44,642 nt of DNA from Bacteroidota bacterium. GTDB taxonomy: Bacteria > Bacteroidota > Bacteroidia > Bacteroidales > F082. The notes below the pieces were generated by a model. That model searched no databases. It was not told the origin of the DNA and worked only from the letters and a program-made list of their open reading frames with translations. This document shows, in pieces, positions 1 to 44,642 of this stretch. The position numbers and the translations under genes were made by a program. Every line of letters starts with the position of its first letter. Position 1 is the first letter of the stretch. Location of the stretch: the NCBI GenBank assembly GCA_013203805.1, contig JABMPH010000043.1:1-44642 (forward strand), written 5' to 3'.

Positions 1-614
1 CCTTTGTAGTGGGGTTAAATAATGCCGGTTACGATGTTACAGCGCTAATTGCCGGATTAGGAATAGGTAGCCTTGCATTTGCCCTTGCCGCCAAAGATTC
101 AATATCACATATTTTTGGAGGGTTTATATTATTTACCGATAAGCCCTTCACCATTAATGATCGGATAATTGCTCAGGGATATGAGGGAATTGTTAAAGAA
201 GTTGGGGTTCGAAGCACCCGAATTCAAACTCTTGACGGAAGAATGGTAACATTGCCAAACGGATCAATAGCAAATGATGCTATTATTAATGTTTCCATGG
301 AAGATGGCCGTAAAACAACTGTTGATTTGGGTCTTACCTATGATACCACTCCTAATAGTATGCAACTAGCTATGGATATATTAAAAGAAATAAGTGTTGA
401 AAATCCAAATATTGATGAAAGCAAAACCGTTACCTCTTTCACCTCCTTTGGTGACTTTGCTCTTACTATCAGGTATATCTATTACATCAAAAAAGGGGCA
501 AGTATTTATGACACCATGAATGATATTAATATGGAAGTACTTAAACGTTTTAACCTAAACAAACTCGAATTTGCATTCCCAACGCAGACTTTATACACTG
601 TGAAAAATAACTAG
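1..614 (+). CDS. MscS-family mechanosensitive channel, 3' part only
   Basis: This is the C-terminal part of a small-conductance mechanosensitive ion channel of the inner membrane, which releases solutes on hypo-osmotic shock. The reading frame is open to the left edge (in frame from base 3), so the start lies outside the window and the GTG at base 9 is only an internal valine codon. The Gly/Ala-rich pore helix (GLGIGSLAFALAAKD) is followed by the MscS beta-domain (FTDKPFTINDRI, then GIVKEVGVRSTRIQTLDGR and LPNGSIAND). The cytosolic alpha/beta domain follows. The TAG stop at 612-614 overlaps the stop of the convergent dipeptidase gene. Family assignment is firm; the full length and any extra N-terminal membrane segments cannot be seen. 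Confidence 0.93.
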   Translation, partial: FVVGLNNAGYDVTALIAGLGIGSLAFALAAKDSISHIFGGFILFTDKPFTINDRIIAQGYEGIVKEVGVRSTRIQTLDGRMVTLPNGSIANDAIINVSMEDGRKTTVDLGLTYDTTPNSMQLAMDILKEISVENPNIDESKTVTSFTSFGDFALTIRYIYYIKKGASIYDTMNDINMEVLKRFNLNKLEFAFPTQTLYTVKNN

Positions 615-2194
615 TTAGCTATTTTATATTTATCAGCATCATGATTAATAATTAACTCAAGCCACTCCTTTTGATAACCTACTGTCTTTATTCGATTTTG
701 ATTATCTTTAATGTAGCCATCATTGTATTTGGTAACCAGCCTGTCTCCCAGTGTCACCCACCTCCTATGTACTATATTGCCCATCGCATCTGAATACCGG
801 GTTAGAAATTCTATTCTGGAATTACCATCAAGTGAAAGAGCAATATTTTCAATCGAGTCCTGTTGTGCAACAAATAAATTCTCTAATTCTTGCTGTTCTT
901 TTATAATATCAACTACTATATCACCATAACGGGTATTTGCATAATTGGCAGCAAAATTAAATGCCCACCAGGCCGATTCACGCGAGTAATTATTTATATC
1001 TCCAGTGGCAAATGGTAGGGATATTTGAGTAACACTACAATAAATTGGAAAAAAGCATGAAGTATAAGTATCATCAACACCAAACCATGCTATTCCACCA
1101 ATTTCATCAGGCAAGTAATTCCGAAGCTGTGCAACATATGAAAAAGCTGTGTTATATGTTGATATAGCTCTTTCCCAAGAGTAATTAACGGAGTCAATCT
1201 TCCAGCTTAATGGACGAACACGATTTGGATTTCCAAATGGTCCGGCTTCTGGTCCTTTGGTCATATCAAGCTCGGTACCTTCATAATGATCTCTAACAAG
1301 CGAAAACACATCTTGTAAATTCAACTTTTGATCTGGCACTATGAACAGGGGATATCTTTCAGCTCCTACTGCTCCCCTATTACAATCTGATGATAATTTC
1401 AATGATGGGGCTGCTCTGTTAAAGATGCTCCATACTCTCGATTCGGTATATTTTATATGTTCTTTTGATGGAGGGTCATAAACGTTATTAAACTCAAATG
1501 GTATACCCAATGTAGGATCATAGTATCCTTTTTCAATAGCAAATGAAATTACATTATTTGAATAAATACAGTTTTCCGTATCATCCATAGGAAACTCGCC
1601 AATGCGAGCATGATTTGCATGTGCAGTTATCATTCCATCAGGAACTTTTCGTGCTACCCAAACAGCACCACCGATGCCTCCGGTTCCTATCATTTCCAAT
1701 ATCCAGGCTTCGTTAGGGTCGGCAATTGAAAATGATTCGCCTTCACTACCATAACCATATTGTTCAACAAGAGTGGTGATAACTTCAATAGCTTCTCGAG
1801 CAGTTTTGACTCTTAATAGGGCAAGTTCCATGAGCTCCCAGTACTTAAGCGGCAAATTTTTGTCCCATAGTTCTTCTCTTCCTAAAAAGGTAGTTTCACC
1901 AATTGCAAGTTGGTACTCATTCATTTGAAAACCGATTATTGCATTCGTATAATTAACTTGATGGACTTTAAATTTAGTGCCGCTCATACTTGTGTATATT
2001 AACGAATCGTTAATATCATGGCTCTTGGCATCAGTTTGATTTAGTTGATAAAGCCACTCGCCATCATTTAAATAAACCAAATATGTTGCGCTATCTACTG
2101 ATGCTCCTTTTGTAACCAGTAAATTTGTACAAGAAAAAAGCGAGGGCGAATAAAACAAAAGAACGATTATCAATGTTTTTATATGTTTTTTCAT
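611..2194 (-). CDS. Secreted C69-family dipeptidase
   Basis: Peptidase family C69 (PepD/secernin type, Ntn-hydrolase fold), 527 residues, expected to cleave dipeptides outside the cytoplasm. An N-terminal hydrophobic signal (about residues 1-21) runs straight into Cys22 of FSCTNLLVTKGAS. In this family the N-terminal Cys exposed by processing is the nucleophile. Further family-like blocks are the Y-x-Y-x-SEGESFSIADPNEAWILE segment and the following GTGGIGGAVWVARKVPDG, ITAHANHARI and SNN stretches. LFSC also resembles a lipobox, so lipidation cannot be fully excluded, but the C69 context argues for a catalytic Cys. The start at 2194 gives a clean signal peptide. The stop codon shares the CTAG palindrome with the mscS stop. 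Confidence 0.88.
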   Translation of the reverse strand: MKKHIKTLIIVLLFYSPSLFSCTNLLVTKGASVDSATYLVYLNDGEWLYQLNQTDAKSHDINDSLIYTSMSGTKFKVHQVNYTNAIIGFQMNEYQLAIGETTFLGREELWDKNLPLKYWELMELALLRVKTAREAIEVITTLVEQYGYGSEGESFSIADPNEAWILEMIGTGGIGGAVWVARKVPDGMITAHANHARIGEFPMDDTENCIYSNNVISFAIEKGYYDPTLGIPFEFNNVYDPPSKEHIKYTESRVWSIFNRAAPSLKLSSDCNRGAVGAERYPLFIVPDQKLNLQDVFSLVRDHYEGTELDMTKGPEAGPFGNPNRVRPLSWKIDSVNYSWERAISTYNTAFSYVAQLRNYLPDEIGGIAWFGVDDTYTSCFFPIYCSVTQISLPFATGDINNYSRESAWWAFNFAANYANTRYGDIVVDIIKEQQELENLFVAQQDSIENIALSLDGNSRIEFLTRYSDAMGNIVHRRWVTLGDRLVTKYNDGYIKDNQNRIKTVGYQKEWLELIINHDADKYKIAN

Positions 2195-2298
2195 TTCGTA
2201 TTAATTTTTGATGGGTGCAAATTAAGTATTCTGTTTTAATACCAAAAAATAATTTCTTTTTTAATTGATTTCTTATTAAGAAATATTCTAAATTGAAC

Positions 2299-2306
2299 TA
2301 CTTTTG
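2299..2306 (+). promoter_or_regulatory. Probable -7 promoter element of tpx
   Basis: TACTTTTG fits the Bacteroidota -7 consensus TAnnTTTG and sits 31 bases before the tpx start codon. I see no good TTTG at the usual distance upstream, so only the -7 half is supported. Confidence 0.4.
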
Positions 2307-2337
2307 TGCCTAATTAATCTTAAAAGCAAAATATAAT

Positions 2338-2835
2338 ATGGCACAAATCACATTAAAAGGAAACGCAATAAACACTATTGGAAATCTGCCTAAAGTAGGT
2401 AGTATAGCACCCGGTTTTACTTTGGTAAAAAATGATTTATCATCAGGTAGCTTATCGGATTATAAAGGTAAGAAAGTCGTACTAAATATTTTCCCAAGTC
2501 TTGATACGGGAACATGTGCTGCGTCTGTTCGTAGGTTTAATCAGGAGGCATCAAAACTTGACAATACTGTAGTTCTTTGTATATCAAAGGACCTTCCTTT
2601 TGCACAGGCAAGGTTTTGTGGTGCAGAGGGTCTTAAAGATGTTATTAATATGAGCGATTTCAGAACAGGTGAGTTTGGAAAAGCCTACGGTGTAGAAATA
2701 GCTGACGGTCCATTGGCCGGGCTTGAATCGAGATCTGTTGTTGTTATTGATGAAGAAGGTAAAGTGATATATACTGAACAGGTTCCTGAAATAATTGATG
2801 AACCCGATTACGATAAGGCGTTAGCTGCATTGTAG
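2338..2835 (+). CDS. tpx: Thiol peroxidase (Tpx, atypical 2-Cys peroxiredoxin)
   Basis: Cytoplasmic (family knowledge) peroxidase that reduces hydrogen peroxide and organic hydroperoxides with electrons from thioredoxin. It is 165 residues, the normal family length. The peroxidatic cysteine is Cys60 in [16 protein letters not shown] and the resolving cysteine is Cys94 in ARFCGAEGL; their positions almost equal those of E. coli Tpx (61 and 95). The ending, with [22 protein letters not shown], is typical. It is a single-gene unit: a candidate -7 promoter lies just upstream and a non-coding palindromic stretch follows. Assignment is firm. Confidence 0.97.
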
Positions 2836-3120
2836 AGTTTTCAATAGAATTATCAGAAGAGTCTGTTTCAAAAGTTTAAATTTTACCACATGGGGTAAAA
2901 AGTTCTTCACTATGGAACACAAAGTGGCTGATTATCGGACATCACCCTTTGTGCAACTTTGTGAAATCCTTAGTGGGACTTTGTGGTTAAACTATTTTTA
3001 GATAGCCTCTTTTTTATGCAAATATTTCGACGTTTACCGGAAATTTTTATTCTTTTCTCCACTCACCGAAAATACTCTACGCTTCGCCTATTTTATATTT
3101 ACGTGAGCCAATATTGAGCA
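2836..3120. other. Intergenic stretch dominated by a palindromic repeat
   Basis: No reading frame here looks real. It holds the CACAAAG-type inverted repeat at 2881-2993 (listed separately) and then about 120 bases of AT-rich DNA leading to the promoter of the next gene. Confidence 0.6.
2881..2993. repeat. Imperfect inverted repeat, CACAAAG family, copy 1
   Basis: The left arm (2881-about 2928) and the reverse complement of the right arm (2941-2993) align without gaps over about 48 bases, sharing TTT-ACCACA, AAG, TTCAC and CACAAAG blocks. The loop is short. The same arm sequence recurs at 7764-8007. This looks like a dispersed palindromic element of the kind common between Bacteroidota genes; no encoded transposase is seen. 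It could fold as a transcript hairpin downstream of tpx. Confidence 0.7.
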
Positions 3121-3128
3121 TATTTTTG
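3121..3128 (+). promoter_or_regulatory. Probable promoter of the YIDDIP-repeat gene
   Basis: TATTTTTG matches TAnnTTTG and lies 32 bases before the ATG. A TTTA at 3098-3101 is at roughly the right distance for the -33 element. Confidence 0.4.
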
Positions 3129-3160
3129 CTTCATAATTAATCACAGAAAAATAAAATACA

Positions 3161-3613
3161 ATGAAAACTTATACTAAATCTACCGCCCTCTTCTTCGCAG
3201 CCCTTCTACTATCTCTAAATATTTTTGCAAACGGTATTGAGTTTGATCAAGAAAGCTATATTGATGACATCCCGTTTAATATTGAAGAAGTAATAAATCA
3301 ACTTATATATGAAAAAGCGATTGAAGTAGATTTTTCATTTGATGAAGAAGAATACATCGATGATATACCTGTTGTTATTGATAATCTCACAAGTACATGT
3401 TTATTTACTGATTCTGTATCTCAAGACTTCAGTTTCCAGGAAGAAGAATATATAGATGATATCCCTTCAACTATCGAAGCTCAATCAAGCTTAGTTAAGT
3501 ATTCAGATGCTGTTTCTCAAGATTTTTGTTTTGAAGAAGAGGAGTATATTGATGATATCCCAACCTCAATAGTTATTCCATCATACTGCAAACTTGTTGA
3601 AATTGCGAAATAG
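3161..3613 (+). CDS. Small secreted protein with four YIDDIP motifs at a 32-residue period
   Basis: I do not recognise a characterised function. The 150-residue product has a signal peptide (about residues 1-23, ending near IFA-NG) and a strongly acidic mature part. The motif YIDDIP occurs four times, with Tyr at residues 33, 65, 97 and 129, exactly 32 residues apart. Copies 2-4 are preceded by F-(D/Q/E)-EEE and copies 3 and 4 also by SQDF. Such short '(E)EYIDDIP' motifs occur in small exported proteins of the phylum as far as I recall, but I know of no assigned role. Expansion by duplication of a 96-base unit is inferred. It stands alone, with its own promoter and a strong terminator. Being real is well supported by signal peptide, repeats and flanking signals. 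Confidence 0.8.
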   Translation: MKTYTKSTALFFAALLLSLNIFANGIEFDQESYIDDIPFNIEEVINQLIYEKAIEVDFSFDEEEYIDDIPVVIDNLTSTCLFTDSVSQDFSFQEEEYIDDIPSTIEAQSSLVKYSDAVSQDFCFEEEEYIDDIPTSIVIPSYCKLVEIAK

Positions 3614-3676
3614 AAGATTCCACCCTCAGTAATAATTTTTTCAATATATAGGGTTTTGGTGCATACTAAAATCTCC

Positions 3677-3708
3677 TCCCCATAGAGACTCTCTGCGGGG
3701 ATTTTTTT
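3677..3708 (+). terminator. Rho-independent terminator after the YIDDIP-repeat gene
   Basis: TCCCC at 3677-3681 pairs with GGGGA at 3697-3701, with an inner AGAG/CTCT pairing, followed by a run of seven T (3702-3708). It lies 64 bases after the stop codon. Confidence 0.8.
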
Positions 3709-3710
3709 GT

Positions 3711-3884
3711 TAAACCCGGAATATGCATTAGAAAATCTATTCCGATCTACAATTACTGCAAAATATAGCACTTCGTTAAGTTTTAAAGCCTCACCATAGC
3801 GATGCTATGCTTTCATTTCAAAACCTTATATTTTATTGTACTTGTAGCTCTCACAACGAAGTTCCAATGCATAAACCGGGTTAA
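3711..3884. repeat. 174-base imperfect palindromic element (MITE/REP-like)
   Basis: The two halves are near reverse complements. Outer arms TTAACCCGG..ATGCATT match at both ends; a second block CTACAA-TAC...AAAATATA is present in each half; the centre is CATAGC-GAT-GCTATG (3795-3809). One half carries a few extra bases. It encodes no convincing protein and could fold into one long hairpin. The form suggests a non-autonomous mobile or REP-like element; this is inference, because only one copy is in the window. Confidence 0.7.
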
Positions 3885-3945
3885 AAATCACACAAACAAC
3901 AGCTATTGTGAGCAAATCCTTATTAGATATAAAATTAAAAAGAGC

Positions 3946-3953
3946 TATTTTTG
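3946..3953 (+). promoter_or_regulatory. Probable -7 promoter element of the esterase pair
   Basis: TATTTTTG fits TAnnTTTG, 23 bases upstream of the first esterase gene. No clear -33 partner is seen. Confidence 0.35.
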
Positions 3954-3975
3954 TTAATCACAAAAGTCAAATGAA

Positions 3976-5427
3976 ATGAGGCAGATAATAACTTTATTCA
4001 TTCTGGTAACACTAACAGTACTTGGATTTGCACAAATACCATATAATGAAAGATATTCATCTTCGGTTTTTGATGAAATAGAGGTTTTCCAAGATATAAT
4101 TTATGGAAATGCACCTGCGCTTTCCTTCCCATATCTTAATGAAAACAATACAACACCACAGGATTTGCTTATGGATATATATTTACCTGTGGGAGACACA
4201 TTAAACTATCGGCCAGCTCTTGTTTGCATTCATTCAGGAGCTTTTGTATCAGGAACACGACTTGCTGAAGATATGGTTGCCTTCTGTGATTCAATGGCTC
4301 ATCGTGGATATGTAACCGCAAGTATTGACTATAGATTAGGAATGAATATTTTTAGTTCGGAAAGTTCCACAAGAGCAGTATACAGAAGTGTTCAGGATGG
4401 TAGAGCTGCCATTAGATTTCTGAAAGAAAGTGCTGAACTTTATGGAATCGACACAAATGATATTTATATATTGGGTAGTAGTGCAGGTGCCTATGTAGGA
4501 TTACATAATTTGTATATGGACACCGAGAATGAGCGCCCACCTGAAACATATATGAGTCCTGATCTTGGATGCCTTGATTGTTCTGGTAATAGCTATCAAC
4601 ACTTAGGTAAAGCAAATGGATTAATTGCTCTTTGGGGAGCACTTCAGGATACTTCCCTAATAATTTCAACAGATACTATTCCTGTTTTTCTTGCGCATGG
4701 TACTGATGATGCCACTGTTCCTTTTGGCTATGGAAGTGCTTTTGGAAACAATGCCTTCCCTCCCACTTATGGAAGTAGCCTTGTTGCCCAACAAATTGAA
4801 AATCTTGAAAATAATGTATCCAAATATTTTGTGTTTGGCGAAGGACATGAGTTTTATGGAACCAATAATGGAGATTGGACAGGGAATCCAAATAGTTATT
4901 GGGATACTGTTTTTAACAAAACGGAAACTTTTATGTACGATATACATATGCCTGTGGCTGGGTTCTATTATGAAGATTATGGTTCATTTGAATTTTTTGA
5001 TGAAAGCATATGTGCAACAAGCTGGTATTGGGATTTTGGTGATGGAACGTATAGTACAGATCAAAACCCAACTCACGAATATCTTGATTATGATTTTTAC
5101 CGGGTTACTCAATTTGTGAAAAGTTCAACGGATAGCTGGGATACAACATCAGTAATGGTTTACTTTTTTCTTGATATTGAAGAAAAAAACAATGAAGATT
5201 TTATTATATACCCAAACCCCTCTCACGAAAAGGTAACTTTTATGAATAAGGGAGAAAGCAAAATTTATCTTACTTTAAAGAACACTCTTGGAAACGTGGT
5301 TTATTGTACAGAAATTGAAGGCAAAAGCAATACCAGCCTCAATGTTTATAATTATATTCCTGGGGTTTATTTTGCTGTTACAGAGTCTAAAAAGAATAAA
5401 GCGATAAGTAAGCTTATTATTAATTAA
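3976..5427 (+). CDS. Secreted alpha/beta-hydrolase (carboxylesterase-like) with PKD domain and T9SS tail
   Basis: A 483-residue exported esterase/lipase-like protein. Order: signal peptide (1-19, ending FAQ); alpha/beta-hydrolase domain; PKD domain (about 335-395, with SWYWDFGDGTYSTDQNPTHEY); T9SS sorting domain (IYPNPSHEKVTF to the end). The nucleophile elbow is GSSAG with Ser169; a likely acid is Asp244 or Asp245 in HGTDDATVPFG; the likely His is His291 in EGHEFYG. The oxyanion segment is HSGAF rather than the usual HGGG. The substrate is unknown; ester bonds of polysaccharides or lipids are possible. It is followed 5 bases later by a second esterase-like gene, so the two probably form an operon. 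The ATG at 3971 is out of frame and stops at once. Confidence 0.85.
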   Translation: MRQIITLFILVTLTVLGFAQIPYNERYSSSVFDEIEVFQDIIYGNAPALSFPYLNENNTTPQDLLMDIYLPVGDTLNYRPALVCIHSGAFVSGTRLAEDMVAFCDSMAHRGYVTASIDYRLGMNIFSSESSTRAVYRSVQDGRAAIRFLKESAELYGIDTNDIYILGSSAGAYVGLHNLYMDTENERPPETYMSPDLGCLDCSGNSYQHLGKANGLIALWGALQDTSLIISTDTIPVFLAHGTDDATVPFGYGSAFGNNAFPPTYGSSLVAQQIENLENNVSKYFVFGEGHEFYGTNNGDWTGNPNSYWDTVFNKTETFMYDIHMPVAGFYYEDYGSFEFFDESICATSWYWDFGDGTYSTDQNPTHEYLDYDFYRVTQFVKSSTDSWDTTSVMVYFFLDIEEKNNEDFIIYPNPSHEKVTFMNKGESKIYLTLKNTLGNVVYCTEIEGKSNTSLNVYNYIPGVYFAVTESKKNKAISKLIIN

Positions 5428-5432
5428 AATAC

Positions 5433-6848
5433 ATGAATTTAAGTGCACTGCTTATGAAACGACAAATGATAACTTCAATATTGTTACTTACTGTAAGTTT
5501 AATTTTCGGACAGGTTACATTTATTTTAAACACAATTCCTGAAGACACCCCTCCGGAAGATATAATTTACATTGCTGGCGATCTAAATGGTTGGGATCCG
5601 GGAAACCCTGATTACGAGCTAACAAAAAACGAAAATGACCTCTGGGATATAACGCTACCAGAAGAGCCTGATGGAACAACCATCCTATTTAAATTTACCC
5701 GTGGTGATTGGGGAACTGTTGAAAAAGGGGAAAGCGGAGAAGAAATAGCAAATCGAGAGTTCATATATGGTAATGGCGATACTGTTACTGTTGATATATT
5801 AAACTGGGCTGATAACGGTGGAGGTGGAACAACGGCAACCGATAATGTATATATTTTGGATGAGGATTTCTACATGCCTCAGCTTGACAGAAACCGTAGA
5901 ATATGGATTTATCTGCCGCCTGATTATGATAACAATAGTGAGAAATACCCTGTGCTTTACATGCATGATGGGCAAAACCTATTTGACACATTTACTTCAT
6001 ATGCGGGTGAATGGGAAATTGATGAAACCCTAAATGAACTTTATGATGAAGGATATAGGGTGCCTATTGTTGTTGGTATTGACAATGGAGGTGGGGAACG
6101 TATAAATGAATATACACCATGGGTTAATACTGAATATGGTGGTGGCCAGGGTAGTGAGTATATGGAGTTTTTAGTTAACACACTAAAACCATATATCGAC
6201 GATAACTATCGTACGCATACCAATAGAGAAAATACCGGAATAATGGGAAGCTCACTTGGTGGTTTGATTTCACTTTATGGTGCTTTGAAATATCAGGATG
6301 TATATGGTAGTTCGGGGATATTTTCCCCGGCCTACTGGATTTCCGACTCTGTTTGGGCTTTTACATCAGAGGCAGGCAAACAACAAAACATGAAAATTTA
6401 TCAGCTCATCGGTAGTTTAGAGGGTGAAGAAAATGTACAGGGCATGTGGAATATGAACGATACCCTTACAGAACTTGGGTTTGGTTCCGAAGAACTATTC
6501 TCGAAAGAAGTACAAAGTGGTGAGCATAATGAGATTATGTGGAGAGCTAATTTCAGAGATGCTTATTTGTGGATGTTTGCTGAGTTTGCAAATGATATTG
6601 GTGAAACACAAGGATATAAACAAATTGTTATTTCACCAAATCCTGTAGACGATGTGCTGAGACTCAGTGTGCAGGAAAGCGATGATTATGATAGTTTACG
6701 AATACTCGATACATCTGGAAGAGTCCTTATTGCACTGTATAACTCTTCCGAAAAAGTAATACCTGTAGAAAGCCTTATACCGGGAAGCTATATTGTTGTT
6801 ATCTCCTTTGATAATATCAACTATTGCGGGAAGTTTCTGAAAAAATAG
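5433..6848 (+). CDS. Secreted esterase (enterochelin-esterase-like fold) with starch-binding-like N domain and T9SS tail
   Basis: A 471-residue exported protein. After the signal peptide comes a beta-sandwich of the CBM20/E-set type (VTFILNTIPEDTP..., IYIAGDLNGWDPG), then an esterase D/ferric-enterobactin-esterase-like domain (IYLPPDYDNN, LYMHDGQNLFD, elbow GIMGSSLGGLISL with Ser274, SGIFSPAYW). A T9SS sorting domain (ISPNPVDDVLRL to the end) closes it. Members of this family hydrolyse esters such as acetyl- or feruloyl-sugars, but the substrate here is not deducible. An ATG at 5454 would give a cleaner signal peptide (MKRQMITSILLLTVS) and may be the true start. It lies 5 bases after another secreted hydrolase, suggesting joint extracellular ester breakdown. 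Confidence 0.85.
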   Translation: MNLSALLMKRQMITSILLLTVSLIFGQVTFILNTIPEDTPPEDIIYIAGDLNGWDPGNPDYELTKNENDLWDITLPEEPDGTTILFKFTRGDWGTVEKGESGEEIANREFIYGNGDTVTVDILNWADNGGGGTTATDNVYILDEDFYMPQLDRNRRIWIYLPPDYDNNSEKYPVLYMHDGQNLFDTFTSYAGEWEIDETLNELYDEGYRVPIVVGIDNGGGERINEYTPWVNTEYGGGQGSEYMEFLVNTLKPYIDDNYRTHTNRENTGIMGSSLGGLISLYGALKYQDVYGSSGIFSPAYWISDSVWAFTSEAGKQQNMKIYQLIGSLEGEENVQGMWNMNDTLTELGFGSEELFSKEVQSGEHNEIMWRANFRDAYLWMFAEFANDIGETQGYKQIVISPNPVDDVLRLSVQESDDYDSLRILDTSGRVLIALYNSSEKVIPVESLIPGSYIVVISFDNINYCGKFLKK

Positions 6849-6853
6849 TTTCA

Positions 6854-7699
6854 ATGATAAACTACAACTTGCATCTACACAGCAGGTATTCTGATGGTAA
6901 TTCAGAACCTGAAGAATATGTTCATAAAGCAATAGAATTAGGCTTTGCCTACCTTGGTTTTACCGAGCACTCTCCACTTCCTTTCGATAATCCTTTTTCG
7001 TTAAAACAAGAAAATGTTGATCGCTATATTAACACAATTGATAACCTAAAAGAAAAATACAAAAACGAAATCAAGCTTTACAGAGGGCTCGAAATGGATT
7101 TTATCCCTGGTATTTCAACTGACTTTGGGTATTGGAAAAACAATTGTAAAACAGATTACCTAATCGGGTCAGTACATTTGGTAAAGCCACCACTTACTGA
7201 TGAGCTTTGGTTTACCGATGGCCCCAATTGTGAAACCTACGATCAGGGACTTAACGATTATTTTGGTGGAGATATTAAGAAAGCCGTTAAGGCTTATTAC
7301 GATCAAATGAACGAAATGATCGAAACACAAATGTTTGACATTGTGGGCCATGTTGACAAGATAAAGATGCATAACAAAGACCGCTATTTTAAGGAGGAAG
7401 AACTCTGGTATCAAAAACTTGTGGATGAGAGTCTGGATCTTATTAAACAAAAAGATCTTATTGTGGAAGTTAATACACGTGGTATCTACAAAAAACGGTT
7501 TCCCGGATTGTTTCCCGATGGAATGACATTACAAAAAGTTAAAAACCTAAATATCCCTATTCTGATTTCCTCGGATTCACATCAACCTAATGAGCTGAAT
7601 TTGGGATTTGAAGAAGCATCTTCAAAACTTTTGGAAGTTGGGTTTACAGAAGTAATGTTTTTTGATAATGGGAGTTGGAACTCAAGGGCTATCAAATAA
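6854..7699 (+). CDS. PHP-family phosphatase, probable histidinol-phosphatase
   Basis: A cytoplasmic metal-dependent phosphoesterase of the PHP superfamily, closest in layout to histidinol-phosphatase HisK/HisJ. Metal-site motifs are seen in order: HLHSRYSDG (His7, His9), GFTEHSPLPF, YRGLEMDF, GSVHLV, IVGHVDKIKMH, IVEVNTRG and ISSDSHQPNEL. I take the ATG at 6854, giving 281 residues and MINYNLHLHS, which is the expected N-terminus; the in-frame TTG at 6824 would run into the preceding gene. It follows the esterase stop by 5 bases, so it may be cotranscribed. No other histidine-synthesis genes are near, so a different sugar or amino-alcohol phosphate substrate remains possible. Confidence 0.85.
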   Translation: MINYNLHLHSRYSDGNSEPEEYVHKAIELGFAYLGFTEHSPLPFDNPFSLKQENVDRYINTIDNLKEKYKNEIKLYRGLEMDFIPGISTDFGYWKNNCKTDYLIGSVHLVKPPLTDELWFTDGPNCETYDQGLNDYFGGDIKKAVKAYYDQMNEMIETQMFDIVGHVDKIKMHNKDRYFKEEELWYQKLVDESLDLIKQKDLIVEVNTRGIYKKRFPGLFPDGMTLQKVKNLNIPILISSDSHQPNELNLGFEEASSKLLEVGFTEVMFFDNGSWNSRAIK

Positions 7700-8103
7700 A
7701 TTTTTATTTGTTAGTCAACAATGCATTAACTTTTTAGCCTAATTTATACTTCATGGTAAAAAGGTTAAACACCAAGGAGCACGAAGTACATCACCAAGTC
7801 ACACTAAGGATAAGAATAATTGAAATCAGAGCCCATAACCTATGGTGTTTTAGTGAGAGAAGAGTGTGTCTTTTTGACCGGAGCACAGCGAAGTATAATA
7901 GCACATTTATTATCGAAATGAGTTTATTAATTGCTGTAATTACTTCCTGTTATTAAATTTTCCCTTCGTGCTACTTTGTGATTTCCTTTGAGCTACTTTG
8001 TGGTAATACATTAATATGAAGTATGATTAGTATTGTATATATGGTTGTTAATATTTTGATTAAGTGAAGAGTTACATATTGTGTATTGTTGACAATAATT
8101 TTA
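7700..8103. other. Intergenic stretch with palindromic repeat copy 2
   Basis: About 400 bases without a convincing gene. A frame of 67 codons at 7753-7956 falls inside the palindromic element and has no signal of being coding. The remainder is AT-rich and leads to the promoter at 8104. Confidence 0.55.
7764..8007. repeat. Imperfect inverted repeat, CACAAAG family, copy 2
   Basis: The left arm (about 7764-7813) and the reverse complement of the right arm (about 7960-8007) align over about 48 bases, sharing CAC-AAG, AGC-C-AAG, ATCAC-AAGT and CAC-AAGG blocks. The same arm is found at 2881-2993. Here the arms enclose about 150 bases of unique DNA, unlike the short loop of copy 1, so the family can carry different inserts or has suffered insertion. 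Confidence 0.65.
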
Positions 8104-8111
8104 TACTTTTG
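8104..8111 (+). promoter_or_regulatory. Probable -7 promoter element of the EEP-family gene
   Basis: TACTTTTG matches TAnnTTTG and lies only 6 bases before the ATG at 8118; a TTG at 8079-8081 is about 22 bases upstream. The position implies a leader of a few bases at most, or a start further downstream. Confidence 0.35.
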
Positions 8112-8117
8112 AGAAAT

Positions 8118-9134
8118 ATGAAATCTATTAAGACCACTATTAAAATTGTATTTGTATTGCTAATTGCTTTTGTTGTGTTCTATTTTTGGGCTCGCCAACC
8201 ACTTTATAATGAAACTGAATACTCAAAAATCATAGAGTTTTCAGATAATGGAGATGCGGTAATTCAGGATACTTTCTCTATCGCAACTTATAATATTGGA
8301 TATTTATCAGGCATGACCAACAATTTGGCTGTTGACAGACCGCAAAGTTTAATACAATCTAATCTGGAAAAGGCTGTAATGTTATTGAAAGATAAAAAGC
8401 CAGATATTATTGCTTTTCAAGAGATCGATTTTAAATCACGAAGAACGTTTGATATAAATCAAATGGAGCAATTGGGTAAACTAACTAGTTTTCATAGTGG
8501 GGCAATGGCTGTAAACTGGGATAAGCAATATGTGCCATTTCCTTACTGGCCTTTTAAGTATCATTTTGGTCGAATGCTTTCCGGTCAGGCAGTGCTTTCG
8601 CATTCAGCAATACTTTCAAATAATATCGTTGTTCTGCCAAAACCCGAGTCGAATCCATTTTATTATAATGATTTTTATCTGGAAAGATTAGCCCAGTTGG
8701 TATGGGTGCCGACTACGCGTGATAGTTTACTGATTATCAATGTTCACTTTGAGGCATGGGATGCACCAACTCGTGAACTTCAGGCAGATATTGTAATGGA
8801 TATTTATAATGAATATGAGCAAAACAATCCGGTTATATTGTTGGGGGATTTTAATTGTACACCTCCCTTTGCCGTAAATGTATTTCCTGAGAAAACAATT
8901 GAGGTTATTATGAGCCATCCAGGTATCTCAATGGTAATAACTGAGGAAGAGTATAATATTAATCCTGAGCACTATTTCACTTTTAATAGTGAAGAACCCA
9001 ATATAAAAATCGATTACATTTTTTACAATAACAAGTATTTAGATTGTTTGGATGCAGATGTAATGCATGAAGCTGGCGATATTTCAGATCACTTACCAGT
9101 GTGGGCAAGGTTAACATTTATTTCTAAAAAATAA
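8118..9134 (+). CDS. Membrane-anchored endonuclease/exonuclease/phosphatase (EEP) family protein
   Basis: A 338-residue protein with an N-terminal membrane anchor or signal (about residues 4-26) and an EEP (DNase I/exonuclease III/inositol-phosphatase) domain. Motifs in order: SIATYNIGYLSG, KPDIIAFQEIDF (metal Glu), LIINVHFEAWDAPTR (His), ILLGDFNCTPP (GDFN), KIDYIFYNNKY and DISDHLPVWARL (catalytic SDH). The outward orientation suggests a periplasmic or surface phosphodiesterase or nuclease; the substrate is unknown. I use the ATG at 8118 because it gives a normal signal/anchor (MKSIKTTIKIVFVLL); an in-frame ATG-like start at 8064 would add 18 residues upstream of the promoter-like box. A bidirectional terminator follows at once. 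Confidence 0.87.
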   Translation: MKSIKTTIKIVFVLLIAFVVFYFWARQPLYNETEYSKIIEFSDNGDAVIQDTFSIATYNIGYLSGMTNNLAVDRPQSLIQSNLEKAVMLLKDKKPDIIAFQEIDFKSRRTFDINQMEQLGKLTSFHSGAMAVNWDKQYVPFPYWPFKYHFGRMLSGQAVLSHSAILSNNIVVLPKPESNPFYYNDFYLERLAQLVWVPTTRDSLLIINVHFEAWDAPTRELQADIVMDIYNEYEQNNPVILLGDFNCTPPFAVNVFPEKTIEVIMSHPGISMVITEEEYNINPEHYFTFNSEEPNIKIDYIFYNNKYLDCLDADVMHEAGDISDHLPVWARLTFISKK

Positions 9135-9172
9135 AAAAGCCACCCGGATTCCGGATGGCTTCTCAATATTTT
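9133..9172. terminator. Bidirectional terminator between the EEP gene and fabH
   Basis: AGCCACCCGG (9138-9147) pairs with CCGGATGGCT (9151-9160) around an ATT loop, with one mismatch. The stem is flanked by A-rich DNA on the left and T-rich DNA on the right, so it can end transcription of both convergent genes. Confidence 0.85.
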
Positions 9173-9181
9173 TAGTTTAGA

Positions 9182-10186
9182 TTACTTCGAATCTCCGTCA
9201 ATAGCCCATTTTAAATAAATGGATCCCCATGTAAATCCTCCACCAAATGCTGAAAGAATAATGTTATCTCCTTTTTTAAGCTTAGGTCCCCATTCGTGTA
9301 AACACATTGGGATAGTTCCGTTGGTTGTGTTCCCATAACGTTCGATGTTGATCATTACCTTTTCCTTTTCCAGTCCCATGCGGCGTGCTGTGGCCTCAAT
9401 AATACGCATATTGGCCTGATGTGGAACAAGATATGCAATGTCTTCAGATTTTAGGTTATTGCGTTCCATTATCTCAACACTAACGTCGGCCATCTTGGTA
9501 ACAGCAAATTTAAAAACGGCTTGCCCTTCCTGATAAATGAAATGTTCACGATTAGTTATTGTATCAATAGTTGGAGGATATTTTGACCCACCTGCTTTTT
9601 GATACAAATGAGGAATACCAACACCATCGCTATACATTTTCGAATCAATAATACCAAGGTCTTCCGTTGTTGGCTCAAGTAGTACTGCTCCACCTGCATC
9701 TCCAAATAATATACATGTTGTACGATCGGTATAATCAACGATTGATGACATTTTATCGGCACCAATAATAATTACTTTTTTAAATTGCCCCGACTCAATA
9801 TATCGGCGTCCGGTTTCTAAAGCATATAAAAAACCAGAACAGGCTGCATTCATATCGAAACAAAATGCATTTTTAATTCCAACTTTTTCACTAATGATAT
9901 TTGCCGTGGTAGGAAACAGCATATCCGGAGTTACTGTTGCACATATCACTAAATCTATCTCTTCGGGAGAGGTTTTTGTTTTTTTAAGTAAACCCTCAAC
10001 GGCATTTGCTCCAATAACTGAGGTGCCTTGTCCTTCACCTTTTAATATGTGTCTTTCCTTTACTCCTGTGCGAGTCATTATCCATTCATCATTGGTGTCG
10101 ACCATAGTGGATAATTCCTCGTTTGTTAGAATATAATCAGGAACCCAGCCATGAATTCCGGTAATTGCTGCATTTATTTTAGACAT
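9182..10186 (-). CDS. fabH: 3-oxoacyl-ACP synthase III (FabH)
   Basis: Cytoplasmic beta-ketoacyl-ACP synthase III, which starts fatty-acid synthesis by condensing an acyl-CoA primer with malonyl-ACP. It has 334 residues, as usual. The catalytic Cys116 lies in [11 protein letters not shown], His256 in VPHQANMRI and the catalytic Asn in GNTTNGTIP; the C-terminus [13 protein letters not shown] is typical. It follows rpmF and yceD on the same strand, the widespread lipid/ribosome gene group, though plsX, accB and accC are not next to it. About 200 bases separate it from rpmF, and a -7-like box there suggests an extra promoter. Assignment is firm. Confidence 0.97.
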
Positions 10187-10214
10187 ATTTACTGTTTTTC
10201 AATTTTTTCTAACG

Positions 10215-10222
10215 CAAAAATA
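10215..10222 (-). promoter_or_regulatory. Possible internal promoter of fabH (-7 element)
   Basis: Read on the minus strand, TATTTTTG matches TAnnTTTG and lies 28 bases before the fabH ATG. The 199-base rpmF-fabH gap makes an own promoter plausible. A weak hairpin (10334-10363) lies in the same gap but has no T-run. Confidence 0.35.
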
Positions 10223-10384
10223 CAAATTTTACTTTGGCATATGTTTAGGTGCTAGTTCCTACACAATACATATCACCATAAAAAACAAAACCCTTGAATA
10301 CCGAGATACACAAGAGCTTTTTCGCTTTTTTTCAAATATTCGCCTTGGTTAAGCCTAATATTTGACTGATAAAGTATTTTATGA

Positions 10385-10576
10385 CTATTCAGCTTTGGCG
10401 CTTTCAACAACCAATTTGCCTTTGTAGTACATGTCGCCATCAACATAATATGCACGGTGGTAAACATGAATTGTTCCGGTAGTTGGGCATGTTGCCAATT
10501 GAGGAGCTTCAGCTTTATAATGAGTTCTTCTTTTGTCTCTTCTGGTTTTCGAAATTTTCCGTTTTGGATGTGCCAT
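10385..10576 (-). CDS. rpmF: 50S ribosomal protein L32
   Basis: Ribosomal large-subunit protein bL32, 63 residues. The N-terminus [20 protein letters not shown] is the standard L32 start, followed by the short [15 protein letters not shown] block. Only one Cys of the zinc-binding set is kept, as in zinc-free L32 forms. It lies 24 bases after yceD and before fabH, the conserved order. Confidence 0.98.
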
Positions 10577-10600
10577 TTTATTATTCTTTATTTATTAACT

Positions 10601-11107
10601 TTAATCTAGTTTCAATTTTTTTAAAGCGTCCCAACGAGGATCATCTTTTTGTTCAGAGTACTTGTTAAGTCTATCAATCATATCTTCGTTACAAGTACTA
10701 TTACCTAGGTCATCGTCAGGATGAACTTTTTTAATCGGTAACATCAAATTTATATACTCATAAATATACTGACTAAGGTCAACATTGCTTTCGTTGGTTG
10801 GTATTGTAATAACCTCATCTGATATCTCTTCGTATGCGTCAGAGTATTTTACAATAAGTCGGAAATCATTTTCAACATTCATCTTAAATTTTTCAAGACA
10901 CCGATCGCAATTTAGCTCAACCCATCCCTTAAAATGAAATTTAATATCAATTAAATTTGATTCCCTTACCAATTCTACAACCAGCTCCAATAGCCCGTTA
11001 TCAGTATCATAGTACTCATAATTGTTAAAGAACGTATTATCGATTTTATAAGTATAGTTATGGCTTCCTAAGGCAAGACCCATAACGGGTATAATATATT
11101 CAACCAT
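10601..11107 (-). CDS. YceD/DUF177 family protein
   Basis: DUF177 (YceD) protein, 168 residues from the ATG at 11107 (MVEYIIPVMGL). The family is linked to ribosome or 23S rRNA metabolism and is nearly always encoded just before rpmF, as here. Seen in the sequence: the central CDRCLEKF segment with a C-x-x-C pair, the acidic middle part and the C-terminal DPRWDALKKLK ending, which is diagnostic. A longer frame starting at 11167 would add 20 residues that do not fit the family. Cotranscription with rpmF is likely. Confidence 0.92.
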   Translation of the reverse strand: MVEYIIPVMGLALGSHNYTYKIDNTFFNNYEYYDTDNGLLELVVELVRESNLIDIKFHFKGWVELNCDRCLEKFKMNVENDFRLIVKYSDAYEEISDEVITIPTNESNVDLSQYIYEYINLMLPIKKVHPDDDLGNSTCNEDMIDRLNKYSEQKDDPRWDALKKLKLD

Positions 11108-11220
11108 CTGTTTCACTGTACACAAAAATCGGGCGGCAAAATTACACCTAATTATTAATAATAACAAACATTATTAACATTATGATTTTAGTTGCATTGT
11201 ATTGCACTTTATCCGGGCAT

Positions 11221-11236
11221 TGTTAATTAATTAACA
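11221..11236. promoter_or_regulatory. Perfect 16-base palindrome, candidate operator
   Basis: TGTTAATTAATTAACA is its own reverse complement. It sits between two divergent genes, about 115 bases upstream of yceD and 180 upstream of the proline dehydrogenase start. The all-AT core lowers its significance, but the GC-containing ends make a chance palindrome of this length uncommon. Confidence 0.35.
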
Positions 11237-11375
11237 TGAATTAAGGGTGGTTTTGAATATTGTGAGAATAATATTTTGTCGCCCAACTCTTAATATGTTT
11301 TAATACAGCGTGTTATGTGGCTATTTATATGGTGAAAAAATAGCGTGTTTTTACTTGGATTTGAACTATTCTATC

Positions 11376-11383
11376 TAAATTTG
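11376..11383 (+). promoter_or_regulatory. Probable promoter of proline dehydrogenase
   Basis: TAAATTTG matches TAnnTTTG, with CTTG at 11354-11357 about 18 bases upstream. It lies 33 bases before the ATG at 11417 and so supports that start over an upstream one at 11345. Confidence 0.4.
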
Positions 11384-11416
11384 CTGCTTGAAAAAAATAA
11401 TAAATATCCTATAATT

Positions 11417-12334
11417 ATGATGTTCATAAATAAATTAATAGCAGCAATATTGCCATTGATGCCACAGAGTCTTGTTTGGATCTTTTCTAGAAGATATATT
11501 GCAGGCCAAACGCTGGGCGAAGCAATCGATATTGCAAAAAATCTGAACAAAGAAGGTAATATGGTTACTGTAGATCTTCTTGGTGAATTTATTACTGAGA
11601 TATCGCAGGCAGAAAAAAATCGCGCTGAATATCTGGAAATAATTGAAACCGTAGAAAAAAATGATATCGATGGTAATTATTCACTAAAACCAACAATGTT
11701 TGGATTGCTTATCGACAAGGATGCATGCTATGAAATGATAAGAGAAATCGTAAAGAAGGCTGTTGAGTATAATAACTTCGTTAGAATTGATATGGAAGAT
11801 TCACAATGTGTTGATCTTGAAATAGAACTTTTTAGGAAGTTAAAAAAAGAGTTTCCAAAAAATGTTGGTCTGGTACTACAGGCTTATTTACATCGTACAT
11901 TACCCGATATAGATGCTATGATGGACATGCACTCAAAAGACAATCCTATAAACTATAGGATATGTAAGGGAATTTATGTTGAGTCGGAAAAAATTGCCTA
12001 CAAAAAATATGCTGAAATTAATGAGCACTTTTTAGAAGATCTTGAGCATATGTTCAAAAATGGAATTTATCCTGGTATTGCTACCCATGATGAAAAACTT
12101 GTTGAGGGTGCTTACAAATTAATCGAAAAATATAATGTGCCCAACGATAAGTTTGAATTTCAGATGCTATATGGAGTTACTCCCGGATTAAGAAAATCAA
12201 TCTTGGAAAAGGGTTACAGAATGCGCATTTACACACCCTATGGAAAACAGTGGTTCGCATATTCAACTCGTAGATTAAAGGAAAACCCTAAAATGGCGCA
12301 AGAAATTGTAAAAGCTCTGTTTGTTAGAGGGTAG
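11417..12334 (+). CDS. Proline dehydrogenase (monofunctional)
   Basis: FAD-dependent proline dehydrogenase, which oxidises proline to pyrroline-5-carboxylate at the membrane with electrons passed to quinone. At 305 residues from the ATG at 11417 it matches the single-domain Thermus/Bacillus type, without the P5C dehydrogenase or DNA-binding parts of PutA. Family-like blocks are LKPTMFGLLID, VRIDMEDSQC, GLVLQAYLHRTLPDI, YRICKGIYVES, IATHDEKLVEGA, FEFQMLYGVTPGL and RIYTPYGKQWFAYSTRRLKENP; the Arg-Arg pair binds the substrate carboxylate. The partner P5C dehydrogenase is not in the window. The divergent position and own promoter suggest a separate, possibly proline-responsive unit. Confidence 0.93.
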   Translation: MMFINKLIAAILPLMPQSLVWIFSRRYIAGQTLGEAIDIAKNLNKEGNMVTVDLLGEFITEISQAEKNRAEYLEIIETVEKNDIDGNYSLKPTMFGLLIDKDACYEMIREIVKKAVEYNNFVRIDMEDSQCVDLEIELFRKLKKEFPKNVGLVLQAYLHRTLPDIDAMMDMHSKDNPINYRICKGIYVESEKIAYKKYAEINEHFLEDLEHMFKNGIYPGIATHDEKLVEGAYKLIEKYNVPNDKFEFQMLYGVTPGLRKSILEKGYRMRIYTPYGKQWFAYSTRRLKENPKMAQEIVKALFVRG

Positions 12335-12462
12335 AAACGAAGGTGTTGATTTCAGGGCGAGCCCAAATCATCAATGTTGCGAGTTACTGCCCTCCTGTGA
12401 AGTGAAGCGTAGTGAAGAACCTTACCCTTTGAGATTCTTCAATTCGTTCCTTTAGACATATA
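12335..12462. other. Intergenic DNA with a GTGAAG/CTTCAC-type inverted repeat
   Basis: At 12397-12452 a GAAGCGTAGTGAAGAA arm is followed after a short loop by GAGATTCTTCAATTCGTTC, its imperfect reverse complement. Sequences of this kind recur between genes of Bacteroidota. No gene is seen. Confidence 0.5.
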
Positions 12463-12546
12463 ATGAAGAAACTTGATTTTTACTTTTTCACAGCCACCAT
12501 TTTTATCGTTCTGCTTATTTGCCGACCACTCTGTATTTCACAATAA
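12463..12546 (+). pseudogene. Signal-peptide remnant of a lost secreted protein
   Basis: A 27-codon frame, ATG to TAA, reads like a complete export signal: MKK start, hydrophobic core FFTATIFIVLLI, and an ending CISQ where many secreted proteins of this phylum are cut before or after Q. The stop codon falls directly after it and no continuing frame is recognisable in the next 90 bases. I infer that the mature part has been deleted. Confidence 0.45.
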
Positions 12547-12635
12547 TGAAGAAATTTTGGAAATGCTAATTGACATTGGCCTGTTCGGCAAAATGGCGTG
12601 GAGGCTTAAAACGGTTGGCGGTTTATTTCAATTGC

Positions 12636-13064
12636 TTAAGACATCACCGCAGCCCATGGAATCATAAACATCATAACAACCAAAGCGATTGCATAATAAA
12701 TAAAAATGGTTTTATTCTTTTTAATGGCCGTTGCTTTCTTTTTCGATTTGAATAGACCGATGGAAACCAACCCTATTGCAATTAGCATCATTAAAGGATG
12801 CTCCATTCCGTAAAATCTCCATCCCTCATTTTTCATAAATCCTTCTCCAAAATGAACCAAAGGGCTGATAAACATTAATGTAATACCAAGTAATGCCTGA
12901 ATATACATTAACCATTTTGTGTAAAAGAAAAATTTATACCAATGTGCTGAAGCTGTTTCTTCCTTTTTTATAAGCTTAATAAGGCTAAATATTACGCTTA
13001 AAGTTAACATGACCACAACTAGCCACATGATTCCAGAATGAGAATGTTGAATTATATTATACAT
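12636..13064 (-). CDS. Cytochrome-b-like four-helix membrane protein
   Basis: A 142-residue inner-membrane protein with four predicted hydrophobic helices (about residues 10-28, 48-67, 86-104 and 121-139). Histidines lie near membrane ends: HSHSG at residues 7 and 9, one near 41, H71 in SPLVHFGEG and H89 in GMEHPLMM. Proteins of this size and pattern are labelled 'cytochrome B' or conserved hypothetical in Bacteroidota; haem binding is plausible but not shown. It is a single gene facing the decayed region, and its own expression signal is only a weak TACTTTTA upstream. Confidence 0.7.
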   Translation of the reverse strand: MYNIIQHSHSGIMWLVVVMLTLSVIFSLIKLIKKEETASAHWYKFFFYTKWLMYIQALLGITLMFISPLVHFGEGFMKNEGWRFYGMEHPLMMLIAIGLVSIGLFKSKKKATAIKKNKTIFIYYAIALVVMMFMIPWAAVMS

Positions 13065-13118
13065 AGTTATTTCTTTTTTATTTGCCGTAAAAGTATGAAA
13101 AATTAAAAAGCATCAGAT

Positions 13119-13458
13119 TTGTTATTTCAAAACAATACTATAAGAAACATCTTACTTGCGTTTTTCCTTTTGATTAGCATGATTAGTTATTAACAAGTGA
13201 ATGCCGGGGATGATCAAACCATTTGCATAGGCGAAATAACAACATTGCAAGGTATTGGGTCACCTACCTTCACTTATTTATGGACATCAATCCCAGAAGA
13301 CCTTACCATAAGTGACCCAACCATTCTTACGCCTACCATACAACCATTTGAACTAACTGAATATACACTGGAAGGAAGATCTGTAAGTTTTACGAACCTT
13401 GTTGTTAGTATTGTAACCCTCACTATTTTTTATTATCATTACTATAAATTTATAGTCA
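13119..13458 (+). pseudogene. Decayed secreted protein with Ig-like domain fragment
   Basis: One frame reads a signal-peptide-like stretch (NNTIRNILLAFFLLISMISY), then TAA at 13191-13193, then QVNAGDDQTICIGEITTLQG, SPTFTYLWTSIPEDLTISDP and PTIQPFELTEYTLEG. The second part is a clear fragment of the Ig/PKD-like repeat ('AGxDQTIC.G...LWT...P...YTL') found in large surface proteins that carry T9SS or gliding-associated tails. The stop between signal and domain, the lack of an ATG and the loss of everything after one domain show a broken gene. A fragment of similar type continues in frame to 13517 without recognisable domain content. Confidence 0.6.
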
Positions 13459-13713
13459 ATGACGGAATTAAATTGGTTAAAACTATCGGGATTATTGCAC
13501 CGATGCATATACAATAGCGAACACCCACTGTGTCCATTTTTGGATTATCGAAATCTGGATTATTTTCAACAATATCAAACCTTGAATCAGCTTAGTGATA
13601 CATCCAGCCAACAAATGCTTAAAGCCTGTGGTTCGTGTAGAAATCAATGTAAGGCAATAAAGGTGAGGGTTATGCCAATAGACAATTCGCGGCATTTTAG
13701 GATTGTGGGTTAG
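13459..13713 (+). CDS. Small Cys-rich protein of unknown function
   Basis: An 84-residue product I do not recognise by name. It has an ordered set of cysteines: C16 in LHRCIYNS, C25 in PLCPFLDYR, and a cluster C57-x2-C60-x3-C64 in KACGSCRNQC. This could bind zinc or an iron-sulphur cluster. The layout resembles short Bacteroidota proteins with 'CPF..YR.L....QY..L..LS' and a final Cys cluster, from memory only. Its TAG stop overlaps the TAA stop of the convergent gene by two bases, the same tight packing as at 611-614, which favours a real gene. The first 20 codons overlap the decayed Ig-like frame. It is not part of any visible operon. Confidence 0.55.
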   Translation: MTELNWLKLSGLLHRCIYNSEHPLCPFLDYRNLDYFQQYQTLNQLSDTSSQQMLKACGSCRNQCKAIKVRVMPIDNSRHFRIVG

Positions 13714-13985
13714 GGTAATTCCTTTTGCTCATCAGTAGGTGATTTCTTTTTAAACCAATTTTTTGGATTCATATGGGCTTTGTATTTTGTAAACAATTCT
13801 TTGCCAACCAATAAACCACCACCCCAAAATATTACCTCTGCAACTATAAGTAATATTGTGGTAAGTGTTATTTTTAATTTTCCATCAATACTTAAGAAAG
13901 GGATCAGGAACACTGCCAAAAATAAAGGTATTGAAACTATCATTAAAATTATTCCTAGTTTAACTTTCCAGTTTGTATTTTTCAT
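13710..13985 (-). CDS. Small two-helix membrane protein ('transporter suffix' type)
   Basis: A 91-residue membrane protein with two hydrophobic helices (about 9-29 and 37-58), a WGGGLLVGKEL motif at the end of helix 2 and a basic tail PKNWFKKKSP. This matches a family that databases call transporter-suffix domain proteins, which occur alone or fused to transporters; function is unknown. It is a single-gene unit convergent with the small Cys-rich gene. Confidence 0.7.
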   Translation of the reverse strand: MKNTNWKVKLGIILMIVSIPLFLAVFLIPFLSIDGKLKITLTTILLIVAEVIFWGGGLLVGKELFTKYKAHMNPKNWFKKKSPTDEQKELP

Positions 13986-14316
13986 TTTGCAAATATTGTG
14001 AATTAATACTAATCCCCCTTAATCATTATATTTATACGAGGTTTTGTTGCATTTGTGGTTGAGACAATGACAATCGTGTTTATTCTGGTGATGTAGTTTG
14101 CTCATTTGTTAATTCAAAACCACTCAAATTTGCTGGTTTATAAAAATAAGTTATATCAATTAGTGCAAGTATGAATACCCGAACGCATAAAGTAAGGTTG
14201 ATTTCAAATGGGTTCTTGGTGAAATTCTAAAACAGCTGTATGTATTAACCCGCCCCGAATTTATTAGCATATTATTTGTCACGGCTTTGAATAATTGTAG
14301 AGCCACCAAACTGTGG
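13986..14316. other. Intergenic stretch with no recognised feature
   Basis: About 330 AT-rich bases. I see no gene, no strong hairpin with a T-run and no repeat shared with the rest of the window. Confidence 0.5.
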
Positions 14317-15105
14317 TTACCTATTCATTTTAATCACCTTAATTGCATAATCAATCCCCAACAACTCTCCCCTTAGTTTTGTTCTGTGTATTGGTTTAAG
14401 ATCATCCTTTTCTATGAGGTCTTGTTCAATCACTTTTTTCCTTGTCTTTAGCCGGTCTAATATATTTGTAAACTTTCTTTCTGCAGAAACGTCAAAACCG
14501 ATAATAATTTCATCTCCATTAACTAAGCTTTTAAAGTCTTTGATATAGCTATCTAAATATACCGGATAACTGTTGGGATCTGATAAATATTTAAGAGTTA
14601 GGTTTAAGTATTGTTCGAAGGTATCGATGGTTATTGGATTTCCATTTTTCCGAGCTAACTGTCTACCAGATCGCCCACCGTAACTTCTTAGCGTCAAGTA
14701 TAGATCATCTATACTATCTCTAAAATCAATTGTAAGCTGTCTGGAGTTTTTATCATCTTGAGAATAATACTCTACTTGAAACCAATCTTTACTATTTCTG
14801 ATTAGATAAAACTCTCCTTCGTCATGATCAGTTTCATTTAGATACCCTAAGCCTTGATAATAATATTCATTAAATAGTTCCTCAATAATGGGCTTTACAG
14901 TAGTATATTCTGAACTCTTGGGCTTTGAATATGATTCTCCATAAAATTTACTGACAGATAACTCTATATATTGAACATAGTCTAGGTCTTCATTCATTGA
15001 AACAAAGTAGTCTTTATTCCATTTAATTATTTCTGGGTGATTTCTTCGTGAAGAATATAGGTGTTCCTTTTCTCTTGAATAATAGTATTTAGATTCGGCT
15101 AGCAT
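14317..15105 (-). CDS. Unrecognised 262-residue protein
   Basis: I do not recognise a family. The product has no signal peptide or membrane helix and looks soluble and cytoplasmic. It is rich in Tyr and charged residues in the first half (YYYSREKEHLYSS, KWNKDYFVSMNEDLDYV) and has a central Arg/Gly segment (LRSYGGRSGRQLARKNG). The basic C-terminal part, LDRLKTRKKVIEQDL to LRGELLGIDYAIKVIK, may be helical. It lies alone between a decayed region and tRNA-Cys, a position typical of acquired genes. The long intact frame argues that it is real. A role in defence or in a lost mobile element is possible but has no direct support. Confidence 0.6.
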   Translation of the reverse strand: MLAESKYYYSREKEHLYSSRRNHPEIIKWNKDYFVSMNEDLDYVQYIELSVSKFYGESYSKPKSSEYTTVKPIIEELFNEYYYQGLGYLNETDHDEGEFYLIRNSKDWFQVEYYSQDDKNSRQLTIDFRDSIDDLYLTLRSYGGRSGRQLARKNGNPITIDTFEQYLNLTLKYLSDPNSYPVYLDSYIKDFKSLVNGDEIIIGFDVSAERKFTNILDRLKTRKKVIEQDLIEKDDLKPIHRTKLRGELLGIDYAIKVIKMNR

Positions 15106-15316
15106 AATCTGACAATCAAAGTGTGTAAAGTTAAAAAAGCTTTGCCATTTGTATTAAATACATAATAATATTTAATTCAACATGTTCTATATTATTCCTA
15201 AGTGAATTTAAATTTTAACTATTTACCACGTAACATGTTATTTAGTATAAATATCGCTTAGCGATGCAAATTTTAATAAAAGAATTGATCTGCAACAACC
15301 AGAAAACCGTCTACCA
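15106..15316. other. Upstream region of the unrecognised gene
   Basis: AT-rich DNA with two AACATGTT sites (near 15179 and 15232) and a small perfect hairpin ATCGCT-T-AGCGAT (15253-15265). No gene is supported. Confidence 0.4.
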
Positions 15317-15354
15317 CAAAAAAACCCGACACATATCTATTTGATATACACCGG
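15317..15354 (-). terminator. Terminator of tRNA-Cys
   Basis: On the minus strand a 12-base stem (arms 15354-15343 and 15337-15326, several G-U pairs) with a 5-base loop is followed by seven T. It starts 17 bases after the tRNA 3' end. Confidence 0.85.
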
Positions 15355-15371
15355 ATTTGATAATTTCTATG

Positions 15372-15442
15372 AGGTACCGAACGGATTCGAACCGCCGTAT
15401 ATGGTTTTGCAGACCACCGCCTAGCCACTCGGCCACGGTACC
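15372..15442 (-). tRNA. tRNA-Cys (GCA)
   Basis: A full cloverleaf of 71 bases on the minus strand. The acceptor stem is GGTACCG/CGGTACC, the D arm GCCGAGTGGCTAGGC, the anticodon loop CTGCAAA with anticodon GCA, and the T arm GGTTCGAATCC. The discriminator base is T, as expected for tRNA-Cys; CCA is not encoded. It has its own terminator. tRNA genes are common landing sites, which fits the eroded DNA on both sides. Confidence 0.97.
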
Positions 15443-15581
15443 TTTTTCAAAAATTGGTTTGCAAAATTACAATAATCATTTTATTTGAGGGTGTTTCGAG
15501 GCAACTTTTTTTAGCTCCTTATTTTTTCATTGTATTATTCAGAGCATTTATTCGATCATAATCAAACAGTTTGATTGGTTT

Positions 15582-15686
15582 GGTAGAACAACTTCATTGA
15601 ACTTAACCGACATTTCAAGAGGTATATATTTTGTTAAGATAAAAATTAACGATTTTACAGAAGTTCGAAAAATTGTAATTCAGTAA
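15582..15686 (+). pseudogene. T9SS C-terminal sorting-domain remnant
   Basis: The frame reads GRTTSLNLTDISRGIYFVKI followed by KINDFTEVRKIVIQ and TAA. That is the last part of a type A sorting domain, with the typical LNLxDISRGIYFVKI strand pair and a basic final strand. Upstream the frame is open to 15489 but has no recognisable domain. The rest of the protein is missing, so this is the scar of a deleted secreted protein. Confidence 0.6.
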
Positions 15687-15694
15687 CAATATAT

Positions 15695-15740
15695 CCAGCA
15701 GGATGAATATTGAGTATTCATGTCGCTGGCTTTGGTTATT
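15695..15740 (+). terminator. Hairpin after the T9SS remnant
   Basis: CCAGC and ATGAATA (15695-15709) pair with TATTCAT and GCTGG (15715-15729), with three mismatched bases between them. A T-rich stretch follows. This is probably the old terminator of the lost gene. Confidence 0.45.
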
Positions 15741-15846
15741 TTATTTAATAAGAGTTACCCATTTGGGAATGGATATACATCCGCATAATTTTAATCCATA
15801 GGTTGAAAAAATAATTAGTCTATTTCTCTTTTATTGCATTATTATA

Positions 15847-15854
15847 TACCTTTG
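15847..15854 (+). promoter_or_regulatory. Probable promoter of the cadherin-like protein gene
   Basis: TACCTTTG fits TAnnTTTG, 17 bases before the ATG, with TTTC at 15823-15826 at a 20-base spacing. Confidence 0.45.
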
Positions 15855-15870
15855 ATAAAAATCAATCAAG

Positions 15871-18798
15871 ATGAAAAAACTTATTCTTAGCACGCTAATA
15901 ATTTTTCTAATAGCATTTCAGGCTTCCGCACAATGGTCCGACGATCCTCTTATAAATACTATTGTTAACAACCTATCAGGCTCCCAGGCAGTTCCACATA
16001 TAGCTTATGACGATGCTGGAAATTTTTATGTTGGTTTTTATTCAAATGATGCCGGAAATTACGATATACGGCTTCAGTATTACTCTTTTGATGGTGTTGC
16101 ACAGTGGGCTACTGATGGATTATTAGTTAGTAGTCATCCACAAAATAGTTGGGTTACCGATTGGGATTTAACAACCGATAATAGTGGAAATTGCTTATTG
16201 GCATTTAATGATGTTCGCGATGGTAATGAAAACATTTATGCCTATTCTATTTCTCCAACTGGTTCATTTTTATGGGGAGCCGATGGAATCCAATTAACAG
16301 TTGACCCCGAATTTGAGGTGGTCCCAAGTATAAGTGTAACATCCTCCAACAATGCCATTGTTGCCTGGTCGAGGCCAACAACTACAGAAGCAGAAATAGT
16401 AATGCAAAAAATCACCCCTTCCGGGACATTAAGTTGGGGAAGTGCCGGAATAACATATCAGGCTGGTACCCAGAATTACACAGGTGCTAGGGTTCTTGGT
16501 GTTGAAGGCGATAACTATCTTATGGCATTTTATAAAGAAACAGGAAACTTTCCTGCTCTAACCCGTCATATTTATGTCCAGAAGTTTGATGGAACAGGAA
16601 GCCCTGTATGGGGTTCCGATGTTCTCGCAAGTAATTCAAACGGAATATCTGCTTTTACCAATTTCAACATCGCCACAGACAATGCAAATGGAATAGTTCT
16701 GGCCTGGATGGAAGATAGAAATAGTGACAATAACATTGATGCTGCAGTTCAAAGAGTGTTAACTGACGGTAGCTCCACATGGCCAGCAAATGGATCTCTT
16801 TGTATGATTTCTACTTCCAATAGCAACCAAAACCCTCAAATACTTGGTGTAAATAGTAATGATGAGGTTCTTGTTACATGGAGCAAAAAAAATGGTAATC
16901 AAAGTCAAACAGCCATTGCCGGCCAAAAGTTTTCACCGGCAGGAGTTCAACAATGGACTAACGATGGAATCGAATTTATCCCCATGAGTGCTGACGTTTC
17001 AGGAACAATTGGGGGTGCTGTATTTGGAGGAACGAGTGCAATGATTACTTACGATGAATATGTAGGTGGAACATCTTCACATATAAAAGCAATTGGGGTT
17101 GACGATGCCGGAACTTTGATTTGGACACCCACATCAACTTTTATGGCAGGAAGATCCACAAGTAAGATTCATATTCTAAACTCCAGTATATACACCAACC
17201 AACTTATTGTTGTTTGGGAAGAAGATGGTACTGACATCTATATGCAAAATATTTATACCGATGGCTCAATGGGAGACCCACCGATTAGTACAGACGCCAC
17301 CCTTAGTGACTTAACGGTTAACGGAACAACTGTAGATGGTTTTAGCCCCAATACATATGCTTATAATGTTCCAATACCAACAGGTGACCCGCTTCCCATT
17401 ACAGGAGCTACTACTAATTTTCCTGCTGCAACCATGGTTCTAACCCAAACCACATCAGTTCCGGGAACAGCTAGTGTGGTGGTGACAGCCGAAGATGGTG
17501 TAACACAATTAACTTATACCATTGATTTTTACATTGCCGGTAATGACGCAACTTTAAGTGACCTAACAGTCGATGGTGTTACTATTCCAGGATTTGATCC
17601 TCTTGTTTTTGACTATGATTATTCAGTAGCAACCGGCAATCCAATTCCAGTTATTGGCGCAACCCTAAGTGACCCTCTCGCTTTGATGGTTATTAATCAG
17701 GCAACAGCAATGCCAGGCGCAGCAACTGTAGTTGTAACAGCCGAGGACGGAGTAATAACAAATACATATACTGTTAACTTGCTTTATACTCCTGGATCAG
17801 ATGCTACATTGGCCGATTTACAAGTAGCCGGTGTTACAATTGATGGATTTGATCCCGGAGTGTATAATTACACATATGCTGTTATTTACAACAATCCCGC
17901 CCCATATGTATTGGGAATTCCAAACGATCCATTGGCAACAATTAATGATACACAATGCCTTAGCATTCCCGGAGACGCTATTATAGAAGTAACTGCTGAA
18001 GATGGGGTTACTGTGTTAACTTATACTGTTAGCTTTTACTTTTTGGGATGGGATGCTACTTTATTGGACCTAACTGTTGATGGGACAACAATTCCCGGGT
18101 TTGATCCGAATATTACATCATATCAATACCAAGTTGCTGATATAACCCCCATTCCGGTTGTAGATGGTACAACAAACGACCCACTTGCAACACTAACAAC
18201 AACCCAGGCTACTGTAATCCCGGGAGAAGCAACATTACTAGTTGTTGCAGCAGATGGTGTTACACAGTTAACGTATACTGTTAACTTTTACACTCCTGTG
18301 GATTCAACACTTGCGGATTTAACCGTTGATGATATTACCAATGACGGATTTGCTCCCTCAATAACTTATTATGAGGTGGATGTACCAGAAGGAAATCCCA
18401 TACCTGTAATAAATGGAACACCAAACGACCCACTGGCAACCAAAGAGGTTACACAATCGGCAACAATTCCGGGTAATGGAACAATAGTGGTTACAGCACG
18501 TGATGGAATAGCACAGTTGACATATACCGTTCATTTCAATCTAATTACCAGTATTTTTGATCAGGATAAAATTAATATTTCAATATATCCTAATCCGGTA
18601 ATAAATACATTATTTGTTACGGGACTAACTGATTGTACCCAGATTGAATTAATAAGCCTACTTGGTAAAAAGATATTTTCAGGTATCATTGAAAATTCAA
18701 GAGGTATTGATATTACATTTTTAAAGGAAGGTATATATTTTGCAACTTTCCTTCATCCAAACGGAAAAGTGAGTACTGTAAAATTTGTTAAAAAGTAA
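15871..18798 (+). CDS. Large secreted protein with five cadherin-like domains and T9SS tail
   Basis: A 975-residue exported protein. It has a signal peptide (1-20, ending ASAQ). A long N-terminal part (about 21-470) carries repeated W-x-x-x-G units (QWATDGLL, LWGADGIQ, SWGSAGIT, VWGSDVL, QWTNDGIE), probably a beta-propeller-like fold. Five tandem cadherin-like beta-sandwich domains follow, each opening with D(A/S)TL-x-DL and spaced 249-255 bases (starts near 17293, 17545, 17800, 18052 and 18301). A T9SS type A sorting domain (ISIYPNPVINTLFV, GIYFATF) ends it. It is presumably displayed on the surface or released; adhesion or binding is a guess from the domains. It is a single-gene unit whose stop lies one base from the convergent CWC gene. 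Confidence 0.88.
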   Translation: MKKLILSTLIIFLIAFQASAQWSDDPLINTIVNNLSGSQAVPHIAYDDAGNFYVGFYSNDAGNYDIRLQYYSFDGVAQWATDGLLVSSHPQNSWVTDWDLTTDNSGNCLLAFNDVRDGNENIYAYSISPTGSFLWGADGIQLTVDPEFEVVPSISVTSSNNAIVAWSRPTTTEAEIVMQKITPSGTLSWGSAGITYQAGTQNYTGARVLGVEGDNYLMAFYKETGNFPALTRHIYVQKFDGTGSPVWGSDVLASNSNGISAFTNFNIATDNANGIVLAWMEDRNSDNNIDAAVQRVLTDGSSTWPANGSLCMISTSNSNQNPQILGVNSNDEVLVTWSKKNGNQSQTAIAGQKFSPAGVQQWTNDGIEFIPMSADVSGTIGGAVFGGTSAMITYDEYVGGTSSHIKAIGVDDAGTLIWTPTSTFMAGRSTSKIHILNSSIYTNQLIVVWEEDGTDIYMQNIYTDGSMGDPPISTDATLSDLTVNGTTVDGFSPNTYAYNVPIPTGDPLPITGATTNFPAATMVLTQTTSVPGTASVVVTAEDGVTQLTYTIDFYIAGNDATLSDLTVDGVTIPGFDPLVFDYDYSVATGNPIPVIGATLSDPLALMVINQATAMPGAATVVVTAEDGVITNTYTVNLLYTPGSDATLADLQVAGVTIDGFDPGVYNYTYAVIYNNPAPYVLGIPNDPLATINDTQCLSIPGDAIIEVTAEDGVTVLTYTVSFYFLGWDATLLDLTVDGTTIPGFDPNITSYQYQVADITPIPVVDGTTNDPLATLTTTQATVIPGEATLLVVAADGVTQLTYTVNFYTPVDSTLADLTVDDITNDGFAPSITYYEVDVPEGNPIPVINGTPNDPLATKEVTQSATIPGNGTIVVTARDGIAQLTYTVHFNLITSIFDQDKINISIYPNPVINTLFVTGLTDCTQIELISLLGKKIFSGIIENSRGIDITFLKEGIYFATFLHPNGKVSTVKFVKK

Positions 18799-18799
18799 A

Positions 18800-18991
18800 C
18801 TATACTTCGAGTTTGGGGTTATTGGCTAATAATTGTAAACAGTTGGGGCACAAACATGTGGAATATTTTTTATTAATGGCATCCTGAACTAATGTGGGCA
18901 CACTTACTTCATAACACCAACATTTACCTGATTTGCTACACGTAAAATGGGCACCACATCTTGGGCACTTTTCATCTTCAAATAGTTTCAT
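18800..18991 (-). CDS. Cysteine-rich CWC family protein
   Basis: A 63-residue protein of the cysteine-rich CWC family. Eight Cys are visible: C-x2-C in EKCPRCGAHF, C18 in HFTCSKSGK, the CWC triplet in GKCWCYEV, and C-x-C-x2-C in STCLCPNCLQ. It probably binds metal (zinc); function is unknown. It starts one base after the folB stop and is the last gene of the CMD-gltX-folB unit. Confidence 0.9.
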   Translation of the reverse strand: MKLFEDEKCPRCGAHFTCSKSGKCWCYEVSVPTLVQDAINKKYSTCLCPNCLQLLANNPKLEV

Positions 18992-18992
18992 G

Positions 18993-19343
18993 CTAAATAT
19001 TTAGTGTTAGGCTTACATAATCCATTTTACCACCAAGTGGTGGATTCATTTTTCGGATTTTAAGAGTTGCTTTTTCAATTTGAGGGAAAGTCGATTTTAC
19101 GCTATCCAATATTCTGTGGCCAACATGTTCAAGCAACTTTGAGGTAAGTTCCATTTCCTTTTTAACCAAACGAAAAACTTCCTGATAATTTACAGTGTCA
19201 GCAAGATTGTCTGACTCTTCAGCTTTTGTAGTATCAACCGTCAAAAACAAATCGATATTAAACTTAGTGCCTATCATCTGCTCTTCTTTAAAACAGCCAT
19301 GATATGCGAAAAATTCCATTCCCTCAATTGATATTATTGACAT
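18993..19343 (-). CDS. folB: Dihydroneopterin aldolase
   Basis: Folate-pathway enzyme that cleaves dihydroneopterin to 6-hydroxymethyl-dihydropterin and glycolaldehyde. It has 116 residues, the normal length. Diagnostic blocks are GMEFFAYHGCFKEEQMIG near the start (Tyr and the conserved Glu), DTVNYQEVF, LLEHVGHRILD and the lysine-containing LKIRKMNPPLGGKMDYV at the end. It lies 44 bases after gltX and 1 base before the CWC gene. Confidence 0.96.
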   Translation of the reverse strand: MSIISIEGMEFFAYHGCFKEEQMIGTKFNIDLFLTVDTTKAEESDNLADTVNYQEVFRLVKKEMELTSKLLEHVGHRILDSVKSTFPQIEKATLKIRKMNPPLGGKMDYVSLTLNI

Positions 19344-19387
19344 AATCTTTTTTGCTTAATTAAATAATCCACTCTAGGTGGATGGTA

Positions 19388-20920
19388 TTATTCTTTCATT
19401 CCTATTTCATGTAACCCCTGATCAATTCTTTCCAGAGTTTCCTCCTCGCCAATTAATGATACAATATCAAAAAGATGGGGGCCCTTTAATGCGCCAACAA
19501 TTATTAACCGAAAGGCATTCATAACCGCACCCATGCCATATTCTTTATCTTCAATCCATTGTTTAACCACTTTTTCTGTGTTTTCAGATGTGAACTCTGT
19601 TATTTCAGCAAGCACACTTTTTAGTTCCGTCATTTGATTAAAAGAATCTGCTTTCCATCGTTTTTTTATTGCTTTGGGATCATATTCTTCAGGTCGTATA
19701 AAAAAGAAGTCAAGCTGCTCCCACAATTCGGATACAAAATTTACCCGCTCTTTAACCAGAGAAATTGCATCAATTAAAAATTCCTTTTCCACCAAAATGC
19801 CTTTGCTAACTGCAATTGGCATAAACAAATCAGCAAGTTCACTATCATCACGCATAATTAAATACTGATGGTTATACCATGCGGCCTTTACAGGATCAAA
19901 TTTTGCCCCCGACTTTCCAACTCTCTCTAGTGAGAATGTATGGGTTAATTCTTTCAGTGAGAATATTTCTCTTTCATCACCAGGATTCCAACCAAGCATG
20001 GCAAGTATATTTACAAATGCATCTGCGAAATATCCCTCTTCTCTAAATCCTGTTGATATATTTCCCGTTTTAGGATCTGTCCACTGAAGAGGGAAAACAG
20101 GAAATCCCAATCGATCACCATCGCGTTTACTCAGTTTTCCATTTCCATCAGGCTTAAGCAAGAGAGGAAGATGAGCAAATTCAGGCTTTTCCCATCCAAA
20201 TGCATCGTACAACAATACATGTAATGGTAGGGATGGAAGCCATTCTTCACCACGAATTACGTGACTAATTTTCATCAAATGATCATCAACAATATTCGCC
20301 AGATGATAGGTGGGCATCCCGTCGGATTTAAATAGAATTTTATCATCAAGAACCGAGGAGTTAACCTCTACCCTGCCCCGAATTATATCATGCATAATTA
20401 CAATCTCATTCTCCGGCATCCTGAAACGTATTACATAGGGCGCCCCATCTTTCAGAAGATCGTTAGTTTCCTGTTCGCTTAATCGTAAAGAATTACGAAG
20501 CCGTTTACGTTCAACCGCATTATATACGAAAGTCTTGTTTTTTGATTCATATTCTGTTCGAATAGTATCCAACTCTTCGCCAGTATCAAAACCATAATAT
20601 GCATTACCACTTTCTATTAGTTTTTTGGCATATTCGCTATAAAGGTCCTTTCTCTCCGACTGCGTATATGGGCCGTATTCGCCACCAATTGTTACTCCTT
20701 CATCAAACGTAATTCCACACCAATTAAATGCGTCAATAATATATTGTTCGGCACCGGGAACAAATCTATTCTGATCAGTATCTTCTATCCTAAGAATAAA
20801 CTTTCCGCCAAGCTTTTTGGCAAATAAATAATTATACAAAGCTGTGCGAACACCTCCGATATGCAAAGGACCAGTTGGGCTTGGGGCAAAACGCACCCGT
20901 ATATTGTTGTTGTTCATCAT
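19388..20920 (-). CDS. gltX: Glutamyl-tRNA synthetase
   Basis: Class I aminoacyl-tRNA synthetase that charges tRNA-Glu. From the ATG at 20920 it has 510 residues, as usual. The HIGH-type signature is RFAPSPTGPLHIGGVRTALYN; the KMSKS-type loop is KLSKRDGDRLGFPVFPL; IRGEEWLPSLPLHVLLY and the GAKFDPVKAAWYNHQYL region are typical of bacterial GltX. The longer frame to 20941 adds MQPNKTI, which is not needed. It follows a CMD protein gene by about 40 bases and precedes folB. Confidence 0.97.
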   Translation of the reverse strand: MMNNNNIRVRFAPSPTGPLHIGGVRTALYNYLFAKKLGGKFILRIEDTDQNRFVPGAEQYIIDAFNWCGITFDEGVTIGGEYGPYTQSERKDLYSEYAKKLIESGNAYYGFDTGEELDTIRTEYESKNKTFVYNAVERKRLRNSLRLSEQETNDLLKDGAPYVIRFRMPENEIVIMHDIIRGRVEVNSSVLDDKILFKSDGMPTYHLANIVDDHLMKISHVIRGEEWLPSLPLHVLLYDAFGWEKPEFAHLPLLLKPDGNGKLSKRDGDRLGFPVFPLQWTDPKTGNISTGFREEGYFADAFVNILAMLGWNPGDEREIFSLKELTHTFSLERVGKSGAKFDPVKAAWYNHQYLIMRDDSELADLFMPIAVSKGILVEKEFLIDAISLVKERVNFVSELWEQLDFFFIRPEEYDPKAIKKRWKADSFNQMTELKSVLAEITEFTSENTEKVVKQWIEDKEYGMGAVMNAFRLIIVGALKGPHLFDIVSLIGEEETLERIDQGLHEIGMKE

Positions 20921-20961
20921 GATAGTTTTATTCGGCTGCAAAGATAGTTAAGTGTTGTAAG

Positions 20962-21531
20962 TTATTTGTTGTTTGTTTGCAGATTTATACTTGGTTCAAA
21001 ACCTTTGGTTGTAGGTGGCTGGATCAAAAAGGCGTTTAGAGATAGTGCTACCATACTGTAGTAACCAACAAGTCCTGTGATCTCAACAATCGCCTTCTGG
21101 TCAAAAAAACAAGACAGCCGGGTAAAGGTTTTATCATCAACAAATTTTTTTTCAAGCAACTGAATAATGTAATTATGTAGAACTTCTTCCTTTTGCTCTT
21201 TAAACAAGGGTTTATCTTTATGATTAATGGCTGTGATAATTTGGTCATCAATCCCTGCGGCTTTGGCAAATGGAACATGGATATCCCATTCGCCGGTACA
21301 ATTCCAAAATCTGGCAACACAAAGAATTGCAAGCTCACTTAAACGAGAAGACAAGGATGTATGAAAGCGTACAAATTCTCCCAATGATTGTGCCTTGTCA
21401 GCAAATTCAGGGCTATACAACCAGGCAATAAAAGGCCCGGCTATGGATGGCCTTGAACTGGTAATTTGATCAAATACCTGTTTTTGTTGCACGGTAAATT
21501 CACTTTGTTTTATTGGTTTAATTCTTTCCAT
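20962..21531 (-). CDS. Carboxymuconolactone decarboxylase (CMD) family protein
   Basis: A 189-residue all-helical protein of the CMD/AhpD-like family. The core shows SRLSELAILCVARFWNCTGEWDIHVPFAKAAG: conserved Glu, Cys and His of the family, and a second Cys seven residues after the first. The later DDKTFTRLSCFFDQKAIVEITGLVGYYSMVAL segment is also characteristic. AhpD relatives act as alkylhydroperoxidases, while others are decarboxylases; the reaction here is not deducible. I use the ATG at 21531 (MERIKPIKQSEF) because the upstream 13 codons look non-coding. It is the first gene of the gltX-folB-CWC unit. Confidence 0.88.
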   Translation of the reverse strand: MERIKPIKQSEFTVQQKQVFDQITSSRPSIAGPFIAWLYSPEFADKAQSLGEFVRFHTSLSSRLSELAILCVARFWNCTGEWDIHVPFAKAAGIDDQIITAINHKDKPLFKEQKEEVLHNYIIQLLEKKFVDDKTFTRLSCFFDQKAIVEITGLVGYYSMVALSLNAFLIQPPTTKGFEPSINLQTNNK

Positions 21532-21707
21532 ATACTTATAGTTATATTTATGTGAATTAATTTTACACACAGGAATTATTTAGTATTGGGTCATTATTAT
21601 CCTGATTCCAACAAAAATAATAAAATTCAACGCCTTCCTGTTTTACTAATTACACGGATTTTGTGACTAAATTTTTATTTGTTATTTACTAAGTGCTTAA
21701 AAATGTA

Positions 21708-21715
21708 TAGCTTTG
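21708..21715 (+). promoter_or_regulatory. Probable promoter of the S9 peptidase gene
   Basis: TAGCTTTG fits TAnnTTTG, with TTTA at 21685-21688 at a 19-base spacing. It lies 51 bases before the ATG at 21766, which rules out the longer upstream frame as coding start. Confidence 0.5.
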
Positions 21716-21765
21716 CTACCGAATCGCAAAATCATTTCTTATTAGACGTACCTAAAACTTATATT

Positions 21766-23691
21766 ATGAACAGAAAAATTTATTTCATCTTTACGATGAT
21801 TGGTATAATTTTGCTGGCCGCAAGTTGTACAAACACAGAAAAAAAGCCAATGACAGCTAAACAAATTCCTCTTGAGGATTTCTTTAAAAATCCTGAACAA
21901 ACAAGCTATCAGATTTCACCTGATGGCGATTATTATTCATTTTTAGCCCCCTACGAAAACAGAATGAATGTTTTCGTCCAAAAAAGAGGCTCTGACGAAG
22001 TAATTCAGCTTACTGCTGAAACCGACAGAAGCATAATGGGTTATTTTTGGCCCAATAACGAACGAATTCTTTACCTGAAAGATACAGGTGGTGATGAAAA
22101 CTTCAAGCTCTATGGTATAAACATCGATAGCACCAATGCTATTGCCTATACCGAATTTGAAAATGTTCGCACTCAAATTATTGATGACTTGCCTGATATT
22201 CCTAACGAAGTAATAATTGGGTTAAATAAAAGAAACCCACAGGTTTTTGATCCTTATCGTCTTAACTTGGAAACCGGTGAGATGGAAATGCTTGCAGAAA
22301 ATCCTGGTAATATTCAAGGATGGATGTTTGATCATGATGGCAAATTACGTGTTGCATTTGCAATTGTTGATGGTATTAATGTTAGCATACTTTATCGCGA
22401 AACTGAGGCTGATGAATGGGAAACAGTTCTTACAACCAGTTTTAAAGATAATGTAAGTCCTGAGTTTTTTACATTTGATAACAAAAATGTAATTGCCACA
22501 TCAAACCTTGGCCGCGACAAAAGCGCAGTTGTTGAATTTGATATTGCAAATGGTAAAGAACTTGACCTTCTTTATGAAAATCCAGATTATGATGTCTCAG
22601 GAGTTAGCTACTCTAAGAAAAGAAAAGTGATGACTTCTGCTAATTACACTTCATCTAAAAGAGAAAAACATTTTTTTGATAAGGAGTATGAAGATCTGTA
22701 CAAACGTCTTGAAAAAGATCTTGGAGATTATGAAATAGCCATAACAGGCATGAACAAAAACGAAGATGTTTTCATTATCAGAACCTATAGTGATCGGTCT
22801 TTGGGATCATACTACATCTATGATATGGCTTCTGATAAAATTGAAAAAATTACTGATGTAAGCCCATGGATCGACGAAAATAATATGGCCAATGTTTATC
22901 CGGTTAAATACAAAACTCGCGATGGATTAACTATTCATGCATATCTGACCTTACCTTTAGGATATACTATGGAAACAGCTAAAAACCTGCCAACAGTTAT
23001 TAACCCTCATGGTGGACCCTGGGCTCGCGATGGCTGGGGATTCAATCCGGAGATACAATTTTTAGCAAACAGAGGTTTTGCTGTTTTCCAGATGAATTTC
23101 AGAGGATCAACAGGTTATGGTAAAAAATTCTGGGAAGCTTCGTTTAAAAAATGGGGCAAGGAAATGCAGGATGACATTACAGACGGAACAAACTGGCTAA
23201 TTAAAAAAGGTATTGCCGATCCTAACAAAATAGCTATTTACGGAGCAAGCTATGGTGGTTATGCAACACTTATGGGACTTGTAAAAGAACCAAAATTATA
23301 CGCTGCAGGAGTTGATTACGTTGGCGTTTCGAACATGTTCACATTTATGAAAACCATACCTCCATATTGGGAGCCAATGCTTGCCATGATGTACGAAATG
23401 GTAGGTAGTCCAACTACTGACAGCTTGTTGCTTCGTGAAGTATCTCCGGTATTTCATGTTGATAAAATTGTTGCGCCATTGTTTATTGCACAAGGAGCAA
23501 ACGATCCACGTGTAAATATCGATGAGTCGGATCAAATTGTTAAGGCCATGAAAGATCGCGGCGTTGTGGTTGAATATATGGTGAAAGATAACGAAGGACA
23601 TGGTTTCCATAACGAAGAAAACCGTTTTGATTTTTATCGTGCAATGGAAGCCTTTTTAAATGAGCAACTTGATGTTAAGAAAAATGAATAA
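21766..23691 (+). CDS. S9-family prolyl oligopeptidase-type lipoprotein peptidase
   Basis: A 641-residue serine peptidase of family S9 (dipeptidyl/acylaminoacyl peptidase type). Signal sequence with lipobox LLAASC at the end predicts a lipid-anchored envelope protein. The N-terminal two thirds form a beta-propeller (PDGDYYSFLAP, RSIMGYFWPNNERILYL). The C-terminal alpha/beta-hydrolase domain has INPHGGPWARDGWGFNPE, GASYGGY with Ser495, GANDPRVN with Asp580 and EGHGFHNEEN with His612. It probably degrades short peptides. The ATG at 21766 gives the signal peptide; the frame open to 21679 would hide it and lies across the promoter. A strong terminator follows. Confidence 0.95.
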   Translation: MNRKIYFIFTMIGIILLAASCTNTEKKPMTAKQIPLEDFFKNPEQTSYQISPDGDYYSFLAPYENRMNVFVQKRGSDEVIQLTAETDRSIMGYFWPNNERILYLKDTGGDENFKLYGINIDSTNAIAYTEFENVRTQIIDDLPDIPNEVIIGLNKRNPQVFDPYRLNLETGEMEMLAENPGNIQGWMFDHDGKLRVAFAIVDGINVSILYRETEADEWETVLTTSFKDNVSPEFFTFDNKNVIATSNLGRDKSAVVEFDIANGKELDLLYENPDYDVSGVSYSKKRKVMTSANYTSSKREKHFFDKEYEDLYKRLEKDLGDYEIAITGMNKNEDVFIIRTYSDRSLGSYYIYDMASDKIEKITDVSPWIDENNMANVYPVKYKTRDGLTIHAYLTLPLGYTMETAKNLPTVINPHGGPWARDGWGFNPEIQFLANRGFAVFQMNFRGSTGYGKKFWEASFKKWGKEMQDDITDGTNWLIKKGIADPNKIAIYGASYGGYATLMGLVKEPKLYAAGVDYVGVSNMFTFMKTIPPYWEPMLAMMYEMVGSPTTDSLLLREVSPVFHVDKIVAPLFIAQGANDPRVNIDESDQIVKAMKDRGVVVEYMVKDNEGHGFHNEENRFDFYRAMEAFLNEQLDVKKNE

Positions 23692-23720
23692 TCATTTTTA
23701 ATTTATCACAGGATTATTGA

Positions 23721-23750
23721 AAAAGCGCAGAGTTAGTCTGCGCTTTTTTT
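23721..23750 (+). terminator. Terminator after the S9 peptidase gene
   Basis: AAAAGCGCAGA and TCTGCGCTTTT form an 11-base perfect stem around a 5-base loop, ending in a T-run. With A-rich DNA on its left it may also serve the convergent M1 gene. Confidence 0.92.
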
Positions 23751-23767
23751 ATGTTGATCATGTTCTG

Positions 23768-25744
23768 TTACTGTTTCACAAACTTTTTTGTAATGGTATT
23801 GCTACCGTCAGAAACAGAAATAAAGTATATTCCAGATTCCAGAGATGATGCAACTAGTTCAAACTTATTGTCCTTTGTTTCTACTTGATATATTTTCTGA
23901 CCGTTAATGTTTGTAATAATAATACTCCGTATTGATGTATCAGGATTTAGGAAATATACGTTCAGTTTTTTGTCAACAGGGTTTGGCCCAATGGTAAAGT
24001 ATATTGGAGATATTGCTGTTTCGTTAATGTAAGATATACCACTTACCTGCTCCATTGTCCAATTATTTGGATCAACCTCAACGTTAACAACTTTTTTGTC
24101 GAAATCCATTGAAAAGACATTAAGATTTTCTGTTTGTCTAAACCTAACCAAGGTATCAGTTCCATCATCAAAACTCAACCTAAAATCAATTAGCATGTTA
24201 AAAAGAGTTGGGCTTGTTGAAGATGCTGTTTGGGTAGAACTTAAATAAAACACGTTTTGATCATCATTCCAGTATACAAGGCTATACTTAGGAAAACCAT
24301 GTCCGTAATACCATTGCTCAAAAAATTGCTCAAAATCAAGCCCGGTAACTTCTTCGGCAATATGTTTAAAATCTTCACCCGTTGCAGTGCCACCACCATA
24401 ATTAATCTGAAAAGTTTTAAGAACATTAAAAAACATCTCATCATCTTGAATTTCATGTCTTAACATATGAATAATAGCAGCCCCCTTATCGTAAGAAAGT
24501 CTTCCTGAAAAAATACGCCACTCATTACCAGGATAAACATATTCCTCGGGAAGATAAACACCCCCTCCATCTTCCGACATGGCATGTTCCTGAGCACCAA
24601 CAATAAAATCTTTTGCGGCTTCACTACCCTTTAAAAACTCATTTGCGAGGTAGTCAGAATAGGTTGCAAATCCTTCATTAATCCATATATCACTCCATGT
24701 AGCACATGTTACATTATCTCCAAACCACATATGACCAAGCTCATGAGCAATAAGATGAAAACTAAAATTCCCCATGGTCGACATGGTTTGATGCTCCATA
24801 CCTCCCCCAAGCTGAGTTTCACAATGGCCGTACTTCTCCTGATGAAATGGATATAAACCAAAAAGTTCGCTGTACAGATCAATTATCTCAGCAGTTTTAC
24901 CTATTGATTCTTTTTTGGATTCAATGTGAGCAATATCATTATAAAGAAAATTTTGTATCAACAAGGAGTCCGGTTCCATCTGATTTGGATGTGCGTAAAT
25001 ACTATAGTCTGCATAATCAGCAACGGCAAATGATAGTAGATAATAATCGATGGGGTATCTTGTCTTCCATTCATACCTTAACATATTGTTTCCAACATCA
25101 ACCACATTGGTCAGTAATCCTTCGGAGCCAACCATATTTGTTGATGCTGTGGTGAAAAACAACCATGCAGAATCAGCCTTATCCTGAAGATCCTGCTTAA
25201 CAGGAAACCAATATTTTGCAGAAAATGGTTCCGACAAAGTCCATGTTACATTTTTGTGCAATGCTGTTGATGAGTCATTTGTTACGCCCGAAAAGAAACC
25301 ACTGGAGGGTGGTTTGCCGTGATAATATATTTGTGTCGAAATATTAGTGCCTATTCCAACTTCTATAACAGGAACCAGAACATTATCTCCATCACGAAAA
25401 TATTCAGTGTGCAATTGTCCATTAAATATTATGCTATCTATTATCTGTTCTGGTATAAGTTCAAAGGCAAATGTATCAATAGGGACAAGTGCTGCACAGT
25501 TAATTATTGCATTTCCACCAACATAAGTTGTAGTGTCGCTAACCACAATATCAAGCATGTATGAGGTAACATCATAATCAAATAAATATTTGCTTTGCCA
25601 ATTATAATCTGGATTGAATACAGTGTTTTTATTAATTGTACTAGCATGTGAACACTTTCCTTCAATATTGTACACTTCATTCCATTGGGCTGAAGCACAT
25701 GTTGTGATGATAAAAAGAATAAAAAGGGTTGTAATTCGTTTCAT
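23768..25744 (-). CDS. Secreted M1-family aminopeptidase with T9SS tail
   Basis: A 658-residue zinc aminopeptidase of family M1, exported (signal 1-19, MKRITTLFILFIITTCASA). The zinc site is HELGH (residues 334-338) with Glu357 in WINEGFATY, the standard HExxH-18-E. The exopeptidase-type motif is GGGMEH, close to the usual GxMEN. A T9SS sorting domain ends the protein (FTIGPNPVDKKLNVYF to FVKQ). It likely trims peptides outside the cell or at its surface. I use the ATG at 25744; the frame to 25786 adds 14 residues before the signal peptide. It faces the S9 peptidase gene, and both together point to peptide use. Confidence 0.95.
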   Translation of the reverse strand: MKRITTLFILFIITTCASAQWNEVYNIEGKCSHASTINKNTVFNPDYNWQSKYLFDYDVTSYMLDIVVSDTTTYVGGNAIINCAALVPIDTFAFELIPEQIIDSIIFNGQLHTEYFRDGDNVLVPVIEVGIGTNISTQIYYHGKPPSSGFFSGVTNDSSTALHKNVTWTLSEPFSAKYWFPVKQDLQDKADSAWLFFTTASTNMVGSEGLLTNVVDVGNNMLRYEWKTRYPIDYYLLSFAVADYADYSIYAHPNQMEPDSLLIQNFLYNDIAHIESKKESIGKTAEIIDLYSELFGLYPFHQEKYGHCETQLGGGMEHQTMSTMGNFSFHLIAHELGHMWFGDNVTCATWSDIWINEGFATYSDYLANEFLKGSEAAKDFIVGAQEHAMSEDGGGVYLPEEYVYPGNEWRIFSGRLSYDKGAAIIHMLRHEIQDDEMFFNVLKTFQINYGGGTATGEDFKHIAEEVTGLDFEQFFEQWYYGHGFPKYSLVYWNDDQNVFYLSSTQTASSTSPTLFNMLIDFRLSFDDGTDTLVRFRQTENLNVFSMDFDKKVVNVEVDPNNWTMEQVSGISYINETAISPIYFTIGPNPVDKKLNVYFLNPDTSIRSIIITNINGQKIYQVETKDNKFELVASSLESGIYFISVSDGSNTITKKFVKQ

Positions 25745-25836
25745 AGTTCGGAGCTTTAAATACGAGTGATTTATAGTTGGATTCAATAGATAAAAATCAG
25801 AATGTTAACTTCTCCATCTTCGAACCCTTGAATTTA

Positions 25837-25844
25837 TATCTTTG
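25837..25844 (+). promoter_or_regulatory. Probable -7 promoter element of the DUF4175 series
   Basis: TATCTTTG is a perfect TAnnTTTG match, 53 bases upstream of the DUF4175 gene; the -33 element is unclear. It probably drives the plus-strand run that includes ybeY and mnmG. Confidence 0.45.
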
Positions 25845-25897
25845 CCGATTACAAATATACTTTATTAAAAGACAAAAAAAGAATCACAATCGTTGAC

Positions 25898-28800
25898 ATG
25901 AGTTCTGCATTCGACATATTAATATCAAAACTTAACCACTTTATCCGAAAGTATTATAAGAATTTGATAGTTAAGGGTAGTATTTTTAGTATTACCCTAA
26001 TTGCTATTCTATTTCTGATAGTCAATGTATTTGAGTTCTTTTCCTGGTCGGATACAATTACGCGAACAATAATTTTTTACATATTTCTTATTTCTGTTCT
26101 AGCCATCCTTATTTATTATATCATTATACCTGCTTTAAAACTTATTAAGCTTGGTAAGGTTATATCACATGAAGATGCAGCACGTATAATTGGCAGGCAT
26201 TTCCCTGAAGTTGATGATAAACTATTAAATACATTGCAATTGCACCGTAAGAACAATGGTTCGAATATGGAGCTTTTGATTGCAAGTATTGAGCAAAAAT
26301 CGCAATCATTGAGCCCAATACCTTTCAAAAAAGCAGTGAAGTATCGTACTAATATTCAATATTTAAAATTTCTCGTTCCTCCTGTTGTTATTATTACACT
26401 AATACTAATAATATCTCCTGGTTTTATCTTCAATCCTGCTGACCGGATTATAAATCACACAACAAGTTTTGTTAAACCTCTACCCTATACTTTTGAGTTA
26501 TTAAATAAAGACCTTAACTGTGCTCAACACGAAAATTATTCAATAAAAATTAAGGTAATTGGTAATGAAATTCCATCTAAGATTTGGATTGAAGAAAGTG
26601 GATATAATTATCGTATGGCAGAAATAAAACCTTGGGTTTTTGAATATGTTTTCAAGGATTTACTGACTGATATTTACTTTTCTTTTGCGACAGATAATTT
26701 TACTAGTTCAAAATACCACATAGTAGTATATCCTCAACCAGTAATTTTCAATTTTGATGTTTACCTGGAATATCCCAAGTATCTGCAAATGCAAATAGAT
26801 AAAATTGAAAACACCGGGGATATAATTGTTCCTGAGGGAACTAAGATTAGCTGGGAAATTTTTACTCGTGATACAAAAAATGTTCATTTTATCACGATTG
26901 ATAGAGTAACAAAATTAACTCATGAAGGAAGCAATGTTTTTAGATATGATATTATAGCAAAAAACGACTTTAACTATATACTTGTTGCTGACAATGAATT
27001 TATGCAGAGTAAGGATTCGATGAGCTTTAATGTACAGGTTGTTAGAGATGAATATCCTGTTATTTCAGTTAATGAGTATAAGGATGATAATAAATTTGAT
27101 TTAATAAATTTTGTTGGCACTATAAGTGATGATCATGGGTTTTCTTCGTTGTATTTTTTCAATCGTAAAGATAGTGTTCCTGAGGCAGCTTGGAAAAAAG
27201 ATAAGCTGTTGATTGACAATGGGCTATCGCAACAACATTTTGACTATATGGTTCTGGCATCCGAATATAATCTACTTCCGGGAGATGCAATTAACTACTA
27301 TTTTGAGATTCGTGATAATGATGCTGTAAATGGATATAAAAGGTCTAAGTCGGAGATGTATTATTTCAAATTGCCTGATGCTATTGAACTTGAGAAGAAG
27401 ATTGAAAACAGCTCAAATCAAATGAAATCAAAGCTTAATGAATCACTTAAAGAAATCAACAGCCTCGATAAGCAACTTGACGAAACACGACTTAACCTAT
27501 TTGAGAAAAAAGATCTTAGCTGGGCCGACAAGCAACAACTTTCCGATCTTCTAAAAAAAGAAGAAAACATAAAGAATCAGCTGAATGAGATAAAGAAACT
27601 AAACGAAGATATTAATGCACTGGAAGAACTATTAAAGAAAAAACTTAATCCCGATCTTGTTGAAAAACTAAAGCAACTAGAAGAACTATTCAATAAGCTT
27701 TTCGATAAAGATTTAGAAAAAGAACTTGAGAAATTGAAAGAGGATTTGGAAAAAGATAAAATTGGCGATTTTCTTGAAAAAATGAAACAACAAAACGAAG
27801 AGCTTAAAAGTGATCTTGAACAAAATCTGGAATTATTTAAACAATTTGAATACGAACAGCTTATTGAAGAAACAATAGAAGAGCTAACCAAATTAGCAGA
27901 AGAAGAAAAAAAGCTTGGGGAACAAACCGCAAACAAAGAAAATAGCAAAGAGAAATCACAAGAGAAACAAGCCGAAGTTCAACAAAAGTTTGATGAACTT
28001 ATGGAAAAGCTCGAAAGTGCTGATAAGTTAAACAAAGAGCTTGAAGATCCTTATAATATGGAAGTTGACACCGCTCAATCCAATGAAATAAAAGAACAAA
28101 TGGGTGAGGCTCAAGAAAATATTCAGAAAGGAAAAGAAAATAAAGCTTCTGAAAATCAAAAAAGTGCAGGAGATAAAATGGAAGATATGGCCAATGGATT
28201 ATCCATGATGATGGAAGCTGAAATGGAAGAGCGCATGGGAGAAGATGTTGAGCAAATTAAAAATATGCTTGACAATCTTCTTGATTTAAGCTTCGCACAG
28301 GAAAACCTGATTAAAGAACTTCATGAAACTTCGAAAAATGATCCTAAAAATGCTGATATCAGGGAACAGCAAGTTGACCTCAAAGATGATTTTAAGATTA
28401 TTAATGATTCATTATCGGCCATGAGCAAAAGGCAGGCAGCAATAGCCCCATTTGTTGTTAAAGAATCGGGTAAAATAGTAGCACATATAAATAAGGCCCT
28501 CTCGTACCTTCAAGAGCAAAACAAGGGTAATGCATCAAGTGAACAACAATACGCCATGACATCGATGAATAATTTGTCTCTGATGTTAAGTGAGTCGCTT
28601 GAGCAAATGAAGCAATCCATGCAAATGTCTGGAAGTAAAAAAGGCGGCAGTAAATGTAAAAATCCCGGGAAAGGTAAAACCCCCTCAATGTCGGATATAA
28701 TTAATCAGCAAAAGGGAATGGGCCAAGGGCTGAAAGGAAAAGCCAAAAAAAGTGGGTTAGATGGCGAAACCGGTTTAAATAGTAAAAGTGAAGAGCTGGC

Positions 28801-29224
28801 AAGAATGGCTGCAGCACAGGGTGAAATACGAAGAATGTTACAGGAGTTCATTGAACAGCTTGAGGGAGAAGGTGGCAATGGAAGTGCTTTAAATAAACTC
28901 GCTGAGGAAATGAAAAAAACTGAGGACGATATTGTAAACAGAAGGGTAACGCAGGAAACTATTGAGCGTCAGAATAATATTGAAACCCGGTTACTCAAAT
29001 CTCAAAAAGCCTTACAAGAAAGAGAAAAAGAAAAGAAACGTGAGTCGAAAGAAGGCAAAAACCGAAATTCAGGTAACCTAAATAATAAAATTGAGTATAA
29101 GCCAACAAAAGCAAATCAGGAGGAAATACTTATTACAACCCCTCTTGAGGTAAGTCCTTATTATAAAAAGTTGTTAAAGGAGTATCTGTACAAACTTGAA
29201 AAAGATAAAAAAGATGGTAAATAA
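25898..29224 (+). CDS. DUF4175 family membrane protein with long coiled coil
   Basis: A 1108-residue protein of the DUF4175 family, common in Bacteroidota and of unknown function. Hydrophobic segments lie at about 24-46, 58-80 and 153-173, followed by a beta-rich part (about 180-480), presumably periplasmic. A very long, highly charged Lys/Glu/Gln-rich coiled-coil region follows (about 485-800), then Met- and Gly-rich stretches (SMSDIINQQKGMGQGLKG) and a basic C-terminus. Its last codons overlap the start of the next gene by 11 bases, so translation is coupled. Position before ybeY and mnmG is, to my knowledge, often kept in the phylum. The architecture suggests an envelope or cell-shape role, which is inference only. 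Confidence 0.88.
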   Translation: MSSAFDILISKLNHFIRKYYKNLIVKGSIFSITLIAILFLIVNVFEFFSWSDTITRTIIFYIFLISVLAILIYYIIIPALKLIKLGKVISHEDAARIIGRHFPEVDDKLLNTLQLHRKNNGSNMELLIASIEQKSQSLSPIPFKKAVKYRTNIQYLKFLVPPVVIITLILIISPGFIFNPADRIINHTTSFVKPLPYTFELLNKDLNCAQHENYSIKIKVIGNEIPSKIWIEESGYNYRMAEIKPWVFEYVFKDLLTDIYFSFATDNFTSSKYHIVVYPQPVIFNFDVYLEYPKYLQMQIDKIENTGDIIVPEGTKISWEIFTRDTKNVHFITIDRVTKLTHEGSNVFRYDIIAKNDFNYILVADNEFMQSKDSMSFNVQVVRDEYPVISVNEYKDDNKFDLINFVGTISDDHGFSSLYFFNRKDSVPEAAWKKDKLLIDNGLSQQHFDYMVLASEYNLLPGDAINYYFEIRDNDAVNGYKRSKSEMYYFKLPDAIELEKKIENSSNQMKSKLNESLKEINSLDKQLDETRLNLFEKKDLSWADKQQLSDLLKKEENIKNQLNEIKKLNEDINALEELLKKKLNPDLVEKLKQLEELFNKLFDKDLEKELEKLKEDLEKDKIGDFLEKMKQQNEELKSDLEQNLELFKQFEYEQLIEETIEELTKLAEEEKKLGEQTANKENSKEKSQEKQAEVQQKFDELMEKLESADKLNKELEDPYNMEVDTAQSNEIKEQMGEAQENIQKGKENKASENQKSAGDKMEDMANGLSMMMEAEMEERMGEDVEQIKNMLDNLLDLSFAQENLIKELHETSKNDPKNADIREQQVDLKDDFKIINDSLSAMSKRQAAIAPFVVKESGKIVAHINKALSYLQEQNKGNASSEQQYAMTSMNNLSLMLSESLEQMKQSMQMSGSKKGGSKCKNPGKGKTPSMSDIINQQKGMGQGLKGKAKKSGLDGETGLNSKSEELARMAAAQGEIRRMLQEFIEQLEGEGGNGSALNKLAEEMKKTEDDIVNRRVTQETIERQNNIETRLLKSQKALQEREKEKKRESKEGKNRNSGNLNNKIEYKPTKANQEEILITTPLEVSPYYKKLLKEYLYKLEKDKKDGK

Positions 29225-29702
29225 CAATCAGTCTGTTACTATTGATCTTAAACCTGAATCCATTAGGGATATTGAGTTTTTTGTTGACACAGTGTGCGAT
29301 CAAGTATTTATTAATGAAACTTACTATGGAAATATACTAATGTCAGTAAGTGAGTTATTCAACTATTTAATCGAAAACAATCAAAATAACAAAATAAATG
29401 TAACTTATAATTCTGACTACAAAACCATTAGAATATCCTTTCAACCTATTGATATTCAGTTAATTGCTGGGTTTTCTAAAAAAGTCGGTTTTGAAGAAAT
29501 CATGCATAAAGATGATGATAGAAAATTGTTTCTTATTCATTCATTAGTCGACAATATCAGTCTTTACAATAACGATACTTTATTATTTGAGTTCGACATC
29601 AGTGCTCTGCATAACGATATTTACAAAAAACGTGCAGATTTACTGGCAAATTACTTTAGTAAGCAAACCATATCTGAAAAGGTGCAAAAAGAAAATGATT
29701 AG
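29214..29702 (+). CDS. RsbW-like HATPase-fold protein, apparently degenerate
   Basis: A 162-residue cytoplasmic protein with the layout of anti-sigma-factor kinases of the RsbW/HATPase type: an N-box-like helix ILMSVSELFNYLIENNQNN followed by the INVTYNSDYKTIRISF strand pair. The G1 box expected next (DxGxG) is not visible; instead SFQPIDIQLIAGF is read. So it may not bind ATP. Role is unknown; it might bind a sigma factor or regulator. The ATG at 29214 overlaps the DUF4175 stop by 11 bases, and its own stop overlaps the ybeY start, so the three genes are translationally coupled. A TTG at 29196 is a less likely start. Confidence 0.7.
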   Translation: MVNNNQSVTIDLKPESIRDIEFFVDTVCDQVFINETYYGNILMSVSELFNYLIENNQNNKINVTYNSDYKTIRISFQPIDIQLIAGFSKKVGFEEIMHKDDDRKLFLIHSLVDNISLYNNDTLLFEFDISALHNDIYKKRADLLANYFSKQTISEKVQKEND

Positions 29703-30123
29703 GTTTACTTATCAGTCCTTTAATACTTTTAATAAAATTGATGAGGCCTCAAGCAAAAGGTGGTTAAAATCCGTAATTATTTCAGAGGGTAAAAAAGCAG
29801 GAGATATACAATACATTTTTTGTAACGATAATCAACTTCTTATAATTAACGAAAAATTCCTAAATCACAATACTTTTACTGATATAATTACATTTCCAAC
29901 AACTGAAAATAAAGAAATTATTTCAGGGGAAATTTATATAAGTGTAGAAAGAGTTAACGAAAATTGCATAAAGCATAAGTCAACATTTAAGGAGGAAATT
30001 AGCCGTGTTATGGTTCATGGCATATTACACTTAATTGGCTATGTGGATAAACAAATTTCTGAAAAAGCACAAATGAGAAGTAAAGAAGATTATTATTTAC
30101 ATTTGCAAACTAAATTTTCCTAA
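29695..30123 (+). CDS. ybeY: Endoribonuclease YbeY
   Basis: Single-strand-specific metallo-endoribonuclease for 16S rRNA 3'-end maturation and ribosome quality control. It has 142 residues from the ATG at 29695 (MIRFTYQSFN). The core is DIITFPTTE, ISGEIYISVERVNEN and the zinc motif HGILHLIGYVDK. In the canonical HGxLHLxGYDH the third ligand is His; here the position is Asp (GYVD), which I recall as normal for Bacteroidota (GYKDK). The final MRSKEDYYL is also typical of that branch. It overlaps the gene before by 8 bases and ends directly before the parS-like site and mnmG. Confidence 0.94.
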   Translation: MIRFTYQSFNTFNKIDEASSKRWLKSVIISEGKKAGDIQYIFCNDNQLLIINEKFLNHNTFTDIITFPTTENKEIISGEIYISVERVNENCIKHKSTFKEEISRVMVHGILHLIGYVDKQISEKAQMRSKEDYYLHLQTKFS

Positions 30124-30124
30124 T

Positions 30125-30140
30125 TGTTCCACGTGAAACA
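30125..30140. promoter_or_regulatory. parS-like site, one mismatch
   Basis: TGTTCCACGTGAAACA differs at one position from the universal ParB-binding palindrome TGTTTCACGTGAAACA. It lies between the ybeY stop and the mnmG start. A perfect copy is found at 32021, just past mnmG. ParB proteins tolerate single changes, so it may bind more weakly. Confidence 0.75.
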
Positions 30141-30147
30141 AATTAAT

Positions 30148-32016
30148 ATGTTTGAGCAATATGATGTCATAGTGGTTGGTGCAGGTCATGCTGGTGCAGA
30201 GGCCGCAGCTGCTGCTGCAAACCTTGGCTCTAAAGTTATGCTCGTTACAATGAATTTACAGCGCATAGCCCAAATGTCGTGTAACCCAGCAATGGGTGGC
30301 GTGGCCAAAGGACAAATTGTGAGGGAAATTGATGCACTTGGAGGTTATTCAGGTTTGGTCTCAGACAAAACCATGATACAGTTTAGGATGCTTAATAAAT
30401 CGAAGGGTCCGGCGATGTGGAGTCCCCGTACACAAAACGATAGGGTACAATTCGCAATTGAATGGCGAAACATGCTTGAAAAAACTCCCAATATTGATTT
30501 TTGGCAAGACACCGTAACAAATTTATTAGTTGAAGAAAAAAGGGTAATTGGTGTAGAAACACAAATGGGTCAAAAGATATACGGGAATTCTGTAATACTA
30601 ACTAATGGAACATTTTTAAACGGTAAAATTCATATAGGTAAAAAATCTTTTGGTGGAGGAAGAATTGGCGACCAAATGTCATTTGGGATAACTGAACAAT
30701 TAATTAAGTTAGGTTTTAAAAGTGCTCGGTTAAAAACAGGAACCCCTGTTAGGGTAGATGGTCGCACGATCGATTTTTCGAAAATGGAAGAACAAAAGGG
30801 TGATGAAGAGCCAGAAGGATTTTCATTTCTTAAAAAAACTAGACTCACCAAACAACGAAGTTGCTGGATTACTTACACATCTACATTAGTGCACGATGAG
30901 TTAAAATTAGGATTTTCAGAATCTCCAATGTTTACAGGTAGAATAGAGGGAACAGGGCCAAGATATTGCCCATCAATAGAAGATAAAATAGAACGGTTTT
31001 CAGATAAAACCAGACATCAACTATTTGTAGAGCCTGAAGGTTGGGATACTATCGAATACTATATAAATGGATTTTCATCTTCACTTCCCGATCATATTCA
31101 ATTAAAGGCATTACGAAAAATAGTGGGTTTTGAAAACGCTAAAATTTTTGTGCCAGGCTACGCAATAGAATATGACTATTTCCCACCTACACAATTACAT
31201 TATTCTCTCGAAACTAAATTAATTGAAAATCTATATTTTGCAGGTCAGATAAACGGAACTACAGGTTATGAAGAAGCGGCAGCTCAAGGATTAATAGCAG
31301 GAATTAACGCTAATCTAAGGCAAAATAACAAAAAACCTTTTATTCTAAAAAGACACGAAGCATATATTGGTGTATTAATTGATGATCTAATTACAAAAGG
31401 TGTTGACGAACCATATAGGATGTTTACGTCGCGTGCCGAATATAGAATTTTGCTGCGTCAAGATAATGCAGATATTCGATTAACACCTCTGAGTTATAAA
31501 CTAGGGCTCGCATCAAAAGAACGTTACGAAAAAGTAGTTAAAAAACAAGAGTTGATTAAAGAAATCATAGAATTTACAAAAAAACAGAGTATTAGCCCAG
31601 AAGAAACAAATAGTTTACTTCTTGAAAAAGGTACATCCTTGCTAAAACAAAAGGTTAAAATTTCAGATGTTCTACTTCGTCCTCAAATATATGTTAAAGA
31701 ATTAATTGAAACATCATTGCCATTTAAAGAGTTAGTAAGTGATAATAAATACTCAAAAGAAGTGCTTGATGCTGCAGAAATTTTAATTAAATACGAGGGC
31801 TATATTGCAAAAGAAAAAGAGCTTGTAACTAAACTCTCAAAACTTGAAGATACTCCACTGAAATATGATTTTGATTATCATAGTCTAAAATCATTATCTA
31901 CAGAAGCTCGACAAAAACTTTCAAATATTAAACCAACAACCATCGGACAAGCATCACGAATTAGTGGTATATCACCATCTGACATTAATGTGATTGCTGT
32001 TTTTATTGGTCGCTAA
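30148..32016 (+). CDS. mnmG: tRNA uridine 5-carboxymethylaminomethyl modification enzyme MnmG (GidA)
   Basis: FAD-dependent subunit of the MnmE-MnmG complex that makes cmnm5U at the wobble position of tRNAs. From the ATG at 30148 it has 622 residues (MFEQYDVIVVGAGHAGAEAA), the usual length and N-terminus. Dinucleotide-binding GAGHAGAEAA, SCNPAMGGVAKGQIVREIDALGG, GTFLNGKIHIG and AGQINGTTGYEEAAAQG are diagnostic. A TTG at 30124 would add FHVKQIN, encoded by the parS-like site; ATG fits the family better. The partner mnmE is not in the window. Closeness of mnmG to parS sites is classic for origin-proximal regions. Confidence 0.97.
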   Translation: MFEQYDVIVVGAGHAGAEAAAAAANLGSKVMLVTMNLQRIAQMSCNPAMGGVAKGQIVREIDALGGYSGLVSDKTMIQFRMLNKSKGPAMWSPRTQNDRVQFAIEWRNMLEKTPNIDFWQDTVTNLLVEEKRVIGVETQMGQKIYGNSVILTNGTFLNGKIHIGKKSFGGGRIGDQMSFGITEQLIKLGFKSARLKTGTPVRVDGRTIDFSKMEEQKGDEEPEGFSFLKKTRLTKQRSCWITYTSTLVHDELKLGFSESPMFTGRIEGTGPRYCPSIEDKIERFSDKTRHQLFVEPEGWDTIEYYINGFSSSLPDHIQLKALRKIVGFENAKIFVPGYAIEYDYFPPTQLHYSLETKLIENLYFAGQINGTTGYEEAAAQGLIAGINANLRQNNKKPFILKRHEAYIGVLIDDLITKGVDEPYRMFTSRAEYRILLRQDNADIRLTPLSYKLGLASKERYEKVVKKQELIKEIIEFTKKQSISPEETNSLLLEKGTSLLKQKVKISDVLLRPQIYVKELIETSLPFKELVSDNKYSKEVLDAAEILIKYEGYIAKEKELVTKLSKLEDTPLKYDFDYHSLKSLSTEARQKLSNIKPTTIGQASRISGISPSDINVIAVFIGR

Positions 32017-32019
32017 AAA

Positions 32020-32925
32020 ATGTTTCACGTGAAACAAAATACACACATAAAACAAAAAGTAGGTTGCCCAATATGTTCAGCTGAGGATATAATACCCTAC
32101 CTAAAAACAAAAGATTACTTTTTTACACAGGAAGAATTTTCGATAACAAAATGCCAAAAATGTAATTTTGTGTTTACAAACCCTGTTCCGAAAGATCTTT
32201 CTGTATATTACGATACGGCGGATTATTTATCGCACAATACCAAAAATGGGGGAATTATATCTAAGGTCTATTCCTTGTTAAGATTCATTAATATAAGACG
32301 AAAATATAAACTTGTTTCAAAGTATTGCAAAAAAGGTAATATACTAGACGTTGGATCTGGCACTGGAGAACTATTAAGTTATTTTAATAAAAACAGTTGG
32401 GACACAATAGGAATTGAGCCGAATGAAAATGCAAGAAAGTTCTCAAAATTAAACTACAACATTGATGTTTACAATGAAAACAAATTGGATGACTTTGATT
32501 TAAAATCTTTTGATGTTATTACAATGTGGCACGTTCTGGAACACGTTCCAGATTTACATAAAAGATTATCACAAATATCAAAAATTATAAAAGATAACGG
32601 CACATTAGTTTTTGCTTTACCAAACCTCAACTCTCCAGATTCCAAAAAATACAAAGAGTTTTGGTCAGCATTGGATGTTCCCAGACATCTCAATCACTTT
32701 ACCCAAGAAACATTTGAAAAATTAATTTCTTATCATAATCTTAGGCTTGTACATGCTGAACCAATGAAATTTGATTCCTACTATGTAAGTATGCTAAGTG
32801 AAAAATACTTGAAAAATAAGTTTTTTTATATTTCTGCAATATATAACGGGTTTATTTCAAACATGAAAGCTAAAAAAAATAACAATTATTCCAGCATGAT
32901 TTTTGTTGTAAAAAAGGAATTATAA
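32020..32925 (+). CDS. Class I SAM-dependent methyltransferase with N-terminal zinc ribbon
   Basis: A 301-residue methyltransferase. An N-terminal zinc ribbon has CPIC at 16-19 and CQKCNFVFTNP further on; the Rossmann domain shows motif I ILDVGSGTGELLSYF, acidic loop GIEPNENARKF, and MWHVLEHVPDLHKRL before FALPNLNSPDS. Proteins of this build (Methyltransf_23 type) often act on sugars or lipids of the envelope; the target here is unknown. Its ATG is embedded in a perfect parS site (MFHVKQ start), and no later ATG would keep the zinc ribbon. It follows mnmG by 3 bases. Confidence 0.88.
   Translation: MFHVKQNTHIKQKVGCPICSAEDIIPYLKTKDYFFTQEEFSITKCQKCNFVFTNPVPKDLSVYYDTADYLSHNTKNGGIISKVYSLLRFINIRRKYKLVSKYCKKGNILDVGSGTGELLSYFNKNSWDTIGIEPNENARKFSKLNYNIDVYNENKLDDFDLKSFDVITMWHVLEHVPDLHKRLSQISKIIKDNGTLVFALPNLNSPDSKKYKEFWSALDVPRHLNHFTQETFEKLISYHNLRLVHAEPMKFDSYYVSMLSEKYLKNKFFYISAIYNGFISNMKAKKNNNYSSMIFVVKKEL
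32021..32036. promoter_or_regulatory. Perfect parS site (ParB-binding)
   Basis: TGTTTCACGTGAAACA is an exact, fully palindromic match to the bacterial parS consensus. It begins at the second base of the next gene's ATG, so it also encodes FHVKQ. Paired with the near-copy at 30125 it brackets mnmG. It suggests that this region nucleates ParB and lies in the origin domain of the chromosome. Confidence 0.92.
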
Positions 32926-32992
32926 TTTATATCTAATTTTGATCACAGCATACGACAAAGATTTCAAATAAAATGTTCAATAAACAAAGAAA

Positions 32993-35900
32993 ATGTTCGG
33001 GACATATATCATTAAGAAAACAAATTTATATCTGCTGTTATCAGTAGCCTTTCTTATTATATTTTATTTTACTCAATATATTCATAACACCCAGCATTCT
33101 TCTGAAACCGAAACAAGCAACATCTCTTATAACGTTGACCATCAGTCTTTTAGACTAATTTCTGGCTTGGGTATTATAAGTCAAATAATTGAAAAAAAAC
33201 CAAATAATTATTGGGTATCACTGGATAGCGTACTACTAAATACACAAATAATTTGTCTAGTTACTAACAAGGACAGCATTTCGTATTGGAATAAAAGTAG
33301 GATAGACCCTGGTGTTTTACCATCCCTTATATCTGATAATAAAATACATTGCACTAAACTAACTTCTGGTTGGTATTTATACACAAGTAATAAGAGTAAT
33401 GATTATACAGCTTATGTATTTGATTTAATAAGGTCTGATTACCAAATGAATAACGGACTATTAGTTCCAAGTTTTAGTGGAAATTATTCAAATAATAATA
33501 ATATAAAACTTACATTAGACGAAGATGAATCAATAAATAATATTTATAATTCCTCAGGACAGTTTTTATTTGGTATAATCATTAATCCTAATATCGGAGA
33601 ACTATATCACACTAACGTACTGGTTCTTTTTTTCTTTATATTATGTTACCTAACATTAATTTTAGGGATATTTTATTTGATCAAAAATTCCGTTATTTAT
33701 AGCAATAAACCTTCGCTAAAATTCTCCCTATTTGTAATCCTTTCATTAGTAATTTGGTATTTAATAAATAGGTTTAATTTTCCTTATGAACTTAAATCTT
33801 CATCATTTTTTGATCCTACTATTTTCAATATACCGCTTACACATTCATATGGAGATTTAATTCTTAACACACTTCATATAGCCATAATATCTATTTCAGC
33901 ATATCTATTTTTTGGTAAAACCAATCGATTAAGCACTCCAATACAAATTATAATCAGGTATACAATTCTTTGGTGTTTTATATTGATAATTTCATATATA
34001 TTATATTTTATAACCATTGACCAAAATATATCTTTTCTGGCCGAAGCCACAATAAATTTCAATAATCTATTCACTCCTATTATTATTTTTGTTGGTTTAA
34101 ATGTTAGTCTATACTTTGCCCTGCTCCCATTTTTAAACCAAAATAGTAACCAGAAAATACCTATTCTTATTCCTTTCATTTTGTCATTTTTTGGATTACT
34201 AATTGTATACATTCTTACAAATATTCCAATACTTTTATTATTCACAGTCTTAGGTGTAGTTTTTTCCATAATAATCATTCAACTGTTCTTTTGGAGGCAT
34301 ATTACAGATATGTTTTTTAAACATATATTACTACTAATGATTCTTTCTTCAATGTCTGCCACAGTAATTAACATGGCTTTAAAACAAAAAGCAGATAATT
34401 ATCAACAACACATTGCTCAAACATTAGCAAAAACTAGTGATGACACTTTTGAAACAACTTTTACTGAGATATCAAATCAAATATATAATGATGATTACCT
34501 TATAAAATTAATTTTTTCAGATACTAATACTTTGGATTCTAAAATTGAAGAATACTTACACGACATGTATTTCGGTAGTTTTTCTAATAAGTATAATATT
34601 CAGCTTACAATTTGTGGGAGTGATGAATTAATAGAAATACAACCTGAAGGCAAAATTTATAATTGCTCGGACTACTTTAATTCAATAATTAATGAAATTA
34701 CTTTCCAAACAGAAGACAGTTCTTTGTTTCGATTTAATTCAGGTACAGAAAGCATTTATTATATAAGTAGGATAACCTTATTGGACCCATTAAACAAGAG
34801 TTTATCAAGAAATTTATATATAGAATTTGTTTCATCACATGTCCCTGAAGGATTAGGCTATCCAGAACTTTTAGTTGACAGTAAGTCGCAAACTCTAAAT
34901 CTATCGGAATTTTCGTTTGCAAAATACTCTAACAATATCCTAACTTATAAATTTGGTGATTTTGCATATAACACATACTTCCAGGCGACAAATAATTTCC
35001 TATTTAATTCCTTTTTTCATTATAACGAATATCGCCATTTTGCAATTAGTATTTCGCCAGAAACATATCTTATTGTTAGTAGAACACACACATCCATGAC
35101 AATGAAAATAGTGGTCTTTGCATTGATCTTTATGATATTTTCATTAATTTCAATTATAGCCTACTTTATTATATATGCTAAAAAAGCAATTAATCTTTTC
35201 AGACTAAATTTTAAAACACGACTTCAAACTTTTGTAATAGCAACCCTAACAATAACCTTTGTATTAATGGCCGTATCAACCTTAATATATATTGAAGATA
35301 GCAGTAAAGAAGATCTGGAAAAACAACTACTGGAAAAAACAAATTCTGTGCTTATAGAACTGCAACATAAGCTGTCAACAGTATCTGATCTCGAAAATGA
35401 AGATTCAGAAAATCTACATCAACTTTTGCGTAAGTTTTCACTAGTGTTTTTTTCTGATATAAATCTATATGATAAATCTGGGCTTCTAGTAGCGACTTCA
35501 AGACCTGAGATATTTGAAAAAAGTTTATTATCATCATACATAAACCCAGAAGCATATAAGGCCATATTTATTGACAATAAATTAAATTTTATTACAGAGG
35601 AAAAAATCGGTGCATTAAGTTATTATTCATCATATGTACCTATCAATCTCAATAATGAATTACCCATAGGAATTGTAAATCTACCATATTTTGCAAGGCA
35701 ATCTGAATTTACAAAATCATACTACATAATGTTATCGTATCTGATTAATATTTATGTAATAATTGGCATAATCGGTGCTTTAATAGCCATTACATTTTCG
35801 AGGTATTTAACTCGTCCATTAGTATTGCTACAGGATAGTATTTCGAATATTAGAATTGACAAGCACAATGAGAAAATAAACTGGAATAAAAATGATGAAA

Positions 35901-36661
35901 TTGGGCAGCTTATTAAGGAGTACAACCGAATGGTAGACAAACTAGAACAAAGTGCAGATCTACTTAAACACTCGGAAAGAGAAAGTGCCTGGAGAGAAGT
36001 AGCGAAACAAATAGCCCATGAAATAAAAAACCCGTTAACACCAATGAAGCTAAATGTTCAGTATCTTGAGAAATCATTTAAAAACAAAGACCCAGAATTT
36101 GCATCTAAAATTGATTCAATAAGCAAATCGCTTATTGACCAAATAGACACCTTAGATAATGTGGCCGAAATGTTTTCAAATTTTGCAAAATCCAAAAGTT
36201 TAGAATTTGAAGAAGTTGATCTTAAAAACAGCCTAAAATCATCAATAAATCTTTTTGATAAGAAATCAAATATCAGCATTAACATCTATTTTGGCGAAAA
36301 CTGTGATACTCTGATTACATTAGGATTTGAAAAAGATATTTTAAGGGTAATAAATAACCTAATAAAAAATGCTGTTCAGGCGATTGAGAATAATACTTCC
36401 GGAATTATTGACTTAAAAGTAAGGCATGATGTTAAGTATATTGAAGTGTCCATTTCTGATAATGGCAAGGGTATACCCGATGACATGAAATCAAACATTT
36501 TTCAACCATACTTTACTACTAAAACAAGTGGCACAGGCTTAGGTTTAGCAATAGTAAAAAACATTATGAATGAAATAGGAGGTGAAGTTTACTTCAAATC
36601 CAAACTAGGTTCAGGCACAACTTTTATTTTAAGGTTTCCCAATGTAGCAGCTGGAAATTAA
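32993..36661 (+). CDS. Very large membrane sensor histidine kinase (NtrY-like C-terminus)
   Basis: A 1222-residue histidine kinase. One helix at 12-30, a first extracytoplasmic part (about 35-200), a block of seven to eight helices (about 205-460), a second extracytoplasmic part (about 465-710), two close helices (near 717-742 and 757-778), a third sensor loop (780-915) and a last helix (near 920-945). Then HAMP (SRYLTRPLVLLQDSI), HisKA with phospho-acceptor His1009 in QIAHEIKNPLTPM, and HATPase with NLIKNAVQAI, DNGKGIPDDM and TSGTGLGLAIVKNIM. No response regulator is adjacent. The kinase core resembles NtrY; stimulus unknown. The ATG at 32993 gives a good first helix. Confidence 0.9.
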   Translation: MFGTYIIKKTNLYLLLSVAFLIIFYFTQYIHNTQHSSETETSNISYNVDHQSFRLISGLGIISQIIEKKPNNYWVSLDSVLLNTQIICLVTNKDSISYWNKSRIDPGVLPSLISDNKIHCTKLTSGWYLYTSNKSNDYTAYVFDLIRSDYQMNNGLLVPSFSGNYSNNNNIKLTLDEDESINNIYNSSGQFLFGIIINPNIGELYHTNVLVLFFFILCYLTLILGIFYLIKNSVIYSNKPSLKFSLFVILSLVIWYLINRFNFPYELKSSSFFDPTIFNIPLTHSYGDLILNTLHIAIISISAYLFFGKTNRLSTPIQIIIRYTILWCFILIISYILYFITIDQNISFLAEATINFNNLFTPIIIFVGLNVSLYFALLPFLNQNSNQKIPILIPFILSFFGLLIVYILTNIPILLLFTVLGVVFSIIIIQLFFWRHITDMFFKHILLLMILSSMSATVINMALKQKADNYQQHIAQTLAKTSDDTFETTFTEISNQIYNDDYLIKLIFSDTNTLDSKIEEYLHDMYFGSFSNKYNIQLTICGSDELIEIQPEGKIYNCSDYFNSIINEITFQTEDSSLFRFNSGTESIYYISRITLLDPLNKSLSRNLYIEFVSSHVPEGLGYPELLVDSKSQTLNLSEFSFAKYSNNILTYKFGDFAYNTYFQATNNFLFNSFFHYNEYRHFAISISPETYLIVSRTHTSMTMKIVVFALIFMIFSLISIIAYFIIYAKKAINLFRLNFKTRLQTFVIATLTITFVLMAVSTLIYIEDSSKEDLEKQLLEKTNSVLIELQHKLSTVSDLENEDSENLHQLLRKFSLVFFSDINLYDKSGLLVATSRPEIFEKSLLSSYINPEAYKAIFIDNKLNFITEEKIGALSYYSSYVPINLNNELPIGIVNLPYFARQSEFTKSYYIMLSYLINIYVIIGIIGALIAITFSRYLTRPLVLLQDSISNIRIDKHNEKINWNKNDEIGQLIKEYNRMVDKLEQSADLLKHSERESAWREVAKQIAHEIKNPLTPMKLNVQYLEKSFKNKDPEFASKIDSISKSLIDQIDTLDNVAEMFSNFAKSKSLEFEEVDLKNSLKSSINLFDKKSNISINIYFGENCDTLITLGFEKDILRVINNLIKNAVQAIENNTSGIIDLKVRHDVKYIEVSISDNGKGIPDDMKSNIFQPYFTTKTSGTGLGLAIVKNIMNEIGGEVYFKSKLGSGTTFILRFPNVAAGN

Positions 36662-36708
36662 GCTATACTAAACCACACTAAATGCATATTTGCAGGAATA
36701 TATTTGTA

Positions 36709-36716
36709 TACTTTTG
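36709..36716 (+). promoter_or_regulatory. Possible promoter of the flippase gene
   Basis: TACTTTTG fits TAnnTTTG, with TTTG at 36689-36692 but a short 16-base spacing. The ATG follows 5 bases later, so a nearly leaderless transcript would result. Confidence 0.3.
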
Positions 36717-36721
36717 ATGCC

Positions 36722-38191
36722 ATGAACAAAAACATAAACCCGGTTAAAAAGCTAGCTGGAGAAACTGCCATATATGGTCTTGGAACAATGGTCCCAAGAT
36801 TTTTAAATTACCTGTTAGTTCCGCTTTATACTATTTATGTTTTTACGAAGGCCGAATATGGACAGGTTACACTACTCTATTCATATGTGGCCATTCTGAT
36901 TGTGTTATTAACATTTGGAATGGAAACCGCATTTTTTAGATTTGCCAATAAGAGTAAAAACTCCAAGGATGTATTTAACGCTGCAACAACATATATATTA
37001 ATTGTTTCATTTCTTTTTTTGGTTATAGTATTTGGGTTTGTTGATGAAATCGCCCAATTAATTCAATATCCTTCCAATAGGGAATATGTTCTTTTCACTG
37101 CTCTAATTATTGCAATTGACGCAGTTACAGCTTTACCTTTCGCATATTTAAGATATCAGAATAAGGCTCTTAAATTCTCATCAATTAGGATAATTAGTGT
37201 TGCAATTACCATTTCATTTAACCTTCTATTTTTAATCGCTATTCCTTTTTACTTTGGAGATAACTATACCTCCCTTCCCATTTACAGAAGCACAAACCTA
37301 GTAACATTTGTGTTTATTGCAAATTTTATTGGATCCTTTTCAACTTTGTTAATGTTGGCAAAAGAATTTAAACTTTTTCGCATTAATTTAGATATTAAGT
37401 TATTTAAAAAATTGCTTAATTATGGAATCCCTATTCTTATCATATCTATTTCGTTTATGATTACTGAGGTTGCCGATAAAATTTTACTTAAATATTTACT
37501 ACCAAACAAACTAGAAGCCGATTCCCAACTTGGAATATATTCGGCATGTTATAAGCTTGCAATAATAATGATGTTATTTATTCAAATGTTCAGGTATGCT
37601 GCTGAACCATTCTTCTTTGCTGAAGCGAAGAAAAAAAATGCTAAAAAAACTTATAGCCAGGTAATGACATTATTTGTGGCTTTTACATGGTTTATTTTTT
37701 TATTAGTTACCCTAAATATAAATTTGTTTAAATACTTTATTGGCGAGGATTTTTGGCCCGGACTTGAAATCGTTCCAATAATTCTTTCAGCCAAACTATT
37801 TTTAGGTGTATTTTACAACTTATCAGTTTGGTATAAATTAACTAACAAAACTTTATATGGAGCTATAATTGCAATAATTGGAGGTGTAATTACAATTGTT
37901 TTGAATGTAATACTTATTCCAAAATTTGGTTTTATTGGATCAGCCTGGGCAAACTTTGTAAGTTATTTTGCAATAATGACCATATCCTACTTATGGGGAA
38001 GAAAGGTTTACCGCATTAATTATGAAATAAAAAGAATACTATTATATTCCATTTTAGCAACGAGTATATATTTTATTGCGTTTTACTTTCTTGTTTTTCA
38101 GCCTATTATCAACTATTCACTTACAGCACTACTTTTAATATTTTATGCACTATTTGTAATTTATAAAGAAAAACAATTGAAATATGATTAG
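36722..38191 (+). CDS. Polysaccharide/lipid flippase (Wzx/MATE-like)
   Basis: A 489-residue polytopic inner-membrane protein of the MOP superfamily (polysaccharide biosynthesis/RfbX type) with about 12-14 helices. The opening KKLAGETAIYGLGTMVPRFLNYLL, LVPLYTIYVFTKAEYG and the later GIYSACYKLAIIMMLFIQMFRYAAEPFFFAEAK block are typical of lipid-linked oligosaccharide flippases. The substrate is not deducible, since no glycosyltransferases are adjacent. I use the ATG at 36722; the in-frame TTG at 36704 would overlap the promoter-like box. It is probably a separate unit. Confidence 0.9.
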   Translation: MNKNINPVKKLAGETAIYGLGTMVPRFLNYLLVPLYTIYVFTKAEYGQVTLLYSYVAILIVLLTFGMETAFFRFANKSKNSKDVFNAATTYILIVSFLFLVIVFGFVDEIAQLIQYPSNREYVLFTALIIAIDAVTALPFAYLRYQNKALKFSSIRIISVAITISFNLLFLIAIPFYFGDNYTSLPIYRSTNLVTFVFIANFIGSFSTLLMLAKEFKLFRINLDIKLFKKLLNYGIPILIISISFMITEVADKILLKYLLPNKLEADSQLGIYSACYKLAIIMMLFIQMFRYAAEPFFFAEAKKKNAKKTYSQVMTLFVAFTWFIFLLVTLNINLFKYFIGEDFWPGLEIVPIILSAKLFLGVFYNLSVWYKLTNKTLYGAIIAIIGGVITIVLNVILIPKFGFIGSAWANFVSYFAIMTISYLWGRKVYRINYEIKRILLYSILATSIYFIAFYFLVFQPIINYSLTALLLIFYALFVIYKEKQLKYD

Positions 38192-38295
38192 TAGCATACT
38201 CCCTTTCCTGCAAGTCTATTTTATCGTTTAGCAGCACATTAGGAGTATATAATTATTTAATTTCAATTTTACTTTAATATAGTTTGTTTAGTTCT

Positions 38296-38303
38296 TATAT
38301 TTG
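38296..38303 (+). promoter_or_regulatory. Probable promoter of the unknown 208-residue gene
   Basis: TATATTTG fits TAnnTTTG, with TTTA at 38273-38276 and a 19-base spacing, 28 bases before the ATG at 38332. Confidence 0.45.
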
Positions 38304-38331
38304 CATGTATTACAAATACACCATCCTAGCT

Positions 38332-38955
38332 ATGCTGTCATTTTTTAAATCAACAAAGAAAAAAAGCCCAAAAAAGGGTCAGTCACTTTATCACCGTGAG
38401 AATTTAATTCAAACCATTGATGAGCTTAATTATGTATTAAGTCATTTAGACTCACCTAAAAATACTAAATCAAAGCTAAATTTACTATTTCAAAATAAAG
38501 AATTAGAATCAATTCAAGTTAAAAACCTTGTAGGTGACTTTGGTGAAGAATCATTTTTATTAGAGCCAGATAGTGGCATTCAAGGCCACAAAGTATATTT
38601 TTATCGTATATCGTCTGAACACCTCAAGTTTCTTATTCAAATACAATTTGTAGAAGACCAATTTTTCTTTGCGGCAACAAAGGTATATTCTGAATCGCTC
38701 CTATCTGATAAAGATAAGCAAAATGTAATAAAACGAATTATCGACAAATATTATCCTGATGCAGATGTCAATACTATAAATTTTAGTATCGAAGATCCAA
38801 AAGGAAACATCCTGTTTACTCATGAGGATATATATTATTATTTAAAATATATTGCTAATAATGAAGTTAGTAAAAAGTTAAAAATGCAGTATTCAGGATA
38901 TGTTAAACCAACATCAGGAGAAGAAATTAAAGATACACTCGATAACTTAATTTAG
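38332..38955 (+). CDS. Unrecognised 208-residue cytoplasmic protein
   Basis: I do not recognise a family. From the ATG at 38332 the protein starts with a basic N-terminus (MLSFFKSTKKKSPKKGQSL), then a helical part with LIQTIDELNYVLSHL, and a mixed alpha/beta middle (VGDFGEESFLLEPDSG, FYRISSEHLKFLIQIQFVEDQFFFAATKVYSE). A Lys/Glu-rich end follows. No signal peptide, no membrane helix and no catalytic motif are seen. The longer frame from 38284 crosses the promoter-like box. It lies 35 bases before hemW on the same strand and may be cotranscribed. The intact frame with normal codon use suggests a real gene. Confidence 0.65.
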   Translation: MLSFFKSTKKKSPKKGQSLYHRENLIQTIDELNYVLSHLDSPKNTKSKLNLLFQNKELESIQVKNLVGDFGEESFLLEPDSGIQGHKVYFYRISSEHLKFLIQIQFVEDQFFFAATKVYSESLLSDKDKQNVIKRIIDKYYPDADVNTINFSIEDPKGNILFTHEDIYYYLKYIANNEVSKKLKMQYSGYVKPTSGEEIKDTLDNLI

Positions 38956-38990
38956 CATCTTTGCCAAATTATTAATTGAAGTTATTACAC

Positions 38991-40124
38991 TTGGCAGGTA
39001 TCTATATTCATATTCCGTTTTGCAAACAAAAATGTCATTATTGCAATTTCTATTCAACAGTTTCTCTTAAGTATCGTAATGAGTTTTATAATGCGCTTAT
39101 AAGGGAAATTGAGTCAAGAATAGATTATTTAGTTACAGAAGAAGTTAACACCATCTATTTTGGTGGTGGCACCCCTTCAATGCTTTCCATACAAGAATTA
39201 TCAAATATTATCAAGGCATTATATAATACATATAATGTAGCGAACGATGTAGAAATAACCCTTGAAGCTAACCCTGATGATCTTACCAAAGAAAAAATCT
39301 ATGATATTAAAAAACATACTTCGGTAAACCGATTAAGCATTGGTATTCAAAGTTTTTTTGATGATGATCTAGTATACTTGAATAGAGTCCATAATTCTGA
39401 TGAAGCCCAAAAATCAATTGAAGCTGCTTTAGTAGCCGGATTTGATAATATTACAATAGATTTAATTTATGGCATTCCAACTTTGACTGATAAGAAATGG
39501 AGAGAAAATCTAGTTCGTTTTTTTGATTATGGTATTCCACATCTATCATCATATTCATTAACAGTAGAGGAAAAAACTGCTCTTGATGTATTAATAAAAA
39601 AGCAAAAGCTTGCAAATATAAATGAGGAACAAAGTATATCACATTACAAAATATTGATTGAAGAAACAGATAAGAAAAATTTTGTTCATTACGAAATATC
39701 AAACTTTGCTTTAGAAGGTTCTTATTCAAAACACAACAGTATTTATTGGTTGGGTGGTCATTATATGGGCCTAGGTCCGTCAGCTCATTCATACAACGGT
39801 ATAGCCCGTCAATGGAATGTAATGAGTGTTAAACGGTATTGTGAAGAAGCGAATCCGGTAAACATTATAGAAGAAAAAGAAGTACTAACTGTAGATCAGG
39901 TATATAACGAATATATACTTACATCATTACGAACTTCATGGGGATGCGATATTGAGCATATTAGCAATGTATTCGGTAATAAATACTATTCTCATTTCTT
40001 AAAAAACATTGATAAAGTAATTAAAGAAAATAAAGTAACGTGTACAGGTAATATTTACACATTAACCAGTATGGGGAAGTTATTTGCAGATGGTATTTCT
40101 TCGAGCCTGTTTTACGGCTTATAA
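38991..40124 (+). CDS. hemW: Radical SAM haem chaperone HemW
   Basis: Radical SAM protein of the HemN/HemW group; HemW delivers haem to target proteins rather than oxidising coproporphyrinogen. 377 residues from a TTG start at 38991 (MAGIYIHIPFCKQKCHYCNF). The cluster is C-x3-C-x2-C in PFCKQKCHYC, followed by VNTIYFGGGTPSML, TLEANPDDL, NRLSIGIQSFFDDDL, TIDLIYGIPT, SSYSLTVEEKTAL and YEISNFALEG. This start is chosen because M/LAGIYIHIPFC is the usual N-terminus; the upstream TTG at 38976 adds five residues. The stop at 40122-40124 abuts the stop of a small convergent gene. Confidence 0.93.
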   Translation: MAGIYIHIPFCKQKCHYCNFYSTVSLKYRNEFYNALIREIESRIDYLVTEEVNTIYFGGGTPSMLSIQELSNIIKALYNTYNVANDVEITLEANPDDLTKEKIYDIKKHTSVNRLSIGIQSFFDDDLVYLNRVHNSDEAQKSIEAALVAGFDNITIDLIYGIPTLTDKKWRENLVRFFDYGIPHLSSYSLTVEEKTALDVLIKKQKLANINEEQSISHYKILIEETDKKNFVHYEISNFALEGSYSKHNSIYWLGGHYMGLGPSAHSYNGIARQWNVMSVKRYCEEANPVNIIEEKEVLTVDQVYNEYILTSLRTSWGCDIEHISNVFGNKYYSHFLKNIDKVIKENKVTCTGNIYTLTSMGKLFADGISSSLFYGL

Positions 40125-40295
40125 GCTCTTAGTACCAAATTTAGTTATCAGGTATCCAATTACGGGAGAAAATAGCATGCTAACGAAAAATGACCATTGT
40201 ACGCCGATTTTTTTCTTCTTTCCGATTGTTTCAGAAATAATCAACGAAAGTGCATACCAAGTAATAAATATGAAAATAATCCAGTATTCGTTCAT
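40119..40295 (-). CDS. 58-residue membrane protein, third gene of the PepSY trio
   Basis: A short gene on the minus strand (ATG at 40293-40295, TAA at 40119-40121). The product starts MNEYWIIFIFITWYALSLII, has a basic loop (GKKKKIGVQWSF) and a second hydrophobic stretch (FFVSMLFSPVIGYLIT) ending TKFGTKSL. So it is a two-helix inner-membrane protein with a positive loop. It begins 3 bases after the PepSY_TM-like gene, and its end abuts the hemW stop, both typical of a real gene. Function is unknown; the context suggests partnership with the PepSY protein and the His-rich lipoprotein. Confidence 0.75.
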   Translation of the reverse strand: MNEYWIIFIFITWYALSLIISETIGKKKKIGVQWSFFVSMLFSPVIGYLITKFGTKSL

Positions 40296-40298
40296 AGC

Positions 40299-40853
40299 CT
40301 AATAGAAATAAATAAACAAGTAAATAATCGGAATAATAATTCCAAGCACTGCCATCCAAGCTCCGCGTTTAGTTATACCATTTGATCCTCTTGGAATTAG
40401 TAAACCTGTTAAACCAAGAATTATTAATGCACCGGCAAAAATATCAGAAAACCATGTCCAATATTTGATAGGGTTATAGTGTAAATAATTTACTTCCCTA
40501 AATAATGCTCGCCTCATAGTTTTTTCAATCAGCCCATTTCCACTTTCAAGGTTAATGTAAATTGTTCCATCTTTAATGAAAATTTTTACATATCCATCGC
40601 TTGGAAAATAATGACTTTTATAATTATCAGCTTCATCAAAAGGTTCTATAATTTTTCTTAATTCAGCTTTACTGGGTTTTGATTCCGGAGGATCAATTTC
40701 AAACTCTTCGCTTGTAACAATATAATTTGGATTCCAATCATCTAAATGATTTATGGCTATACCTGATAAGGCATATATTACAACCATTCCAAAAAATAAA
40801 TAGCCAAAATCTCGGTGGATAGCTTTATTCCACTTACGCCACTTAAATGCCAT
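40299..40853 (-). CDS. PepSY-associated TM helix protein
   Basis: A 184-residue membrane protein of the PepSY_TM-like type. The N-terminal helix is followed by SGIAINHLDDWNPNYIV, a family hallmark; a soluble part (about 45-125) faces outward; two more helices lie near 136-154 and 163-183 (FSDIFAGALIILGLTGLLIPRG, WMAVLGIIIPIIYLF). Conserved histidines lie at AIHRDFGYLF and VNYLHYNPIKYW. Larger relatives are linked to iron or siderophore uptake and reductases, so a redox or metal role is plausible. It follows the His-rich lipoprotein gene by 13 bases and precedes the 58-residue gene by 3 bases, forming a three-gene unit. Confidence 0.88.
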   Translation of the reverse strand: MAFKWRKWNKAIHRDFGYLFFGMVVIYALSGIAINHLDDWNPNYIVTSEEFEIDPPESKPSKAELRKIIEPFDEADNYKSHYFPSDGYVKIFIKDGTIYINLESGNGLIEKTMRRALFREVNYLHYNPIKYWTWFSDIFAGALIILGLTGLLIPRGSNGITKRGAWMAVLGIIIPIIYLFIYFY

Positions 40854-40866
40854 TTATAACTTAATA

Positions 40867-41517
40867 TTAATGTTCGTGGTCGCCATTATGCTCACCATCG
40901 TGATCATGCTCAATATCGGCATCATCATCATCTACAACTTCGTAAGATGTACATAGTACTGAGTAAAACGAAAGGTGGTCATCTCCTGAATCTTTAATCA
41001 TTTGACGCAGATTATTTACTTTTTCCATTTCTTCAGTCATATCAGCACCTTCGCCGCCTTTTTCAACAGTACCTCCAAGATGTGATCCCTCGCCTTTATC
41101 ATCAGCCATATCACTGCCTGACATAATTTCTTCTTCCCATTCTCTGAGGTAATCTTCATCTATTCTCTGTTCTTCAACAAGACCGATTAAGATTATTTTA
41201 TTACCCACAAGCTCAGCGTTAAAAGCAGCAATTTCTTCATCAGGAGTAATCTTGATTCTGGCCTCAGAATCTTCGCTTACAAGAAACATTCTTTGTCCAC
41301 CATGAGTACAAATATGGTCAACAGTTCCCTTCATTTTAATTTTCTTACCTACATAATTTCCAGCCTGATCGTCAAATTCGGCAACCATTATAGGTGTTAT
41401 TTCTTCAACCACAACAACTTCTGTTGCATTTTCATTCGATTGATTTGATTTGTTAGCATTTTCGCAAGATGTTACGAACAATGCAATTACAGCGATAAAT
41501 AATAGATATTTTTTCAT
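40867..41517 (-). CDS. Lipoprotein with OB-like domain and His-rich tail
   Basis: A 216-residue lipoprotein from the ATG at 41517: signal MKKYLLFIAVIALFVTSC with a lipobox at the end. The middle holds an OB-fold-like stretch (VGKKIKMKGTVDHICTHGGQRMFLV) with a Cys-His pair, similar in pattern to DUF4920 proteins. An acidic region follows, and the C-terminus (DDDADIEHDHDGEHNGDHEH) has six His spaced by Asp/Glu, a probable metal-binding tail. Metal (zinc, copper or iron) handling in the periplasm is inferred from this tail and from the PepSY partner gene. Three hydrophobic-core options were considered; the upstream frame to 41568 is not needed. Confidence 0.8.
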   Translation of the reverse strand: MKKYLLFIAVIALFVTSCENANKSNQSNENATEVVVVEEITPIMVAEFDDQAGNYVGKKIKMKGTVDHICTHGGQRMFLVSEDSEARIKITPDEEIAAFNAELVGNKIILIGLVEEQRIDEDYLREWEEEIMSGSDMADDKGEGSHLGGTVEKGGEGADMTEEMEKVNNLRQMIKDSGDDHLSFYSVLCTSYEVVDDDDADIEHDHDGEHNGDHEH

Positions 41518-41596
41518 AATTTTAATTATTTTTGGTTGGGCGAAGATAGTATTTATCTGTGAAACCATGCATATTAAATATACAAAATTTAATGTT

Positions 41597-43123
41597 CTAT
41601 TCTTGATCAGAAGTGATACTTATTCCATCATATTTCACTTCTTTACCACCAGAGTATGAAATGATTATTAAAAGAACGGAATTATCATCAAATTTTTTCC
41701 AATCGCCAGTTTTTCTTCCCATTACATAATTACCTTGTTTCTTTATTTTTCCATTATCCCAATACCAGGTATGTTCTCCATTTGGATTATCGTCTACATA
41801 CCTGCCTTCAAACCTAATATTACCTTCGGCATAGTATGATTTCCATAAGCCATTGCGCATATCGTCAACATATTCTCCTTCATCTTTTGAATCGCCCACC
41901 TGATATATCCAATGCCCTTCTCTTTTGCCTTCCAGATAATCTCCCTGAGTAATTACATTTCCTTCTTTGTCGTATTCCGTTAACAAACCATCTGGTAATC
42001 CATTATAAAATTTTTCTTCACGGAGTAGTTTACCATCGCTATAGTACCAGTACCATGTACTATCAGGCTGGTTATTAATGTATTTTCCTTTTTCTTCAAG
42101 GTTACCATTTTTGTAATAGTATTTCCAGTACCCATCTTTAAAATCGTTGGTATAATTACCTTCGGCTTTAAGGTTACCATCATCGTAATATTCTTTCCAA
42201 TTTCCTTGTTTTTGTCCGGCATCAGTAAAAATACCTTCTTCCACAATTTTCCCATAACGAAAAATATATGATTTTTCAACTACTCCTTCTTCATTATATT
42301 CTCTTCTAACTCCTTCTGGAACACCATCTTTTGTGTAAGTAGCCACAACTTTAACTTTTCCATTTGGATAATAATCGGTTCTTACATCCAACTTTTGTAA
42401 TTCTTCGGCTTTTTCAAACTTCTCACCATCAACATACTTTGTCGCGGATAATAAATTACCGTCCAGATCATATTCTTTAAAATAGCCATGCTTTAATCCA
42501 TGCTTAAAGCTACCTTCCATAATTACCACTGACTCATCATCACTGAACCATCGCCAATTACCATGGGGCATTTTTTCCGAATCATATCTGTTTATTCTCG
42601 ATCTGTCAGTTATATATCCGCGCTTATAGGTAATTAACTGAACAATATTTCCATTTAGATCATATTCATGGGAAATACCTTCTTCAAGTCCATTTACAAA
42701 GGGTGTTTTTAATTTGATTTTATTATTGGGATACAAAACAATAGTATTGCCTTGTTTAATATCATCAACAAAATTTTCCTTAACTATTTCATTTCCCTGA
42801 TAAGTAATTCGAAACCCATTTTTCTTGCCAGCTTTGTAGTTAATTTCAAGTATTATCTTTCCTTCTTCATCATAAAATTTCCAAAGACTATCCAACTCAA
42901 ATTCACTACGATTTCCTTCCGACTTAACAATGCCATTTGAATAATAATTTTTCCAATACCCATCAGGTTTTCCATTTAGCATGGTTCCTTCACTAATCTT
43001 TAGGTTATCTTCACCATAAAAAATATTGTACCCATTTGGGTTAATTTTTGTATTATCCTGTGAATAAACTGACAGAGAAATAAAAAAAATAAAGAATAAT
43101 AATATTTTGTTTTTAATGCTCAT
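41597..43123 (-). CDS. Secreted MORN-variant (YwqK-like) repeat protein
   Basis: A 508-residue protein made almost wholly of about 17 short MORN-variant repeats of the form 'G-x-W-x-x-Y-(Y)-x-x-G-x-(I/L)-x-x-E-G' (for example DGYWKNYYSNGIVKSEG, KQGNWKEYYDDGNLKAEG, RNGLWKSYYAEGNIRFEG). It has a signal peptide ending SVYSQ. The family label 'YwqK antitoxin' is applied to such repeats in Bacteroidota, but a toxin-antitoxin role is unproven and there is no toxin next to it. More likely it is a binding or envelope protein. Start ATG at 43123 is 1 base after the preceding lipoprotein gene. Confidence 0.85.
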   Translation of the reverse strand: MSIKNKILLFFIFFISLSVYSQDNTKINPNGYNIFYGEDNLKISEGTMLNGKPDGYWKNYYSNGIVKSEGNRSEFELDSLWKFYDEEGKIILEINYKAGKKNGFRITYQGNEIVKENFVDDIKQGNTIVLYPNNKIKLKTPFVNGLEEGISHEYDLNGNIVQLITYKRGYITDRSRINRYDSEKMPHGNWRWFSDDESVVIMEGSFKHGLKHGYFKEYDLDGNLLSATKYVDGEKFEKAEELQKLDVRTDYYPNGKVKVVATYTKDGVPEGVRREYNEEGVVEKSYIFRYGKIVEEGIFTDAGQKQGNWKEYYDDGNLKAEGNYTNDFKDGYWKYYYKNGNLEEKGKYINNQPDSTWYWYYSDGKLLREEKFYNGLPDGLLTEYDKEGNVITQGDYLEGKREGHWIYQVGDSKDEGEYVDDMRNGLWKSYYAEGNIRFEGRYVDDNPNGEHTWYWDNGKIKKQGNYVMGRKTGDWKKFDDNSVLLIIISYSGGKEVKYDGISITSDQE

Positions 43124-43124
43124 T

Positions 43125-43658
43125 TTAATTTCCAACACTTCTTCCCTTAAGAACTCTACGTTTTTTTTCAAAGTTCAAAATATACTCTTTATTAACCAAT
43201 AACGTTGTATTACTACTTGACGGAACAATGAAATAATTAGCTGTGTCATACACTATACATCCATAGCTATCTTTCCAATTATCAGCTGATATTTGATACT
43301 TATTATTTTCGTTTAAGTCGAATCGAAGATAACGTTTTTCACCAGTTTCGAAGGCAACATTCAAAAACTCAGGTCCTTTTTTAATAGCAACTCCTTTTGT
43401 TCTTTTAGGAATAATTACTTCCTCAAAATACTCACCATTTTCGAGTCTGATAGTTCCTTTGGCAATTTGGGTTTCTTCCTTAGATAAATTTCTAAGCAAG
43501 GTTATTTTTTCCGAATTATAAAATTGAACCTTTTCAACTTCCAATTTACTTTCGTTTAAATCGTTACGTATATCTTGTGTAAAAAATATTAAATTTGAAC
43601 ATGACGATATTACCATCGAAACGAGTATAAAAACAACGATAACTAATTTTTTTTTCAT
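43125..43658 (-). CDS. Small lipoprotein of unknown function
   Basis: A 177-residue lipoprotein: signal MKKKLVIVVFILVSMVISSC with a lipobox, then a beta-rich periplasmic domain (KVQFYNSEKITLLRNLSKEE, TIRLENGEYFEEVIIPKRTKG, YLRFDLNENNKYQISADNW). I do not recognise a family. It starts 4 bases after nadA and ends 1 base before the MORN-repeat gene, so the three are probably one transcript. The upstream frame to 43694 overlaps nadA and is not needed. Confidence 0.75.
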   Translation of the reverse strand: MKKKLVIVVFILVSMVISSCSNLIFFTQDIRNDLNESKLEVEKVQFYNSEKITLLRNLSKEETQIAKGTIRLENGEYFEEVIIPKRTKGVAIKKGPEFLNVAFETGEKRYLRFDLNENNKYQISADNWKDSYGCIVYDTANYFIVPSSSNTTLLVNKEYILNFEKKRRVLKGRSVGN

Positions 43659-43662
43659 AGCA

Positions 43663-44598
43663 TTAAATGATTTTGAGTTTCTTCGAAATATCAAGCATTC
43701 TCAATATTGGCTTATTTGCGAGCTCCATAATTTCTTTATCCATATTAATTGATGGAGTTTCATTTTTCAAAGCTAAGTATAATTTTTCCAGAGTGTTTAA
43801 TTTCATATATGGGCAATCGTTACAACTACAAGTGCTGTCGGATGGAACTATTAAAAATTCCTTTTCCGGAGATAATTTTTGCATCTGGTGAATAATGCCA
43901 GATTCGGTAGCAACAATATATTTTTTATGTGAATCAATCTGGGTAAATTTTATCATACCAGTTGTAGAACCAATATAATCGGCTAACTCAAGCACAGGAG
44001 CATTACATTCGGGATGAGCAATAATACTAGCATCGGAATTATCCTCTTTCATTTTTAAAATTGCTTCTGTTGATAGAATATCGTGTACCTCACAAGTTCC
44101 ATTCCATAATAACATATTACGGCCTGTAATGCGGTTAATATATCCTCCCAGATTTTTATCTGGCGCAAAAATAATTTTTTGATCTTTTGGCAACGATTCA
44201 ACAATTTGAACTGCATTACCGGATGTACACACAATATCGGTAAGAGTTTTAATTGCTGCTGTTGTGTTAATATACGAAATAACAAGATGATCAGGGTGAC
44301 TATTTTTAAAATTTAAAAAATCATCATAGGGACAAGAGTCGGCCAATGAACAACCTGCTTCCATATCTGGAAGAACAACTAGTGTTTCGGGATTTAACAT
44401 TTTTGCAGTTTCGGCCATAAAATGCACACCGGCAAAAACAATCATATCAACATCAGCTTCGGCAGCTTTTTGTGCTAGTCCCAAACTATCACCAACATAA
44501 TCTGCCAATTCTTGAATTTCGGGTATTTGATAAAAATGCGCAAGAATTAAAGCATTTTTTTCTTTTTTAAGTTTTAGTATTTTTTCTCTGTAATCCAT
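43663..44598 (-). CDS. nadA: Quinolinate synthase A
   Basis: Iron-sulphur enzyme that makes quinolinate from iminoaspartate and dihydroxyacetone phosphate, the first committed NAD step in bacteria. 311 residues, near the shorter form. Visible cluster cysteines: EAGCSLADSCP, DIVCTSGNAV and STCSCNDCPYM. Substrate-binding blocks ILAHFYQIPEIQELADYVGDSLGLA, FMAETAKMLNPE, AHPECNAPVLELADYIGST and ATESGIIHQM are typical. nadB and nadC are not in the window. The 44 bases upstream are AT-rich and hold no clear promoter. Confidence 0.96.
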   Translation of the reverse strand: MDYREKILKLKKEKNALILAHFYQIPEIQELADYVGDSLGLAQKAAEADVDMIVFAGVHFMAETAKMLNPETLVVLPDMEAGCSLADSCPYDDFLNFKNSHPDHLVISYINTTAAIKTLTDIVCTSGNAVQIVESLPKDQKIIFAPDKNLGGYINRITGRNMLLWNGTCEVHDILSTEAILKMKEDNSDASIIAHPECNAPVLELADYIGSTTGMIKFTQIDSHKKYIVATESGIIHQMQKLSPEKEFLIVPSDSTCSCNDCPYMKLNTLEKLYLALKNETPSINMDKEIMELANKPILRMLDISKKLKII

Positions 44599-44642
44599 TT
44601 CTTTTTAAAATAATCCTTTACTAAAATATATAAAAATCGATA

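Follow-up and report, generated by a model that had tools for sequence, protein, structure and literature searches.

A family of small acidic repeat proteins in Bacteroidales, some of whose genes share a promoter architecture with PspC/LiaF-like genes

Main finding

The window (the whole stretch of DNA analysed here, 44,642 nucleotides of contig JABMPH010000043.1) encodes a 150-residue protein with four copies of the motif YIDDIP, which on its sequence is a member of an undescribed family of small, exported-looking, very acidic bacterial proteins. The architecture of the promoter of its gene, a direct repeat followed by a Bacteroidota-type -7 box, is also found at PspC and LiaF-like genes in related genomes, and this correspondence is well supported. 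The YIDDIP protein is proposed, with slightly better than even confidence, to be an exported flexible multivalent binder, induced by one activator together with the PspC/LiaF genes of the envelope-stress response. The features of the locus are as follows.

3062..3088, + strand: direct repeat CTCACCGA-N13-TTCGCC with a period of 21 bp (first half at 3062, TTCGCC at 3083)
3121..3128, + strand: Bacteroidota-type -7 box TATTTTTG, 32 bp after the second repeat, a geometry also found in relatives
3161..3613, + strand: YIDDIP-repeat protein, predicted to be exported, 150 residues in four units; reading frame from ATG to TAG, with family matches
3161..3232, + strand: signal-peptide-like N-terminal helix, residues 1-24, from the structural model, with low omega in near relatives
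3257..3274, + strand: YIDDIP copy 1, residues 33-38, followed by FN
3353..3370, + strand: YIDDIP copy 2, residues 65-70
3449..3466, + strand: YIDDIP copy 3, residues 97-102
3545..3562, + strand: YIDDIP copy 4, residues 129-134
3677..3709, + strand: intrinsic-terminator-like hairpin with a T run (hairpin 3677-3701, -14.3 kcal/mol, z -3.75)

The repeat units and the family

The initial annotation described YIDDIP as recurring at an exact 32-residue period, and the tyrosines do stand at residues 33, 65, 97 and 129 of the reading frame at 3161-3613 (spacing 32/32/32). When aligned over 32 residues, the four units start with GIEFDQESYIDDIPFN, DFSFDEEEYIDDIP, DFSFQEEEYIDDIP and DFCFEEEEYIDDIP, and any two of them are identical at 10-19 of 30-32 residues. 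The codons of the motif differ silently from copy to copy, so the likeness of the units is kept at the protein level. F[ND]T has been lost from copies 2-4, which retain EEEYIDDIP. The annotation of the protein as exported is borne out to the extent that an N-terminal helix is predicted at residues 2-24 (AlphaFold2 model). A simple pattern for the lipobox of lipoproteins was matched by none of 127 family members (0/127), and neither Pfam nor NCBIfam identified a type IX secretion C-terminal sorting domain in the window protein.

Family members were defined by a signal-peptide-like start of the form MK(T) and at least two E-x-Y-[IV]-x-D-I-P units, both of which the window protein has. The unit consensus is [ED]E-E-x-Y-[IV]-[DN]-D-I-P-F-[ND]-T followed by a short helix. 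The copies per protein, which the initial annotation had recommended counting, number 2-5 among 127 complete members. The genome of origin (5.02 Mb, 518 contigs) has five family matches; with this genome counted, 62 of the 198 genomes searched contain the unit (E ≤ 0.01), which places the repeat beyond chance. Within the same taxonomic family, a 42-row profile matched 62 of 173 genomes in 13 of 16 genera, the genome of origin again included. At the level of the order, the same profile matched 31 of 393 genomes (own genome counted), one of which, a 658-residue reading frame, is doubtful; L157, a reading frame of that length first taken as a domain fusion, has no motif above threshold, resembles a TPR membrane protein by eye and was set aside. 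The genome of origin was the sole match in a class-level sample of 395 genomes and, with a 7-row profile, in a phylum-level sample of 395. A scan of species genomes found 164 relatives, and the best 80 of these 164, which were kept (78 loci), all come from metagenome-assembled genomes labelled Bacteroidales, Marinilabiliales, Bacteroidetes or, in some cases, 'Chlorobiota'. Within the searches made, the family thus appears to be confined to one order, Bacteroidales by the labels.

The 366 units that were located by a motif matrix have, counting from the tyrosine, E at -2, D at +3, I at +4, P at +5, F at +6 and T at +8 in 90-99 percent of cases, with E -2 and D +3 at 98-99 percent; such counts favour the motif by construction and are inflated by the matrix. 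The less biased columns of a MAFFT alignment of 64 proteins have E63, D68, E95 and D100 invariant and Y33 and the motif I, P and F nearly invariant. Computed isoelectric points of the 127 proteins span 4.05-5.05, the lower value seemingly being the floor of the calculator. Four members end directly after YIDDI and are possibly truncations; in two of them (L004 and L005) the stop lies inside the matched stretch.

Pfam was matched by none of 42 members at E 0.01, and NCBIfam gave single-member matches to four unrelated families (best E 2.2e-05, judged by E value only). Against curated cut-offs, the window protein itself reaches at best 12.5 bits in Pfam (cut-off 27) and 10.8 in NCBIfam (cut-off 184). 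PDB sequences include no relative of it, phage records hold no family member and IMG/VR none by confirmed match. A literature search by the motif letters found no paper, and no account of the protein or its site appears in the available portions of the matches listed for PspC, LytTR, toastrack and Bacteroidetes/Bacteroidota, or of those listed for LytTR with the site letters or Bacteroides. The remark that no role had been described therefore holds for the literature, Pfam and NCBIfam searches made.

Spacing, selection and predicted structure

The suggestion that the spacing itself is selected stands for near relatives (32 residues in 158 of 220 spacers) and fails in other bacterial families (5 of 55). 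The near set comprises 102 proteins found directly by similarity, mostly from the same taxonomic family, with some genes from outside it (L107 and, by likeness, probably L104, L110 and L112). In this set the first spacer is the loosest (32 residues in 55/102) and later ones are tight (77/91, 22/23 and 4/4 for the second, third and fourth). Among 25 proteins of other bacterial families the spacers range from 27 to 73; relatives with other spacing, which the initial annotation had named as evidence against its suggestion, are thus found beyond the near set. Whole units have been gained or lost, the window protein having four and its closest relatives (L006-L008) three. The constant period probably reflects duplication of units that contain a helix of near-fixed length.

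Six relatives of equal length (118 residues; the 150-residue window protein is not in this set) were compared in 15 pairs, giving pN of 0.01-0.10 for motifs vs 0.04-0.42 for spacers, and omega of 0.06-0.19 for motifs (6 pairs where it is defined) and 0.30-0.94 for spacers. The motif is under purifying selection in near relatives. Taken over the family, the sequences point to a motif under selection and a 32-residue spacing that is conserved only locally.

Two AlphaFold2 models (pLDDT 75-77, pTM 0.23-0.26) consist of separate helices linked by the extended motif: the signal peptide forms a helix, and motifs 1, 2 and 3 are each followed by a helix of 14-15 residues; the fourth motif of the window protein has no helix after it. 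Because the pTM is low, the models do not speak for a defined binding surface.

Some relatives have additional C-terminal parts. Three members (L158, L163 and L164) have a TonB_C-like C-terminal domain with Pfam E values of 0.0051, 0.0021 and 0.094, below the curated cut-off, and the match of L164 ranks third; in PDB, all 12 matches (to E 10) are TonB, the best with E 0.022. L159 resembles these members by appearance, and in all four the helix of the last unit runs into the start of TonB_C. In 7 of 127 members the C-terminus is a hydrophobic, membrane-type segment. Both this segment and the TonB_C-like domain fit repeats located in the periplasm. In L169, from another bacterial family, the C-terminal part weakly matches Pfam MtrC-MtrF_N (E 0.00055, below cut-off).

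Gene surroundings

The gene was initially described as standing alone with a terminator, which agrees with the hairpin at 3677-3701 with its T run and with the distance of same-strand upstream neighbours in relatives. In relatives, a simple gene caller placed 38 of 59 upstream neighbours on the strand of the family gene, all 38 of them at least 115 bp away, and 38 of 61 downstream neighbours, two of them within 20 bp. Gene neighbourhood was considered as a clue to function and discarded: the neighbours are mixed and have no partner in common, and clusters of neighbours inspected by eye include no recurring gene for processing, export or any other partner function. The precursor gene of a ribosomally made modified peptide (RiPP) would have a modifying enzyme encoded beside it, and by eye no partner of any kind recurs in these clusters. 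A dipeptidase-like gene near the window gene, presumably of family C69, recurs in similar form near family genes at only 3 loci.

Several other observations concern adjoining genes and paralogs. At 3976-5427 of the window, an esterase-like protein with a PKD domain and a type IX secretion tail adjoins the YIDDIP gene, and in a relative (L073:4817-5257, - strand) the adjoining gene encodes a tandem-repeat protein with units of the type DSRYDADLLVYFVDSRYDAG. Paralogs stand in a row at 863, 1940 and 3188 of L067 (about 1.1-1.2 kb apart) and at 10001, 15160 and 20019 of L106 (about 5 kb apart).

Two promoter classes

A sigma-70 promoter scan performed at chance level (6 found vs 5.6 expected). The upstream regions of 123 family genes fall into a class with the direct repeat ([CT]T[CT]ACCGA between -150 and -50; 48 genes, the window gene among them) and a class with a sigma-54-like TGGCA element ([TAG]TGGCA[CT]; 67 genes), with none having both and 8 having neither; the TGGCA pattern also has 13 matches on the reverse strand of these regions. 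A stricter earlier rule (n=123) gave classes of 56 and 46 with 21 genes unclassified, and a box gap of 32 in 41 of the 46. Genes from other bacterial families comprise 20 of the TGGCA class, 5 with neither element and none with the direct repeat, the corresponding numbers in the near set being 47, 3 and 48. A tree of promoter classes has 10 changes by count, of which the starred branches force only 1, so repeated promoter switching is not claimed.

Taken one at a time, a second repeat at +21 and TAnnTTTG at +59 are each present in 43 of the 48 direct-repeat genes. CACCGA is present in 43 of 124 upstream regions and once on the opposite strand.

In the TGGCA class (n=67), G at +13 is found in 95 percent and T at +11 in 83 percent, and both in 53 of 67. 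The window gene has TTGAGCATATTTTTGC upstream and no TGGCA, and thus not the sigma-54 pair of TGGCAC at -24 and TTGC at -12. A palindrome, CTG-N5-CAG, that precedes the sigma-54-like elements looks strong in the consensus and matches at least 4 of 6 positions in 43 of 67 genes, vs 1 of 67 after shuffling; it is exact in 3 of 67, and nothing was built on it. Elsewhere in the window, TTTGGCA[CT], the start of sigma-54-like elements, occurs at 10233 (+), 20624 (+) and 32158 (-).

The direct-repeat promoter before PspC and LiaF-like genes

The repeat pattern, allowing up to one mismatch, occurs once in the window (0.10 expected). The genome of origin has four exact matches, three of them 98-101 bp before family genes and the fourth inside a reading frame, and one match to a reversed-pattern control. 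Within the genus, 20 of 29 site matches are 84-148 bp upstream of family genes, and the control pattern gives 3 matches; one further site is 260 bp before a family gene (G003:C147), just outside the distance cut. The other genus sites (contexts with G007:C61 left out) precede three PspC genes, one S46 peptidase gene and one CarboxypepD_reg/Plug gene, or lie inside a reading frame (the one in the genome of origin) or overlap one (G001:C2).

Across the taxonomic family, 169 of 173 genomes have pattern matches, a good part of them probably due to chance because 12 of 30 sampled loci overlap a long reading frame. These 30 loci were chosen by a tool, one each from 30 of the 173 genomes and none from genus g14, which has pattern matches and lacks the YIDDIP protein; a separate 20 site regions were hand-picked as look-alikes or curiosities, and the figures to trust are those of the 30. 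At 15 of the 30, the -7 box lies exactly 32 bp after the second repeat, and these 15 loci precede 9 YIDDIP genes, 4 PspC genes (Pfam E 1.3e-28 to 1.6e-24) and 2 LiaF-like genes (LiaF-TM, E 1.5e-16 and 8.3e-15), and no others. The remaining 15 comprise the 12 that overlap a long reading frame, 2 that overlap none and have no box, and 1 upstream of an S46 peptidase gene, where the box gap is 31 bp. YIDDIP and PspC genes therefore share a regulatory site together with its promoter geometry.

Of the two PspC genes in the genome of origin, L247 is preceded by the site, at one mismatch, and by the box TATATTTGC, and L248 by no site even when 2 mismatches are allowed. At five PspC loci a LiaF-like gene comes next, followed in four by a gene of the CarboxypepD_reg/Plug type (by Pfam for some and by likeness for the rest). 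The repeat pattern was also observed before an S46 peptidase gene (L245), the gene of a CarboxypepD_reg/Plug protein (L246) and a gene that is TolC-like by eye (L239), from which the regulon would be wider than Psp/Lia. Since 67 of 123 genes have the other element and 8 have neither, the link to the PspC site does not extend to the entire YIDDIP family.

Candidate regulator

LytTR systems mostly bind direct repeats of 9 bp that are 12 bp apart, and their Bacteroides examples have a TATCTTTG box and membrane proteins with DUF2154, the LiaF C-terminal domain (excerpted text of PMC6193735). Direct repeats one 21-bp period apart beside a promoter are what a LytTR target would have and what 43 of the 48 genes do have. 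Because the repeat period is 21 bp as in LytTR systems, the activator of the direct-repeat promoters may be of the LytTR type. The genome of origin has 11 LytTR genes, none with the site and box in the flanking DNA covered at up to 2 mismatches, and no LytTR gene was seen beside PspC in five loci inspected by eye over about 3 kb.

Proposed function and alternatives

The location of a rare promoter of the PspC/LiaF type before the YIDDIP gene suggests an envelope-stress function for the protein. The Psp and Lia responses guard the cell envelope, and Psp components are poorly characterised outside Proteobacteria, according to the accessible part of PMC11237479; a survey, as far as its available text goes, suggests a role in beta-lactam stress for PspC in Bacteroidota (PMC9239133). 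In the proposed mechanism, an activator acting on the direct repeat with its 21-bp period would switch on the PspC/LiaF genes and the YIDDIP gene together, other family genes using a sigma-54-like element instead. The small protein would be exported through the inner membrane to the periplasm or envelope, where each of its units would present an acidic extended motif (EEExYIDDIP, in relatives mostly with an F[ND]T helix cap) and usually a short helix, and the motif would bind a repeated or oligomeric partner in the envelope. That these promoters are active, that envelope stress is the stimulus and that the motif binds an envelope partner is what we infer from this arrangement.

The acidity of the motif might instead serve to bind or buffer a metal such as calcium in the periplasm, an idea consistent with the computed isoelectric points of 4.05-5.05 and with the near-universal E -2 and D +3, invariant in the MAFFT columns. 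This reading is unlikely: the most conserved residues include the hydrophobic I, P and F and mostly Y, for which metal binding alone has no need, and the 42 members, with no Pfam match at E 0.01, match no metal-site family there.

The initial annotation also raised cleavage at each motif, and the protein could accordingly be a precursor of secreted signal or antimicrobial peptides of about 32 residues, cut near each motif under a density- or stress-sensing LytTR-like system. Near-equal units in several copies and several paralogs per genome would suit a precursor, and Streptococcus mutans LytTR systems drive bacteriocin genes from direct repeats (PMC6193735, in the part available). However, no processing position is conserved between the units, the spacing varies from 27 to 73 in other bacterial families, no processing or export gene recurs in the neighbour clusters examined by eye, and a membrane-type C-terminus (7 of 127 members) or a TonB_C-like domain (some members) ill suits a diffusible product, so that cleavage at the motif was not upheld and a peptide precursor is distinctly improbable.

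A folded solenoid or self-assembling fibre, in which helix and motif stack into a rod with 32 residues per turn, has in its favour the exact period of many near relatives and the gain and loss of whole units, but is the least probable of these readings given the separate helices in both AlphaFold2 models (pTM 0.23 and 0.26, single-chain models) and the spacing of 27-73 outside near relatives.

Multivalent docking by a chain of acidic motifs with conserved hydrophobic residues probably fits the observations better than metal buffering, a fibre or a precursor. Tentatively, the multivalent binder proposed here could represent a new class of exported effectors that are induced by stress and clamp an envelope machine, such as a TonB- or LiaF-type complex, by their multiple motifs, with promoters that are PspC/LiaF-linked or sigma-54-like. 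If the clamp reading is true, the number of motifs per protein and the number of genes per genome would tune the response.

A concrete DNA site now joins PspC/LiaF-like genes and an unnamed exported-looking family in uncultured Bacteroidales, with YIDDIP genes as the most frequent target in the sample (9 of 15). The envelope-stress regulon of these bacteria becomes directly testable, and the promoter signature can be used to find further targets.

Comparison with known systems

The likeness to proteins with a TonB C-terminal domain is limited to some relatives outside the near set; most members, the window protein included, have no such domain.

The sigma-54 consensus is TGGCAC N5-7 TTGCT (PMC12316311, as excerpted), and the T at +11 and G at +13 of the 67-gene class are in the sigma-54 register of that source. 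In contrast, the strict form TGG[CT]A[CT]-N5-TTGC is present in 0 of 123 family genes, the -12 part there being TNG[ACT]; the class is therefore called only sigma-54-like.

With LytTR systems, as the available text of PMC6193735 describes them, the direct-repeat promoters have in common a 21-bp repeat period close upstream of the promoter, whereas the letters of the repeat differ and the repeats of the Bacteroides examples are 11 bp long with 11 bp between them.

In regulation there is a correspondence with PspC/LiaI-LiaF modules, since the direct repeat and -7 box are common to YIDDIP, PspC and LiaF-like genes of related genomes. The YIDDIP protein itself has no Psp or Lia domain, and its gene would be a target of such a system, not a core component.
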